Origin: Candidatus Pullibacteroides excrementavium
Lineage (GTDB): Bacteria > Bacteroidota > Bacteroidia > Bacteroidales > P3
Length of the DNA stretch: 64,000 nt
Reading direction: 5' to 3'
Assembly: GCA_017694335.1 (NCBI GenBank)
Contig: JADIMZ010000034.1
Coordinates: 1 to 64,000 of the forward strand
Shown here piece after piece: positions 1-64,000 of the stretch. Position 1 is the first letter of the stretch; every line of letters begins with the position of its first letter. The position numbers were made by a program, and so were the translations under genes. The notes beneath the pieces were generated by a model. The model worked only from the letters and a program-made list of their open reading frames with translations. It was not told the DNA's origin and made no database searches.

Positions 1-299
1 GATGTAAACCCCAATATCCCGAAAATTATGGTTCCCGGTCATAATGGTAACACCAGGCCCAAATGTCACCTTACTACCGATGGTAATCGCACAAACACTA
101 GAAAAAAGTGCGTTCGGACCAATGTAAACATCATTGCCGATGACAATTCGCTCATAGGAAAACACAGAATTCAAGGGACTAAAATGCACATTACGTCCAC
201 ATTGTTTAAATGCAGACCGCATACATTTTGACACGAAAAAATTACCCCTCCAACAAATAATCTTCTGATTTTCAATATAATATACGAAACGGGATTCAT
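1..299 (-). CDS. Hexapeptide-repeat acyltransferase (3' part cut by window edge)
   Basis: Reverse-strand reading from ATG at 299: MNPVSYIILKIRRLFVGG...VIGNDVYIGPNALFSSVCAITIGSKVTFGPGVTIMTGNHNFRDIGVYI; hexapeptide LbH pattern. Confidence 0.8.
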
Positions 300-302
300 T
301 TT

Positions 303-2435
303 TCAAAATTTAACAACAGAGCCTGATTCTTGCAAAGATTTAAGTACAGCAAAAGTAGATTTCGTAACCGCAAAAATTTCGTCCATCGATATAGGCATGC
401 AACCTTCCTTCAAAGATTTGAAGAACTCAGACATCATATCTTTCTGCCCCTTGTCCTGTGCTGACAAGGTATGCTTTTCAAGCTTCTTTCCGTAAATCTC
501 GCATCTTTTGAAATCGCGAATAATGCCCGTCATACCTGTCGAATACACTTCAAAATATTCCTTTTCTAACAGTTTTGAGCCATTGGCATAATATGCCACC
601 ACCCCCGTCGAACCGTTCTCGAACTCCACAAGGATATTAACGGTGTCATTCAGTTTTTGGGAGTCAGACAAAGCCATCGCCGACACTTTACAGGGCAAGC
701 TTCCACACATAAAAGTCATAAAATCTATAAAATGGCAAGCCTCTCCTATAATACGGCCTCCTCCCACCTGCATATCTTGAATCCAAGAGTCTGCCGGTAT
801 GGCTCCTGCATTTACCCTATACACCATTGACATTTTCCCTGACCCCATTTTCTTCTTCAGAATCCTTGCAAAAGGAGAGAAACGTCGATTGAAACCAATC
901 ATGACACCCTGTTTCTTTTCCGCACAGAGCTTTTCTATCTCCTGCAACTCCTCCATTGTCAAACAAAGGGGTTTCTCCACATACACGTTCTTTCCCGCGT
1001 TCAAAGCATCCATAACATAACGAGCATGCGTATCATGCCTTGTCGCAACGAATATCGTATTTATCGTCTTATCTTGTAATATGTCTTGCTCCGAAGAGGT
1101 ACATTTTGCAAACTTGTACTTTTCTGCAACCCGTTTTGCCGTCGTCCCGGAATTGGTCATGACAGCGATACGGCCCACTTCGTCTGTGGACGGAAGATTT
1201 GGCAACAAATTCCCCTGCGCATAACTCCCTGCGCCGATAAACCCAATGTTTATACGGCTCGTTTTTACCGCTGTATTGACCTCCAACGCCTTGCGAACAT
1301 GTTCTTTGGAATAATCGTATTCAAGAACTATCCCCAAGAAAGGTTCTGAGCGATTCACAACAATATCATAGGCTTTAGGCGCGTCCTCAAACTTAAACCT
1401 ATGAGTTGTCAAATAAGAGATATCCATTTTGCCCGACGCCACCAAACGCTGAAAAGCCTCCATGTTGCGCTTTTCCGTCCAACGGACATAAGCTGCCGGG
1501 TAATCTTCACCCTTTTCTTCATAATTCAAATCGTAACGCCCCGGCCCATAGGAACAAGACATACGCAACTCCAACTCTTTCTTGTAATAATAAGGATCCC
1601 GATCAAAACCCGTTGGCACTGCCCCCAGCACAACGACCCGTCCTTTTTTACGGCAAATCGCTCCAGCAAAATTCACCGGATCCAAGCTATCGGTAGCCGC
1701 TGCAATAATTACAGCATCAACACCCAGCCCATGAGTATAATCCAATACCGCTTCAACAATCCCTGGATTGTTACGAGTGAAAGCCAAATCTGCACAATGT
1801 TTTCTCGACATTTCGACAGCTGCCTCCGAGACATCGATACCAATCACATTGACACCCGATGCCTTCAGTTCCAAACAAGCCAGTTGCCCTATCAAACCTA
1901 ACCCAATAACGGCACAAGTCTCGCCCAAACGCAGATCAGCCTGTCTTACCCCTTGAAGCGCAATTGCACCTAAAGTGTTATAACAAGCCAATGACAAATC
2001 CGCCTCCTTGTCCAGTTTAACACACAAATTGACCGGCACGCTTACAACTTCCGCATGATTGGCATAGCCAGCTCCCGCACAGGCCACAAAATCGCCGACC
2101 TCGAACCCAACCACATCATCCGCCACTTCAATCACTTCTCCTGCACAACTATAGCCCAAGGGAGAATAGGCATCCAACTTTTTCATGACAGCCCGGTATG
2201 TCTGTACAACACCCTGCTTCTTCAAAACATCCAATACCTGACGCACCTGTTGCGGGCGTTCTTTCGCTTTTCCTATCAAACTCTTACGTGCAGCTTTAAC
2301 TGTCGAACCTTCCGTACCCGCACTAATCAAAGAATAGTGATTCTTCACCAAAACCATACCATTTGCCAACTGAGGCATAGGCAATTCTTGAATCACCATT
2401 TCTCCAGAACCTAATTTTTGCGTTAGTTGCTCCAT
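303..2435 (-). CDS. Bi-domain oxidoreductase: zinc-alcohol-dehydrogenase-like N-half fused to Gfo/Idh/MocA C-half
   Basis: 710-aa ORF; GLGLIGQLACLELKASG nucleotide-binding motif then INIGFIGAGSYAQGNLLPNL and EKPLCLT typical of Gfo/Idh/MocA. Confidence 0.88.
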   Translation of the reverse strand: MEQLTQKLGSGEMVIQELPMPQLANGMVLVKNHYSLISAGTEGSTVKAARKSLIGKAKERPQQVRQVLDVLKKQGVVQTYRAVMKKLDAYSPLGYSCAGEVIEVADDVVGFEVGDFVACAGAGYANHAEVVSVPVNLCVKLDKEADLSLACYNTLGAIALQGVRQADLRLGETCAVIGLGLIGQLACLELKASGVNVIGIDVSEAAVEMSRKHCADLAFTRNNPGIVEAVLDYTHGLGVDAVIIAAATDSLDPVNFAGAICRKKGRVVVLGAVPTGFDRDPYYYKKELELRMSCSYGPGRYDLNYEEKGEDYPAAYVRWTEKRNMEAFQRLVASGKMDISYLTTHRFKFEDAPKAYDIVVNRSEPFLGIVLEYDYSKEHVRKALEVNTAVKTSRINIGFIGAGSYAQGNLLPNLPSTDEVGRIAVMTNSGTTAKRVAEKYKFAKCTSSEQDILQDKTINTIFVATRHDTHARYVMDALNAGKNVYVEKPLCLTMEELQEIEKLCAEKKQGVMIGFNRRFSPFARILKKKMGSGKMSMVYRVNAGAIPADSWIQDMQVGGGRIIGEACHFIDFMTFMCGSLPCKVSAMALSDSQKLNDTVNILVEFENGSTGVVAYYANGSKLLEKEYFEVYSTGMTGIIRDFKRCEIYGKKLEKHTLSAQDKGQKDMMSEFFKSLKEGCMPISMDEIFAVTKSTFAVLKSLQESGSVVKF

Positions 2436-2451
2436 TGCTATTACTATTATC

Positions 2452-3018
2452 TTATTTATATCCTTTAATAGTTTGCCATTCCGCCAAAATATACTCTACA
2501 GAATACAAAGATGGCTTTTGCATTGTAGACAAATGCTTGCCTAATTCCTGATTGGAAAATCTAGGCTTTATCGGTTTACACGGCACTCCCACAGCGATAG
2601 TATACGGAGGAATTGTCTTCGTCACAACACTACCTGCTCCAATTATACACCCTTCTGAAATTTTGACACCAGGCAAAATTACCACATTAGCCCCAATCCA
2701 AACATCATCCTCAATTTCAACTCCTTTATAAATTTTATCATGGGATACTTCAAACATACTTTTTCCAACAACATCATATCTGTGATTAGAACATTCTATC
2801 ACTAAATTAGGGCCAATGATAATATTATTATGAAACTTCAACTTATAAGCCGATACATGAAAATTTTCCGAAATAAAGATGTTATCCCCCATCACTATTT
2901 CGCTCGAATGTGTAAAGGTACCACCGCGTGAAAGCTTGACATTGCGCCCAACAGAAGCTGATTTCAAATAGAATTTGAAATAATAAATCCGTTGAAACAA
3001 TTCTCTTATAAAAAACAT
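2452..3018 (-). CDS. LbH acyltransferase (WbbJ/maltose acetyltransferase-like)
   Basis: ORF with VWIGANVVILPGVKISEGCIIGAGSVVTKTIPPYTIAVGVPCKPIK; start set to internal ATG preceded by AGAGGAG. Confidence 0.85.
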   Translation of the reverse strand: MFFIRELFQRIYYFKFYLKSASVGRNVKLSRGGTFTHSSEIVMGDNIFISENFHVSAYKLKFHNNIIIGPNLVIECSNHRYDVVGKSMFEVSHDKIYKGVEIEDDVWIGANVVILPGVKISEGCIIGAGSVVTKTIPPYTIAVGVPCKPIKPRFSNQELGKHLSTMQKPSLYSVEYILAEWQTIKGYK

Positions 3019-3035
3019 ATTATTAACTCCTCTTT

Positions 3036-4166
3036 TTATTTCACAACACTTCGAATACAATTTTCAATTGTTCCAATATAAGTATTTACATTATAGAAAT
3101 TTTCTATTTTATACAGGGATTGACGCTTCATTTTCCCCAACAAATCCCGATCCCTATAGAGTACCTCTAAATACTGACACAAAGATTTTTCATTCAATTT
3201 AGGATCTCGAAACCCATTCGTTTGATCAACTAAATCAACCTCACACCCATCACCAATTGAACAAATAACAGGTAATCCATATGCCATTGCCTCAGAAATA
3301 GCTAATCCACCTAAACCAGGCAAGACAAAAACATCTGCAGTTGCAAAATACTTATATAAGCCATCAATAACTTGCCCTGGAGTTTCAAGACTGTTTTCTA
3401 TCCCTTTCTGTCTGGCTCGTTCCCTTATTTCTGGCAAATAACTTCCTCCACCCACGATTGTCAAACATACATCGGATTTAGATTTAGAAAAATCGGCGAA
3501 AGCATCAATAAGTATTTCGATTTTTTTCTTTTTATTAACGGCTCCAACATATAAAACATTAAAATTATTACCCTTAGTTGCAGAGACCTCCGCATATTCT
3601 CTCGTTTGTCGAAGATGCTTTATACGCTCAGTCTCAACCACATTTACCGCAGTAAAAATCTTTTTCTCTGGAATCCCTATAGATTTATAATATTCTTTAC
3701 CAACACTGCTATATACAAGATGTGCATCACATCTCTTTTCAATCCACTGGACAAATTGATCTTTCCGTGTATTTAATTGCTCATTTTGCAATTTTCCCAA
3801 GCCCCACCAAATAATCTTTTTTCGAAACAACTTAGCATAGATAAAACCAAGCATCGCATTTGCGAAGTTTGATTTCCCTTCAGTAACAATTACATCTGGA
3901 TTTTCTCTTATCAAATGGAAAAAGAGAGATGGGCAAAATGGCATCTGCCGCTCAATGCCATTATGCTTTTTTGTAATTTTAATCGTGGGAAGTTTTTGGG
4001 CAGCAAAACCTTCTATATGCTCTCCGCTTACAACCTTTGTCCCTTTAAAATCAGCACCATAAAACACTTTCAGACTAACATTTTCAAGATTTGCAATCCG
4101 CTGAAACATCGGGCAACGCCAATGCTGAACAACTCGATACAAAACCACAACTCGAATCTTTTTCAT
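3036..4166 (-). CDS. Glycosyltransferase family 4-like
   Basis: 376-aa ORF; VLYVGAVNKKKKIEILIDAF...FVLPGLGGLAISEAMAYGLPVICS. Confidence 0.85.
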   Translation of the reverse strand: MKKIRVVVLYRVVQHWRCPMFQRIANLENVSLKVFYGADFKGTKVVSGEHIEGFAAQKLPTIKITKKHNGIERQMPFCPSLFFHLIRENPDVIVTEGKSNFANAMLGFIYAKLFRKKIIWWGLGKLQNEQLNTRKDQFVQWIEKRCDAHLVYSSVGKEYYKSIGIPEKKIFTAVNVVETERIKHLRQTREYAEVSATKGNNFNVLYVGAVNKKKKIEILIDAFADFSKSKSDVCLTIVGGGSYLPEIRERARQKGIENSLETPGQVIDGLYKYFATADVFVLPGLGGLAISEAMAYGLPVICSIGDGCEVDLVDQTNGFRDPKLNEKSLCQYLEVLYRDRDLLGKMKRQSLYKIENFYNVNTYIGTIENCIRSVVK

Positions 4167-4388
4167 CTTTATAAACCTTTAGATGTCAAAAAAACACCAA
4201 ATGCAACATCAAAATACCGAAAAACCTTCTCACTCAAGACAAGTCTTTCTCGTATACAGAAAACAATTCTCCGAGCAAGCAACGGTCCCCCAAAACCAGC
4301 AACCGCAATTTCCCTTCCCTCATTCCATACATACCCATTGCAAAACCAACACCGACCTTTCCCCCAAAACGCCATCCCAACATACACA

Positions 4389-5336
4389 CTAAAAACCTCT
4401 TGCCAGAATAGGCTCAATGTTCATTTTCTTTCCCAAATAAGAGTATCTCTCTAGAGTAAACCCCCCATACCCTGTCGAAAAAGTAAGCTCACCGATATAC
4501 AGCCGTCCTCGCACCTCATAAAAATCAATCCTCACCTGTGCAAAGTCAACAGATATTTCCCTACAAATGTGCAACATCTCATCAAAATTAACAGGACGAG
4601 GTAAAACGCATGAACTCTTGCTCCAATGAGAAGACTCTACCAAATATTCCGGATGGCTTTTCCAGTCCAAATCGTAACATGCCAAATCCGTATGGTTTTC
4701 AGTACGATTAGAAACCACCAAAAACCACTGAGGTTCTCCGCTGACACAGAAAACCTTATAATCAATTAAAGAATTTGGCGAATATGACATCCCTATCGTG
4801 TCATTTTCAAGAAGTTCTTCTGCAATAATACAAGGAGGAATCCTTAAGTAGTGGTATTGCCCACCCGCATAGCCATATGGACGCTTTAACCATTTTTGCA
4901 TCTTTTTTCGAAGCATATCTTCATCGACTTTAAGCTTGTCTTTAACAACAACAACTGTCCCACAGCCATTGTTTGTTTTTAAAACAAATGATTTTGGCAA
5001 TCCGGAAAAGTCGATGTCCCCTGCCGAATTCCAACATCCATACAACTCGGGCAAACAATCACCAAATCCATGCTCCTCCACATATTTTCGCATTCGATAC
5101 TTATCTGCACACAACGACCATAAAGAAGTATCGGCATAAATTTCCATCCAGGCAATCTTCTCTATAATATCTACTGGACTTCTCCAATTAATCTTCTTAT
5201 GAAAAACTTTCTTATAAAGACTATTTGCAGGAATCCTCTTATCCACCCTGCTCAACAACTTCCACTTATACTGCAAACACACTTTATACACCTCAACAAG
5301 GACAGATATTCTCTTCAATCTAACTCTTATATTCAT
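4389..5336 (-). CDS. TupA-like ATP-grasp protein
   Basis: 315 aa; LPKSFVLKTNNGCGTVVVVKDK, RIDFYEVRGRLYIGELTFSTGYGG typical of TupA-like ATP-grasp family. Confidence 0.75.
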   Translation of the reverse strand: MNIRVRLKRISVLVEVYKVCLQYKWKLLSRVDKRIPANSLYKKVFHKKINWRSPVDIIEKIAWMEIYADTSLWSLCADKYRMRKYVEEHGFGDCLPELYGCWNSAGDIDFSGLPKSFVLKTNNGCGTVVVVKDKLKVDEDMLRKKMQKWLKRPYGYAGGQYHYLRIPPCIIAEELLENDTIGMSYSPNSLIDYKVFCVSGEPQWFLVVSNRTENHTDLACYDLDWKSHPEYLVESSHWSKSSCVLPRPVNFDEMLHICREISVDFAQVRIDFYEVRGRLYIGELTFSTGYGGFTLERYSYLGKKMNIEPILARGF

Positions 5337-5470
5337 TTCTAAAACCCTCTCAAAACAAGATTATACATATTCAATAAAAAATCCCAAAGGATTCCCTTGC
5401 CAAAAGGAATTCGTGAATGTTATAAAACAAATCATAAATACGGTCCAACGCCTCCTCCAATCCCTCCGTC

Positions 5471-6529
5471 CTACAAAACAGAAGCATACAAACAACTTAA
5501 TTTCTTCTGAACACTGTCTACACCATAAGACTCCGCTCGGCATCTTGACATTTCCCCCATATGTTTTTGTATATTGCTATTTGTCAATAGAATATCTATT
5601 GATTCCTGTATAGCAACAATATCTCCTGGAGAAAACAAGAATCCGTTGACTCCATTTTCAACCAGTTCAGGTATTCCACCCACATTTGTAGCCAAAATCG
5701 GCAAACCATGGGACATGGCTTCCAAAATAGACATAGGCAATCCTTCTTTGTATGAAGGAAGAACATAAGCATCAGCAAGATCAAAGAGTGCTTCTTTTTT
5801 TTCTCCCGTCACCCACCCCAAAAATGTCACAACATCATGTAAATGAAATTCCTCTATCTCATTCACCAAACGATCCTCTTCATATTTTCCCCCAGCAATG
5901 TACAAATGTACCCGTCCAGAATAGTATGCGTGGTGAGATTTTAACAAATTCACCAAATCAAAGACACCTTTTTCTTTATAAACAAAACCGAGAAATAGAA
6001 GATTAAACACTCCATGTTCCTTCCTTTCCCTTTGACTATTTCCTGAAAGAAGAGGTATCACATTAGGAATAACGTGGACATTATCGATACCTACGTCCTC
6101 CGTATAGAACCGCCCCCAACTATCGGAAAGAGCAACAATGCCATCTACTTTACCAAGTTCCCGTTTCACAAAAGACACGTGTGTACTATAATACTCTCTA
6201 AAGCCACCACCATGCATATGCATGACTACTTTCTTTCCAAACAACCTAGCAATCTTAGCCGTCATAGTTGCATAAAAAAAGCCCTTATATGAAGGAGTGT
6301 GTATATGAACTATTCGGATAGATGGGTGGACTATAAATTGGAATATCATCCTCAAAGGATGGAACACGAACAAAAAATAGCTCAAAAAGGTTCGCTCGCC
6401 ACGACCATTCGGAACAAAATAGAATGGATTATACACAAATTTCTGATAATTATACAATAATTGCGCAATCCCCCCCCTAGGTTCCTTACAATAAACCCCA
6501 ACAGTTAACACCTTCTTTGCAAAGTTCAT
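5471..6529 (-). CDS. Glycosyltransferase family 4
   Basis: MNFAKKVLTVGVYCKEPRGGIAQ...ADAYVLPSYKEGLPMSILEAMSHGLPILATNVGGIPELV; start chosen at internal Met of 381-aa ORF. Confidence 0.85.
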   Translation of the reverse strand: MNFAKKVLTVGVYCKEPRGGIAQLLYNYQKFVYNPFYFVPNGRGERTFLSYFLFVFHPLRMIFQFIVHPSIRIVHIHTPSYKGFFYATMTAKIARLFGKKVVMHMHGGGFREYYSTHVSFVKRELGKVDGIVALSDSWGRFYTEDVGIDNVHVIPNVIPLLSGNSQRERKEHGVFNLLFLGFVYKEKGVFDLVNLLKSHHAYYSGRVHLYIAGGKYEEDRLVNEIEEFHLHDVVTFLGWVTGEKKEALFDLADAYVLPSYKEGLPMSILEAMSHGLPILATNVGGIPELVENGVNGFLFSPGDIVAIQESIDILLTNSNIQKHMGEMSRCRAESYGVDSVQKKLSCLYASVL

Positions 6530-6640
6530 CGCTATAATATAAAAATTGAAACATTCAAACAAAAAAACAATATGTCTCCAATCAAAGAGAAAACGTACAC
6601 CACAAATATGAAGCAAACCAATCCACTTAAAAACAAATCT

Positions 6641-7732
6641 CTATATCTCCTCGAATACACCCAAATACCTGCGTGCACATCGATCCATCTTAAAATTTTG
6701 ATCAAAATAAGCCACCACCTTCTCCTTAGAAATATGCCCACGTAAAGCCCTCAATAAAGCCTCATAATAGGATGCTTCCGAAACATCCCCAGAAAGGTAG
6801 CCTGTAACCCCATCTACAACTGCATCAACCATGCCACCAACCGGTGTACAAATAGGTATTACCCCCAGAGACATAGCTTCTATCAAGGATATAGGAAACC
6901 CTTCATACAAAGAAGACAAGCAAAAGAAATCCGCACATTTTAAATAATCGCCAACATTGCTTTTTTCTCCTAAAAAATAAATATTGCCACATGCAGTCGC
7001 ACGCAATATGGCTCCTTCTCCATCATCAAATCCACGTCCCAATATCAACAAACAAAAATCAACTCCCTCCACACACAACCGATTAAAAACAGATATCAAC
7101 ATTTTCTGATTCTTCGCTTCGTGAAAACGAGCAACATGTATAAAGACAGGCGTCGTGCCATTTTTTTTATAACTAAGGACTTCCAACCTAACATCGTCCA
7201 AAAATGAAGTATTTCTCAACGGAACAATACCATTCTCTATCACTATAGCATTGCGCAAACCGTAACAATCCACATACGACCGATAACACATCTCTGAAAT
7301 AACAACCGGTTGCACTACTTTCCATCGATATAAGAAACGAAACAATTTAAAATGCCACTTACTCCTTCCAGACGCATGTTTTGCCACACTATGCAGAGTA
7401 TGAACCACTTTCACCTTAGGAAAAAGAACATATACAAGAACAAGATACTGTATAATGGAGAGGTGACAATGTATCACATCCGGAGTAGCAGATTTTACAT
7501 ACTTATAGACTGAACAAATCGCGTGAAAAAACGAATAGCCTTTCACTTGTAAAGAAACCACCGGAATTCTTTCATCAAGAAAGGTTCGACAAAAATCCGA
7601 ACCAGGCCCCGTATCACCCAAAACACCAATCGAAACATCAACCCCCATACGCTTCAATTGGTTGGACAAATCAACCACAAAATGCTCTGCCCCTCCTGAG
7701 GCCAAAGACGGAATAATCTGCAAGACTTTCAT
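6641..7732 (-). CDS. Glycosyltransferase family 4
   Basis: MKVLQIIPSLASGGAEHFVVDLSNQL...CADFFCLSSLYEGFPISLIEAMSLGVIPICTPVGG. Confidence 0.9.
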   Translation of the reverse strand: MKVLQIIPSLASGGAEHFVVDLSNQLKRMGVDVSIGVLGDTGPGSDFCRTFLDERIPVVSLQVKGYSFFHAICSVYKYVKSATPDVIHCHLSIIQYLVLVYVLFPKVKVVHTLHSVAKHASGRSKWHFKLFRFLYRWKVVQPVVISEMCYRSYVDCYGLRNAIVIENGIVPLRNTSFLDDVRLEVLSYKKNGTTPVFIHVARFHEAKNQKMLISVFNRLCVEGVDFCLLILGRGFDDGEGAILRATACGNIYFLGEKSNVGDYLKCADFFCLSSLYEGFPISLIEAMSLGVIPICTPVGGMVDAVVDGVTGYLSGDVSEASYYEALLRALRGHISKEKVVAYFDQNFKMDRCARRYLGVFEEI

Positions 7733-9066
7733 AACCGACCGTTTATCGTAGATTCACCAAGCTTAATCATTCTCATCAAATATCCAAAAATAGGCATGAC
7801 ATAGTACCATGAACCACCCACCCACGCAAAAATCAAATACAACACAAAAAGCCCCAACAAGGCAAGTCCCAAATCAGAATACATCCTACTACTACTTCGA
7901 TTTGCCCAAAAATAAGAAGCAAGCTTGATAAAGAAATATAACACTGCAAAAGAATAGACAAGACCATATTCTACTCCAAGAAAACATAAATAGCTCTCCA
8001 TCCCAAGTAATGTTTCATGATGTCCCCCGTCAAAAAGGACCTCCCCATAATATGAAAAACCATGCCCAAACAAAGGTTTTTCCATCAAAAAACGCATCGC
8101 AGCCATTATCTGCATCCCACGGCCCTCCATTGTGCTACCACCATACTCAACAGTACCATAACCACCTGGTAAAATCACATCCAATACTGAACCTACAACC
8201 TGGGAAATATACACCTCAATAGAATCAGGCAACAAGAATAGCGAAATAGTAAATAGGAAAATCAAAGAAAAGCTATAAATCATAAGGCGTCCCACACCTC
8301 GATCCAACAGTATCCACAAGACACCCCCCACAATAAAAGGAATTATTGCAGCCCGTGTTGCAGAAAAGAAAACATTTACAAACAGCAATACAGTACATAG
8401 CCACTGTGCCTTTGTTTTATTTTCCAACAAAACGAACAAACACAAGAAAAAAAACGAGCAAACAAGACCATATACTGAAGAAGAGACCAAAAAAGAGGTA
8501 ACACGAAATTCCCTATAGGTTCCAAGGTCAGTTTCTGAAAGGAATCGACCGTCCAATCCGAAAACATCCAAAACGGGATTCGTGTGTGTGAAAAAAGTTA
8601 TACACCCATATATGGTTACAATAAAAAGGACAGGAACCATCTTTACAAAAAAAGTACCATTCGTCCTTGAAAAATCATTCTCATGGCCTACTGCAAACCA
8701 CCCAACATATACCAAAAAATAAGTACCAAGAAAATCCACTATCCCCCTAAAAACGCCTCTCAAAGGTCCCACTCGAAAATCAAAAAGTCCAACCAAAAAA
8801 CAAGACAAAAAAACAAACAACAAAGGTTTAACAACTGGACATGTCAAAAAATTAGACAAACGAAATTCACCGTGAAGAACCAACGAACCCAAAAACAATG
8901 TAACATAAAACATATGCCCCAACAAGGGAGAGAGACGCAACACATCAATCATATCAGGAACCAATAATATCCCGACAAAAAACCAACACATTCTCTCCAA
9001 CCCAACGCGAAAAAGCACCTGGAAACCACAAAACACCCAGAGTAGAATAAACCCTACATACAGCAT
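7729..9066 (-). CDS. O-antigen/capsule polymerase (Wzy-like) polytopic membrane protein
   Basis: 445-aa hydrophobic ORF in polysaccharide operon; FFSATRAAIIPFIVGG and large loop typical of O-antigen ligase/polymerase. Confidence 0.7.
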   Translation of the reverse strand: MLYVGFILLWVFCGFQVLFRVGLERMCWFFVGILLVPDMIDVLRLSPLLGHMFYVTLFLGSLVLHGEFRLSNFLTCPVVKPLLFVFLSCFLVGLFDFRVGPLRGVFRGIVDFLGTYFLVYVGWFAVGHENDFSRTNGTFFVKMVPVLFIVTIYGCITFFTHTNPVLDVFGLDGRFLSETDLGTYREFRVTSFLVSSSVYGLVCSFFFLCLFVLLENKTKAQWLCTVLLFVNVFFSATRAAIIPFIVGGVLWILLDRGVGRLMIYSFSLIFLFTISLFLLPDSIEVYISQVVGSVLDVILPGGYGTVEYGGSTMEGRGMQIMAAMRFLMEKPLFGHGFSYYGEVLFDGGHHETLLGMESYLCFLGVEYGLVYSFAVLYFFIKLASYFWANRSSSRMYSDLGLALLGLFVLYLIFAWVGGSWYYVMPIFGYLMRMIKLGESTINGRL

Positions 9067-9069
9067 ATG

Positions 9070-10179
9070 CTAATACAGATTTTTCGTTAGAAAATCCATG
9101 CTATGCAACCGAAATTCAGACAATTTCGAATTCACTTTCCCCCAATCAATCTCATAAACAGGATTCTTCGAATTCAATTGGTCCCCCACCCCCAAATAAT
9201 GTAATATATCTTGAAGACGAGAAATATTTTTCTGTCCATAGAAAACAGAAAATTTCTTATTGAAAATAAGGGACAATGCCGTTGCGTGAAAAGAGTCAGT
9301 AACAACGAATTCTGCATCATAAATACAACGAACAAAATCAAATGGATCGGCATCCTTTAGATTCTTCTGTGCATAAGGGCACTTCCGTGCAGCATCAATC
9401 GATACTATTTGCAAACCATGTTGAGCAGCCAAACGATGCGACTCCGCTTGAAGCCGAGAATCACTCAAAGACAAATCATAAACAAGAACATATTTTGCCT
9501 GGCCCATATTCTTTTTTCGAGAGATAAACGACAACCATGTATCTACCGGCAAAAGAAATACCGGATCCAAGACCGATGTTCCACAAAAACCCAACCCCTT
9601 CAAAATAGACACTCCTGTAAGTTCCCTAACCGAAATTGCAGAAAATCCACTCAACCAAGTTTGTATCTGCGAATGATATTCTTTCGGAACCTCTGGGATA
9701 GCAAAACTCGCCGCATAGGATATACGTCGAACATCTTCATCTCCAAACTGGAGGAAGTATGCAGGATCCTTTCCATTCGGCAACGCACAGTTCCATATTT
9801 GATCGCTGCCTGCAATATAAACATCAGCTGCTGGAGGGTCAGAAACAAGCTCTTGGTAACTATTATACCTCCGTGTCAAATGCAAATATTGCCTAGTAAA
9901 GGTGTCGAACTTCCTTTTCCTTCCATATGTTGCAAAACGCTTAGGAGCAAAATAACAACAAAGTAAAAATCGGAAAAAAATATTCTTCTTGGCAAGTGTA
10001 TAATATCGAGAGCCGCGAGGAACATACCAAAATTTGTAATGCACCCGCATATAATCCGGCTTGTAATCTATTATCTCTACATCGTACCCCTCCGCAATTA
10101 AATAGGTTTGCAGTGCATATGCCTGCAATGAAGCACCATAATTATATACATCGTGGCAGGTGATAATCTTTATTTTCAT
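9070..10179 (-). CDS. Polysaccharide pyruvyl transferase family protein (copy 1)
   Basis: MKIKIITCHDVYNYGASLQAYALQTYL...VTDSFHATALSLIFNKKF. Confidence 0.9.
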   Translation of the reverse strand: MKIKIITCHDVYNYGASLQAYALQTYLIAEGYDVEIIDYKPDYMRVHYKFWYVPRGSRYYTLAKKNIFFRFLLCCYFAPKRFATYGRKRKFDTFTRQYLHLTRRYNSYQELVSDPPAADVYIAGSDQIWNCALPNGKDPAYFLQFGDEDVRRISYAASFAIPEVPKEYHSQIQTWLSGFSAISVRELTGVSILKGLGFCGTSVLDPVFLLPVDTWLSFISRKKNMGQAKYVLVYDLSLSDSRLQAESHRLAAQHGLQIVSIDAARKCPYAQKNLKDADPFDFVRCIYDAEFVVTDSFHATALSLIFNKKFSVFYGQKNISRLQDILHYLGVGDQLNSKNPVYEIDWGKVNSKLSEFRLHSMDFLTKNLY

Positions 10180-11363
10180 CTTTTCTGATTAATTTTCAAT
10201 TTAAAAATCCGTTTCACAACGCTACCACAAAAAGCAATAGGATGCTGAAGCCTATATGCCAATTGCTTCCGCCTCCTTGCATTCCGTATTGGTCGGTAAC
10301 ATCTATCAATTGAAGTAAGCGGATTAGACAGCAAACGAGATAGCTTAGCAGACAATGGTCCTTTCGTAGGACTTTTTTCCATCTGCCCCTCAGCAACAAT
10401 ATCGCCATCCATCGCAACCAATATAGAGTTACTAGCCTTCAATACCGATTCACCTCCATCAGAAAAAACTAGAACCGAAGAGACTCCCTCTTCATTAGCC
10501 TTCATGGTTTTCCCCCACATGTCCCCCACACGGATATCCGCAGACGAAATTTTCTTCTTAAATTTACATTGGTAACAGGCTTCCCCCAAACATTCATCAG
10601 AAAAAAACAGTCCATAAAACGAATCACCACAAGAAAGTTGTGAAACATACTCTCCCTTCTCCCCCTCCATTTTTAACCGATACGATTTATGCCATCCCTC
10701 TTTCTTATCTCTCCAATAAACAGAAAAAATAGTCCCTAATTTTTTCTCCACTTTCTGTAAATACTTCTTCCATACGTTCATAGAAGGCACTCCATGGCAA
10801 AAGAAATCCACCAATATAAAATTTTCCTCAATCTTATAGTGACGAATGTATCGCCGAAACGAATCTATCTGACATGGAGTCCCCACCACTAAATACTTCT
10901 CGCTGCGATTTATACTCCGGAACGCATCCACTGTATAACTTTGGATGTATTTACTTCCTATGGATTGTTCCAATTCTGTTACCGAAGAAGCTATATAATG
11001 CTCTGCCCGATGAAACCCGGTGTTATAACGTACCCCCAACACCTTATATCCCTCACCCAACAAATAACGCCCAATTTCAAAAGCCACTCCACCTGACGAA
11101 CATTGACGACGAACTCCCGCATTTTTACTCCATGCTGCATACGATGCCACTACAGAACTGTCAACGGCACACCCTTCATCAGAAAAAGAACAAACCTTGC
11201 GACACAAAGCACAACCAACACATAAATCCAATTTAACAATTTGGGGCTCGTAAAAACCTCTTTCGTTCAAATGTATCTCTATAATCTGCTTTGGACAAAC
11301 AACAGCACACACTCCACAACCAAAGCAATCCCGTATATTTGCAATCGATTTTACCGTATCCAT
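10176..11363 (-). CDS. Coenzyme F420 hydrogenase/dehydrogenase beta-subunit (FrhB) family protein with 2x[4Fe-4S] ferredoxin domain (copy 1)
   Basis: CFGCGVCAVVCP and CVGCALCRKVC motifs, VGTPCQIDSFRRYI, FFCHGVPS. Confidence 0.9.
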   Translation of the reverse strand: MDTVKSIANIRDCFGCGVCAVVCPKQIIEIHLNERGFYEPQIVKLDLCVGCALCRKVCSFSDEGCAVDSSVVASYAAWSKNAGVRRQCSSGGVAFEIGRYLLGEGYKVLGVRYNTGFHRAEHYIASSVTELEQSIGSKYIQSYTVDAFRSINRSEKYLVVGTPCQIDSFRRYIRHYKIEENFILVDFFCHGVPSMNVWKKYLQKVEKKLGTIFSVYWRDKKEGWHKSYRLKMEGEKGEYVSQLSCGDSFYGLFFSDECLGEACYQCKFKKKISSADIRVGDMWGKTMKANEEGVSSVLVFSDGGESVLKASNSILVAMDGDIVAEGQMEKSPTKGPLSAKLSRLLSNPLTSIDRCYRPIRNARRRKQLAYRLQHPIAFCGSVVKRIFKLKINQKR

Positions 11364-12490
11364 TTGTCTAGAAATTCTCTTGACCGTTTTTTTTCTTGAT
11401 TCACAATCCGCAGAATGAAATCCCTGTCAATTCCTTGGGCAGCCAACGTAGCATAGGAAGAAGAGAAATCAATAGGCAACAAATGATTTTCCAAAGAAAA
11501 TGTATGCAACAAATCGACAATTCTACTTCCACGCTTTGATGTCGGACTTATATAAGTATAAAAGTTTTCTGCCCCCATCAGCAGAGAAAATACAGTACAG
11601 TGAAATGAATCTGTCAGAACCATACTAGCTCCTGCCAAATAGCCCAAAAATTCTTTCGGCCCCAAATCATTATCAACCAATACTCCATCTCTCGCCACGT
11701 CTCTATTCTTCAACAAAACTAATTTCATTCCGCTTTCTTTACACAATTGTAAAGCATAATTAACAAGAGACTCATTCCTTTGCAAAAGGAAGACAGCCAT
11801 ATATTTTCCACTTACACTCGGACTTACTGCTATATCTTTCCAATAATCCACATCCAACAAAAATGTAGGGTCAGAGACCCTCACCACGTCCTTTCCATCC
11901 ATAAAACTATCTAGCAGTTCTTTAGCCTGTGTTTCTCGAACTGAAATCGCAGAGTATGTCTCCAAATAGTTTCTGAAATCTGACTTCTCTTTCGGACTCA
12001 ACTCCGTCAATCCAATACTTGTCGCATAGGAAATCTTAACAGAACCCCGAGGAGCAAATGTCAAAAAATAAGGTTTTAGACAATACGGCTGTGCAGGATT
12101 CCAAAGCTGATCACTACCGGAAATATAGACGTCATACAAAGGAGGATCTTTCTCTAACGCCGAAAGCTTATTATAAGCCTTTGAATACTTAATCTGGCGA
12201 TTAAAATCCTCAAATCTCTGCCTTGCAACAGGACTATAAAACTCACTAGCCGGAGAACGACCTAATAGATGTGCAACAACCTTTCTCGCCTTTTTCCTCA
12301 GTGTAAAAGGATTATTCCTGTATGATTTATACTTCCGTTCATACACATAATCTTCATGCACTGGACGATGCACGTCTATAATTTCACAATCTGCTCCACA
12401 TTGCCGTATATATTCATATAAAGCAAAAGCCTGCAAACAAGCCCCATAGTTAGGTGAATTATGTACAGTAACAATCCCTATCTTTTTCAT
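11351..12490 (-). CDS. Polysaccharide pyruvyl transferase family protein (copy 2)
   Basis: MKKIGIVTVHNSPNYGACLQAFALYEYI...VLTDSFHCTVFSLLMG. Confidence 0.9.
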   Translation of the reverse strand: MKKIGIVTVHNSPNYGACLQAFALYEYIRQCGADCEIIDVHRPVHEDYVYERKYKSYRNNPFTLRKKARKVVAHLLGRSPASEFYSPVARQRFEDFNRQIKYSKAYNKLSALEKDPPLYDVYISGSDQLWNPAQPYCLKPYFLTFAPRGSVKISYATSIGLTELSPKEKSDFRNYLETYSAISVRETQAKELLDSFMDGKDVVRVSDPTFLLDVDYWKDIAVSPSVSGKYMAVFLLQRNESLVNYALQLCKESGMKLVLLKNRDVARDGVLVDNDLGPKEFLGYLAGASMVLTDSFHCTVFSLLMGAENFYTYISPTSKRGSRIVDLLHTFSLENHLLPIDFSSSYATLAAQGIDRDFILRIVNQEKKRSREFLDKWIR

Positions 12491-12491
12491 A

Positions 12492-13676
12492 TCACCTTAC
12501 ACTTTTAAGTATCTTCCGAACAACCCGTAGTGGAAGCCTTGAGATTCCTCTAATCCGTTCGCCCAACAAACCCTTTACCATAAGTGGTCGTACCGCTTTT
12601 TCAAAATCACAAGCATTCCTCTGCATTGTTTTCTCAAATGCAAAACGCTTTTTAGTTTTTGAAGTCGGCCTTCTCAATTGTCCATTACCAGCAATAGCTT
12701 CTTCAACAGGTCGCTCTACAGCAAAAACAGAATTCTGCTGAATCAATTGTTTTATCATGGCAGCTCCTCTATTCGTATTGACCAATACACAAGAAATATT
12801 ACCACGCCTATAAGGAAATGGAATATGTCTACCCAAACCCGGATAATCCGCCAAAGAGATATCCCCTACTCGTTCTTTCCTTGCAAATGGACAGTGATAA
12901 CAATTCTCTCGATAGGAAATCCACCGGTGATAAGCATATTGGTATGTATCCCCATCTTTCGTTCGTTTTGAATAAAAAGTGTTCCCATCCTTATCTTTTA
13001 CCGAAAATGTAAAAGTACCCGTTCCAAAAGCAGGATCCCGAAAAGACACCTCGAACGCCTTCTTGCTCTCCCTTTTTTCGATATTCCTCACATGTTGCAA
13101 CAAGTATCTGTGCGGCGTAGTACCATGGCAAACAATATCCACATAAAACAAGTCAGGTGTATCTCGAAACACTTTCCGAATCGCTGCAATTTGGCATGGC
13201 AAGCCTATCACCATAGCTTTACCCTTCCCTTTCAACAATTTCTGTATATCCGGATACAATTTATAGGCGGTACTAAAAATATACTTCGAATTCCTAAACC
13301 GTTCCGTAGCAGTCAAATCATTCGTCAACTCCAAACGGACACTAAAATCGTCTTGTTGAGCAGCCCCTACGATACTCCATCCACTCCGTATCGCATCCCT
13401 ATATAGTTCCGATGCAAGACCTCCTGACGCGCTATGCGTTTCTGTAAAAGAATCCAAACTCCTTGCAGCAAAAACCTTTTCTGGTGCATGAAGCTTACAT
13501 GCACTCAGTATTGGGCACACAGACATACACCGATTGCATTCCACACAATTAGAAGAATCAATAACAGGCAAAATAACGCCCATTGAATCTTCTTCCATCA
13601 CAATGCAATTCCGAGAACAAATGAAAGCACAAGCACCGCACCCTGTACAATGTTCCTTTGAGGGTAAAGATATCAT
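12492..13676 (-). CDS. FrhB family protein with 2x[4Fe-4S] ferredoxin domain (copy 2)
   Basis: CTGCGACAFICSRNC, CVECNRCMSVCP, VIGLPCQIAAIRKVF, DIVCHGTTP. Confidence 0.9.
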   Translation of the reverse strand: MISLPSKEHCTGCGACAFICSRNCIVMEEDSMGVILPVIDSSNCVECNRCMSVCPILSACKLHAPEKVFAARSLDSFTETHSASGGLASELYRDAIRSGWSIVGAAQQDDFSVRLELTNDLTATERFRNSKYIFSTAYKLYPDIQKLLKGKGKAMVIGLPCQIAAIRKVFRDTPDLFYVDIVCHGTTPHRYLLQHVRNIEKRESKKAFEVSFRDPAFGTGTFTFSVKDKDGNTFYSKRTKDGDTYQYAYHRWISYRENCYHCPFARKERVGDISLADYPGLGRHIPFPYRRGNISCVLVNTNRGAAMIKQLIQQNSVFAVERPVEEAIAGNGQLRRPTSKTKKRFAFEKTMQRNACDFEKAVRPLMVKGLLGERIRGISRLPLRVVRKILKSVR

Positions 13677-15230
13677 TTAACTCCTTTTTACGAATCTCCG
13701 AATCAAATTTTGACGAATTTTCCGACGTTCTTCCGAATCAAATCCTAACAAATACGCAAAAAACAAGACACTAACCACACTAACAACACACACAAGCACC
13801 GTTGAAAGCACCGAGGAATCTAATATTCCATGTAAATACCATGGTAAGATACAAGCCACACCCGCCACAAGCATAGAACGAAAAACAACTTGAACCGCAT
13901 AACGGGCAAAAGGGAGTCCCGTCTGTTTGGAAGCTATCAACAAACGAACAAATAGACTTATAATACTCAAACACAAAGACACCAAAAACACAGCCACAGG
14001 AGAACTTCCCATTTTCAAAAACACATAAGAAATCGGCAAAGTCATAATCATAATCATACCCACGCAAATCTGGTACAACCTATTATTCCCCGTGGCGTGT
14101 ATAGCTGTCATCAAAGGGGTTGACATGGCATCTATAGCTGTTATCATTATTATCAAACGCACAAAAACAACCACGTATTGAGGTTCTTGTCCAAGCCAAA
14201 GATTAATTATCATTGGGGCTTCTACAATCAACGGCAGGGAAATCAACAGTATCAAGAAGAACGCCATTTTAGAAGAATTAATAACTAACCTGTAAAAATT
14301 CTCCATATCTCCTTGCGCATAATATTTTGTTATCTGAGGTCTTACCGCTGTATAAAAATTTGAAAAGAAAGACCCAACAACACCGTTTACCTGATAGGCA
14401 ATTCCTCGTGACGCATTTACAGACGGTCCAAAAAACATATTAATTAACATATTCAAACCCTGTCCTTTTGCAACTCCAGAAAAAGCCCCGAACAAATTCC
14501 ATCCAGAATATGATGCCAACTGCTTAAACAGAGATTTGTCCCAATAAAAACAATAACGAGACTCTGCAAAATGGCGCACACTATATATATGATAAATAAG
14601 TGTTACCACAAATGAACTCAAAAAGGTCAAAAAGCCATACACAATTAACCGGTCCATCGGTATCACTAACAACAAATAAACTATCAACAGCTTTAATACA
14701 GCTTCAATAATTCCCACATAAGCATAAACATTCATCCGCTCATGTGCAGTAATCATAGCCATATAAGGATTGTTCAGCAATGTACAGATACAAGAAAGGA
14801 TTGCAAATTGATAAACCCAATTAGCCGCTTGCATCCTCTCAGGCGGTATGACCAAATATGTATTTACGAACCAAAGGCCGACAGTCTCTCCTAAACTCAA
14901 AACAAGCACCGAAAGCCCAATAAATATGCTCATACACAGACTAAAGGTTTGTCTGAGCCCTTGGTAATCTTTTTTCCCCAATGCAAAGGTAAGATAACGT
15001 TGTGTCGATACAGACATCGCGCCGTTCACGACATTCATCATTACAACAACGCCTGCTACCACATTGAAAATACCATAATCTGTGACTCCTAATGTAGATA
15101 GTACAACCCTGCTAGTGTACAATGACACTAACATGACTATAAACATCCTGATATACAGAAATACAGTATTTTTGAATATCCGTTTATCGTTTTCTTTTAC
15201 ACTCTGTTCCTGCACAATTCCTCCTTGCAC
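13677..15230 (-). CDS. Polysaccharide flippase (Wzx/MATE-like)
   Basis: 517-aa polytopic ORF; IFKNTVFLYIRMFIVMLVSLYTSRVVLSTLGVTDYGIFNVVAG typical of LPS flippases. Confidence 0.88.
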   Translation of the reverse strand: MQGGIVQEQSVKENDKRIFKNTVFLYIRMFIVMLVSLYTSRVVLSTLGVTDYGIFNVVAGVVVMMNVVNGAMSVSTQRYLTFALGKKDYQGLRQTFSLCMSIFIGLSVLVLSLGETVGLWFVNTYLVIPPERMQAANWVYQFAILSCICTLLNNPYMAMITAHERMNVYAYVGIIEAVLKLLIVYLLLVIPMDRLIVYGFLTFLSSFVVTLIYHIYSVRHFAESRYCFYWDKSLFKQLASYSGWNLFGAFSGVAKGQGLNMLINMFFGPSVNASRGIAYQVNGVVGSFFSNFYTAVRPQITKYYAQGDMENFYRLVINSSKMAFFLILLISLPLIVEAPMIINLWLGQEPQYVVVFVRLIIMITAIDAMSTPLMTAIHATGNNRLYQICVGMIMIMTLPISYVFLKMGSSPVAVFLVSLCLSIISLFVRLLIASKQTGLPFARYAVQVVFRSMLVAGVACILPWYLHGILDSSVLSTVLVCVVSVVSVLFFAYLLGFDSEERRKIRQNLIRRFVKRS

Positions 15231-15258
15231 GCCGCCATCAAGTTTCCTTCAAATTACA

Positions 15259-15816
15259 CTATGCATTGTGCCATCTTCTTCCGACAAACCTGCCAGGGTC
15301 ATTATAATTCAGCACCTTTGCCGGTACTCCTCCCACCGTAGCATTGTCCGGCACATCTTTCACCACCACGGCACCTGCCGCTATCGTAGCATTGTCGCCT
15401 ATATGCACATCCTCCACAATAGAAACATGCGGGCCTATGTACACATTGTCCCCTATGACCGCAGGAGTCCGCTTATTGGTTCCTATTGACAAAAACTGGC
15501 TTATATTGACATTATTCCCTATCACAGTCCCACCATTGATAATAATACCAACACCATGACCGATATAAAATCCGTAACCAATTTTTGTACCTGCCGGAAT
15601 CTGGATACCGTATTTTCGTGTAAGACGAAGATGTTTCCACATAGCAAAGTAATACCAAGGATTCTTATTCTTCTTCGATGCCAACCGAAACCAAAAACTG
15701 TAAACAAAACAATGATTCCTGACCGTCATTATCTGCCAAATCAAATCCCATCGACTGGGATTTTTCCCGTAATAACGGTAATAATCACTATATATATATT
15801 TGAAAATCTCGTTCAT
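15259..15816 (-). CDS. Serine acetyltransferase-like LbH acyltransferase
   Basis: Start at MNEIFKYIYSDYYRYYG; IGYGFYIGHGVGIIINGGTVIGNNVNISQFLSIG...GGVPAKVLNY. Confidence 0.85.
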   Translation of the reverse strand: MNEIFKYIYSDYYRYYGKNPSRWDLIWQIMTVRNHCFVYSFWFRLASKKNKNPWYYFAMWKHLRLTRKYGIQIPAGTKIGYGFYIGHGVGIIINGGTVIGNNVNISQFLSIGTNKRTPAVIGDNVYIGPHVSIVEDVHIGDNATIAAGAVVVKDVPDNATVGGVPAKVLNYNDPGRFVGRRWHNA

Positions 15817-15842
15817 TGCCTTTTTCCCTCCTGAATAAGACC

Positions 15843-16861
15843 TCAACAACCTTCCTCTATCTTCCACGACCCAAGCGTATGCTTCTCCATGTCGAAACCT
15901 ATCCCCACTTTCACCACCGGAAGCCCACAAAGGGCGAAGCGCTCCGGATAATCCTTGAAATTGATTTGCCCCATAGCCGCATCGGCATCCTTGCCCAATT
16001 TCAACTCCATCACATACAGCTTGCTTGCTGTCCGCAGTACCAAGTCAACCCGGCCTCGCGGGATCCGGATCTCCACATCCCCAGAAGCCCCCAACAGGCT
16101 AAAAATGATGTACAAGACTTGCTGGTAATGCCCCTCATAATCCGTGTTATCGCAATAAGGCACCGAAGACAAAAAGCTTTGGAGCAGCCGCAAAGCCGCT
16201 TCCATATCGTCACGCCTTATTGCCTCCGACATCTTGGCAACCATCGTATTACCCCCCATGGAAGCCCCCGCTACATACACCGGCAATAGGCTCCGCATCA
16301 ACCCAATACGTACTTCCCGGTTGGGTATCCCCAAAGTATAAAGTTCCGAACCTGCGTCATACCCCTTGATGGTCACATAGCCGCTCTGGTAAAGCAACGG
16401 CACAAGGCTTGTCATCCGCTCGGCTGGCATGTCGAAATCCTCCCGCATGGCCTCCACCGAAGCTCCCAACTGAGCGGGAACAACCTGGAATTTCCGCATC
16501 ATCTCCAACAAATAAGTCGGAGTTCCACTTCCAAACCAATACGCCTCGATACGCCCGTCTGAAAAGGCATTGAGTGCAGAACCGGATAAGCCGTCCATTC
16601 CGTTTCCAGCTTCTCGATGGCCAAGCCTGAAAAAAGCTCCCTCTGCCCCGAAAAATAAGCCTGCAAGGTGGACACCAACAAAGACTTCCCGAAACGGCGG
16701 GGCCGTCCTAAAAAAAGATACTTGGCATCGGCATGGGCAAGACGGAAAACAAGCTCCGTCTTGTCCACATACACATACCCTTTGGTCCTGATCTCGGAAA
16801 AGGTCTGTATCCCTATCGGGTAACGTCTCCTCGGCATGTTTTGGGAAGTCTGCAAATCCAT
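15843..16861 (-). pseudogene. Decayed AAA-ATPase-like / PD-(D/E)XK (DUF1703-type) gene with internal deletion and frame change
   Basis: N-part (ORF 16499..16861) and C-part (ORF 15843..16598) align to the start and end of the intact paralogue at 18579..20156 but are in different frames; ~0.55-0.6 kb of the middle, incl. LIDEYDAPL, is missing. Confidence 0.85.
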
Positions 16862-16881
16862 GACGTTATTGTGTTTACCCG

Positions 16882-16913
16882 CAAAGATAAACTACTTCCT
16901 GTAGATCCCGCAA
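16882..16913 (-). promoter_or_regulatory. Bacteroidota-type promoter for the decayed PD-(D/E)XK gene
   Basis: Minus strand TTG-N21-TATCTTTG (-7 box at 16882-16889), overlapping the 3' end of wecC. Confidence 0.55.
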
Positions 16914-18097
16914 AAGTCCAAGATTACCTTGTCCTCGGTCCAGGGCAGGGTCTTGAACGGGTCGTGGGCCACCAGCATCACCACGATATCGGCCTTTTCG
17001 TAAGCTTCCTTGTAATCGGTCAGTTTGAACACATTGTGCGAAGCCACATTGGGTTCCACCACCAAGATGTCTGCATTGTTGCAGGATTGCATCACCTTGG
17101 TCACGATATACTTGGCAGGAGATTCCCGCAAATCGTCGATATTGGGTTTGAACGCCAAGCCCATCATGGCCACACAAGGCTTGCGATGGTGTTCCAATTC
17201 AAACTTCAACATGGCGTTCTGCACCTTTTCTGCGCACCAGAACGACTTATAGTTATTGATTTCACGGGCATCCCCAATCAGCTTCGATTCTGCCGGGAAG
17301 TCGGCGGTGATGAAATAGGGATCCACTGCAATGCAATGGCCACCCACACCGCAGCCGGGTTGCAAAATATTGACACGCGGATGCTTGTTGGCCAAGTTAA
17401 TCAATTCCCAGACATTGATACCCGCCTTGTCGCAAATCAACGAAAGCTCGTTGGCAAAGGCAATCTGCACATCGCGCGAAGAGTTCTCGGTCAGCTTGCA
17501 CATCTCGGCGGTCTTGCAATTGGTCCGGTGCAAAGTGCCTTGCACAAACTGGCTATAGAATGCAATAGCCTTGTCGGTCGATTCGGGATTCATCCCGCCG
17601 ATAACACGGTCGTTATGCACCAATTCGTAAATCACATTGCCGGGCAACACCCGTTCGGGACAGTAGGCAATATAAATCTTGCCTTGCAGCTCGGGCCTTT
17701 CGGCAAAGATCAAGTCCTTCATCTTGTCGGTAGTACCTACCGGAGAGGTGGATTCAATCACATACAGGTCACCTTCTTTCAAGAAAGGAATCACCGCCCG
17801 GGTAGCAGCCTCTACATAAGAGATATCCGGCTCGTGGTTGCCTTTGAACGGGGTAGGCACTACCATGAAGTAGGCATCGCTCGTCTCGGGCTTCCCCATG
17901 GCTCGCAAAGCTCCGGATTTCACTACTTCCTGAAGCATGCTTTCCAATCCCGGCTCGATGATATGCAATTCGCCCCGGTTAGTCTTCTCCACTACGGAGG
18001 GGTTCACATCCACCCCTACTACTTCCACGCCGTGTTTGGCGGCGATAATGGCGGTGGGCAATCCAATGTAGCCCAAACCCATAAAACAAGCTTTCAT
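16892..18097 (-). CDS. wecC: UDP-N-acetyl-D-mannosaminuronate dehydrogenase (nucleotide-sugar dehydrogenase)
   Basis: MKACFMGLGYIGLPTAIIAAKHGVEVVGVDVN...GVGGHCIAVDPYF; full length. Confidence 0.9.
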   Translation of the reverse strand: MKACFMGLGYIGLPTAIIAAKHGVEVVGVDVNPSVVEKTNRGELHIIEPGLESMLQEVVKSGALRAMGKPETSDAYFMVVPTPFKGNHEPDISYVEAATRAVIPFLKEGDLYVIESTSPVGTTDKMKDLIFAERPELQGKIYIAYCPERVLPGNVIYELVHNDRVIGGMNPESTDKAIAFYSQFVQGTLHRTNCKTAEMCKLTENSSRDVQIAFANELSLICDKAGINVWELINLANKHPRVNILQPGCGVGGHCIAVDPYFITADFPAESKLIGDAREINNYKSFWCAEKVQNAMLKFELEHHRKPCVAMMGLAFKPNIDDLRESPAKYIVTKVMQSCNNADILVVEPNVASHNVFKLTDYKEAYEKADIVVMLVAHDPFKTLPWTEDKVILDFCGIYRK

Positions 18098-18109
18098 ATT
18101 AATATGGTT

Positions 18110-18295
18110 TTACTTTATCCATTTCTGCAGACGTTCCTTTACATCACGCAAGGTTTCCACTTTATAAGCATCCACTGTCAGGGGCAACGCGATTTCCAAA
18201 GCCTCCAAAGCTTCATCGATTCGGGACAGATGCTTCTCGCAAATCTCGAATTCTCGCTGTATGCGTTCGGATAACTCTTGCTTTTTTCCTGTCAT
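18110..18295 (-). CDS. Small helical protein (61 aa), partner of the MNT nucleotidyltransferase
   Basis: ATGA overlap with upstream gene (TCAT at 18292-18295); charged helical sequence. Confidence 0.6.
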   Translation of the reverse strand: MTGKKQELSERIQREFEICEKHLSRIDEALEALEIALPLTVDAYKVETLRDVKERLQKWIK

Positions 18296-18582
18296 ACCAA
18301 TCTTATTCCTGTATCCAAGGCGGTTCGAACCACGGGGGAGTCCTCATCGCCGCCCACAATATCTATCTTCTGGTCGCCCAAACGCATCTTCAGACGGGTT
18401 TTCATCAAAACACGATCCAAAACGCTTTGCTTCCCATATGGCGTACAGACAAGGAGGTCTATGTCTCCGCCCCGTTTGGTATCGTCTATGCGCGAACCGA
18501 AAAGATAAACAGATACTTCCGGGCCGAATATCTCCTGGGCTGTCTGGACAATGGTCTTTATTTCTGTAGCGTTAAGCCTCAT
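18292..18582 (-). CDS. MNT-type minimal nucleotidyltransferase
   Basis: FGSRIDDTKRGGDIDLLV (GS-X9-DxD); ATG at 18582 overlaps upstream stop (ATGA). Confidence 0.85.
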   Translation of the reverse strand: MRLNATEIKTIVQTAQEIFGPEVSVYLFGSRIDDTKRGGDIDLLVCTPYGKQSVLDRVLMKTRLKMRLGDQKIDIVGGDEDSPVVRTALDTGIRLV

Positions 18583-20156
18583 CGGATTGCGATTCCGGGT
18601 TCTATCTTCCAATCCGCGATAGTGCGTTTCTCCCTGTCGAAGCTGATACCCACCTTCACTATCGGCAAGCTGCAGAGAGCAAAACGTTCAGCATAGTCCT
18701 TCAAGTTGATTTGTTCCATCGCAGCACCGGCATCCTTGCCCAGCTTCAATTCTATCAGATACAAAGTATTCTCACTGCACATCACCACGTCCACCCGCCC
18801 CCGAGGTGTATGCACTTCCACATCCGCATAAGCTCCTAACAAACTGAAGATAATGTAAAGCACTTGCTGGTAATGTCCCTCGTAATCGGTATTATCGCAA
18901 TAAGGCACAGTGGACAGGAATGCCTGGATTTCCCGCAGGCAGCCCTCCATATCGTTCCTCCGCAAAGCACGCGCCATCGAGACGATTGCCACCGAAGTCT
19001 GCCGGGTATCGGCCGTCAGGTAATACGGAACCAAACTCCGCATCAAACCCAAACGGACTTCCTTGTTGGGAATGCCCAAAGTGTAGGTTTGAAAGTCGGG
19101 GTCTTTCCCTTTCATCGTAACATACCCGCTCTGATACAGCAAAGGCATGATGCTGTGCATCGTTTCTGTCGGAGCATCGAAATCTTCTTCCTGCGCCTCC
19201 ATCGGCTGGCCCAATTGCGCCGGACCGAGAGCATATTTCCGGAGCATCTCGATCAGGAAGGTAGGCGTCCCGCTGCCGAACCAATACGAGGCAATCTTCC
19301 AGTTCGAAAAAGCGCTCAGCAGGCTGTATGGATTGTATATGTCTGGCGAGGGCCAGCAAAAGTGGTAGCCGTCATACATCTCCTTGAGCCTGGCCAGGGC
19401 ATCCTCCTCGTCCATCCCCAAGGGTTCCGCCAAGAGCGCCACGTCCGGCCGCATCTGCTCCCGCAGCTCTTCCTCGCTTATGCCGCAGAGGGCCGCGTAA
19501 TCCGGATGCATGCTGATATTGGATACGTTGTTCAGCTCGCTGAAGATGCTCAACTGGGAAAACTTGGTAATGCCCGTCAGGAAAACAAAACGCAGATAAG
19601 GGTCGCAAGCCTTCAAGGGGCTGTAGAAGTTCCGCATCACATCGCGCAGGGCAGGAAGATCGGTTTCTTCATGCACCACGTCCAAGAGCGGGGCATCGTA
19701 TTCGTCAATCAGCACCACCACTTGCTTCCCGCTTTGCTTGCAGGCTTGCCGGATCAAATTGGCCAACCTGTTGTTAAGGCCACTAACATCCTGTTTCAAT
19801 GCATATTGCGTTTCATAAGCCCGCAATTGGAAGTCCAGCATGCTTTCAAGCTGTTCCTTGTCCACATGCTTGGCCATGCTCATGTCGAAGTGCAGCACGG
19901 GATGTCGATTCCATTCCGTTTCCAATTTCTCGATAGCCAATCCTTGGAACAATTCCCTGCGGCCTTCAAAATAGCTATGCAGCGTGGAAACCAGCAGGGA
20001 TTTGCCAAAACGGCGGGGACGGCTCAGGAACAGGTAATTGCTGTCCGAATGAGTCATACGGTAAACATATTCCGTCTTGTCGATATAAAGGAAACCATTC
20101 TCCCTCAAAACCGAGAATGTCTGCGTCCCTACCGGGTATCTCCTTCTTACTTCCAT
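18579..20156 (-). CDS. AAA-ATPase-like + PD-(D/E)XK nuclease-like protein (DUF1703 type)
   Basis: MEVRRRYPVGTQTFSVLRENGFLYIDKTEYVYRM...[14 protein letters not shown]...LIDEYDAPLLD...RGRVDVVMCSENTLYLIELKLGKDA. Confidence 0.9.
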   Translation of the reverse strand: MEVRRRYPVGTQTFSVLRENGFLYIDKTEYVYRMTHSDSNYLFLSRPRRFGKSLLVSTLHSYFEGRRELFQGLAIEKLETEWNRHPVLHFDMSMAKHVDKEQLESMLDFQLRAYETQYALKQDVSGLNNRLANLIRQACKQSGKQVVVLIDEYDAPLLDVVHEETDLPALRDVMRNFYSPLKACDPYLRFVFLTGITKFSQLSIFSELNNVSNISMHPDYAALCGISEEELREQMRPDVALLAEPLGMDEEDALARLKEMYDGYHFCWPSPDIYNPYSLLSAFSNWKIASYWFGSGTPTFLIEMLRKYALGPAQLGQPMEAQEEDFDAPTETMHSIMPLLYQSGYVTMKGKDPDFQTYTLGIPNKEVRLGLMRSLVPYYLTADTRQTSVAIVSMARALRRNDMEGCLREIQAFLSTVPYCDNTDYEGHYQQVLYIIFSLLGAYADVEVHTPRGRVDVVMCSENTLYLIELKLGKDAGAAMEQINLKDYAERFALCSLPIVKVGISFDREKRTIADWKIEPGIAIR

Positions 20157-20198
20157 GGAAAAAATCTTTTGCACCTCAAGCACTCCCGCTTGCCCTTG

Positions 20199-20206
20199 CA
20201 AATATA
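20199..20206 (-). promoter_or_regulatory. Possible -7 element (TATATTTG) for the PD-(D/E)XK/MNT cassette
   Basis: Exact TAnnTTTG on minus strand ~43 nt upstream of the ATG; no clear -33 box. Confidence 0.35.
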
Positions 20207-20239
20207 AACGATTTTCCGCGCCTCTCTATCCCCCTCTAT

Positions 20240-20280
20240 AAAAAGCGTAAACCGCCCTGCCTGGAGGCAAAGCGGCTTAC
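20240..20280 (-). terminator. Rho-independent-type terminator after the OmpA-like gene
   Basis: Minus strand GTAAGCCGC...GCGGTTTAC stem with inner GCCT/AGGC, followed by GCTTTTTA. Confidence 0.65.
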
Positions 20281-20313
20281 AAAGCGCAGATCATCAATTA
20301 TTTTAACTAACCC

Positions 20314-22875
20314 CTATTCCAAGATTACGGCACGGTTCAGTTCCGGCAAGGAATACCGGTTGTTCTCGGCTCCGATAGCCTTGATAATAAGACGGTCGGC
20401 CGGGATATGGTAACGAGTCTGCATCAGATTGTAGACATACTGTACACGTTGCTCGCTCAACTGCTGGTTGCGGGCAGGATAGCCAGTTTCCGCATCGGCG
20501 CAACCGGTAATGGTGAATACCTTGTCCTTGTCGAGCGCAATCACATTACGGATATAGAAATCCAAATGGAACAGCTCCCGCGTACTCAAGGTGGTCTGGC
20601 CTATTTCAAAGAACACGGCGCCTTCGGAAACCGTGCCGGCAAAGACAGTGTCAGGACGGGCAAGCAAGGAATCAAGCACGGCTTTGGAGACCACGGTATC
20701 GCTCGGGCAAACCACTGCCGTCTTGGCTGCCGATACCGTATCCTGCAACTTTTCTACACCGGACAAGGAATCTTCGCTGGCCAGTTCTTCTACCGGAGCG
20801 ACCATTTCCACCGCTGGCATTTCAGACAGGCTGCGAACCCGTTCAAACCCGGTCTTGCCCAGATTAACCGAAACACCCAAGGTGACAGAAGTCAAACCCA
20901 GCACGCCACCTTGCGTGGCCTTAGTGATGGATTCCTTGGTAACCAACTGGGTCAAGGTCAAGTTCAAATCCACCCGTTTGCTCAGACGGATATTGTTGAT
21001 CAAACCGGCACCCACGGCAAACTCGTTGTCATGCGCCTTTGGTCCGTCCAAAGAATAGGAATACAACCATCCTGCAGTCACATAAGGCACAAAATCCCAC
21101 AGACGGTCTTCTTTGTAGCCGCCAATCGTGTTGGAGATATTCCACAAAGCATCCCCATGCAAATAGGAAATGCCGAATTTTTCAGGATAAGGCATCGATT
21201 CGGTAGCCGGTGCATACGGGGTTTCCACCGTAGCATACCCGCGCGCGCTCAAACCGGTATAACCGATACGCAGCCCCACATCCGGCGTGAACCATTTGCC
21301 CACATAGATATTCAAAGCCGGAGAAATGCGTCCTCCTGCCGAACCGCCTGCGCTGCGGCTGTTTTCCAGTACCAGGAAGTGAACGCCGCCATCGGCTCCT
21401 ACAAAGAAGTTATCGAAGAACTTGTTGGTCTTGTATGGGCCACGGATTACTTTGCCGGTGGAATCACGGTTGGTGGTATTCCAAATCATATCCGGCACAA
21501 TAACCCGTTCGAAATCGGTTCCGCCCAGATTGACAGAAATACCCACCGTCACAGAACTCATTCCAGCTACACCATTTCCATTGGGAAGGATGGAATTGGG
21601 CATGATATATTGCCGACCTTCGAGCGTCAAATCCACACGGTCGCTGATCCGCAGCACGTTGAGCAAACCAAAACCCAAGCCTAATTCGTTATTGCCAGCA
21701 CCTTCACGCCCCGGCAAGGGGAAAGAATGAATCCATCCCGCACTCAGGTAAGGCACAAAATCCCAGAAGCGTTCTTTCTTGTACCCGCCTATCGTATTGG
21801 ATATGTTCCACATGATATCCCCATGCAAATTCGAGTAACCAAGATGGACACCATCCCGAATCGTCAGGCCTGCATAGCCGATACGCGCCCCTACGGTCGG
21901 AGAGAACCATTTACCCACATTTACGTCCAAGGCAGGGGATATCCGGCTCTTCCAGGCATGGATGATTCCGTTCTCGTTTTCCAACAATTGTAATCCGCCG
22001 CCCACAGATACAAAGAAGTTGTCGAAAAAGCGATTGGTCTTATACGGCCCCCGGATGATGTTCCCGTTCTCATCGCGATTGGAACCAAGTTCAATATTCT
22101 CTGTCCAAACACTGCGGCGATCACGATTGATCGGATGCCAGGAAAGGAAATCCGGCGAGGCAATATTGAAATCCAAGCCCACCGTTACCGACGACATGCC
22201 GGCAACGCCTCCCATTCCGGGATTGACGGCATCTTCCTTGAAAAGCAACTGCCGGAATTCAAGGGTGAAATCCATCCAGTCGGTCAGATAGATTTTGTTC
22301 AGCAAACCGGCACCGGCAGCAAATTCGTTGTTAGACAAGCCTGCTCCATCGCGCGAATTGGTACGCAGCAAACCTGCCGTGAGGTAAGGCACGAACTCCC
22401 AGCGGCGATCGGCCCGGTATCCGCCCAACAAGTTGGAAATGTTCCAAAGCACATCTCCATGCAAATAGGTGAATCCCATCCGTTTCCGCCATACTCCATC
22501 CGAATACTGCTCATAAGCATAGCCTGAAGGTTTGTTAGTCCAGCCCCGAGCCGTAAGTCCCGAATACCCCACCCTCAAACCGATGGAAGGAGTAAGCCAT
22601 TTGCCCACATACAGATTGAAAGCCGGAGAAATCTGTCCTCCAAGGCCTCCATAATTGTCTCCAGCACTCAACAACCCATTGAGTCCACCAGAAACACCAA
22701 CAAAAAAGTCTCCGGAAAAGACAGGTCCATAGAGCAAAGCTGTCTGCCTTACTCTTTTGGGAACCTCCCTCTTCCGGTCTTGCCCAGCGTTCTCTCCATG
22801 AACCGGAGAGATAACTCCGCTGGAAAGCAAGGATAGAATCAGCAACACGCCGAAGCATTGTCTACTTACTTTCAT
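20314..22875 (-). CDS. Outer-membrane protein with three tandem beta-barrel-like repeats and C-terminal OmpA domain
   Basis: Signal-like MKVSRQCFGVLLILSLLSSG; three ~190-aa repeats (FFVGVSGGL..., FFDNFFVSVGGG..., FFDNFFVGADGG...); OmpA-type C-term ITGCADAETGYPARNQQLSEQRVQYVYNLM. Confidence 0.85.
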   Translation of the reverse strand: MKVSRQCFGVLLILSLLSSGVISPVHGENAGQDRKREVPKRVRQTALLYGPVFSGDFFVGVSGGLNGLLSAGDNYGGLGGQISPAFNLYVGKWLTPSIGLRVGYSGLTARGWTNKPSGYAYEQYSDGVWRKRMGFTYLHGDVLWNISNLLGGYRADRRWEFVPYLTAGLLRTNSRDGAGLSNNEFAAGAGLLNKIYLTDWMDFTLEFRQLLFKEDAVNPGMGGVAGMSSVTVGLDFNIASPDFLSWHPINRDRRSVWTENIELGSNRDENGNIIRGPYKTNRFFDNFFVSVGGGLQLLENENGIIHAWKSRISPALDVNVGKWFSPTVGARIGYAGLTIRDGVHLGYSNLHGDIMWNISNTIGGYKKERFWDFVPYLSAGWIHSFPLPGREGAGNNELGLGFGLLNVLRISDRVDLTLEGRQYIMPNSILPNGNGVAGMSSVTVGISVNLGGTDFERVIVPDMIWNTTNRDSTGKVIRGPYKTNKFFDNFFVGADGGVHFLVLENSRSAGGSAGGRISPALNIYVGKWFTPDVGLRIGYTGLSARGYATVETPYAPATESMPYPEKFGISYLHGDALWNISNTIGGYKEDRLWDFVPYVTAGWLYSYSLDGPKAHDNEFAVGAGLINNIRLSKRVDLNLTLTQLVTKESITKATQGGVLGLTSVTLGVSVNLGKTGFERVRSLSEMPAVEMVAPVEELASEDSLSGVEKLQDTVSAAKTAVVCPSDTVVSKAVLDSLLARPDTVFAGTVSEGAVFFEIGQTTLSTRELFHLDFYIRNVIALDKDKVFTITGCADAETGYPARNQQLSEQRVQYVYNLMQTRYHIPADRLIIKAIGAENNRYSLPELNRAVILE

Positions 22876-22903
22876 AACCCCTAAAATTTTATTTGTTTCC
22901 CGA

Positions 22904-23629
22904 TTATATAAGTTTTTCCTTGTTGTTCCGCACCAAGACAGCCACTTCGGCTGCCATCTTGCGCGACAGTTCGGTAGCCGACAACCTGTGCCAATACGAA
23001 CGGGAGTGGATATCGCAGCCCACATGCTGATAGTATCCCTCTTTGAGCAGAAACCCGGCCCTTTGGCAAACCGCCTTGCCATAATATCCGGCCAGCGAAG
23101 GCAGGTTCAATTGCAAAGCGATATTGTTTTTCTTTAGCTTGTCGTATTCCTCCTTGCCCATATACAGATATCGTTCCGGATGAGCCAGCACGGGGAAGTA
23201 CCCCTGTTCCTTTATCCGATCCAGCAGGGACCAGAAATTGAAAGGCGCTCCGGCAAACGAAGTCTCTACCAGAACCCGCCGCTGCCCCAATGTCAGCAGA
23301 TCTTTTTTTTCCAGCCGTTCGGAAAAACCGGCATCCAACATATATTCAGCGGCCAGGCGCAATGCCATTTTACCACTATAGCGTTCCTTCAGCAAACCGA
23401 AACGCTCTTCCAGGGCCTCCGTGGTGTTCGGCATGTCTTCAGCCACATGGGGCGTGAGCCAAAGGCAAGCCACTCCCGCCTTTTCCAGTTCCGCCAATAA
23501 TTCCAACGACTGTTCCATCTGCTGCAGTCCGTCATCCACGCCCGGCAGCAAATGGGAATGGCAGTCGTAAAAGCCGCGGAAGAAACCATTCTTCCCCAAG
23601 CTAATCTTGCTTCGTCTGATCCACCACAT
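22904..23629 (-). CDS. CpsB/YwqE-type tyrosine-protein phosphatase (PHP fold)
   Basis: YDCHSHLLPGVDDGLQQMEQSLELL...PVLAHPERYLYM. Confidence 0.9.
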   Translation of the reverse strand: MWWIRRSKISLGKNGFFRGFYDCHSHLLPGVDDGLQQMEQSLELLAELEKAGVACLWLTPHVAEDMPNTTEALEERFGLLKERYSGKMALRLAAEYMLDAGFSERLEKKDLLTLGQRRVLVETSFAGAPFNFWSLLDRIKEQGYFPVLAHPERYLYMGKEEYDKLKKNNIALQLNLPSLAGYYGKAVCQRAGFLLKEGYYQHVGCDIHSRSYWHRLSATELSRKMAAEVAVLVRNNKEKLI

Positions 23630-23631
23630 CC

Positions 23632-26025
23632 TTATTCGCCCTTTCCGTAAGCGTATCCATAACCGTAACCGTACCCATAGCCGTTCCCATAACGGTGATA
23701 CCGATGGTTCTCGCTTACCACGCCATTCAGAACCAAGGACATCTTGGGATACTTCTGCTCTACATGCAGCTTCTTGATTTCCGGCAGCAGGCTCTTATCG
23801 AACAGACCGGCTCTTACCACGAACAAGGAGCGATCGGCCACTTGCGCTACCAGCGAAGCATCGGCTACAATGCCGGTCGGAGGGCAATCCATCAATATGT
23901 AATCGTAATGTCCACGCAAAGCCTTCAACAACATCGACAAGCCCTCGCCGGCCAGCAGCTCCGCCGGATTAGGAGGAAGGGAACCGACCGGAATCAGGTC
24001 TAGATTGTCATACATCTTGCAAACAATACGGTTGGCATCCATCGTCGGATTGTTCAGGTAATCGGCCACCCCTTCCGTGTACTTCACGCCCGAAACTTCG
24101 CTCAAAGAAGCCTTGCGCAAATCCAAGTCAATCAACAAGGTCTTCTTTCCTTTGATAGCCAATGCCATCCCCAGGTTCAAGGTCGTGAAGGTCTTTCCGC
24201 TGTCCGGGAAAAGCGATATTACCATGATAGCCTCCGAAGCGCTTCCTTTCCCTACCATGAATTCCAGATTGGTACGCAGAATACGGAAAGCCTCGTTGAT
24301 TACATCCCGGCTTTTTTCTTTCACCACCAAAGGCGCGGCCAAGCGGGTCCTGCGGGCGGCCGGCAGGAACTTCCTCTTCTTCGATACCAAAGGAATTTCT
24401 CCCACCAAAGAGATATCCATGTTTTCCAAATCCTTGCGCCCTCTCACTGTGGTATTGAGCGTTTCTATCAAAAAGATAGCTACCGCCGGCAAAGCCACGC
24501 CCAGCACCACGGCCAGCAGCAATATCATCATCTTGTTGGGACTGCCCGGGATCTTGGGACCGTCCGGAGGCGTGATTACCCGGGTATTGTAGGCGGTAAA
24601 TGCCTGCGACAGTTCGTTTTCCTCCCTCTTTTGCAAGAGGTACAGATACAAGGCCTCCTTCACTTTCTGCTGGCGTTCGAACGACAACAGGTGCTTGGCC
24701 TGTACCGGACTGGCCGCTATCTGGGTGTTGGACTGCGCCTGGTAATTCTTCAAGCTGGAAATCTGCAGGTTCAAGTTTTCTTCCTGATTGTCGATAGCGG
24801 TGATGATGTTCTGCCGCATCTCAGCCAAAGCCCGATCCATGTTCTGCACCAAAGGATTCCTCTCCCCGCTGCTGGCCAAAAGATTGTTGCGTTGCAACAG
24901 CTGCTGGTTGTAAAGGTCAATCTGCTGGCCCACTTCCGAACCTTCGGCATTCAAAGTGGCCGGCAGCAGCTGGTTCTTCTTGCTCTCGTCTATCATATAA
25001 GAGCGTATGTACCGCACCATCGCCAACTGGTTGTTCAAGGCCAGCAACTGGTCCTCCACTTCGCTAGCCTTAGTCAGATACAAACCGTACGAAGCCTGCA
25101 CGTCGGGAAGCAGGTTCTCGCTCTTGTATTCCGAAATATCCTCGTCCACCGTACCCAGTTCCTGCTCGATGACTTCCAAGCGGTCGTCGATAAACATGGA
25201 GGTGCTCACCGTAAGCTGGTTCTTGTCCTTGACCCAGTTTTCGTTATAGATAAGAATCAGCATATTGAGCAGGTCTTCCGCCCGCTGAGGGCTGACGTCC
25301 TTTATGGAAAGGTCCACCACGGTCGACTCTTTCTGGCTCAGCATCACCGTCAAGACTTTGGAATACCGAGCAGCTGCCGCTTCTATACCTGAATAAGACA
25401 CCTTTATCGGGGAGGCGTCCTGCCAATCAAAATATGCCGTTTTCCGCACGATTACCCGACCCACCGGAGTCTGCAAGGTATCCCCGATCCGGCCTTCCAT
25501 CTCTTTCACGGTCCCGGCTTTCTCGCCTTTCAGCCTGAAATCGCCCAGGAGCAGGCTATCCCCGCCCAAAAGGGAAAGCTGCAACGAAGCCGACACTTCT
25601 CCCATATCCAGGAAAGCCACTTTTACAGGCAGTTGGAAGCCATACAGGGTGGGATTGTACAACCAGCCCTCGGCTCGGTAGTCAACGCCTAAGTCCAGCC
25701 TTTCCACCACTTCCCGCATCAGCGCCGGGGACTGCAGGGCGATGATTTCATTGTTCACATTGGTGTTTTCCTTGAAAAGGCCTAACTCGGCAAATGCCTC
25801 AGTACCCGAGCTAATGGAATTTCCTGTGGAAGTCTCTTTGAGCAGAAGGGTCGCCGAACGGGTATAGACGGGTTCCGTACGCTTTATAAAAAAGAAAGCC
25901 ACTACCAATGCAGCGGCCACGCAAATCACGAACCACTTCCATCGTGCCAGGCACCAGGAAACAAAGTCCTTGAGTGTAATGAAGTTATCAGAATCTTGCT
26001 TGGGAAGGTTAAGCTGTTCTGCCAT
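23632..26025 (-). CDS. Polysaccharide co-polymerase / BY-type tyrosine autokinase (Wzc-like)
   Basis: Wzz domain plus ISLFPDSGKTFTTLNLGMALA, LLIDLDLRKAS, DYILMDCPP; tyrosine-rich tail YGNGYGYGYGYGYAYGKGE. Confidence 0.92.
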   Translation of the reverse strand: MAEQLNLPKQDSDNFITLKDFVSWCLARWKWFVICVAAALVVAFFFIKRTEPVYTRSATLLLKETSTGNSISSGTEAFAELGLFKENTNVNNEIIALQSPALMREVVERLDLGVDYRAEGWLYNPTLYGFQLPVKVAFLDMGEVSASLQLSLLGGDSLLLGDFRLKGEKAGTVKEMEGRIGDTLQTPVGRVIVRKTAYFDWQDASPIKVSYSGIEAAAARYSKVLTVMLSQKESTVVDLSIKDVSPQRAEDLLNMLILIYNENWVKDKNQLTVSTSMFIDDRLEVIEQELGTVDEDISEYKSENLLPDVQASYGLYLTKASEVEDQLLALNNQLAMVRYIRSYMIDESKKNQLLPATLNAEGSEVGQQIDLYNQQLLQRNNLLASSGERNPLVQNMDRALAEMRQNIITAIDNQEENLNLQISSLKNYQAQSNTQIAASPVQAKHLLSFERQQKVKEALYLYLLQKREENELSQAFTAYNTRVITPPDGPKIPGSPNKMMILLLAVVLGVALPAVAIFLIETLNTTVRGRKDLENMDISLVGEIPLVSKKRKFLPAARRTRLAAPLVVKEKSRDVINEAFRILRTNLEFMVGKGSASEAIMVISLFPDSGKTFTTLNLGMALAIKGKKTLLIDLDLRKASLSEVSGVKYTEGVADYLNNPTMDANRIVCKMYDNLDLIPVGSLPPNPAELLAGEGLSMLLKALRGHYDYILMDCPPTGIVADASLVAQVADRSLFVVRAGLFDKSLLPEIKKLHVEQKYPKMSLVLNGVVSENHRYHRYGNGYGYGYGYGYAYGKGE

Positions 26026-26068
26026 TTTTCTATCTGCTATTTATCCGACAATGTTTATACAAAAGCAC

Positions 26069-26896
26069 TTACATCACGATGGGCACAATAAGGGCGGCAA
26101 TCGTGGTGAACAAAGAAGCCAGCGAAATCCAGAACGAAGGCTGCAGGACCGTATTTCCGGCCGCCGTAGCCTGACGTGCCTTGGCCGGCAACGGGCGCAC
26201 GTACACTACATCGTTCTGTTGCAGGTAATAGGCCGGCGAGGCATAGAGTTCCTTGGCCGAGCAGAGGTTTACCGGGTAGACTTTCTGCTGCCCGTTTTCT
26301 TCCCGCAACACGGTTATGTCGGTCCTGCGTCCATGAATCGTCAAGTCCCCAGCCATGCTCAAGCCTTCCAGCAGCGTCACATGCTCTTGGTCTATGCTGA
26401 AACGCCCCGGTTGGTTCACCTCTCCGAGTACAGAAAAACCTAAATTCTTATATTCCACCGTCACTACTGGATTCTGCAACAGTTTCTTGTTTTCCAATTC
26501 ATTCTTGATATAAGAAGCCACATCCGAACGGGTCATCCCCTCCACATGCAGGTTTCCCAAAACCGGGAAATCGATATTGCCTTGGGGATCCAAGGTATAG
26601 ACCGACACGTATTCCCTCGAATTTGTAGAAATCCAAGAGTTATCTCCCAGATAAGGCTGGGTTATCGGCAGGTTGAACAAGGGGTTCAATTGCGGGTCCT
26701 GGCTGTTGACCACAATCGAAATCTTGTCTTCCGGCTTCAAGGTGATGGGCGTGGGATCGGCCACCGGCATGGCGATTTCCTGTATCGTATCGCCCTTGAC
26801 ATCTTGGAAATACGCCACCTGCTTATGTACCGAGCAGGAAGCGAAGAACAACAGCCCCCACACGGGCAGCAGCGCTCTAAAGACTCTGTGTCTCAT
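26069..26896 (-). CDS. Polysaccharide export outer-membrane lipoprotein (Wza-like)
   Basis: LLFFASCSVHK lipobox; poly-export and SLBB-like segments (VLGEVNQPGRFSIDQEHVTLLEGLSMAG). Confidence 0.9.
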   Translation of the reverse strand: MRHRVFRALLPVWGLLFFASCSVHKQVAYFQDVKGDTIQEIAMPVADPTPITLKPEDKISIVVNSQDPQLNPLFNLPITQPYLGDNSWISTNSREYVSVYTLDPQGNIDFPVLGNLHVEGMTRSDVASYIKNELENKKLLQNPVVTVEYKNLGFSVLGEVNQPGRFSIDQEHVTLLEGLSMAGDLTIHGRRTDITVLREENGQQKVYPVNLCSAKELYASPAYYLQQNDVVYVRPLPAKARQATAAGNTVLQPSFWISLASLFTTIAALIVPIVM

Positions 26897-26944
26897 GATG
26901 TTTCTTTTTCTATTTCTATTTTACCCTCTATCTCTTTTGCCTCT

Positions 26945-28054
26945 TTATTCCGCTTTGGCTTCGCGCTGACGACGCTTATAGCTCAGCCAGTAATTGAAGG
27001 CCGTATACAGCAGCACATCGCCCACCAGCAGGATATTGATGTTGACCCATCGGGCCAGCACCACGTTCATTACCGTCAAGAAAGCGGAAATCAGCACAAT
27101 CGTGATCATCGCCCAGCGGGCAGACACTCCGATGGCCAGGAGTTTGTGGTGTATATGGTTCTTGTCGGGCGTGAAGGGATTCTTGCCCGAACGGATCCGG
27201 ACAAAGAATACCCGCACCACATCCATGCAGGGCACCAGCAAAGGGGCGAATGCCGCCACCATGGTATTTATCCCGATGGCGGGCAGGGAAACGGAATTGG
27301 CTACACGCAAGCCGCAGAAAGCCAGAATCAAACCCATGGTCAAGGAGCCTGTATCGCCCATGAAGAGTTTCCGTCCCCGGTTCACGTTGCCGAACACATT
27401 ATAATAGAAGAACGGCAGCAAAGTGCCTACCGTGGCAAAGGAAAGCACGGCGTAAGCCAATTGGCGTTCTTCAATGAAGAGGACCCCGAAATAGCTCATC
27501 GCCACGATAGTCAAGCCGGAGGCTAGCCCGTCGATACCGTCTATCAGATTGATGGCATTGACAATGAACACCACCACCAGGATGGTCAGCAAAAAGCCCA
27601 GAGGCCTGTACAGTTGTTGTATCCCCAACACCCCGCCAAGATTGTGCAAGGCCAAGCCGGCAGCCACCAACAGTATGCCGCAGAGTATCTGCACGACAAA
27701 CTTGTTCTTGTAACGGACCCCGATCATATCGTCGACGATACCGGTAATATACAGCAGCAGCAAGGCGCAGCAGGTAAAGGATATCTCGGTGATATTGGTT
27801 TGTATGTTCCGCCACAGCTCGCCCTGGGCGAATGCGGTGTTAAGGCCCACCAGCAGGAGTATCGTAAAGAAGATGGAGGGCATGAACGCAATGCCTCCCA
27901 AGCGGGGAATGATGCCCTGATGGATTTTCCGGCTATCCACCGGGTCGAACAATCTTCGGCGGAACGACACCAGCAGTATCTTGGGAATCAGCACGCTAGT
28001 GAACACCGCGCTCACAAGGCAGGCCAACAGGGTGTTTATCAACCACATATCCAT
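26945..28054 (-). CDS. WecA/MraY-family undecaprenyl-phosphate glycosyl-1-phosphate transferase
   Basis: NAINLIDGIDGLASGLTIVAM, FMGDTGSLTMGLILAF, DKNHIHHKLL. Confidence 0.92.
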   Translation of the reverse strand: MDMWLINTLLACLVSAVFTSVLIPKILLVSFRRRLFDPVDSRKIHQGIIPRLGGIAFMPSIFFTILLLVGLNTAFAQGELWRNIQTNITEISFTCCALLLLYITGIVDDMIGVRYKNKFVVQILCGILLVAAGLALHNLGGVLGIQQLYRPLGFLLTILVVVFIVNAINLIDGIDGLASGLTIVAMSYFGVLFIEERQLAYAVLSFATVGTLLPFFYYNVFGNVNRGRKLFMGDTGSLTMGLILAFCGLRVANSVSLPAIGINTMVAAFAPLLVPCMDVVRVFFVRIRSGKNPFTPDKNHIHHKLLAIGVSARWAMITIVLISAFLTVMNVVLARWVNINILLVGDVLLYTAFNYWLSYKRRQREAKAE

Positions 28055-28190
28055 AAAATCCGTTGTCTGTTTATCAATGTTCCGTTTTAGTTCTTTCTCA
28101 GGTGGGGGATTTTTTCTGGGGGAAAAAGGAGGAAATAACGTAGTGGATTTTTATCGGGAAGACCCGCTCATCGTCGAGTGGATGAAAATG

Positions 28191-28787
28191 TCATCGTATA
28201 TTCTGTATTCGTTTCTCTTTCTTGCTTTTCCGGGCATCCGCACCCGCTTCGGCTATCTTTTCGACGCAAGAGGCCGGCACGGTCGTAATGGCCACCGCCA
28301 CCACTCCGGCTACAGATACCACTACCGATTTGCCTTTTATCCCGGCCAACCTCACAAACTCGCCCTCCTGTCCTTGGAACGGTCCGTCGGTAATCCGTAC
28401 CCGCTGCCCTTTTCTCCATTCCTGCGGTTTCGGCTCCACATACACCAAGTTTTCGGAATAGGTCTGGACCAGACGGATGAAATCGTCCATCTGCCTGTCC
28501 GGGACAACCAAGGCTTTCTTCTGCTTTTGTTCGTCTTCCCGTATGATATATTGGAGGTAGGGGGCTTTCGGCTTAATCTCCTTGAGCCGCTGCCAAGAGG
28601 AACGCACAAAGATAAGATTGTGTATGGCCGGCACGAGCCGTTTCTGCTTCCGCCCCGCCCGCACGGTATCGCTGTAGCGCATCGGCACAAAACTCTCTAT
28701 GCCGTAGCTTTCCAGCAACTGCTTCGCTTTCATCTCCCTACGGTAAGTAGCACGCATGGCGAACCACACTTCTTGCTCTCTGTCCAT
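28191..28787 (-). CDS. upxY: UpxY-family NusG-like transcription antiterminator
   Basis: WFAMRATYRREMKAKQLLESYGIESFVPMRY...GQRVRITDGPFQGQEGEFVRLAGIKGKSVVVSVAGVVAVA; first gene of capsule operon. Confidence 0.88.
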   Translation of the reverse strand: MDREQEVWFAMRATYRREMKAKQLLESYGIESFVPMRYSDTVRAGRKQKRLVPAIHNLIFVRSSWQRLKEIKPKAPYLQYIIREDEQKQKKALVVPDRQMDDFIRLVQTYSENLVYVEPKPQEWRKGQRVRITDGPFQGQEGEFVRLAGIKGKSVVVSVAGVVAVAITTVPASCVEKIAEAGADARKSKKEKRIQNIR

Positions 28788-28884
28788 GGCTCCTCATTTT
28801 TCCGGGCCGCCTGCGCCCGACCGCAGACCGTTCCCGGCATCTTAGCCCGTCATTTATGATGGGGGAGGACATACCTAAGGGGCT

Positions 28885-28930
28885 TAAAAGTATTTATAAA
28901 TTACTGATTCACCGCAATTTAATACTTTTA
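28885..28930. repeat. AT-rich imperfect inverted repeat in the capsule-operon leader
   Basis: TAAAAGTAT (28885-28893) / ATACTTTTA (28922-28930) plus inner TAAATT/AATTTA. Confidence 0.6.
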
Positions 28931-28988
28931 CTATGCAGTTTTTTCGGGTCTTCGACCAAACCGCACTTTCGCGCTGTCTAATCGCAGG

Positions 28989-29020
28989 CAAAGGTATCTG
29001 AAAAAAACCATATAAACAAC
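28989..29020 (-). promoter_or_regulatory. Capsule-operon promoter
   Basis: Minus strand GTTG-N20-TACCTTTG; exact TAnnTTTG -7 box at 28989-28996 upstream of upxY. Confidence 0.65.
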
Positions 29021-29052
29021 CTTTTTCGCCCTTAAAACATATTGTAGAGCCT

Positions 29053-29242
29053 CCCGTCTCTTCGCAAGAGACCTGTGGGTATTTGCAATAAGCACACAAT
29101 CTGTTTTTTGATGCTTCTTGAAATTAAATGTGATGGAAGCACTCAACCACAATCGGTACCGCCCAAGCCCGTCAAAAAACCTATCGGATAAGGTTATTCC
29201 CTGTTTTTTCAATGCCTTGCAGGTCTCTTGCGAAGAGACAGG
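29053..29242. repeat. Inverted-repeat pair next to tyrosine recombinase (candidate invertible segment)
   Basis: 20-nt exact inverted repeat GTCTCTTCGCAAGAGACCTG (29056-29075) / CAGGTCTCTTGCGAAGAGAC (29220-29239), 22/23 when extended; each arm contains palindrome GTCTCTT-CGC-AAGAGAC. Confidence 0.8.
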
Positions 29243-29243
29243 C

Positions 29244-30458
29244 TCATGCATCGAAAGCTTCCAGCAACAGCTTGTTTGCCTGGTCTATGACGGAGTTTTC
29301 CAAGCTGGCCAGGTAAATCCGGGTGGTCTTCTCCGAGGCATGCCCCATCCCGGCACTGATGACAGCCAGAGGGATATGATGATCCCGGGCTGCCGTGGCC
29401 CAGGTATGCCGTGCCATGTAGGAAGACAGTGGCCGGTCCAAACCTATCATCTCTCCCAGCTGTTTCAGACTACGGTTATACCGTGTCAATGCCCCTTGAT
29501 ACTGCCGGAACGCCCGGAAAGGCTCCTGGCTTTTCACAAAAGGGAAGACATAGGGCGTATTGCGGCAAGACTCTTCATACCGGCGTATGATTTCCCACAT
29601 GCAGGGCTCTATGCGGACAAACAGGCTCTGTCCGGTCTTGCGCCGCACATAATGGATCATGCCATTCCGCAAGTCTTCTTTTTTCAAGTAAGCAATGTCC
29701 ACAAACGACATGCCTCGGGTGTAATAGCTGAACAGGAATACATCCCGGCTCAAGCCGAGCAAAGAGCAGGAAGGCAGCGCCAGGCGGGAAAGCCGCAGCA
29801 GGTAACTTTCGTCCATGGCACGCTTGCGGGTCTGGTCCACGCCTGTGTAGACTTCCTCGAACGGGAATTTCTGCTTGGTCAGCCCCTGCTTCACCGCCTT
29901 GTTGTATACCGAACGGAGAATCCGCATGTAGAAAGACTTCGTGTTCCTGACCACATGCCGGGTCGAAAGCCAGTCGTCGTAAGAGGAAATCAAGGCATCG
30001 GTGCATTCCGAAAGCAGAAGGTCTTCCCCTCCCAAAAAATGGCGGAAACTGTTCAAGGTCCGGTGGTAATTCCGTGCCGTACCGAATTTTTCCTTGACTT
30101 GCAACTGAATAATCTGGCTTCTGAAATAATCCAAAAAAGTCTTTTGCCGAGCCGATTCCCGGAAAGCTCGAAGGGTATCGTCCAGCGAGTGCCTGAAAGC
30201 GGAGCGTTCCCTTTCCTTAAGCAGATTCCCTAAATAGGTCACATCACCGTCTATCCTTTCCTGCACTTCCAGCAGCATGCTGTCCGACCCTTTCCCGTGC
30301 AAGGCCACGCATTCATGCCTGGCATCCCATTGCCAAGCATACAAACGGATATCGGTAAGCACTCTTTTCCTTTCACCCGCTTGGGTGACAGAATAATAGA
30401 TTGTCCCCAATTCGTCTTGGGGCGACAACCGGTGGAATTTGACTTTTACAGTTACCAT
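29244..30458 (-). CDS. Tyrosine site-specific recombinase (Bacteroides Tsr/integrase type)
   Basis: Arm-binding and SAM-like N-part; catalytic R...HxxR...Y: LFSYYTRGMSF, SYMARHTWATAA, GHASEKTTRIYLASL. Confidence 0.9.
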   Translation of the reverse strand: MVTVKVKFHRLSPQDELGTIYYSVTQAGERKRVLTDIRLYAWQWDARHECVALHGKGSDSMLLEVQERIDGDVTYLGNLLKERERSAFRHSLDDTLRAFRESARQKTFLDYFRSQIIQLQVKEKFGTARNYHRTLNSFRHFLGGEDLLLSECTDALISSYDDWLSTRHVVRNTKSFYMRILRSVYNKAVKQGLTKQKFPFEEVYTGVDQTRKRAMDESYLLRLSRLALPSCSLLGLSRDVFLFSYYTRGMSFVDIAYLKKEDLRNGMIHYVRRKTGQSLFVRIEPCMWEIIRRYEESCRNTPYVFPFVKSQEPFRAFRQYQGALTRYNRSLKQLGEMIGLDRPLSSYMARHTWATAARDHHIPLAVISAGMGHASEKTTRIYLASLENSVIDQANKLLLEAFDA

Positions 30459-30485
30459 GTCTTTTCGTTTTTTTGGGTTTCATGC

Positions 30486-30497
30486 TGATACGTATCA
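30486..30497. repeat. 12-bp perfect palindrome upstream of the recombinase start
   Basis: TGATACGTATCA, 28 bp upstream of the recombinase ATG. Confidence 0.6.
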
Positions 30498-30538
30498 TGT
30501 TTCAATATTATGTCAAGATTCATTACCTTTGGCTTCGC

Positions 30539-30699
30539 CGAAGATAGGATGCGTCTCGGCAAAGCTCAAGCAAGGGAGTGCTTGGCTCTGCGCTCGACTT
30601 TCACTATCTTTGATTGCTTCGCACCGAAGATAGGATGCGTCTCGGCATAGCTCAAGCAAGGGAAGCGCTTGGCTCTGCGCTCGACTTTCACTATCTTTG
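30539..30699 (+). promoter_or_regulatory. Tandem ~87-bp direct repeat, each unit carrying a TTG-N20-TATCTTTG promoter
   Basis: CGAAGATAGGATGCGTCTCGGCA[A/T]AGCTCAAGCAAGGG...GCTTGGCTCTGCGCTCGACTTTCACTATCTTTG occurs twice; -7 boxes at 30605-30612 and 30692-30699. Confidence 0.75.
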
Positions 30700-30788
30700 T
30701 AGATTGATTAGACAAGTACGGATTTGCAGACGCGGCCCTGGCACCCTTGCCCGTCCCCGTCCTTTTGTTGTAACTAAACTTCATCACA

Positions 30789-32336
30789 ATGTCTACAAAC
30801 CAAGAAAAATGCGCCGACTTGCGGCAACGCAAGCAGACGGCCATGGCCGGTGGTGGCGAAAAGGCCATTGCCAAGCAGAAAGAGAGCGGAAAACTCACCG
30901 CCCGTGAACGAATCGACAGCATTCTGGACCCGGGTTCGTTCCAAGAACTGGACCTTTTCATCCAGCACTCGGCCCGGGATTTCGGGATGGAAAAGAAATA
31001 TCTGGCCGGGGACGGGGTGGTTGCCGGCACAGGCTCGGTCAACGGCCGTCCGGTATGCATTTACGCCCAAGACTTCACGGTGACCGGTGGCTCGCTCGGC
31101 TTCATGCATGCCATGAAGATTTGCAAGGTCATGGATCACGCCATTAACATGCAGATGCCTCTGATTGGCATCAACGACTCGGGGGGAGCCCGTATTCAGG
31201 AAGGGGTCCGCGCTTTGGCCGGTTATGGGGAAATTTTCTACCGTAACACCAAGGCATCGGGCGTGATTCCGCAGCTTTCGGTCATCTTAGGCCCGTGCGC
31301 CGGCGGTGCTGTATATTCCCCGGCATTGACAGACTTCGTATTCGTCGTTGACCAGGTTTCCAAGATGTTCATCACCGGACCGGAAGTCATCAAGTCGGTA
31401 TTGGGCGAGGAAATCTCGCAGGAAGATCTTGGCGGCGCCCGCACCCATGCCGAAATCACGGGCAACGCGCATTTCTATGCCAAGACCGAGCAGGAATGCT
31501 TTGCGCAAATCAAGGAATTGCTCAGCTATATCCCGCGCAACAACCGGGAAAAGGCCGAAGCAACGGCGCCTAAGGCTCCGCAGAAGACCTACGAGATTGA
31601 AAACATCATCCCGGACGATGTGCGCAAGCCTTACGATGTGCGCCATGTCATCAAGGCTATCTCCGATGATTCCCAGTTCCTCGAAGTGCAGGAGCTTTTC
31701 GCGCCGAACATCGTGGTGGGCTTCGGCCGTATCGACGGGCAGACGGTGGGCTTCGTGGCCAACCAGCCGTTAGTGATGGCCGGGGTTCTGGATGTGGACA
31801 GCTCCGACAAATGCGCCCGCTTTATCCGTTACTGCGATGCCTTCAACATTCCTTTGGTAACTTTCGTGGACCTGCCGGGATACCTGCCGGGGGTTGACCA
31901 GGAACATGCAGGGGTAATCCGTCACGGTGCCAAGATCCTGTATGCGTATTCGGAAGCCACTGTGCCCAAGATTACCGTTATCTTGCGCAAGGCGTACGGC
32001 GGCGGATACATTGCCATGTGTTCCAACCACTTGCATGCCGATTTCGTGTTTGCTTGGCCTACGGCAGAAATCGCGGTGATGGGTTCAGCCGGAGCCGCCA
32101 ACATCATTTTCCGCAAGGAAATCAAGGAATCGGAAAATCCGGAAGAAACCCGCAAGGAAAAAGTGGCCGAGTACAGTGCCAAGTTCGCTAATCCGTATGT
32201 GGCGGCCGGCTATGGATATGTGGATTCGGTCATCGAACCTCAGGAAACCCGCCAAGCGGTGGCCCGTGCGCTGGAACTGAGCAAGGACAAGCATGTGGAA
32301 GCGCCTTGTCGGAAGCATGGACTTCCCCCATTTTAA
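30789..32336 (+). CDS. Acyl-CoA (propionyl-/methylmalonyl-CoA) carboxyltransferase subunit
   Basis: INDSGGARIQEGVRALAGYGEIFYRN, FVDLPGYLPGVDQEHAGVIRHGAKILYAYSEATVPKITVILRKAYGGGYIAMCS. Confidence 0.92.
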   Translation: MSTNQEKCADLRQRKQTAMAGGGEKAIAKQKESGKLTARERIDSILDPGSFQELDLFIQHSARDFGMEKKYLAGDGVVAGTGSVNGRPVCIYAQDFTVTGGSLGFMHAMKICKVMDHAINMQMPLIGINDSGGARIQEGVRALAGYGEIFYRNTKASGVIPQLSVILGPCAGGAVYSPALTDFVFVVDQVSKMFITGPEVIKSVLGEEISQEDLGGARTHAEITGNAHFYAKTEQECFAQIKELLSYIPRNNREKAEATAPKAPQKTYEIENIIPDDVRKPYDVRHVIKAISDDSQFLEVQELFAPNIVVGFGRIDGQTVGFVANQPLVMAGVLDVDSSDKCARFIRYCDAFNIPLVTFVDLPGYLPGVDQEHAGVIRHGAKILYAYSEATVPKITVILRKAYGGGYIAMCSNHLHADFVFAWPTAEIAVMGSAGAANIIFRKEIKESENPEETRKEKVAEYSAKFANPYVAAGYGYVDSVIEPQETRQAVARALELSKDKHVEAPCRKHGLPPF

Positions 32337-32464
32337 AATCAGCGCGTGATAACGGGCAATCTGCATCATTGCCTGCGGAGTTCGGAGGCAGTCACGTACA
32401 GAAGTACGCTCCTGCCTCCTCTTCCTTGGCAGCTTCGCATCTTGCCCGTTCTAACACGCTGACT
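32337..32464. repeat. Nested hairpin element E1 (~128 bp)
   Basis: Outer arms TCAGCGCGTGATAACGGGCAA / TTGCCCGTTCTAACACGCTGA; inner GGAGGCAG/CTGCCTCC; core TCACGTACAGAAGTACGCTCC at 32392-32412. Confidence 0.8.
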
Positions 32465-32526
32465 TCCTATATTCGAACAAAAAAGTTCGACCTCTCAATT
32501 TGACTTAACTTCATATTGATTTTCAA

Positions 32527-32853
32527 ATGGAAACAACAGAAAAAATGGAAAGCTTGAATCTGCCTACAGGACAGTACGAGACGGAACTTTCGGTCAAATA
32601 CAAGCATAAGACGCCATACCGCCATGTAAGTCCTTATAATATGGAGGCCTTCATGCCGGGGACGGTCCGCCAGATTTGCGTCAAAGTGGGCGACAAAGTG
32701 AAGAAAGGCGACAAGGTGCTGATTCTGGATGCAATGAAAATGGATAACGAGCTGCTGGCCCCTGTGGACGGCATTGTCAAGTCCATCTGCGTGGAAGAAG
32801 GCCACAGCATCCCCAAACATGCCTTGCTGATTGAATTCAGCCCGGTCTGCTAA
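32527..32853 (+). CDS. Biotin/lipoyl carrier protein (biotin carboxyl carrier-like)
   Basis: MPGTVRQICVKVGDKVKKGDKVLILDAMKMDNELLAPVDGIV. Confidence 0.88.
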   Translation: METTEKMESLNLPTGQYETELSVKYKHKTPYRHVSPYNMEAFMPGTVRQICVKVGDKVKKGDKVLILDAMKMDNELLAPVDGIVKSICVEEGHSIPKHALLIEFSPVC

Positions 32854-32890
32854 ATAAAAAAGCGGCCTGCCAAAACCGCATCGCTGCAGG

Positions 32891-32930
32891 GAGAGTGTGC
32901 CGAGGGAAATCCCGACACACTCTCTTTTTT
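32891..32930 (+). terminator. Rho-independent terminator
   Basis: GAGAGTGTG...CACACTCTC followed by TTTTTT. Confidence 0.85.
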
Positions 32931-32991
32931 AAGTTTCCCGATTCTTTAAGTTTGCCCGACCGTTCCTTTTCCCGATTCTCAAATCAGTCAC

Positions 32992-34410
32992 ATGCCGCAC
33001 ATTCTCCATCCTGTTCATCGCCTGCCGTGGTTCGGATTCGTCCTGGGTCTCCTGCTGTTCTGTTCCTGCCGGGAACAAAACGTCGAAGACTTGGAATTCC
33101 CCTACGCCAAGAAGAAATATTTCGCCGAGATGTTCCTGCCGGACACAGGCAGGAAGGCAAACGGAACGGCATGGAAGCATCCGAGGCCGGACAATCCTTA
33201 CCCCGGCTACTCGATACTGGCGCATGCGTTGGATTCCCATTTCCAAGTCAAGCCTGAATGGAAGTTCTGCGAGCCTTTCCTTTGGCTGCAAAGTGACAGC
33301 TTGGTGGAAGATAAAGCCTATTGGATACGGAAACAGGAGGAAACCGCGCAAGCATACCTCAACGGAATACGGATGGTTCTTAAAAAGGACAGGGAAGAAA
33401 ACGAGGATGGGAAAAAGACGGTTTCCTGGGAATACTTGTCCCCTCTCGGCATTGCGCTGCCGGATGGAATCAGACGGGACAGCTTATCGGCAAACGGGAT
33501 TCCTTTGTATCTTTTCTATCAAGGTGTGCTCTGGGAGGATGGGAACAATCCCGTAGTACTGATGCCCTGCCCTCGAACATGCCACGAACCTGTCCGGATT
33601 CCGGAAAGCTTTTTTAATCGAGGGGGTATCCTAGCCGTGGCAGGGGGAATCCGGCATGTCAGTATCCAGGACAGCAGCCTCTTTTTTGCCAAAGCCGACT
33701 CCTTGCGCCAACGAATCTACCGGGACACGGTAAAAGCCAATATAGAGGAACGAAAATGGGCCTACCGGCGTTTTTTATCCAACCCGGATGAAGTACGACG
33801 GCATGTAAAGCAATATACCGTTGAAAAGCCGATCAAGTTAAGTACGGGTGACCTCGTCTTTTCGGCTAATTATCTTATAGCGAACTCTTTCTCTACGCCT
33901 TCCCGCCTGGCCTTGCTGGCCTTGGGGCAAGAATATCCACTGGCTGAAGAATCCGTCTTTTGGCGGGGAGACCTTTTCCAAGCAGCCGTTATCGAACCGG
34001 CACCGGATTCTTGCCGAACGGAATTTTGGCAAAAGCTGCGGAAAAATCCTCCCCAAACCTCCTTGTCGGAAATATCGATATTGAACCAAAGGCAGACCGA
34101 AGATTCCACTACCCGAACGATGTCCTTCCTTGAACTGACCACGGAAGCCATCGAGCCATATACCGCCAACAATGCCTTGCCGAAAGAAAGCACCTCTTTC
34201 CGGTCCGAACACTATCATTCCAGCCCCTCTCTGCTCAAAGGCCGGATTCCGGCTATCCTGACGGAAGGCGATTCCGGATATTACGCGATCTCGGCCTACG
34301 TGCAGGAACAATCCGGCCGACGCTGCGGGCAGAAACCTTTCCTCCTAGTCCCTGAACTCGCGCCGTCCGACATCTGGGCTTTCCTCTTGTATCAAATCAC
34401 ATTGCAGTAA
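32992..34410 (+). CDS. Predicted lipoprotein of unknown function (472 aa)
   Basis: Long ORF; LGLLLFCSC lipobox; no family recognised by eye. Confidence 0.75.
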   Translation: MPHILHPVHRLPWFGFVLGLLLFCSCREQNVEDLEFPYAKKKYFAEMFLPDTGRKANGTAWKHPRPDNPYPGYSILAHALDSHFQVKPEWKFCEPFLWLQSDSLVEDKAYWIRKQEETAQAYLNGIRMVLKKDREENEDGKKTVSWEYLSPLGIALPDGIRRDSLSANGIPLYLFYQGVLWEDGNNPVVLMPCPRTCHEPVRIPESFFNRGGILAVAGGIRHVSIQDSSLFFAKADSLRQRIYRDTVKANIEERKWAYRRFLSNPDEVRRHVKQYTVEKPIKLSTGDLVFSANYLIANSFSTPSRLALLALGQEYPLAEESVFWRGDLFQAAVIEPAPDSCRTEFWQKLRKNPPQTSLSEISILNQRQTEDSTTRTMSFLELTTEAIEPYTANNALPKESTSFRSEHYHSSPSLLKGRIPAILTEGDSGYYAISAYVQEQSGRRCGQKPFLLVPELAPSDIWAFLLYQITLQ

Positions 34411-34496
34411 ACGTACAACGAAGAAGAAATAGAATCTTTTAAGAAGATTAGGCTTTGTTTGCTATAGAGGACAAGAGAAGAAAGGATTTTTACGTA

Positions 34497-34534
34497 AAGA
34501 GGCCGCTTCCAGCATTCGTTGGAAGCGGCCTCTT
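34497..34534. terminator. Bidirectional-type hairpin terminator between convergent genes
   Basis: AAGAGGCCGCTTCCA-GCATTCGT-TGGAAGCGGCCTCTT, 15-bp perfect stem. Confidence 0.8.
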
Positions 34535-34611
34535 AGAATAAATGCTCGGCAATCTCTTCTCTTTTCAAGATTCCTAAACGGCAGAAAACATTGCCGTGCT
34601 GGGAGCCAGGA

Positions 34612-35631
34612 TTAGTCCAGAATCAGGTTCCAGCCGTGCTTGTCTTCGGCTTCCCCTTCCTGGATGGCTTTCAAAGCATGGTACAGCTTGGTGGAGATAG
34701 GACCGGGCTGGCCGTCCTTGCTTACCACGTATTCCTTGCCGGTGGAACGATCCACAATCTTGCTGATGGGCGAGATAACGGCAGCCGTACCGCAGGCACC
34801 GATTTCGTCGAAGGTAGCCAATTCTTCTTCTTCGATAGGACGGCGTTCTACTTCCAAACCCATATCGGCGGCAATCTGCTGCAAGCTCATATTGGTAATG
34901 GAACGCAGAATCGAATTGGAATCGGGCGTGATGTACTTGTTGCCCTTGATGGCGAAGAAGTTGGCCGGACCGGCTTCATCGATGTACTTGTGCTGTTTGG
35001 AATCGAGGAACAACACGGTGGAATAGCCTTCTTCGTGAGCACGTTCGCTGGCACGCAAGGAAGCAGCGTAGTTGCCGCCCACCTTGAACAGACCTGTACC
35101 CAGCGGAGCCACACGGTCGTAGTCCTTCACGATTTGCATAGGAACGGGCTTGAAACCGCTCTTGAAATAAGGACCTACCGGACCGCCGAACACGATGAAC
35201 ATGTATTCCTTGGCCGGCTTAACCCCTACTTCGGCACCCGAACCGATCAACAACGGACGCAGGTAGAAAGAAGCGCCTTCTCCGTAAGGAGGAACGAATT
35301 TCTCGTTCAGTTTCACCACTTTCTTGCAAGCTTCGATGAAGAGGTCGGTCGGAACCGGCTGCATCAGGATACCGTTGGCGGAAAGAACCAAACGTTTGGC
35401 GTTTTCATCGGGACGGAACAAACGGATCTTGCCGTCCTTGCCCCGGAAAGCTTTCATCCCTTCGAAGGCTTCCTGTCCGTAATGGAGGCAGGTGGCAGCC
35501 ATGTGAAGGTTAATCATTTCATCGTCGCGAACTTCGAGATCGCTCCATTTGCCGTCCTTGTAGTAAGCGCGGACATTGTAATCGGTCTTGAAATAACCGA
35601 AAGGCAAACTTTTCCAATCAATCTGGCTCAT
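34612..35631 (-). CDS. ilvE: Branched-chain amino-acid aminotransferase
   Basis: 339 aa; LHYGQEAFEGMKAFRGKDGKIRLFRPDENAKR, GPANFFAIKGNKYITPDSNSILRSIT. Confidence 0.93.
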   Translation of the reverse strand: MSQIDWKSLPFGYFKTDYNVRAYYKDGKWSDLEVRDDEMINLHMAATCLHYGQEAFEGMKAFRGKDGKIRLFRPDENAKRLVLSANGILMQPVPTDLFIEACKKVVKLNEKFVPPYGEGASFYLRPLLIGSGAEVGVKPAKEYMFIVFGGPVGPYFKSGFKPVPMQIVKDYDRVAPLGTGLFKVGGNYAASLRASERAHEEGYSTVLFLDSKQHKYIDEAGPANFFAIKGNKYITPDSNSILRSITNMSLQQIAADMGLEVERRPIEEEELATFDEIGACGTAAVISPISKIVDRSTGKEYVVSKDGQPGPISTKLYHALKAIQEGEAEDKHGWNLILD

Positions 35632-35766
35632 AATTATATAAATTTTAGATTTTATTCTTAATCAATCCGTTTCCCTTCAAACCGTCTTTCTACAACCTTG
35701 CGAAGATACAAAATAAATCGGCAGGCGATACCCCACTTCAGCCAAAATCATTCCACACCCCATCCC

Positions 35767-35787
35767 GGAGCGCACTTCCGTACATAA
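35767..35787 (+). repeat. Degenerate core of the hairpin-element family (E4)
   Basis: GGAGCGCACTTCCGTACATAA vs core GGAGCGTACTTCCGTACGTGA (18/21); arms not recognisable. Confidence 0.5.
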
Positions 35788-35865
35788 CCCCACACCCAGT
35801 AAACTTATTTTGAGCGATGAAGTGCAAGGCACGCGATTGAGCCAAGCCCGTCAACTCCGCTCATC

Positions 35866-35993
35866 AATAAAAGCATTTTGGAGGATGGGATGCGAGGCGT
35901 CGAGCCGACGCGCGGCGCGGGAGCGTACCCTTGTACGTGACCAAGCCGCGCAAGGCTCGCAACGAAGCAGACCGCCTCCAAAATGCTTTTATT
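35866..35993. repeat. Nested hairpin element E2 (128 bp)
   Basis: 19-bp perfect inverted repeat AATAAAAGCATTTTGGAGG (35866-35884) / CCTCCAAAATGCTTTTATT (35975-35993); inner GCGCGGC/GCCGCGC and GAGCC/GGCTC; core GGAGCGTACCCTTGTACGTGA 35920-35940. Confidence 0.85.
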
Positions 35994-36711
35994 CCCGGTT
36001 GTTGAGGTAAATCATAATATAATACAACAACGTCGCCAACGAAGTCAAAGCCGCAATCACATATGTATAAGCAGCCGACCGCAAGGCGCTGACAGCCATG
36101 GGACGGGTTTCGGACGTGGTGATTCCGGCATTGTCGAGCCAAGCCACCGCCCGCTGGCTGGCGTTGATTTCAACCGGCAAGGTGACGAAACTGAACAAGG
36201 TGGTGACAGCGAAAAGCAGGATCCCCAGCAACAGCAGCTGCGGGAAAGACTGTACCATCAGGATGCCGGCCAGCAGGACCCACATCACGATACGGTCGCT
36301 GAAGCTGACGAAAGGCACCAAGGCCGAACGCATCTTGAGCCAGGAATAGGCCGTGGCATGCTGCACGGCATGGCCGCATTCATGAGCCGCCACCGCAGCA
36401 GCGGCAATGCTGTTGCCGCTAAAGACACTCTGACTCAGGTTCACCGTCTTGGTAGCCGGATTGTAATGATCGGACAACATGCCCGGGATGCAGACCACGC
36501 TCACATCGTTGATGCCGTGGTCATGCAGCATCTTTTCCGCCACATCCTTGCCGGTCATGCCGTATGGCAACGGCACTTTGGCATAGCGGTTGAATTTTCG
36601 TTTAAGGCTCGCCTGGACAATGAAGCTCAGGATCATCAGCGCCCCGAAAATCAGCCAAATCATCGGAATTCCCGTATTGGCCGGATTATTGGCAACTACT
36701 TGCAGTATCAT
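35989..36711 (-). CDS. Zinc metallopeptidase (YugP-like, HExxH-type)
   Basis: AAVAAHECGHAVQHATAYSWLKMRSALVPFV. Confidence 0.9.
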   Translation of the reverse strand: MILQVVANNPANTGIPMIWLIFGALMILSFIVQASLKRKFNRYAKVPLPYGMTGKDVAEKMLHDHGINDVSVVCIPGMLSDHYNPATKTVNLSQSVFSGNSIAAAAVAAHECGHAVQHATAYSWLKMRSALVPFVSFSDRIVMWVLLAGILMVQSFPQLLLLGILLFAVTTLFSFVTLPVEINASQRAVAWLDNAGITTSETRPMAVSALRSAAYTYVIAALTSLATLLYYIMIYLNNRE

Positions 36712-36732
36712 TTCTTCTCTTTTTTAACGTTA

Positions 36733-38217
36733 TTACTCTTGTTTCCAGCTGGCGCCGTCCTTCCCGTCCATCACCGCGATTCCCACCGCCTTCAACTTGT
36801 CACGAATCAAATCGGAAGTGGCGAAGTCCTTATCGGCTTTAGCCTTGGCCCGGATTTCCAACAGGATTTCCATCACGCCTTCCAGGCTTTCGGCCGATTT
36901 GCCACCCTCCGCCACAGAAGACGACAATCCCAATATATCTTCCACGAAATCCTCGTACAACTTCCTTGCCAAGCTCAAATCGGCCTGGGTAAAGACTGCC
37001 TTATTGTCAGAAGCCGAATTAGCCAGCTTGACCAGTTCGAACAGGTTGGCAATGACCACCGGCGTATTGAAATCATCGTCCATGGCGGCATAGCAGGCTT
37101 CTTCTATCTTCTTCAAGCCCTCGGAAACCTGCTCCCCGGCCACGGCCTTCACCTTGTCCAAGGCCGGCTTGATCTGCATCAGGCGCTGCAAGCCTTTCTC
37201 GGCCGACTGCAAGGCTTCATTACTGAAATCGAGCGTGCTGCGGTAATGCGCCTGCAAGATGAAGAAACGAATCGTCATCGGGTCGTAAGCCTGGGTCAAT
37301 GCCGGATGATTCCCGGTGAAGAACTCGTCCAAGGTGATGAAGTTGCCCAAAGACTTGCCCATCTTCTTGCCGTTGATGGTAATCATATTGTTATGTAGCC
37401 AATAACGGCAGGGCTGATGCCCGTAAGCCGCGTTCGCCTGCGCGATTTCCGCCTCATGATGCGGGAACATCAGGTCCATGCCGCCTCCGTGAATATCGAA
37501 AGGCTGCCCCAGATACTTGTGCGACATGGCCGTGCATTCGGTATGCCAACCGGGGAAACCATCCCCCCAAGGGGACGGCCAGCGCATGATATGCTCCGGC
37601 ATGGCTTTCTTCCAAAGCGCGAAGTCGGCCGGATTGCGCTTTTCGTCCTGCGAAGCCAGATTGTCGCGGGTCGTGGCCAGAAGCTCGTCCAAGACCCGGC
37701 CCGAAAGCTGGCCGTATGGATATTTCTCGTTGTATTTAGGTACATCGAAATAGACCGAACCGTTCACCTCGTAAGCGAAACCGGCTTCTAGAATACGCTT
37801 CACCAGTTCTATCTGCTCGATGATATGCCCCGAGGCCAAGGGTTCGATAGAAGGCCTCAGCACCCCCATCTTGTCCATGAACTCGTGGTAGCGGTTGGCA
37901 TAATGCTGCGCCACTTCCATCGGTTCGAGCTGCTCCAGGCGGGCTTTCTTGGCTATCTTGTCTTCCCCCTCGTCGGCATCGTGTTCCAGATGCCCCACAT
38001 CGGTGATATTGCGCACGTAACGAACCTTGTAGCCCAGATGCTTCAGGTAGCGGAATATGATATCGAACGTAACCGCCGAACGGGCATGGCCCAAATGCGG
38101 ATCGCCGTAAACCGTCGGTCCGCAGACATACATCCCGACCAAGGGCGCATGCAAAGGTTCAAAGGCTTCCTTTTTCCGTGTCAAGGTGTTCGTTACGCAC
38201 AAATGATTGGCTTTCAT
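36733..38217 (-). CDS. cysS: Cysteinyl-tRNA synthetase
   Basis: [61 protein letters not shown]. Confidence 0.96.
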
Positions 38218-38309
38218 TATTATATTCTTTTTAATTTTATTACAAAACAAACGCGCCCACCAAAGCCCCGACGGCAAGGCCGCCGATATCCCATTATCCT
38301 GCTTTCCCC

Positions 38310-38436
38310 GGAGGCGTGTCAGAAGGTGTAAGATGCAAGGCGTCGCAAGGCTGAGAAAAGCGGAGCGTACTTCCGTACGTGAGCATTTTCGAATCCCTTG
38401 CGCAACGCAGCAGATTACACCTTATCACACGCCTCC
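38310..38436. repeat. Nested hairpin element E3 (127 bp)
   Basis: Outer arms GGAGGCGTGTCAGAAGGTGTAA (38310-) / TTACACCTTATCACACGCCTCC (38415-38436); inner GAAAAGC/GCATTTTC; core GGAGCGTACTTCCGTACGTGA 38362-38382. Confidence 0.85.
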
Positions 38437-39657
38437 CCTGATTTTGCCGGCGAAGGAAGCCACCTGCTTCAACGGCAAAACCGAAGCCAGAATGCCGATA
38501 CATAGCCCTATCGCCACCACGGCAAGCACATCGCCGACCTGCCAGCTAACCGGGTAGGCATCGGTAATATAACTGCCCGAACCGCCTCCCAGCCGGACCC
38601 AGCCGAAACGTTGCTGCCCAAAGGTAAGCAAACTTCCGAAAAACACACCGGACAATGTCCCCCACAGGCTTACCAAGACCCCATGCAACAAAAAAAGCAG
38701 CTGCAAACGTTCCGTCCGCATCCCCATGCTGGACAGAATCCCTATATCATGGCGCTTTTCATATATCAGAAGCATCTGGTTGGCCACCATCGTAAAGGTG
38801 GCAATCAGCATCACAAAGGCGAATACGGCCACCACAATCAGCTTCTCGGCCTTCATGCTCCGGAACATGGTCTGCTGCTGCTCAATCCGATCCTTGACCA
38901 CGTAGGCATTGCCGGTTTCCTGGCGCAGCCGGTCTTGCACTTCGGCCAGACGGAAGCCGGGTTTCACCTTGACTTCCACGGCCGAAAGCCGGGAACCGGC
39001 ATCGAATACCCGTCGGGCGAACCCCAGGTTGCAGAACAGGTATTGGTTGTCATATTCCGGTATGCTGCTGAAAAGCCCCGAAGGGTAAACCGCATAGGAG
39101 GAGACCGCCTGCTGCATCGCGAACGGTCCTGAAAGCCGGTCGGCATCGACCGTATACAGCCGGCAGGCACTCCCGTTGGCGGGAGGTATCTGCATCTGGT
39201 TATAGACTCCGCCCCCCATCAGCACTAATGCGGCATCGTCTATTGTTTCCAAGTTATATTGGCCGGAATAGACCTGGGACAATATATCCGACACGCGCTC
39301 GAACGCGGTATCCACGCCTTTGAGCCGAACCATTGCCGTCTGCTCTCCGTAGACCAGAAGGGCCTGGTCCTCGATGACCGCCGAAGCCGACATCACGCCC
39401 TCGGTTTTCCGCACTCTTTCCAACAGGTCCCCTTCCTCGAAGAACTTTCCTTGCACTGCTTCTATTTTCAAATCCGGATCCACCCCCCAGAAGCGTTCGG
39501 CCACAAAACGGTTCATCCCGTTCATCACCGAAAGAATCAGCACCATGGCTGCCGTGCTGACAGCTATGCTCAACACGGCCACGCGGCCTATAAGGCGCAC
39601 CAAAGGGGTCTTTTTGGCCCGGAAATACCGTCTTGCTATGAAAAATGGAAGGTTCAC
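38425..39657 (-). CDS. LolC/E-type ABC transporter permease (FtsX-like)
   Basis: MNLPFFIARRYFRAKKTPLVRLIGRVAVLSIAVSTAAMVLILSVMNG; MTNQ-type FtsX C-terminal helices. Confidence 0.88.
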   Translation of the reverse strand: MNLPFFIARRYFRAKKTPLVRLIGRVAVLSIAVSTAAMVLILSVMNGMNRFVAERFWGVDPDLKIEAVQGKFFEEGDLLERVRKTEGVMSASAVIEDQALLVYGEQTAMVRLKGVDTAFERVSDILSQVYSGQYNLETIDDAALVLMGGGVYNQMQIPPANGSACRLYTVDADRLSGPFAMQQAVSSYAVYPSGLFSSIPEYDNQYLFCNLGFARRVFDAGSRLSAVEVKVKPGFRLAEVQDRLRQETGNAYVVKDRIEQQQTMFRSMKAEKLIVVAVFAFVMLIATFTMVANQMLLIYEKRHDIGILSSMGMRTERLQLLFLLHGVLVSLWGTLSGVFFGSLLTFGQQRFGWVRLGGGSGSYITDAYPVSWQVGDVLAVVAIGLCIGILASVLPLKQVASFAGKIRGGV

Positions 39658-39717
39658 GTTCTTTCTCTCTGGATTATCAAAAGCCCGATGGGGTGCGTGC
39701 CGGAAACATGGACGCGC

Positions 39718-40056
39718 CTACTGCTTCAACAGTTCTTCTATCCGTTCCACCCTATCCAAGGTGTCGTCGATGAAAAACTCCAGCCGCGGCACTATCCGCA
39801 GCTGGTTCCGGATCCTTTGCCCGAGAAGCCCGCGGATTTCGGCGGTCCGCGCTTTGATTTTCTTCAAAGTCTCTTCTTTGTGCTGGTCGGGGAAGAGGCT
39901 CAAGTTGACCCGCGCCACCGACAAATCCGGAGTAATCCGAATAAAAGTGACTGTCATCATGATACCGGGGAAATAAGGCTGCATTTCCACCCGGAATATT
40001 TCACCCAGCTCCCGCTGCAAGAGCCTGTTTATCTTCTGCTGTCTGTTTGTATCCAT
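39718..40056 (-). CDS. rbfA: 30S ribosome-binding factor RbfA
   Basis: MDTNRQQKINRLLQRELGEIFRVE...VNLSLFPDQHKEETLKKIKARTAEIRGLLGQRI. Confidence 0.92.
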   Translation of the reverse strand: MDTNRQQKINRLLQRELGEIFRVEMQPYFPGIMMTVTFIRITPDLSVARVNLSLFPDQHKEETLKKIKARTAEIRGLLGQRIRNQLRIVPRLEFFIDDTLDRVERIEELLKQ

Positions 40057-40133
40057 TCTTCAGAATCTGTTTCCTTGCCACTACGGCACAATTTGCGAAG
40101 ATAATGTTTTTCGTTCACTTACGGAAAAAATGC

Positions 40134-40141
40134 TACTTTTG
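40134..40141 (+). promoter_or_regulatory. -7 promoter element for lpxD
   Basis: TACTTTTG exact TAnnTTTG; divergent TATCTTCG-like element on the minus strand nearby for rbfA. Confidence 0.5.
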
Positions 40142-40231
40142 TATTAATTTTTTTATTTACGTAAATTTCGGCGGTATCCGGAATGCCCCGCTTCGGGAAT
40201 CGGCCGGACACCCACCTTAAAACGATTTAGC

Positions 40232-41275
40232 ATGCTCAATTTCACCCTTTCCAAAATCGCGGAAATTCTAGGAGGAACCGTAGAAGGCGGGAATCCCGAG
40301 GCTTCGGTCCATACCCTCTGCAAGATTGAAGAAGGCCACCAAGGAGGATTGACGTTCCTGGCCAACCCCAAATACACCCATTATATATATGACACCAAAG
40401 CCACGGCGGTTATCGTCAATGCCGATTTCAAGCCCGAGCATCCGGTGCAAGCGGCGCTAATCCGGGTCGGCAACTCCTACGAGGCCTTCGCCCGGCTGCT
40501 GGCCTTCTACAACGAATACACCACGCCCAAACCGGGAATTTCGGAATTGGCGTATATCGCGCCCGATGCCAAAATCGGCAAGGATGTCTATATCGGCGAG
40601 TTCGTAGTGATTGCCTCCGGGGCCGAAATCGGGGACGGCTGCAAGATTTATCCTCAATGCTACATCGGCAGCCAAGTGAAAATGAAAGAGAACTGCCTCC
40701 TCTACCCTGGAGTGAAAATCTATCCCCATACCCAAATCGGAAAGGCTTGCATCCTCCAGGCGGGAGCGGTCATCGGCGCGGACGGTTTCGGCTTCGCGCC
40801 CAACAATGGCAGCTACGAGAAGATCCCCCAGATCGGGAACGTGATCCTGGAAGACAATGTGGAAATCGGGGCCAACACCTGCGTGGACAAGGCCACGATG
40901 GGGTCCACCGTCATCAAGGAAGGGGTCAAGCTCGACAACCTGATTCAAATCGGACATAACGTAGTGGTCGGGAAGAACACCGTGATGGCTTCCCAAGTGG
41001 GTATCGCCGGCTCTACCAAAGTAGGCGAAAACTGCATGTTCGGCGGCCAAGTCGGCGTAGCCGGGCACAGCACGATCGCCAACGGGGTCATGCTGGCCGC
41101 CCAGACCGGGGTACCGGGTTCAATCCGCAAGGAAAAGGCCGTGCTGATCGGGGCACCTCCCTTGGACCCGGCCATCTTCCGCCGTTCTTGCGTGCATTTC
41201 AAGAACCTGGATTCCATTGTGGATCGCCTGGCTCAAGTGGAAAAAGAGCTGGCCGAACTGAAATCTTCGCGATAG
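40232..41275 (+). CDS. lpxD: UDP-3-O-acylglucosamine N-acyltransferase
   Basis: Hexapeptide LbH fold, [47 protein letters not shown]. Confidence 0.95.
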
Positions 41276-41314
41276 GCAAACCCTCTGGCGGTTTCATCTG
41301 TAAAGTCTCTATCC

Positions 41315-42031
41315 GTGGAACACAACAAGCAAACCGAAGACCGGCATCCCTTGGAACAAGGACAGGTTTTCCTGATCGACAAACCTTTGGGCTGGACTTC
41401 GTTCAATGTGGTAAGCCGTGTCAGGAACTGGGCGCATCGCATCGTGGGCCGCAGGGTCAAGACCGGGCATGCCGGCACGCTCGACCCTTTGGCCACGGGG
41501 CTGCTGATTGTATGCACCGGCAGCTTCACCAAGAAAATAGAAAGCTACCAAGCGCAAGTAAAGGAATATACCGGCACTTTCGTACTAGGTGCCACGACCA
41601 AAAGCCATGACCTGGAAAGCGAGGTGGAAGAAGGCGGCCCGCTGGAAGGCATCGACGAGGCCCGCATCCGAGAAGCGGCCGCTCACTTTACAGGAGATAT
41701 CCTGCAAGTCCCCCCGGTCTTTTCCGCGGTCAAGGTGCAAGGCAAAAGGGCTTACCAATACGCACGGGCCTCCAAAGAGCTGGAGCTGGAAGCCAAACCC
41801 ATTCAAATCCAAGAATTTGAAATCAGCCGTGTCGCCTTGCCCGAAGTAGATTTCCGGATCGTATGCAGCAAAGGGACTTATATCCGGGCCATGGCGCGGG
41901 ATTTCGGGGAATACCTGGGTTGCGGGGCTTATCTGTCGGCGCTGCGCCGAACCCGTATCGGAAATTTCCACGTGGCGGAAGCCCAGCAGATTGACGACTT
42001 CTTGCACAAGAAAGAGGGCGTAACCTCTTGA
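41315..42031 (+). CDS. truB: tRNA pseudouridine(55) synthase
   Basis: FLIDKPLGWTSFNVVSRVRN...KTGHAGTLDPLATGLLIVCTG. Confidence 0.96.
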   Translation: MEHNKQTEDRHPLEQGQVFLIDKPLGWTSFNVVSRVRNWAHRIVGRRVKTGHAGTLDPLATGLLIVCTGSFTKKIESYQAQVKEYTGTFVLGATTKSHDLESEVEEGGPLEGIDEARIREAAAHFTGDILQVPPVFSAVKVQGKRAYQYARASKELELEAKPIQIQEFEISRVALPEVDFRIVCSKGTYIRAMARDFGEYLGCGAYLSALRRTRIGNFHVAEAQQIDDFLHKKEGVTS

Positions 42032-42058
42032 CTTTTCACTTGCTTCTTTTTATCTTTG
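42028..42058 (+). promoter_or_regulatory. Promoter for queA
   Basis: TTG-N20-TATCTTTG overlapping truB stop. Confidence 0.55.
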
Positions 42059-42177
42059 CCCCCTTTTTGGGGAGATTCTACCCTGTCAAGAACAGAGGTA
42101 ATAGCCAAGAAACCAAATATTTGCGGCAACACCTCTGCAAAGTCCGGTTCCCCTGACCAACTTAAAATCGTGGAGAG

Positions 42178-43233
42178 ATGAAACTGTCGCAGTTCAACTA
42201 CAACCTGCCATCCGAACTTATCGCCACCCACCCTACACCCGATCGGGACGATTGCAAATTGATGGTAGTGGACCGGAAAAAGCAGAAAATCGAGCACAAA
42301 ATCTTCAAAGACATCATCAAGTATTTCAACGAAGGCGACGTGATGGTGATGAACGACACCCGGGTTTTCCCCGCTCGCCTTTCGGGGGAAAAAGAAAAGA
42401 CCGGTGCGATGATTACGGTGTTCCTGCTGCGGGAACTCAACCGGGAATCCTTGTTATGGGACGTATATGTGGACCCGGCACGGAAAATCCGTATCGGGAA
42501 CAAACTTTATTTTGGCGAAAACGACGAGCTGGTAGCCGAAGTAATCGACAACACGACATCCCGGGGCCGGACATTGCGTTTCCTTTACGATGGACCGTAT
42601 GAAAATTTCAAGGCCCTGATTTATAAATTGGGCACCACGCCGCTGCCCGACCATATCCTGGAGGTCCGCAAGGTAGAACCGGAAGACGAAGAACGCTACC
42701 AGACTGTTTTTGCCAAGCAGGAAGGGGCTGTAATGGCGCCCACGGCCGGGCTTCACTTCAGCCGCTCTTTGTTGAAACGAATGGAAATAAAAGGAATCGA
42801 CTCTGCGTTCTTGACCCTGCACTGCGGCTTGGGCAATGTACGGGAAATAGATGTGGAGGACTTGACCAAACATCGGGTCGATTCCGAGGAACTGCATATC
42901 CCGGAAGAAACCACCCTCATCGTGAACCGGGCCATCGACGAGAAGAAGAAGGTCTGCGCCGTAGGGACTTCCGTGCTCAAGGGGCTGGAAAGTTCGGTAT
43001 CTTTCGGCGGCAAGCTCAAGCCTTTTGACGGCTGGACCAACAAGTTCATTTTTCCTCCTTACGAATTCAGCATCCCCAACTGCATGGTCAGCAACTTCCA
43101 TGCGCCCCTGTCATCCCTCTTCATGTCGGTTTGCGCCTTCGGCGGGTATGATTTGATCATGAAGGCTTACCAAGAAGCCATCGATAAGAAATACCGCTTT
43201 CTGACTTTCGGCGATGCCATGCTTATCCTCTAA
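42178..43233 (+). CDS. queA: S-adenosylmethionine:tRNA ribosyltransferase-isomerase
   Basis: [33 protein letters not shown]...APTAGLHFS. Confidence 0.96.
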
Positions 43234-43243
43234 AAACAATCGG

Positions 43244-43954
43244 ATGGCTTTGCCGTTTCCTGCGGCAGCCGTCATCGTGGCCGGTGGCCATGGAAGCCGG
43301 ATGGAATCGGCTGTTCCCAAACAGTTCCTTCCCATAGGCGGAATTCCTATCCTGGTCCATACCTTCCGGCGTTTTTTCCATACGGGACTGTTCTCTTCCA
43401 TCGTGATAGTCCTTCCCGAAGACCAACTGGACAGCTGGCGCGAAATCCAGCAACGATATCTGAAACCGGAAGAAACATTCCTATTGGCTCCGGGAGGGAA
43501 AACCCGCTCGGAATCGGTCTTGAACGGACTCAAAGCCCTACCGGCCACCACGCCGGAATGCATCGTAGGCATCCACGACGGGGTACGCCCTTTCATCAAT
43601 CCCGAATTTCTGCGCAACTGCCTCAACACGGCCTGGGAGCATGGCAACGCGATTCCCTGCATCACGCCGCCCGAGAGTTTCCGCTACATGGACAGTGCCC
43701 AGGCAGACGAAACGCTGTCGCATGCCATAGACCGGCAGCGTATCCGCAGCATCCAAACCCCTCAATGCTTCCGGCTGAGCACTCTGCAGGCCGATTTCCA
43801 AAGACAAGACTGCCGGTCGTTCACGGACGAAGCCTCGCTTGCGGAGGCATCCGGAAACCCCATCCGGCTCTGCGAAGGCCTCCTGCAGAACATCAAGATT
43901 ACCCGTCCGTTCGACCTGCAACTGGCAGAATTCCTGCTGCAAAAAGGATATTGA
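43244..43954 (+). CDS. ispD: 2-C-methyl-D-erythritol 4-phosphate cytidylyltransferase
   Basis: VIVAGGHGSRMESAVPKQFLPIGGIPILVHTFRRF...HDGVRPFI. Confidence 0.94.
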   Translation: MALPFPAAAVIVAGGHGSRMESAVPKQFLPIGGIPILVHTFRRFFHTGLFSSIVIVLPEDQLDSWREIQQRYLKPEETFLLAPGGKTRSESVLNGLKALPATTPECIVGIHDGVRPFINPEFLRNCLNTAWEHGNAIPCITPPESFRYMDSAQADETLSHAIDRQRIRSIQTPQCFRLSTLQADFQRQDCRSFTDEASLAEASGNPIRLCEGLLQNIKITRPFDLQLAEFLLQKGY

Positions 43955-43958
43955 CAAG

Positions 43959-44573
43959 ATGCAAGAAATCCGGAAAGGAAAAACCATTCTCGGGATTGAC
44001 CCTGGCACCCGGCTTATGGGGCACGGCGTGGTCAAGACCGATGGCCAGCATTTCGAATGCAAAGAAATGGGGGTGCTGGATTTGCGGAAAGAGCCCGACC
44101 CGCTACGTCGCCTGGAGCTCATATTGGAGGAAGTACTGCGGCTTATCGAAGCTTATGCTCCACAATACCTTTCCATCGAAAGTCCCTTCTATGGGAAAAA
44201 TGTCCAGGCCTTGCTCAAATTAGGCCGGGCGCAAGGGGTTGCCATTGCGGCATCCCTTTCCAAGGGGCTGGAAGTGCATGAATATTCGCCGCGGGAAATC
44301 AAGCAGAGCCTGACAGGCAAAGGCAGCGCTTCCAAGGAACAGGTCTGCGCCATGGCTTTGCGCTTGACCGGGATGCAGGGCGAAGCGCCCAAACATCTGG
44401 ATGCCACCGACGCGCTGGCGGCCGCTATCTGCCACGGCATCCACAGCCGGTTCGACGATCTACGGGAAAAGGCGGCACCGGAAGGCCTTTCTCCCTTATC
44501 TGCCGCAAAAACGGCCCGGAAAAAATCCTCATGGGCCGAATTCCTTTCTTCCCATCCCGATCGGATAAAATAA
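43959..44573 (+). CDS. ruvC: Holliday-junction resolvase RuvC
   Basis: KTILGIDPGTRLMGHGVVKTDG...YLSIESPFYGKNVQALLKLGRAQGVAIAA. Confidence 0.95.
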   Translation: MQEIRKGKTILGIDPGTRLMGHGVVKTDGQHFECKEMGVLDLRKEPDPLRRLELILEEVLRLIEAYAPQYLSIESPFYGKNVQALLKLGRAQGVAIAASLSKGLEVHEYSPREIKQSLTGKGSASKEQVCAMALRLTGMQGEAPKHLDATDALAAAICHGIHSRFDDLREKAAPEGLSPLSAAKTARKKSSWAEFLSSHPDRIK

Positions 44574-44613
44574 AAGCGGCATGCCGTCCTATCAAGCTGG
44601 CACACCGCTTTTT
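44572..44613 (+). terminator. Hairpin terminator after ruvC
   Basis: AAAAGCGG...CCGCTTTTT with inner TGCC/GGCA. Confidence 0.7.
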
Positions 44614-44647
44614 GAGCTCGCTTAGGCCAAAGGCGAAGCAAGAACGA

Positions 44648-45049
44648 TTACAAGTTTTCGAACTCCGCCAGAATCCGGCCGGCAAGCTCTTTCATCTCCG
44701 CTTCGGGCAGCTTCAGCTTTTCCTTGCCGAAGTCGATATCGGTCACTCCATGAATGGGAACCAGATGCACATGGGCATGAGGCACATCCAAGCCTATGAC
44801 CGATACGCCTATCTTGGGCGCAGGACAGACCTTGATCAAGGCTTTGGCCACTTTCTTGGCGAAAACCATCAAACCGGCAAGCTCGGCATCCTCCATATCG
44901 AAAACATAATCGATCTCTTTCTTGGGGATTACCAAAACATGGCCTTTCGCCACGGGAGCAATGTCCAGGAAAGCCAGATGGTTCTCATCCTCGGCCACTT
45001 TATAGCAGGGAATCTCTCCTGCCACGATTTTAGAAAATATACTTGCCAT
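44648..45049 (-). CDS. HIT family (histidine triad) protein
   Basis: MASIFSKIVAGEIPCYKVAED...HAHVHLVPI. Confidence 0.93.
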   Translation of the reverse strand: MASIFSKIVAGEIPCYKVAEDENHLAFLDIAPVAKGHVLVIPKKEIDYVFDMEDAELAGLMVFAKKVAKALIKVCPAPKIGVSVIGLDVPHAHVHLVPIHGVTDIDFGKEKLKLPEAEMKELAGRILAEFENL

Positions 45050-45050
45050 C

Positions 45051-45524
45051 TTATCGGGTTATTTCGGTTATTTCAAAAGGAATCACGCCGGCAGGAACGG
45101 TTACATCCACCTTGTCCCCCACTTCTTTTCCCAGCAAACCCTTGGCTATGGGAGAACTGATGGAAATCTTGCCTTCCTTCAGGTTGGCTTCGTTCTCCGG
45201 GACCAAGGTGTATTTCATCTTGGCTCCGTTCTTAAGGTTCTTGATGGTAACTGTCGAAAGCAGCAGCACCTTGCTGGTGTCCATCTTCGACTCATCCAGG
45301 ATACGAGCGTTTGCCAGCTCCATCTGCAATTTGGAAATCTTGAGCTCGCACAATCCCTGGGCTTCCTTGGCCGCATCGTATTCGGCATTTTCCGACAGGT
45401 CGCCCTTGTCGCGGGCTTCGGCTATCTGCTGCGAGATTTTGGGGCGCTCCACCTTGGTCAGGTATTCCAATTCATCCTTGAGCTTCTGCAAGCCTTCCTT
45501 GCTGTAATACTTGATTTCTCCCAT
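45051..45524 (-). CDS. greA: Transcription elongation factor GreA
   Basis: KYYSKEGLQKLKDELEYLTKVERPKISQQIAEARDKGDLSENAEYDAAKEAQ. Confidence 0.96.
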   Translation of the reverse strand: MGEIKYYSKEGLQKLKDELEYLTKVERPKISQQIAEARDKGDLSENAEYDAAKEAQGLCELKISKLQMELANARILDESKMDTSKVLLLSTVTIKNLKNGAKMKYTLVPENEANLKEGKISISSPIAKGLLGKEVGDKVDVTVPAGVIPFEITEITR

Positions 45525-45576
45525 GTTCGTGTTCCTCCTTTATAAAAACAAAGGCCGGACAAGCCGGGCCTGTTGC

Positions 45577-45609
45577 AAAAAAAGTTACGGGACTCTCATC
45601 CCGTAACTT
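45577..45609 (-). terminator. Rho-independent terminator
   Basis: AAGTTACGGGA-ctctca-TCCCGTAACTT with A-run on the plus side (U-tract on minus). Confidence 0.8.
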
Positions 45610-45787
45610 CGCTTTGATTATTCTTGCATGACTTAATATGGCTCGATAGCTTCATGAACCACGAAGCAAAAGTACGAAAAAAAACGATACAAAAACCCGT
45701 CTAGGCCAATTCAGGCCGAATCGGAGGCTGATTCCCCGCATTTTCTCTCCCGACAGGCATCTTTTGCCTCAGCCCCGGGAAGAAGCC

Positions 45788-46237
45788 TCAGACATATTTC
45801 CTTTCCAGTACCACGGAAGCTATCACCGCGTCCCGCAGAGAGATGGATGTCCCTGGCAATACGTCTTTCGAGGGAAGCGAATCCTGACCGGAGTCCTCGC
45901 AGGCAAGCCTGTCCTCTTTCAGGATTTCCGCCTCAAGCGGCGGCTCCTGCCGTTCCGTCTTGGGCGCAGCAATCGCCTCCAGGACGGGTTCGGAAACCGG
46001 GACAACCCTCTCCGGCATCGAAACCGGCACGTCCGGCTCGACCGGAACGTCCATCCTTATCTCGGGCCAGGCTTCAGGCAAAGACGGACCCCGCCTTCCG
46101 GAGGCCGGCCCCGGTTCGGGATTGCCCGGATGCCCCGCGCTCCCAGCCTCTTTCCTGGCTTTTTTCTTCTTGGCTTTGTTCCAGGCTTCAATTCCTCCGA
46201 AAAGCAGCACTAACAGCAATCCTATCAGCTCTTCCAT
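45788..46237 (-). CDS. Hypothetical membrane-anchored protein (149 aa, Pro/Glu-rich)
   Basis: MEELIGLLLVLLFGGIEAWNKAKKKKARKEAG; N-terminal TM helix, terminator downstream. Confidence 0.6.
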   Translation of the reverse strand: MEELIGLLLVLLFGGIEAWNKAKKKKARKEAGSAGHPGNPEPGPASGRRGPSLPEAWPEIRMDVPVEPDVPVSMPERVVPVSEPVLEAIAAPKTERQEPPLEAEILKEDRLACEDSGQDSLPSKDVLPGTSISLRDAVIASVVLERKYV

Positions 46238-46287
46238 ATCGCAGATGGGTTTATTTCGGCTAAATTACAATATTTTCAAAAAATACG

Positions 46288-46295
46288 TAACTTTG
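46288..46295 (+). promoter_or_regulatory. -7 promoter element 6 nt before the ATG (near-leaderless)
   Basis: TAACTTTG immediately upstream of ATG at 46302. Confidence 0.45.
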
Positions 46296-46301
46296 TGGGC
46301 T

Positions 46302-46814
46302 ATGCGTTCGAGTTTAAAGAAACATCTGTCCAGGCCGGAATCACGGCGCAAACAACGAAAAACGTTTTTTACCAAGACTTTCCACTGCCTCGGGAGCTTT
46401 TGCATCGGGCTGTTCTGCCTGGGGCTGCACGGCTGCGGGGATCCGGTGGATTACGGGGAAATCCCTTGGGAAGACATCGATGTCAATTTCCGCGTCTATC
46501 CCTACAGCTTGGACAATGTGCTGATGGCCACAGGCAACAGCAAAGTGTTCGAAGACCAAGGGATGTGGGGGGTCTTCGTCTATCACATCGGGTACATGGA
46601 CGAACCTTTCGTCGCTTTCGATCTGGCCTGCCCGTTCGACTGCAGGAGCAACGACTGCCAGGTAACCTACAGCAAGGAGGATGAAGCGTTCATAAGCAGA
46701 TGCGGCCAGAAATTCAGCACCTATACAGGGTTCTGCAGCACGGTTTCCGGCTACAGCCTGTTTAAATACAATATCACTTACGCGGAAGACGGAAGCTTCT
46801 TCGTCTCAAAATGA
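46302..46814 (+). CDS. Predicted lipoprotein, unknown function (Cys-rich C-half)
   Basis: MRSSLKKHLSRPESRRKQRKTFFTKTFHCLGSFCIGLFCLGLHGCGDPVDYG...FDLACPFDCRSNDCQVTYSKEDEAFISRCGQKFSTYTGFC. Confidence 0.7.
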   Translation: MRSSLKKHLSRPESRRKQRKTFFTKTFHCLGSFCIGLFCLGLHGCGDPVDYGEIPWEDIDVNFRVYPYSLDNVLMATGNSKVFEDQGMWGVFVYHIGYMDEPFVAFDLACPFDCRSNDCQVTYSKEDEAFISRCGQKFSTYTGFCSTVSGYSLFKYNITYAEDGSFFVSK

Positions 46815-46866
46815 GCGTTCCCTGCGTAGGAAAAGCACCAACGGCAAACATTAAAAATACAACGAT

Positions 46867-47604
46867 ATGAACAAATTGGCAATTATCCCGGTTTTCCTCA
46901 TGGCCTTGCTCGCCAGCAAACCGGTATCCGCCCAGGTAACCATGGGGGATTTGACAAAACAGCAACGGGACAGCATCATCTTCGCATTTCCCAAATGCAC
47001 TCCGGGCACCGTATATATGAAAGACGGGTCCATAGCCAAGTCCGATCTCAACTACAACTATTACGAGCCCCAAGTCCTGTTCCGCAACGATAAACCGACC
47101 AGCCCGGAAGACACCCTCCGCCGTCTGGACAACCTCGGGGAAGTGTTGCTGATTGAAATCGGCGACCGCTCTTTCGTCCCTGTCCTTGGCACAAGCCTTG
47201 GCGAAATCATTTGGGACAACAGGACTATCAGCCTGGTCGTGACAAAAAAAGTGAACATTGAAGAAAAGAAGGCCGGGGCTTATGGCACAGGGGGCTCCAC
47301 GTCTTCCATCCAAAGTGTTTCCAGTTTCACGGGATCCAGCGGGGTGAACAGAAGCGGGAACTATACCGGACAGACCTCTTTCACTTCCGTGAATTACGAT
47401 TTTGCCAGCAATGCCGAACTGAGCATCGACACCCGGCTTTTCCTGCTGCAAGGAACGAAGACACTTCCGGTCAGCAAAAAAAACCTGACCAAGGCCTTCC
47501 CCAAAGCAGCCAACTTCATCAAGCAGTATATTGACGAACAGAAGCCCGACCTGGAAAATCCCCAAGAGGTCATCAACCTAATCAATCTGGCTAACGCCCA
47601 ATAA
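46867..47604 (+). CDS. Secreted protein of unknown function (245 aa)
   Basis: Signal peptide MNKLAIIPVFLMALLASKPVSAQ; VYMKDGSIAKSDLNYNYYEPQVLF. Confidence 0.75.
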   Translation: MNKLAIIPVFLMALLASKPVSAQVTMGDLTKQQRDSIIFAFPKCTPGTVYMKDGSIAKSDLNYNYYEPQVLFRNDKPTSPEDTLRRLDNLGEVLLIEIGDRSFVPVLGTSLGEIIWDNRTISLVVTKKVNIEEKKAGAYGTGGSTSSIQSVSSFTGSSGVNRSGNYTGQTSFTSVNYDFASNAELSIDTRLFLLQGTKTLPVSKKNLTKAFPKAANFIKQYIDEQKPDLENPQEVINLINLANAQ

Positions 47605-47628
47605 GCAGGAAGAATCTTCCAACATGAA

Positions 47629-47684
47629 CGAGGGTGTGCGCAATACTTGGCATCGCAGACAGCAAGTACCGGGGCACACCCTCG
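47629..47684. terminator. Nested hairpin between the 245-aa gene and the T9SS promoter
   Basis: CGAGGGTGTGC (47629-47639) / GCACACCCTCG (47674-47684) with inner TACTTG/CAAGTA. Confidence 0.6.
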
Positions 47685-47731
47685 CGGCTTCCCTGAACAA
47701 CGGGGATGAGGGCAAGAGTTTTTTCAAATAA

Positions 47732-47764
47732 TTTGCAAAAGAACGCCAAAATTGGCTACCTTTG
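47732..47764 (+). promoter_or_regulatory. Promoter of the T9SS operon
   Basis: TTTG-N21-TACCTTTG. Confidence 0.65.
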
Positions 47765-47826
47765 CCTCCTTAACTATGAAATCGCTTGCGAAGCGGGCTG
47801 AGTGCAAGCGAGGACAAGCATTAAAT

Positions 47827-48858
47827 ATGTCAGCGAACCAAACAGATAAGAACCAAGAGCATACAGAAGCGCCCCTGCATGGCAAAAGCCGGCGGTTCCG
47901 TTATATCCGATGGGGATGGATGGGATTGCTGCTGCTTTTGTGCCTGAAGCCTGTTTCAGCCCAGCAAGAAGGGAATCAAATCACTCAGTTCATGTACAAT
48001 ACTTATTCGTACAATCCTGGTTTTGCCGGGATGTCGAATGGTATTTGCGTATCGGCGCTTCATCGCCAGCAATGGCTAGGCATCAGCAAAGGTCTGGATG
48101 AAAGCGTCAACATCACCGCTCCCAACAGTACTGTCATCATGGCGCACATGCCCATCAGGGCCATCAAGGGAGGCATCGGCGTGGAGATAGCCTCTTTCAA
48201 CGCAAGCCTGTTCCGGCAAACGTATGTGAAACTGGGATACGCTTATCACCTGCAGACATCGTTCGGGATCATCGGCATGGGGGTCCGGGCGCAGATGCAG
48301 ACATTGGGCATGGATGGGAACTTCAATCCGAGGGATGAAGGCGACCCTATCATAACGGACATACAAGAAAGCGAAACCGGAGTATACGGAGATGTGTCCA
48401 TCGGCTTCTACCTGCAAGGGAACGGAGGGTATTTTGTCGGCTTGGCCGCCAACAACCTCATCGCCCACAAGGGGAAGAAGATTGCCTATCAGCCTTCGCG
48501 GACTTTCGCGTTGCACGGAGGATACACTTTCTCGTTTCCCTCTCTGCCTAAAATCGAATTCACTCCCTCCACTTACCTGGAAACGGATTTTGCCACTTTC
48601 AACTGGAGCATAGCCATGACAGGGACTTTCAATAAAAGGTTCTGGGCCGGGCTTTCGTACCGGTTGCAGGATGCCGTTTCCATCTTGGGAGGTGTCCATA
48701 TAGGGAAGTTGCAAATCGGCCTGTCCTATGACATCACAGCCTCCCGCTTCATACGGGCCAGCAAAATAGGCGGGGCCTTCGAGGTGCTTGTCCGCTATTG
48801 CTTCGGTTTGGAGGGTGACAACGTGAACACTGAATATAAAAACGCCCGGTACTTGTAG
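47827..48858 (+). CDS. PorP/SprF family type IX secretion system membrane protein
   Basis: QEGNQITQFMYNTYSYNPGFAGMSNGICVSALHRQQWLG; directly upstream of GldK-N. Confidence 0.92.
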   Translation: MSANQTDKNQEHTEAPLHGKSRRFRYIRWGWMGLLLLLCLKPVSAQQEGNQITQFMYNTYSYNPGFAGMSNGICVSALHRQQWLGISKGLDESVNITAPNSTVIMAHMPIRAIKGGIGVEIASFNASLFRQTYVKLGYAYHLQTSFGIIGMGVRAQMQTLGMDGNFNPRDEGDPIITDIQESETGVYGDVSIGFYLQGNGGYFVGLAANNLIAHKGKKIAYQPSRTFALHGGYTFSFPSLPKIEFTPSTYLETDFATFNWSIAMTGTFNKRFWAGLSYRLQDAVSILGGVHIGKLQIGLSYDITASRFIRASKIGGAFEVLVRYCFGLEGDNVNTEYKNARYL

Positions 48859-48897
48859 GGGCCGGTCTCAAACAAAAACCTTATAAGCCTAATTTCG

Positions 48898-50301
48898 ATG
48901 AAAAGAGTAGTGAGTCTGTCCGGTGTGCGAAACTTGACCGCGATCCTGTCTGCCTGCGTGCTTCTGGGTAGCTGCAGCAATTCGGGGAACGGGGAACTGA
49001 TCGGGGTTCCAGGCCGCAAGGCGCCCGATATCCAGACACCTTTCGGGATGACCTATGTTCCGGGAGGCAGTTTTGTTTTCGGCGCAGGTGGTTTTGATCC
49101 CACATACCAAATGCTTAATTACAAATCGGTAACGGTGAGCGACTTTTTCATGGATGAAACGGAAATCACCAACAATGAATACCGGCAATTCGTGGAATGG
49201 GTCAAAGAATACCAGATCCGGAGCCTCTTGGCGGAAGAGGGATCGGGGTTTGAAGAAGAATACGGCATCCCCATCGAAGACGCCAACGGCGATCTCCTCG
49301 GCTATGAAATAAACTGGAAGGTGAAATTGAAGCTGACTCCTGAAATGGACGAGCTTCTGGAGCCATTGTTTTCCTCGAACGATGAGCGTTATGCCCATCG
49401 CAAATCCTTCCGGATCGACAAAATGAATTACACCTACCAGACTTGCAACCTCCGGCTGGCCGCCCAAAAGAACTGGGACGAGGAAGCCGCCGAGGACATG
49501 CCTGACGACGGGGTTTATTACGGTTCTTTTGTCAACAGGCCCCGTTCTTTGTCGGGTGCCACCAACGAAGAGATGTACGCCACCCATGTCGTCAACATCT
49601 ATCCGGACACATTGTGCTGGATTTTTGATTGGGCCTATTCGTACAACGAGCCCATGGTGGCCGGATACTTCAGCAGCCCATGGTATGACAATTACCCGGT
49701 TGTAGGCGTCAATTGGAAACAGGCGGAAGCATTCTGCAAATGGCGCAGCCAGATTTACAATGAATACATGGCAGAGAGAGGCTATCCTGCAGCCCAGGAA
49801 TTCCGTCTGCCGACCGAAGCCCAATGGGAATACGCGGCACGCGGAGGTCTGGATGCCAGCCCGTATCCCTGGGGGGGAAGCTATGCCCGAAATGAAGAAG
49901 GCTGCCTGCTGGGCAACTTCAAGCCCGGGCGCGGAGACTACGGGGCGGATGGTTCCTTGTACCCTTGCATCGTAGGACACTATGCGCCCAACGATTACGG
50001 TCTCTATGACATGATGGGCAATGTGGCCGAATGGTGCATTGACGCTTACGATGAGACCATTGCCAATAACCACGATTTCAACCCTGTATACACATACAAC
50101 GCTCGGCCGGAAGATGGCATCGGTCTCAAACGCAAGGTCATCCGCGGAGGGTCGTTCAAGGATTTCGCCGATATCTGCAAAGTCTACTACCGTACCTATG
50201 AATATCAGGACACTTGCAAATCTTATGTCGGGTTCCGTTGCGTCCAGCCCTTGCTGACCAGCGGCCTGATGCAAGACGGTACTCGTTCCAACTATAAATA
50301 A
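48898..50301 (+). CDS. gldK: T9SS ring lipoprotein GldK/PorK (SUMF1-like)
   Basis: LGSCSNSGNGELIG lipobox; FFMDETEITNNEYRQFVEWV; EFRLPTEAQWEYAARGG. Confidence 0.92.
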   Translation: MKRVVSLSGVRNLTAILSACVLLGSCSNSGNGELIGVPGRKAPDIQTPFGMTYVPGGSFVFGAGGFDPTYQMLNYKSVTVSDFFMDETEITNNEYRQFVEWVKEYQIRSLLAEEGSGFEEEYGIPIEDANGDLLGYEINWKVKLKLTPEMDELLEPLFSSNDERYAHRKSFRIDKMNYTYQTCNLRLAAQKNWDEEAAEDMPDDGVYYGSFVNRPRSLSGATNEEMYATHVVNIYPDTLCWIFDWAYSYNEPMVAGYFSSPWYDNYPVVGVNWKQAEAFCKWRSQIYNEYMAERGYPAAQEFRLPTEAQWEYAARGGLDASPYPWGGSYARNEEGCLLGNFKPGRGDYGADGSLYPCIVGHYAPNDYGLYDMMGNVAEWCIDAYDETIANNHDFNPVYTYNARPEDGIGLKRKVIRGGSFKDFADICKVYYRTYEYQDTCKSYVGFRCVQPLLTSGLMQDGTRSNYK

Positions 50302-50324
50302 TAACTGCAAAAACAACAGAAACC

Positions 50325-51062
50325 ATGGCTTTGACATTCAAATTTGTAGAAAAACCCGGATATAAAAGATGGATGGGCTTCCTATACGGATGGGGCGCAT
50401 CTATCGTGATTATCGGCGCATTGTTCAAAATCCTCCACTGGCAAGGGGCCAATCTCATGCTGATGCTGGGTATGTTCACGGAAGCTGTCATCTTTTTCTT
50501 CTCGGCTTTTGAAAAACCGCATCCGGAATTCGACTGGGATCGTGTATATCCTGTACTGAAAAACGACGAGAACGGAAAACCGCTCTACCCGGAAGGAACC
50601 GCACCTCAAGCCTGCGGAAGCGCCGCCGGCAGCCAGAACATCCTGTCGGATAAACTGGAAGAAATGCTGGAAAAGGCAAACGTCACTCCGGTCGTTTTCG
50701 AAAAGCTCAGCTCGGGACTGGAAAAACTCACGCAAACGACCCAGAACCTGAACAACCTGACAAATGTGGTGGGCGTGAACCAGTCCTATGCGGCAGAATT
50801 GGGCAAAATGACAGAACATCTCAATACCCTCAATAAGTTTTACGCCGACCAGATCCAGGTTTCAAGGACACAGGCCGAAGCCAATCTCAAACTGCAGGCG
50901 GATGTGAACAAAATCATGGAGTCTCTGAGCGCGTCTCTCCAAAGTTCGCTGAAATACCGCCAGGAGCTGGATGAACTTTCCAACAAGGTTGCCGCCATCA
51001 ACAAGATGTACGGCCAAATGCTGGCAGCCATGCAGAACACCCACCCGGCAGCCAAGGCCTAA
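50325..51062 (+). CDS. gldL: T9SS motor protein GldL/PorL
   Basis: KPGYKRWMGFLYGWGASIVIIGALFKILHWQGANLMLMLGMFTEAVIFFFSAFEKP. Confidence 0.95.
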   Translation: MALTFKFVEKPGYKRWMGFLYGWGASIVIIGALFKILHWQGANLMLMLGMFTEAVIFFFSAFEKPHPEFDWDRVYPVLKNDENGKPLYPEGTAPQACGSAAGSQNILSDKLEEMLEKANVTPVVFEKLSSGLEKLTQTTQNLNNLTNVVGVNQSYAAELGKMTEHLNTLNKFYADQIQVSRTQAEANLKLQADVNKIMESLSASLQSSLKYRQELDELSNKVAAINKMYGQMLAAMQNTHPAAKA

Positions 51063-51095
51063 TGCCTGAAATCATTAAATGGAAGGGATTGTCTT

Positions 51096-52673
51096 ATGAG
51101 TGCACCTAAAGAGACTCCACGGCAAAAAATGATTGGCATGATGTACCTGGTACTGACTGCCATGCTGGCCTTGAATGTTTCGACTGAAGTTCTCAAGTCG
51201 TTCATCACGGTCAACGATGCCATGGAAAAGACCAATAAAGACTATACGGAGAGGAACGAGGGCCTTTATGCCGTATTCCAACGTGCCTATGCGGCCAACG
51301 AAGCCAAAGTGGCCGACCAATGGAATAAAGCCCAGCAGGTAAGGACACGGACGGCCGAGCTTTACGATTTCATCCAACAGACCAAATACGAACTGATAGC
51401 CAAGACCGAAGGAGTGTCGATAGAAGAAGCCAAGACGCTCCATCCGAACGACTTCAGCAAGCAGGACAACTACGATATCCCGACCAACTTCTTCATGGGG
51501 AGCGAAATCTTGAAAGACGGGAGAGCGTATGTCCTGCACGACAAGATTGATGAATACGTATCGTTCCTGCAAAATATCCTTGGCAACGATACGAGCAAGG
51601 TTTCGTTGAAAGCCTTGGACGTGAACGAAGATTACCGGGATGCCAGCGGGACTCCTCTCAGCTGGGAAGCTTTCAACTTTTCCCACACGATCATCGTGGC
51701 GGATCTGGCTTTGCTGAACCGTTTGCAGACCACCATACGGAATACGGAATCGGACGTAGTATCCCAGCTCTACTCCTCGGTGAGCGAAGACGACTTCAAG
51801 TTCGACACCATTTCGGCCCGCGTAGTGCCTACTACCTCCAATATCGTGGTAGGGACGGATTTCGAAGCAGACATTTTCGTGGCCGCGTTCGATTCCCGAT
51901 CGAAAATCACCGCCACTATCAACGGTGAGAAGTACGAAGGCGAGTCGGGCAGCATCCGGTACCGGATTCCGGCCACAAGCGCAGGAGAAAAAGTCTTGAG
52001 GGGAACCATCGATGTGCCAGGGACCTTCGGCGTAAAGTCCTATCCGTTTGAATATACCTATCACGTGAACCAGCCTATCGCCACGGTATCGGCCGACGCG
52101 ATGAACGTGTTCTACCTCGGCATCAAGAACCCGGTTTCCGCCATGGCAGCCGGCGTGGCCGACAAAGACATCCGGGTTACCATAAGCGAAGGGACATTGG
52201 AGAAAACCGGTCCGGGGCAATACACCGCTTTGGTCAAAAACGTGAACGTGGACAAGACAAAGACCGTTGAGATTAAAGTGTACGCTCGAAACGGCCAGGG
52301 CGAAAAACTGATGGGCAGCAAACAGTTCCGGCTCAAACGGGTTCCTGACCCCGTAGCCAGCATACACGGCAAGGAATCGGGCCTGAAGGAAATCCGCAAA
52401 AACGAGCTGCTGGTAGCAGGCGGGCTGGATGTGGAAATGAAGGATTTCGACTTCGATGTACCTGATTTGAAGATTGTCTCCTTCAAAGTCCGCTTGGCTC
52501 AAAACGGAAGCCTCAGTTCTTCCATGCCATCGAAAGGAGACAAGTTCTCCTCCGAAATCGTCCAAATGCTCCAGCAGAGCCGAAGAGGCAATCTGGTCAT
52601 GTTCAGCGATATCGTAGCCCAAATGCCGGATGGACCCAGAACGTTGGGCGATTTTACCGTGTCAATAGAATAA
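51096..52673 (+). CDS. gldM: T9SS motor protein GldM/PorM
   Basis: PKETPRQKMIGMMYLVLTAMLALNVSTEVLKSFITVNDAMEKTN. Confidence 0.95.
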   Translation: MSAPKETPRQKMIGMMYLVLTAMLALNVSTEVLKSFITVNDAMEKTNKDYTERNEGLYAVFQRAYAANEAKVADQWNKAQQVRTRTAELYDFIQQTKYELIAKTEGVSIEEAKTLHPNDFSKQDNYDIPTNFFMGSEILKDGRAYVLHDKIDEYVSFLQNILGNDTSKVSLKALDVNEDYRDASGTPLSWEAFNFSHTIIVADLALLNRLQTTIRNTESDVVSQLYSSVSEDDFKFDTISARVVPTTSNIVVGTDFEADIFVAAFDSRSKITATINGEKYEGESGSIRYRIPATSAGEKVLRGTIDVPGTFGVKSYPFEYTYHVNQPIATVSADAMNVFYLGIKNPVSAMAAGVADKDIRVTISEGTLEKTGPGQYTALVKNVNVDKTKTVEIKVYARNGQGEKLMGSKQFRLKRVPDPVASIHGKESGLKEIRKNELLVAGGLDVEMKDFDFDVPDLKIVSFKVRLAQNGSLSSSMPSKGDKFSSEIVQMLQQSRRGNLVMFSDIVAQMPDGPRTLGDFTVSIE

Positions 52674-52705
52674 AAAACGAAACACTCCACGCAAAACAAT
52701 AAACC

Positions 52706-53548
52706 ATGAAACGCATTATTGTCCTATCGCTCACCCTGGCTCTGGGTATGTTCTTGGCGGATTCTGCGCATGCCCAGTTATGGGACGAACCGCAGGTGCC
52801 CGACAATTTCTACGAAAAGAGCAATACCAAGGACCGGACGCCTCGTGCCTACGTCCCCGTCAGGGAAGCCGACGTATTCATCAAATGGAGAGTATGGCGA
52901 GCTATCGATTTGAGGATGAAGATGAACCAATACCTCTATTTCCCTACGGTAAAGAACAATGACCGCATCAGCTTGATAAACCTTATCTTGGAAGGGATTC
53001 AAAGCGGTGTTCTCACTCCCTACGAAGGGATGCAGAAAAACATGACTTGGGATTGCGACTTCTCCAAACCGCTAAGCTATGAAGAAGCCACCAAGGAGCT
53101 TATTCTCCAGGATACCGGAGCGGATGGCCAGATTTACACAGACGCACGGCTTCATCTTGTGCAACGTTACTTCGTCAAGGAAGATTGGTTCATTGACAAG
53201 CAGCGAGGTGTACGGGATATCCGCATCATCGGCATCGCTCCTGTCATAACGGCTTACGATGAAAGCGGGGAATTCCTGGGCTATCAGACGCTGTTCTGGC
53301 TCTACTATCCCGAAGCCCGGCCTTTGTTTGCCAAGACAGAAGCCTTCAACCCGCATAACAGCGCCATGCGGCAGTCGTATGACGATGTTTTCGCATGGAA
53401 CCGTTATTTCCAAAGCTATATCTATAAAATTGACAACTTGCAGAACCGGGATATAAAAGATTACATGGAAGGGATTGCGGAACTGCGCGAATCGGATCGG
53501 ATAGAAGAAATGCTATTCGAGATAGAACACGACCTTTGGGTCTATTAA
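52706..53548 (+). CDS. gldN: T9SS protein GldN/PorN
   Basis: READVFIKWRVWRAIDLRMKMNQYLYFPT; follows gldM. Confidence 0.93.
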   Translation: MKRIIVLSLTLALGMFLADSAHAQLWDEPQVPDNFYEKSNTKDRTPRAYVPVREADVFIKWRVWRAIDLRMKMNQYLYFPTVKNNDRISLINLILEGIQSGVLTPYEGMQKNMTWDCDFSKPLSYEEATKELILQDTGADGQIYTDARLHLVQRYFVKEDWFIDKQRGVRDIRIIGIAPVITAYDESGEFLGYQTLFWLYYPEARPLFAKTEAFNPHNSAMRQSYDDVFAWNRYFQSYIYKIDNLQNRDIKDYMEGIAELRESDRIEEMLFEIEHDLWVY

Positions 53549-53567
53549 CGGAAGATCCAAGGTCCTT

Positions 53568-53606
53568 GAAAGTTGCCTGTAACCTACATGGATACAGGCA
53601 ATTTTC
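53568..53606 (+). terminator. Hairpin at the end of the T9SS operon
   Basis: GAAAGTTGCCTGTA...TACAGGCAATTTTC; no strong U-tract. Confidence 0.6.
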
Positions 53607-53675
53607 CGTATCTAAAGGATTCATTCCGCCTCTTTCGCGCCCGCAAACGACAGGGTTCTCCATATCAAGCAACGG

Positions 53676-55778
53676 ATGTTCGATTTTTTCGGCCAGAACA
53701 TAGAATACCTCAAGGGCGTAGGCCCGGCCAAAGCCCAGACGCTGCGGCAGGAAGCCCATGTCTTCACCTATGGGGATCTGCTCACTTATTTCCCATTCCG
53801 CTACATCGACAAAGGCCACTTCATCACAATCAGCCAAATCCGGGACGACCAATCGTATGTGGCTGTCAAAGGGAAAATCCTCAAAGTGGAAAGCAAGGGT
53901 TTCGGCAAAAGCAAAAGGCTCTCCGCTGTGTTTGGAGACGGAACCGGCACGGTGGAACTGACCTGGTTCTCCGGTTTGAAATGGATCGAACCCAAAATCC
54001 GGCAAGGCGTCTATCTGAGCATCTTCGGCAAACCCAGCATCTATAACCATCAGCTCCAGTTCAGCCATCCGGAAATAGAAGTCATCGACCCGAACAAGCC
54101 CCAGCAGTCGCAAAGCGCTGGCATCCAGCCCCTCTACCCCACTACGGAAACGATGAAGAACCGGGGACTTTCGCCCAAGGCAATGGCCGCTATCACGCAG
54201 AATCTCTGCAAGCAGGCCGAAGGCAGCATCCCTGAAATCCTAAGCCAGGACATCCTTTCCCGATACCAGCTGATGTCGCGCGAACAAGCCTTCATCCAAG
54301 TCCATCACCCGCTGAGCCTGGCCCATGCCGACTGCGCCCGGCAAAGGCTCAAATTCGAGGAACTGCTTTTGCTCCAGCTCAATATCCTCAAGCAAAAAAT
54401 GAACCGGGGAAAAACTCCCGGATTCGTGTTCACAAAAGTTGGCGATAATTTCAACTATTTTTACCAAAACAACCTTAACTTTGAACTCACCGGAGCCCAG
54501 AAAAGAGTGGTCAAGGAAATCCGGGCCGATACACGGACAGGATTCCAGATGAACCGCCTCTTGCAAGGGGATGTGGGCAGCGGAAAGACCATCGTGGCAT
54601 TGATGAGCATGCTGCTGGCCGTGGACAACGGCTTCCAAGCCTGCCTGATGGCGCCCACCGAAATACTCGCCCGCCAACATTTCGCCAGCATTTCCAAATA
54701 CCTGAACTCGATGAAGGTCCGGGTGGCCTTGCTGACCGGTTCGAGCACGAAAAAAGACAGGACGGTACTGCTCAATATGCTGGCCGATGGTCAATTGCAC
54801 TTGCTGATTGGCACCCATGCCCTGTTAGAGGACAATGTGGTATTCAAGAACTTGGGCTTGGTGGTGATTGACGAGCAACACCGCTTCGGGGTCGCCCAAC
54901 GGGCCAAACTCTGGAACAAAAACTCGGTGCCGCCGCATATCCTGGTCATGACAGCCACGCCCATTCCCCGGACGCTGGGAATGACCCTGTACGGGGATTT
55001 GGACCTTTCGGTCATCGACGAGCTGCCGCCGAACCGAAAGCCCATCAAGACCCTGCATCTCACCGACCATGACCGCCTCAATCTCTTCGCCTTCATGAAG
55101 CAAGAGATTGCCAAAGGCCGGCAGATTTACGTGGTCTATCCGCTGATTCAGGAGTCGGAGACCCTGGATTTAAAAGACCTGATGGACGGATACGAAAGTA
55201 TCAGCCGGGCTTTCCCGATACCGGATTACCAGCTGAGCATTGTCCACGGCAAGATGAAAGCCGAGGACAAGGAGTTCGAAATGCAACGCTTCAAAAAGGG
55301 CGAGACCCAGATTATGGTGGCTACAACCGTAATCGAAGTAGGTGTGGATGTGCCCAATGCCAGCGTGATGGTGATTGAGAACAGCGAACGCTTCGGCTTG
55401 GCGCAGCTGCATCAGCTCCGCGGGCGCGTAGGCCGGGGCGCAGAGCAGTCGTACTGCATCCTGATGACGGCCGACAAGCTCAGCAAGGATGCCAACGAGC
55501 GCATCAACACGATGGTGGCCACCAACGACGGCTTCAAGATTGCCGAAGCCGACCTGAGGCTACGCGGGCCAGGCGACCTGCAAGGCACGCAGCAAAGCGG
55601 GCTACTGGCCTTGAAAATCGCCGACATCGCCCAGGACGAGAATATCGTAAGGGCGGCGCGGCATACGGCCGTGGAGATACTGCAGCAAGACCCCGCTTTG
55701 GCATCGCCCCAACACCAAGCCTTGCTCCGGGAAATGAAAAAGAATGGAAAAGAGAACTTTTGGGCCAAAATAAGCTGA
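53676..55778 (+). CDS. recG: ATP-dependent DNA helicase RecG
   Basis: LLQGDVGSGKTIVALMSMLLAVDNGFQACLMAPTEILARQH, DEQHRFGVAQR, VATTVIEVGVDVPNASVM. Confidence 0.96.
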   Translation: MFDFFGQNIEYLKGVGPAKAQTLRQEAHVFTYGDLLTYFPFRYIDKGHFITISQIRDDQSYVAVKGKILKVESKGFGKSKRLSAVFGDGTGTVELTWFSGLKWIEPKIRQGVYLSIFGKPSIYNHQLQFSHPEIEVIDPNKPQQSQSAGIQPLYPTTETMKNRGLSPKAMAAITQNLCKQAEGSIPEILSQDILSRYQLMSREQAFIQVHHPLSLAHADCARQRLKFEELLLLQLNILKQKMNRGKTPGFVFTKVGDNFNYFYQNNLNFELTGAQKRVVKEIRADTRTGFQMNRLLQGDVGSGKTIVALMSMLLAVDNGFQACLMAPTEILARQHFASISKYLNSMKVRVALLTGSSTKKDRTVLLNMLADGQLHLLIGTHALLEDNVVFKNLGLVVIDEQHRFGVAQRAKLWNKNSVPPHILVMTATPIPRTLGMTLYGDLDLSVIDELPPNRKPIKTLHLTDHDRLNLFAFMKQEIAKGRQIYVVYPLIQESETLDLKDLMDGYESISRAFPIPDYQLSIVHGKMKAEDKEFEMQRFKKGETQIMVATTVIEVGVDVPNASVMVIENSERFGLAQLHQLRGRVGRGAEQSYCILMTADKLSKDANERINTMVATNDGFKIAEADLRLRGPGDLQGTQQSGLLALKIADIAQDENIVRAARHTAVEILQQDPALASPQHQALLREMKKNGKENFWAKIS

Positions 55779-55779
55779 C

Positions 55780-58647
55780 ATGGACAACCAGAAACTTTCG
55801 GTTTACGGGGCCCGTGCCCATAACCTGCAAAACATAGACCTTGTCTTGCCCCATGGCAAGCTCATCGTGATTACCGGTTTGAGCGGAAGCGGCAAGTCGT
55901 CGATCGCGTTCGACACGATTTACGCCGAAGGACAGAGACGTTACATGGAGACATTCTCGTCCTACGCCCGACAGTTCATCGGGGGATTGGAACGTCCCGA
56001 TGTGGACAAGATTGACGGCCTGAGCCCGGTCATCGCCATCGAGCAGAAGACCACCAACAAGAACCCCCGTTCCACGGTGGGGACAGTGACCGAAATCTAT
56101 GACTACTTGCGACTGCTCTTTGCCCGCATCGGCGAAGCCTATTCGTATGTGACGGGCGAAAAGATGGTCAAATACACGGAAGAAAAGGTCATCGACCTGA
56201 TTCTGCATGAATACAATGAAAAGAAAATCTCGGTGCTCTCGCCCTTGGTAATCGGGCGCAAAGGGCATTACCGGGAACTTTTCGAGAACGTCCGCAAGCA
56301 AGGATACCTCAAAGTGCGGGTGGACGGGGAAGTCATGGACCTCAGCTTCGGCATGTACGTGGACCGGTACAAGACCCACGACATCGAACTGGTGGTGGAC
56401 AAGCTGCAAGTGAGCGACAAGAACCGCGCCCGCCTGGTACAAAGCGTCAAGGCGGCCATGAAACAGGGCAAGGGACAAATCCTGATTCTGGACGAAGCCA
56501 GCGGCAAGGCAAGGCACTTCAGCCGGACCTTGATGTGCCCTACTTCGGGCATTTCCTATCCGGATCCCGAACCGAACACGTTCTCCTTCAATTCTCCTTA
56601 CGGAGCGTGCCCGCGCTGCAACGGATTAGGGGTGGAAATCAGTCCGGACATAGACAAAATCATTCCCGACCCCAGCCTCAGCATCCATGCCGGAGGGTTG
56701 GCGCCTATCAAGCCGGAACACCTGCACGACCGCAAAGAGAACCTCTTGGGAGAAGGCTGGATCCTGTCGCAGATTGAAATGATCGGACGGGTTTACGATT
56801 TCGACCTGAAAACGCCTATCCAACGTATCAGCGAAGAGGGCATGAACGCGATCCTGAACGGGGAGCACAGGACTTTCGAATTCAAGAACACCACCTTAGG
56901 TGTCACCCGCAAGATAGACATCGACTTCGATGGCATTTACGCCTACTTGCAACGGCTTTACGAAGAAGGATTGCCCAGCGCCCAGAAATGGGCCATGCAG
57001 TTCATGACGGCCCGAACTTGCTCCGAATGCCACGGAACCCGCCTGCAACAGGTTTCGCGGCATTTCCGCATTGCCGGAAAGAACATAGCCGAACTCTCGG
57101 CCATGAGCCTGGAAGAACTGCATGACTGGGTCGCCCATGTAGAGCCGCAACTGAACGAATCCCAAAAGAAAATCGGCCATGAAATCCTGAAGGAAATCCG
57201 CAACCGGATCGGTTTCCTGCTGGACGTGGGCATCGGTTATTTAAGTCTGGACCGGGAAGCTTCCAGTCTATCCGGCGGGGAATCCCAGCGTATCCGCCTG
57301 GCGACCCAGATCGGGTCCAAATTGGTAGGGGTGCTGTATATCCTGGACGAACCCAGCATCGGGCTGCACCAGCGCGACAATCAACGGCTGATTGCTTCCC
57401 TCAAACAGCTGCGGGACTTGGGCAATACCGTCATCGTGGTGGAACACGACGAGGACATGATGCGGGCGGCCGACTATATCGTGGACATGGGGCCGGGCGC
57501 CGGCGTGGAAGGCGGGCGCGTGGTGGCTCAAGGCAGGCCGGAAGAATTCTTGAAGCAGAAATCCATCACCACCGACTACCTGAATGGCATCCGGAAAATC
57601 GAGATTCCGGCCCGCCGGCGCCCGGGCAACGGGGATACGCTCCGCTTGCTCGATGCCTGCGGCCATAACCTCAAACATGTGAATTTCACTTTGCCGCTCA
57701 ATACCTTCACCTGCGTGACCGGGGTTTCGGGCAGCGGCAAATCTTCCTTGATTACCCAAACCCTGCAACCCTATCTGAGCGCCTATTTCTACCGCGCCCA
57801 CCCCGAACCCCTGCCGTTCGACAGGCTTGAGGGGCTATCCGGCATCGACAAGGTGATAGAAGTGGATCAAGCCCCCATCGGGCGCACCCCGCGCTCCAAT
57901 CCAGTCACCTACGTAGGGGTGTTCGATGAAATCCGCCAGCTTTTCGCTTCCCTGCCCGACTCCAAAATCCGAGGATACAAGGCCGGGCGCTTCTCGTTCA
58001 ATGTGAAAGGAGGCCGCTGCGAGAAATGCGGGGGAGCCGGGGTGGAAACCATCGAGATGAACTTCCTGCCCGATGTGTATGTGACCTGCGAGGAATGCAA
58101 CGGGAAACGCTATAACCGGGAGACCTTGGAAATCCGCTACCGGGGAAAGAACATCAACGATGTGCTGAACATGAGCATCGCCCAGGCCGTGGAATTTTTC
58201 GAAAACATTCCTTCCATCGCCTCCAAGCTCAAGACACTGAACGATGTAGGCTTGGGATACATCACGCTGGGGCAGCCTTCTACCACGCTTTCGGGAGGAG
58301 AGGCCCAGCGTATCAAGTTAGCCGCCGAATTGTCGAAAAAAGAGACGGGGCGGACATTGTACATCTTGGACGAACCCACCACCGGCTTGCATTTCGAGGA
58401 TATCCGCATCCTTTTGGATGTGCTTCAAAAATTAGTGGATGCCGGCAATACGGTCTTGGTCATCGAACATAATCTGGATGTGATCAAATGCGCCGACCAT
58501 ATCGTGGACATGGGACCGGAAGGCGGGGCGGCCGGCGGACGTATCGTAGCCGAAGGCAGGCCGGAAGAGATAGCCGCATGCCCGGAAAGCTATACAGGAC
58601 GCTACCTGCGGCCTTTATTAGAAGCCCAAGGCCGGAAAATCGGCTAA
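55780..58647 (+). CDS. uvrA: Excinuclease ABC subunit A
   Basis: VYGARAHNLQNIDLVLPHGKLIVITGLSGSGKSSIAFDTIYAEGQRRYMET; two ABC cassettes and zinc-finger cysteines. Confidence 0.97.
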   Translation: MDNQKLSVYGARAHNLQNIDLVLPHGKLIVITGLSGSGKSSIAFDTIYAEGQRRYMETFSSYARQFIGGLERPDVDKIDGLSPVIAIEQKTTNKNPRSTVGTVTEIYDYLRLLFARIGEAYSYVTGEKMVKYTEEKVIDLILHEYNEKKISVLSPLVIGRKGHYRELFENVRKQGYLKVRVDGEVMDLSFGMYVDRYKTHDIELVVDKLQVSDKNRARLVQSVKAAMKQGKGQILILDEASGKARHFSRTLMCPTSGISYPDPEPNTFSFNSPYGACPRCNGLGVEISPDIDKIIPDPSLSIHAGGLAPIKPEHLHDRKENLLGEGWILSQIEMIGRVYDFDLKTPIQRISEEGMNAILNGEHRTFEFKNTTLGVTRKIDIDFDGIYAYLQRLYEEGLPSAQKWAMQFMTARTCSECHGTRLQQVSRHFRIAGKNIAELSAMSLEELHDWVAHVEPQLNESQKKIGHEILKEIRNRIGFLLDVGIGYLSLDREASSLSGGESQRIRLATQIGSKLVGVLYILDEPSIGLHQRDNQRLIASLKQLRDLGNTVIVVEHDEDMMRAADYIVDMGPGAGVEGGRVVAQGRPEEFLKQKSITTDYLNGIRKIEIPARRRPGNGDTLRLLDACGHNLKHVNFTLPLNTFTCVTGVSGSGKSSLITQTLQPYLSAYFYRAHPEPLPFDRLEGLSGIDKVIEVDQAPIGRTPRSNPVTYVGVFDEIRQLFASLPDSKIRGYKAGRFSFNVKGGRCEKCGGAGVETIEMNFLPDVYVTCEECNGKRYNRETLEIRYRGKNINDVLNMSIAQAVEFFENIPSIASKLKTLNDVGLGYITLGQPSTTLSGGEAQRIKLAAELSKKETGRTLYILDEPTTGLHFEDIRILLDVLQKLVDAGNTVLVIEHNLDVIKCADHIVDMGPEGGAAGGRIVAEGRPEEIAACPESYTGRYLRPLLEAQGRKIG

Positions 58648-58668
58648 AAAACATAAATTGAACGTATC

Positions 58669-60369
58669 ATGTCGAAGATAGAAATCATCTGCAAGAACAC
58701 GGGAATCCGCAAGGAATATCCTATCGGAATCACCTTGGCCGAAATAGCCAAAGACCAGAACATCCAGCTTGAAGACGATATCCTGGCAGCCAGGGTCAAC
58801 AACTCCCTCCGGGAGCTTTCCTTTGAACTGTTCAAGCCCAAGACCGTGGAATTCATCGACATCCACGACCCGATGGGGTACGCGATGTACATGCGTTCTA
58901 TGATTTTCATCATGTTCAAAGCCGCTCGCGACCTTTGGCCGGAAAGCACGTTGAAAGTGGAGCACACCCTGCCCTTGGGAACCTATTGCGAACTGATCGG
59001 CATCCAAGGGAAGCTCAGCCTGAGCATGGTGATTCAACTCCGGAAACGGGTCCAGGAAATCATCGATGAAGACCTGCCTATCACCCGGAGGCAGATTCCC
59101 ACCACCGAGGCCATCGAAGTGTTCAAACAGAACCGCCTTTACGAAAAAGTACTTCTCTTCCAGACCCGGAACGAACTCTATACCTCGGTCTATAGCATAG
59201 GAAATGTTTCCAACTATTTCTACGGCTACCTTGTACCCAGCACGGGCTATATCAAACATTTCCATATCGACCGCTATTTCGGCAACGGCCTGATTGCCAT
59301 CCGTCCCGACCTGAACGAGACCGTAGGGAAAGACACCAAGCGGTTCCTGTCGGACATGGTCAAGGCGGCCTGCCAAGGCGGCAGCAAGCTCTTCAAGACT
59401 TTCCAGGAACAGAAAGACTGGCTGGAAATCATGGGCGTGCCTTACGTGGGCAACCTCAACCGAATCCTTCAACAGGAAGGGGCAGGCCGCCTGATCAAGC
59501 TCTCTGAAGCCTTGCAAGAGAAGAAAATAGCCAGCATCGCCGATGCCGTAGCCAAGAAAGCGGATTGCCGCATCGTGCTCATCAGCGGGCCTTCCTCCTC
59601 GGGCAAGACCACCTTCTGCAAACGGCTCTCGATCCAATTGCAGGTATTGGGCTACAGCACGGCCGAAATCTCGTTGGACGACTATTTCGTGGATCGGGAA
59701 AAGACTCCCCGGGATGCCAACGGGGACTACGACTTTGAATGCCTGGAGGCCATTGACCGGGAATTCTTCAACCAGCAGCTCCAGCAGATCCTGAATGTCC
59801 AGAAAGAGACTGAAATCAAGATGCCTGTCTATGATTTCAAGGTCGGTGTCCGCCGGATGGACAAGAAAATCCGGGTATCGCCCAAGACCATCGTGCTCGT
59901 GGAAGGCATCCATGGCTTGAACCCTGCCCTGACCGATCTGGACAGCCGGTTCACCTTCAAGATTTTCGTCTCGGCCCTGACCCATATCAGCATCGATACC
60001 CAGAATCCCGTCAGCAGCACCGACAACCGCCTCATCCGGCGCATGGTCCGCGACAGCAAGTTCCGAGGCAATTCTGCCTTGGCAACCTTGGATCGCTGGC
60101 CCAGTGTAAGACGGGGCGAGAACAAGAATATCTTCCCCTACCAGGAACAGGCTGACGTGATGTTCAATTCCGCCCTGCTTTTCGAACTGGGCGTGCTCAA
60201 ACAGGATGCCGAAGCCTTGCTGCGGGCCATCCCTGAAAACTCGGAACATTACGGGGAAGCCCACCGCCTGCTCAAATTCCTCTCCTACTTTCTTCCCATC
60301 GAGGAAAAGGAAATACCGCCTACTTCGATTCTCCGGGAATTCTTAGGGGGCAGCAGTTTTGTTTATTAA
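58669..60369 (+). CDS. TGS-domain / uridine kinase-like nucleoside kinase
   Basis: N-terminal TGS/ThrRS-like region, then VLISGPSSSGKTTFCKRLSIQLQVLGYSTAEISLDDYFVDREKTPRD. Confidence 0.88.
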   Translation: MSKIEIICKNTGIRKEYPIGITLAEIAKDQNIQLEDDILAARVNNSLRELSFELFKPKTVEFIDIHDPMGYAMYMRSMIFIMFKAARDLWPESTLKVEHTLPLGTYCELIGIQGKLSLSMVIQLRKRVQEIIDEDLPITRRQIPTTEAIEVFKQNRLYEKVLLFQTRNELYTSVYSIGNVSNYFYGYLVPSTGYIKHFHIDRYFGNGLIAIRPDLNETVGKDTKRFLSDMVKAACQGGSKLFKTFQEQKDWLEIMGVPYVGNLNRILQQEGAGRLIKLSEALQEKKIASIADAVAKKADCRIVLISGPSSSGKTTFCKRLSIQLQVLGYSTAEISLDDYFVDREKTPRDANGDYDFECLEAIDREFFNQQLQQILNVQKETEIKMPVYDFKVGVRRMDKKIRVSPKTIVLVEGIHGLNPALTDLDSRFTFKIFVSALTHISIDTQNPVSSTDNRLIRRMVRDSKFRGNSALATLDRWPSVRRGENKNIFPYQEQADVMFNSALLFELGVLKQDAEALLRAIPENSEHYGEAHRLLKFLSYFLPIEEKEIPPTSILREFLGGSSFVY

Positions 60370-60447
60370 AAACCCGAATGAAAATGCACCTTTCCCAATG
60401 AAACGGCGCATCCACCAAACGGACAACAGCTACAAAAACATGTCGCG

Positions 60448-61779
60448 ATGAAAGCAAAAAGCAGTGCAGAAGACATTTACAGCTTATACAAAAAATGCAG
60501 ATCCGTCTGTACCGATACTCGCCAGATACGGCCCGGTTCTCTCTTCTTTGCCTTGAAAGGAGAGAATTTCGATGCCAACACCTTTGCCAAGGAGGCCTTG
60601 GAAAAAGGCTGCAGCTACGCGGTAGTGGACAATCCCAAATATGCGGATGACGAAAAGATATTCTTGGTGGAAGACTGTTTGCAATGCTTGCAAAAGGTAG
60701 CCGTCCTGTACCGGAAAGATATGATCATTCCTGTCATCGGCGTTACCGGCACCAACGGCAAGACCACGACCAAGGAACTGCTCCGATCCGTACTAAGCCA
60801 GCGATACCGGGTCTATGCCACCGAAGGAAACCTGAACAACCATATCGGCGTTCCTCTGAGCCTGCTTTCGATGCCTTCCGATACCGAAATCGCCATCATC
60901 GAAATGGGGGCCAGCCATCCCGGCGAGATAGCCCAGCTGTGCCGCATCGCGCTGCCCACCTTCGGCATCATCACCAACATAGGCGAAGCCCATCTGGAAG
61001 GTTTCGGCAACTTCGCCACGATTGCGGAAACCAAACTGGCCCTGTACCGTTTCCTGGAACGTATCCACGGAAAAGCTTTTGTCAACGCCTCCGACCCGCT
61101 GCTGATGAGCCATTCCACCGAACTGGAACGATTCTGCTACGGCACGCCGGACAACGTGTTCCTGCAGATGACCCCGATGGAAGGCGACAAAATCCATCTT
61201 TTCTGCTGCCTGCACGGACCCAGTTCGGCTCCGAACCTGACCGAAATCCGAACCAAGCTCACCGGCGGCTACAATCTGGACAATGTAGCGGCAGCGGCCT
61301 GCGCCGGACGTTACTTCGGGCTCAATGACCGGGAAATACAGGACGGCATCATGGAATACCAACCCACCAACCTGCGTTCCCAATGTATCCAATGCGGCAG
61401 CAACCTGATTATCGCGGATGCCTACAATGCCAATCCTTCCAGCATGAAAGCGGCGATTGAAAATTTCAGCTCGCTGCCATCGCAAGGAACCAAACTGGCC
61501 ATCCTGGGCGAAATGCTCGAATTGGGCAAAGCCAGCAAGGACGAACATCAGAAAATAACCGATTTACTTCAGCATCAGCGGATTCCCGAAGTATTCCTGG
61601 TTGGGGCCGGCTTTGCCAAAACACCTAAACAGACCGGATACAAGCTGTTCGCCCAAGTCGACGAACTGATAGAATACCTCAAGCAGAACCCGATAGGACA
61701 CCATTGCATCCTAATCAAAGGCTCGCACGGGATCCATTTGGAAAAGGCGGTGGATTTCTTCAAAAGCAATCCGGTTTAA
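60448..61779 (+). CDS. murF: UDP-N-acetylmuramoyl-tripeptide--D-alanyl-D-alanine ligase
   Basis: VIGVTGTNGKTTTKELLRSVLSQRYRVYATEGNLNNHIGVPLSLL. Confidence 0.94.
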   Translation: MKAKSSAEDIYSLYKKCRSVCTDTRQIRPGSLFFALKGENFDANTFAKEALEKGCSYAVVDNPKYADDEKIFLVEDCLQCLQKVAVLYRKDMIIPVIGVTGTNGKTTTKELLRSVLSQRYRVYATEGNLNNHIGVPLSLLSMPSDTEIAIIEMGASHPGEIAQLCRIALPTFGIITNIGEAHLEGFGNFATIAETKLALYRFLERIHGKAFVNASDPLLMSHSTELERFCYGTPDNVFLQMTPMEGDKIHLFCCLHGPSSAPNLTEIRTKLTGGYNLDNVAAAACAGRYFGLNDREIQDGIMEYQPTNLRSQCIQCGSNLIIADAYNANPSSMKAAIENFSSLPSQGTKLAILGEMLELGKASKDEHQKITDLLQHQRIPEVFLVGAGFAKTPKQTGYKLFAQVDELIEYLKQNPIGHHCILIKGSHGIHLEKAVDFFKSNPV

Positions 61780-61872
61780 AGCGGTTTTCCTCAAAATTTC
61801 GTATCTTCGTTGCGAAGCAATCGAAAACCGCTTCCATCGTCCCTGCTCGTTCATGCCCAAGCAAGGAAGCGG
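61779..61872. repeat. Alternative inverted repeats in the murF-adaptor intergenic region
   Basis: AAGCGGTTTTC (61779-61789) / GAAAACCGCTT (61823-61833); CCGCTTCC (61828-61835) / GGAAGCGG (61865-61872); TATCTTCG at 61802-61809. Confidence 0.55.
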
Positions 61873-61943
61873 CTTGGCAAAGTTCCCGACCGAATCGGGG
61901 AATCGGGCTTCGCCTCGAATTTGCCGACCAAAAACACCATACC

Positions 61944-62645
61944 ATGAAACATTCTGCATTATCCATACTAGGCATGGCCGCCACCCTCGGACTTCTGGCT
62001 TCCTGCCAGGACAGCCAAAGCGCTTACGATGCCGGCGGCACTTTGGAAGCCACTACGATGACCCTCTCGGCCCAAGGCAACGGGCTCATACTCTCCCTCC
62101 CGATAGAAGAAGGCCAGAAAGTGGACTCCGCCCAGACCTTGGGCTGGATTGACACCGTGCAGCTTTCGTTGCAGAAAGAACTGCTCGAAGCCGGGCTGCC
62201 TTCCGGACGGCGCAAAGGCGACCCTCGCTACACGGCGCAGGAAATCCAATTGGCGCAAGTGGAAGACATGCTGGATAAATGCCGGATCAGCGTGCCTACG
62301 CAAGGAGTCGTGCTGGAAAAATACGCCCAAGCCGGGGAACAAGCCTATATGGGGCGTCCTTTGCTCAAAGTGGCCGACCTGGACAAGATGTATGTCCGCG
62401 TCTATCTGTCGGCCACCCAGTTGGAATCGCTCAAACTGGGACAGGAAGTGGAAGTATTCTCCAAACGGGACGGAAAGGAAACAGCTTACAAGGGCCGTAT
62501 CCGCCATATCTCCGACCAGGCCGAGTTCACGCCCAAATCGGTCCAGACCCAAGACGAACGCGACAATCTGGTCTATGCGGTCAGGATTGCCGTGGAGAAT
62601 GATGGGTATTTGAAGATTGGGATGTACGCCAATGTGAATTTCTAA
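61944..62645 (+). CDS. HlyD/YbhG-type periplasmic adaptor lipoprotein, short hairpin form
   Basis: LASCQDSQSAYDAGGTLEATTMTLSAQGNGLILSLPIEEGQKVDSAQTLGWIDTVQL...MLDKCRISVPTQGVVLEKYAQAGEQAYMGRPLLKVADLDKMYVRVYLSATQLESLKLGQ. Confidence 0.88.
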   Translation: MKHSALSILGMAATLGLLASCQDSQSAYDAGGTLEATTMTLSAQGNGLILSLPIEEGQKVDSAQTLGWIDTVQLSLQKELLEAGLPSGRRKGDPRYTAQEIQLAQVEDMLDKCRISVPTQGVVLEKYAQAGEQAYMGRPLLKVADLDKMYVRVYLSATQLESLKLGQEVEVFSKRDGKETAYKGRIRHISDQAEFTPKSVQTQDERDNLVYAVRIAVENDGYLKIGMYANVNF

Positions 62646-62648
62646 AAC

Positions 62649-63590
62649 ATGGAAACCTCGGTAGTCGCTTCATTAGTCAGCAAGAGCTTCGGACACGGGA
62701 ATCATCGTGTCCAGGCTTTGGACGGGGTTTCCTTGCGGATAGGACGAGGCGAGCTTTTCGGCATCATCGGCCCGGATGGTTCGGGCAAGACCACCCTCTT
62801 CCGGATTCTGGCTTCGTTGATGCTGCCCGACAAAGGCCGCGCCTATATCGAGGATTTCGACACGGTGAGCCAGTATCGCGACATCCGCAAGATTATCGGC
62901 TATATGCCGGGGCGGTTCTCGCTTTACCAGGATTTGAGCGTGGAGGAAAACCTCAAATTCTTCGCTACTCTTTTCGGCAGCGATATCGAGAAGTCATACC
63001 CTAACATCCGCCCCATCTACCGTTACTTGGAGCCGTTCAAGACCCGCAAAGCCGGCAAGCTCTCCGGCGGGATGAAACAAAAGCTGGCACTCTGCTGCGC
63101 CTTGATCCATAATCCCAAGGTCCTGCTCTTGGACGAGCCGACTACCGGCGTCGATCCGGTTTCACGCCTGGAGTTCTGGGAAATGCTGGATTTACTGAAA
63201 GCCCAGGGCATCACGGTCATCGCTTCCACGCCTTACATGAACGAGGCCATGCGCTGCCAGCGGCTCTGTTTCCTGCAAAACGGCAAGGTAGTGGGCTGCG
63301 ATACACCCGAGAACATACGCAAAGCCTTTCCTTTCAAGGTCTTTTCGGTCAAGAGCGCCGACAAGTTCCGGCTCTTGGGCGACTTGAGGAATTTCCCGGC
63401 CTGCCATGCCTGCTATCCCTTCGGTGCCTACCACCATTTTTACTACAAGGAAGGGACTATCCGGATGGAGGAATTGGAATCCTACCTGGCATCGCTCCAG
63501 CATGAGGAAATCAAAATCAAGGAAAGCGAGCCGACCATAGAGGACTGTTTCATGGAACTGATGAGCCAAGGAGGGGAACATGGGAATTAG
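62649..63590 (+). CDS. ABC transporter ATP-binding protein
   Basis: GIIGPDGSGKTTLFRILASLMLPDKG, KLSGGMKQKLALCCALIHNPKVLLLDEPTTGVDPVSR. Confidence 0.93.
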   Translation: METSVVASLVSKSFGHGNHRVQALDGVSLRIGRGELFGIIGPDGSGKTTLFRILASLMLPDKGRAYIEDFDTVSQYRDIRKIIGYMPGRFSLYQDLSVEENLKFFATLFGSDIEKSYPNIRPIYRYLEPFKTRKAGKLSGGMKQKLALCCALIHNPKVLLLDEPTTGVDPVSRLEFWEMLDLLKAQGITVIASTPYMNEAMRCQRLCFLQNGKVVGCDTPENIRKAFPFKVFSVKSADKFRLLGDLRNFPACHACYPFGAYHHFYYKEGTIRMEELESYLASLQHEEIKIKESEPTIEDCFMELMSQGGEHGN

Positions 63591-64000
63591 AGATCGTTTG
63601 CTGCGCGAACGCAAGGCGATACAGGCCTTGCAGGACGGATATGTCATCAAGGTGAAAGACCTGACCAAAAAGTTCGGGGACTTCACGGCGGTGGATCATA
63701 TCAGCTTCGAGGTCAAGAAAGGGGAAATCTTCGGTTTCCTCGGCGCCAACGGAGCGGGCAAGACCACGGCCATCCGTATGCTCTGCGGCCTGCACCGGCC
63801 CACTTCGGGCAGCGGCATGGTGGCAGGCTTCGACATTGCCACGCAACAGGAGGACATCAAGCGGCATATCGGCTACATGAGCCAGAAGTTCGCGCTCTAC
63901 AACGACCTCAAAGTCTGGGAAAACATCCGGCTCTTTGCGGGCATTTACGGAATGAGCGATTCGGCGATAGCCAAGAAGACCGACCAGATGCTGAGCCGCT
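63580..64000 (+). CDS. ABC transporter ATP-binding protein (cut by window end)
   Basis: MGIRDRLLRERKAIQALQDGYVIKVKDLTKKFGDFTAVDHISFEVKKGEIFGFLGANGAGKTTAIRMLCGL; overlaps previous ORF by 11 nt. Confidence 0.9.
   Translation, partial: MGIRDRLLRERKAIQALQDGYVIKVKDLTKKFGDFTAVDHISFEVKKGEIFGFLGANGAGKTTAIRMLCGLHRPTSGSGMVAGFDIATQQEDIKRHIGYMSQKFALYNDLKVWENIRLFAGIYGMSDSAIAKKTDQMLSR

Follow-up and report, generated by a model that had tools for sequence, protein, structure and literature searches.

Genomic organization of the capsule locus

The window analyzed here, a stretch of 64,000 nucleotides from Candidatus Pullibacteroides excrementavium (genome G000), contains the head of a capsule operon, a tyrosine recombinase gene upstream of it and a pair of inverted repeats in the interval between the two. 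The first gene of the operon (28191..28787, minus strand) had been called upxY in an earlier note on this DNA, and its product was confirmed as a UpxY protein, a NusG-like antiterminator, by NCBIfam NF033644 (164.7 bits against a cut-off of 100). It is followed on the same strand (20314..28054) by genes for a WecA-type transferase, a Wza-like export protein, a Wzc-like tyrosine kinase, a CpsB/CapC phosphatase and an OmpA-domain protein. A sequence search of the genome (2.6 Mb, 165 contigs, 84% complete) detected one UpxY copy. The upxY leader contains an AT-rich stem (AAAAGTATT...AATACTTTT, 28886-28929), and a stem with different paired bases lies at the same place in the related genome G148 (L047 7000-7045), which suggests that a hairpin in this leader is conserved.

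The recombinase gene (29244..30458, minus strand) encodes a protein of 404 aa that is predicted to be a trans-acting DNA invertase. The protein matches the catalytic domain PF00589 (Phage_integrase, E 1.7e-11) as well as PF13102 (E 3.3e-21), its family profile matches XerC-like, XerA and XerD structures, and the catalytic R, K, R, H and Y are all found (R248, K274, R350, H373 and Y382), with Y347 at the position of the HxxR histidine; it was assigned to the tyrosine recombinases on the basis of both the domain match and these residues. Among 190 genomes of the family, orthologs at 70-71% identity were detected only in G148 and G149, where they also adjoin the capsule operon, and the three proteins form a clade with 100/100 support, separate from a group of paralogs described below. 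The recombinase is 71% identical to its orthologs, compared to 99% for the neighboring carboxyltransferase (both relatives) and 91-93% for Wza and Wzc (G148); such low identity relative to the neighbors suggests either fast evolution or replacement of the gene. The carboxyltransferase gene lies upstream of the recombinase gene in divergent orientation, and is found without a recombinase or capsule operon alongside in G146, G147 and G155. Positions 30538-30699 contain two direct repeat units, 86-87 nt apart, with TTG-N20-TATCTTTG (plus strand) at the end of each; they are predicted to be two copies of a promoter that reads towards the carboxyltransferase gene.

The left arm of the inverted repeat (29053..29075, plus strand) carries the palindromic core GTCTCTTCGCAAGAGAC at 29056-29072 (GTCTCTT-CGC-AAGAGAC), and the right arm (29220..29242, minus strand) carries its core at 29223-29239 with the center GCG, the reverse complement of the left-arm CGC. 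Both arms are 23 nt long, 96% complementary and exact over 20 nt, and enclose a segment of 144 bp (29076..29219, strand undefined) that is predicted to be invertible; this is the arrangement of repeats around a short segment typical of an inverton. The two cores are perfect palindromes, mutually identical and with matching centers. The repeat and its spacing had thus been described correctly in the earlier note, and so had the palindromic nature of each arm (7-nt half-sites around a 3-nt center in both cores) and the position of the right arm directly behind the recombinase gene, at a measured 1 nt from the stop codon (29246-29244). The 20-nt repeat is the longest close inverted repeat of the window, whereas only 12-15 nt were reached in 20 first-order Markov simulations of the same length (64 kb) and nearest-neighbor composition. 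A chance origin of the repeat was ruled out by this comparison with a simulated maximum of 15 nt. No Rfam RNA element was matched in 28000-31000. When the 190 family genomes were searched, no second genome with this repeat pair at the capsule locus was found, and the one genome in which it was detected shows a single orientation. The gap between the recombinase gene and upxY in G148 is filled with other GC-rich tandem repeats.

A family of related sites in this genome and its relatives

A whole-genome search with the arms revealed five inverted pairs of sites of the form GTYTCTT-NNN-AAGARAC (hereafter type C), including the pair in the window. The arms of the other four pairs, at loci C21, C42, C54 and C69, are spaced 231-350 nt apart, compared to 167 nt in the window. 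Inverted pairs of type C sites are also present in three relatives (G148, G149 and G150). The genes flanking the distant pairs include a T9SS-sorted surface protein operon and a gene for a DUF3575 outer-membrane protein. A second class of sites, ATCTCTTGGCAAGAGAT (type B), occurs as pairs spaced at 169 nt, each immediately following one of three paralogous recombinases at loci C40, C79 and C107 (41-46% identity in the best segment); these sites differ from type C at the outer base and share one common center. In more distant relatives, a recombinase is followed by a palindrome pair, often 140-180 nt apart and with matching centers. Exactly this geometry was found in 14 of the 60 family members with a full flank, and it thus represents one type among several. 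In Prevotella denticola, the left palindrome (L042 6925-6945) is contained in the 3′-terminal part of the recombinase gene, and inversion would therefore alter the C-terminus of the enzyme.

The half-sites of type C are nearly invariant while the centers vary between loci: the five pairs of this genome have five different centers (CGC, AGC, CCT, GGC and ACC). Within a pair, the centers are exact reverse complements at 12 of 13 loci in the four genomes, a count that includes orthologous loci, which are not independent, and to which common descent of the arms could contribute. On the sequences compared, this is the pattern expected if strand exchange requires a matching center. The sole mismatched pair is C4b of G148, with centers GGC and AGG (L072 3686-3940). 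A lone site with the center AGG (L071 3604) lies 39 kb away on the same contig, and the two may be a trace of recombination between elements.

Comparison of orthologous loci provided evidence of inversion. The flanks of C21 are homologous to a locus in G149 (98% over 1013 nt on one side and 77% over 590 nt on the other), and the arm that bears the double site and the promoter is directed towards the DUF3575 gene in G000 but in the opposite direction in G149. At C69, one flank is common to G000, G148 and G149 and the other flank differs in all three; taking the flank that G149 has in common with C69 and G148 as reference, the C4 segment of G149 is in the inverse orientation to those of G000 and G148 (comparison of the G148 and G149 segments: score 127 inverted and 26 direct, shuffles 16 +/- 8). 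Since two distant loci are oppositely oriented in different species, inversion does happen at such elements. The proposal of the earlier note that the arms are recombinase sites, each made of two half-sites and a spacer, gains support from this recurrence of the architecture, with pair-specific centers and segments inverted between species. In a wider set of loci, the contig ends within 250 nt after the recombinase gene at 7 of 71 loci, compared to 1 before it, as might result if invertible segments are hard to assemble. An assembly N run is located exactly between two palindromes after a recombinase in G157 (L053, contig C137). A related switch at L010 5101-5359, L072 and L075 has one conserved flank and a different gene on its other side in each species, encoding an ECF-sigma-like protein, an uncharacterized short protein and a zinc-ribbon/FHA protein.

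Promoters inside and outside the repeats

In all other pairs of type B or C, one arm is accompanied by an outward-pointing, perfect -7 box (TAnnTTTG) at a distance of 13-16 nt from the core, or 6 nt in elements of the C21 type, and the match to the -33 box varies. A perfect -7 box is missing only from the window pair, which has no -33 box either. What it has instead is a degenerate -7 box, TGTTTTTT (29202..29209, plus strand), 13 nt from the core and pointing away from the capsule operon; the homologous arm of C42 reads TATTTTTG, and a stretch spanning the end of the segment and the right-arm core (29197-29239) aligns with this promoter-bearing arm at 81% identity over 43 nt. Scored against the Bacteroides consensus TAnnTTTG/TTG, from which promoters of the host group may deviate, no promoter combining a box with at most one mismatch and a good -33 box was detected in the segment in either orientation, the second being obtained by in silico inversion; an internal promoter driving a neighbor in one orientation, as expected of an inverton, was thus not found. 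No U-run terminator was present in either orientation. Two ways for inversion to act, creation of a promoter and reorientation of a terminator, were discarded on the same grounds.

The fixed consensus promoter of the capsule operon lies outside the repeats (28989..29019, minus strand) and reads TTG-N20-TACCTTTG, with TTG at 29019-29017 and TACCTTTG at 28996-28989. The earlier note had placed a consensus promoter about 35 bp from the left arm, which agrees well with the 33 nt measured. In G148, which has no repeats at this place, a homologous TTG-N20-TATCTTTG precedes upxY. Because this fixed promoter is outside the repeats and conserved in a genome without them, capsule transcription appears to be independent of the segment. 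The phase-variable capsule switch suggested in the earlier note is therefore not supported, given the degenerate -7 box, the absence of a promoter or terminator in either orientation and the fixed promoter outside. Its fallback, a terminator, attenuator or weaker promoter inside the segment, fails as to the terminator and a consensus promoter, neither of which was found; a weak non-consensus promoter may be present there.

At C40 (L011 4385-4570), C79 (L013 1153-1338) and C107 (L014 2988-3173), a ATCTCTTGGCAAGAGAT pair with its segment follows each paralogous recombinase. Each segment carries a perfect -7 box directed back towards the recombinase, and the assembly thus shows the three switches in the OFF orientation. 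The products of genes a short way downstream are metallo-beta-lactamase-fold, LRR, WG-repeat or unknown proteins.

The enzyme and its predicted action in trans

At least three type C sites were found only in G000 (10), G148 (7), G149 (7) and G150 (3), and 0-2 in each of the other genomes among the 190 of the family. Three of these four multi-site genomes (G000, G148 and G149) contain the recombinase ortholog, an association rather than proof of an enzyme-site link because of the relatedness of all four genomes. Where a genome encodes other members of the enzyme family but not this one, the count of type C (GTYTCTT) sites is 0-1. A full-length ortholog was not found in G150, in which the contig breaks where the recombinase gene would be expected, ending within repeats 543 nt from the neighboring gene. 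In G148 and G149, the ortholog lies beside the capsule operon without an adjacent site pair, and dispersed pairs are present in both genomes; if the enzyme uses these dispersed pairs, it must act in trans. Taken together, the recombinase of the window probably serves as a master invertase acting in trans, comparable to Tsr19 of Bacteroides fragilis.

Comparison with known systems

Tsr19 (BF2766), a tyrosine master DNA invertase of B. fragilis, inverts two promoters, one at the local polysaccharide operon and one at a distance (PMC4747536), and the repeats at the local site may occur in several copies at one end (PMC4747536, PMC3090145). Both enzymes are tyrosine recombinases encoded immediately upstream of a polysaccharide operon (here in G000, G148 and G149); both have local sites and the same sites at distant promoters, which are served in trans by Tsr19 and, on the predicted enzyme-site pairing, here; and the multiplied repeats resemble the double site of C21. 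However, the local promoter of Tsr19 is functional and switches the polysaccharide, whereas here, judged by the consensus only, the local operon has no functional invertible promoter but a decayed one next to a fixed one, and one distant region was reported for Tsr19 compared to four distant pairs in this genome. The system of the window would thus work like Tsr19 in layout and reach. Mpi of B. fragilis is similar in that one enzyme serves many dispersed invertible promoters and UpxY-headed capsule operons are involved, but it is a serine recombinase, whereas the enzyme here is a tyrosine recombinase according to Pfam and the capsule promoter lies outside the repeats; the locus thus differs from an Mpi-type capsule switch in the class of its enzyme. 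The order invertase, repeat pair and upxY/wecA genes is shared with invertase-linked invertible promoters of Bacteroidales (PMC8748976), from which the locus differs in lacking a consensus promoter within the segment and in the apparent dispersal of the sites of the enzyme.

Interpretation of the locus

Considering the above, we favor, as the somewhat probable explanation, that the repeats are a genuine site pair of a tyrosine invertase, most likely the neighboring enzyme, that the promoter inside the pair has decayed, and that inversion would be nearly silent for the capsule. GTCTCTT and AAGAGAC would be the half-sites, the 3-nt center would be the non-palindromic portion of the region in which crossover occurs, and a pair-specific center would set both orientation and the choice of partner. 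The enzyme may act in trans on a small network of five pairs in this genome, that of the window included; inversion at the other four would turn a promoter towards or away from flanking genes. The window pair is a member of this site family, and inversion probably still takes place there. A flip there should alter capsule transcription little or not at all, since the internal promoter has decayed and the operon is on a fixed promoter; the main targets of the recombinase are more likely to be distant surface-gene promoters. The perfect arms speak against this explanation, as a disused site would not need them, and so do the mismatched centers of C4b in G148, the sites of G150 with no full-length ortholog detected, and the chance that a weak promoter deviating from the consensus lies in the segment.

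An ON/OFF switch of the capsule, working through a non-consensus promoter in the segment or through an element that influences the fixed promoter at a distance of 33 nt, seems unlikely. The interval between recombinase and upxY is the classical position for such a switch, known systems have upxY or wecA directly behind invertible promoters (PMC8748976) and Tsr19 flips a promoter of extracellular polysaccharide (PMC4747536), but adequate -7 and -33 boxes and a terminator are lacking in both orientations, the perfect -7 box of every related element is absent here, and a fixed promoter is present. It is improbable that the pair is a fossil at which inversion has ceased: decay of the internal promoter and the loss or original absence of an adjoining pair in the two nearest orthologs would be expected of a dead element, whereas perfect, identical palindromes with matching centers beside an intact recombinase would not.

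Use of the sites by a different recombinase, for instance one of the three paralogs, with the neighboring gene as a bystander, is doubtful to a high degree. Paralogs in the same genome do use the similar ATCTCTTGGCAAGAGAT sites and G150 has sites with the ortholog undetected; however, the paralog sites differ at the outer base and have one common center, GTYTCTT sites number 0-1 in genomes with other members of the enzyme family, and the ortholog occurs in three of the four multi-site genomes. That the palindromes are RNA hairpins (terminators or attenuators) and not recombination sites is very hard to sustain, even though each arm folds into a 7-bp hairpin and in B. fragilis expression is lower the more inverted repeats separate promoter and genes (PMC4747536): no U-run terminator exists in either orientation, both arms are upstream of the fixed promoter, and centers that match within pairs and vary between them would be left unexplained.

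Implications for invertible promoters in the family

A recombinase beside capsule genes is usually interpreted as a capsule switch. The comparative evidence presented here points instead to a trans-acting enzyme with live targets elsewhere and a local site minus its promoter, and offers a rule for telling live from dead invertible promoters in this family, namely the presence of a -7 box at 13-16 nt from one arm. A further hypothesis to emerge is that many sites share one enzyme and are insulated from each other by the identity of their spacers. We put forward, tentatively, that one tyrosine invertase may operate several chromosomal switches insulated by pair-specific 3-nt spacers, and that the promoter-less capsule pair may leave the capsule constitutive, its sites being kept, for example, to tune the enzyme by serving as a reservoir for its binding. 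If so, dispersed sites would invert locally and not rearrange the chromosome, and such spacer insulation would be a natural counterpart of orthogonal lox sites.
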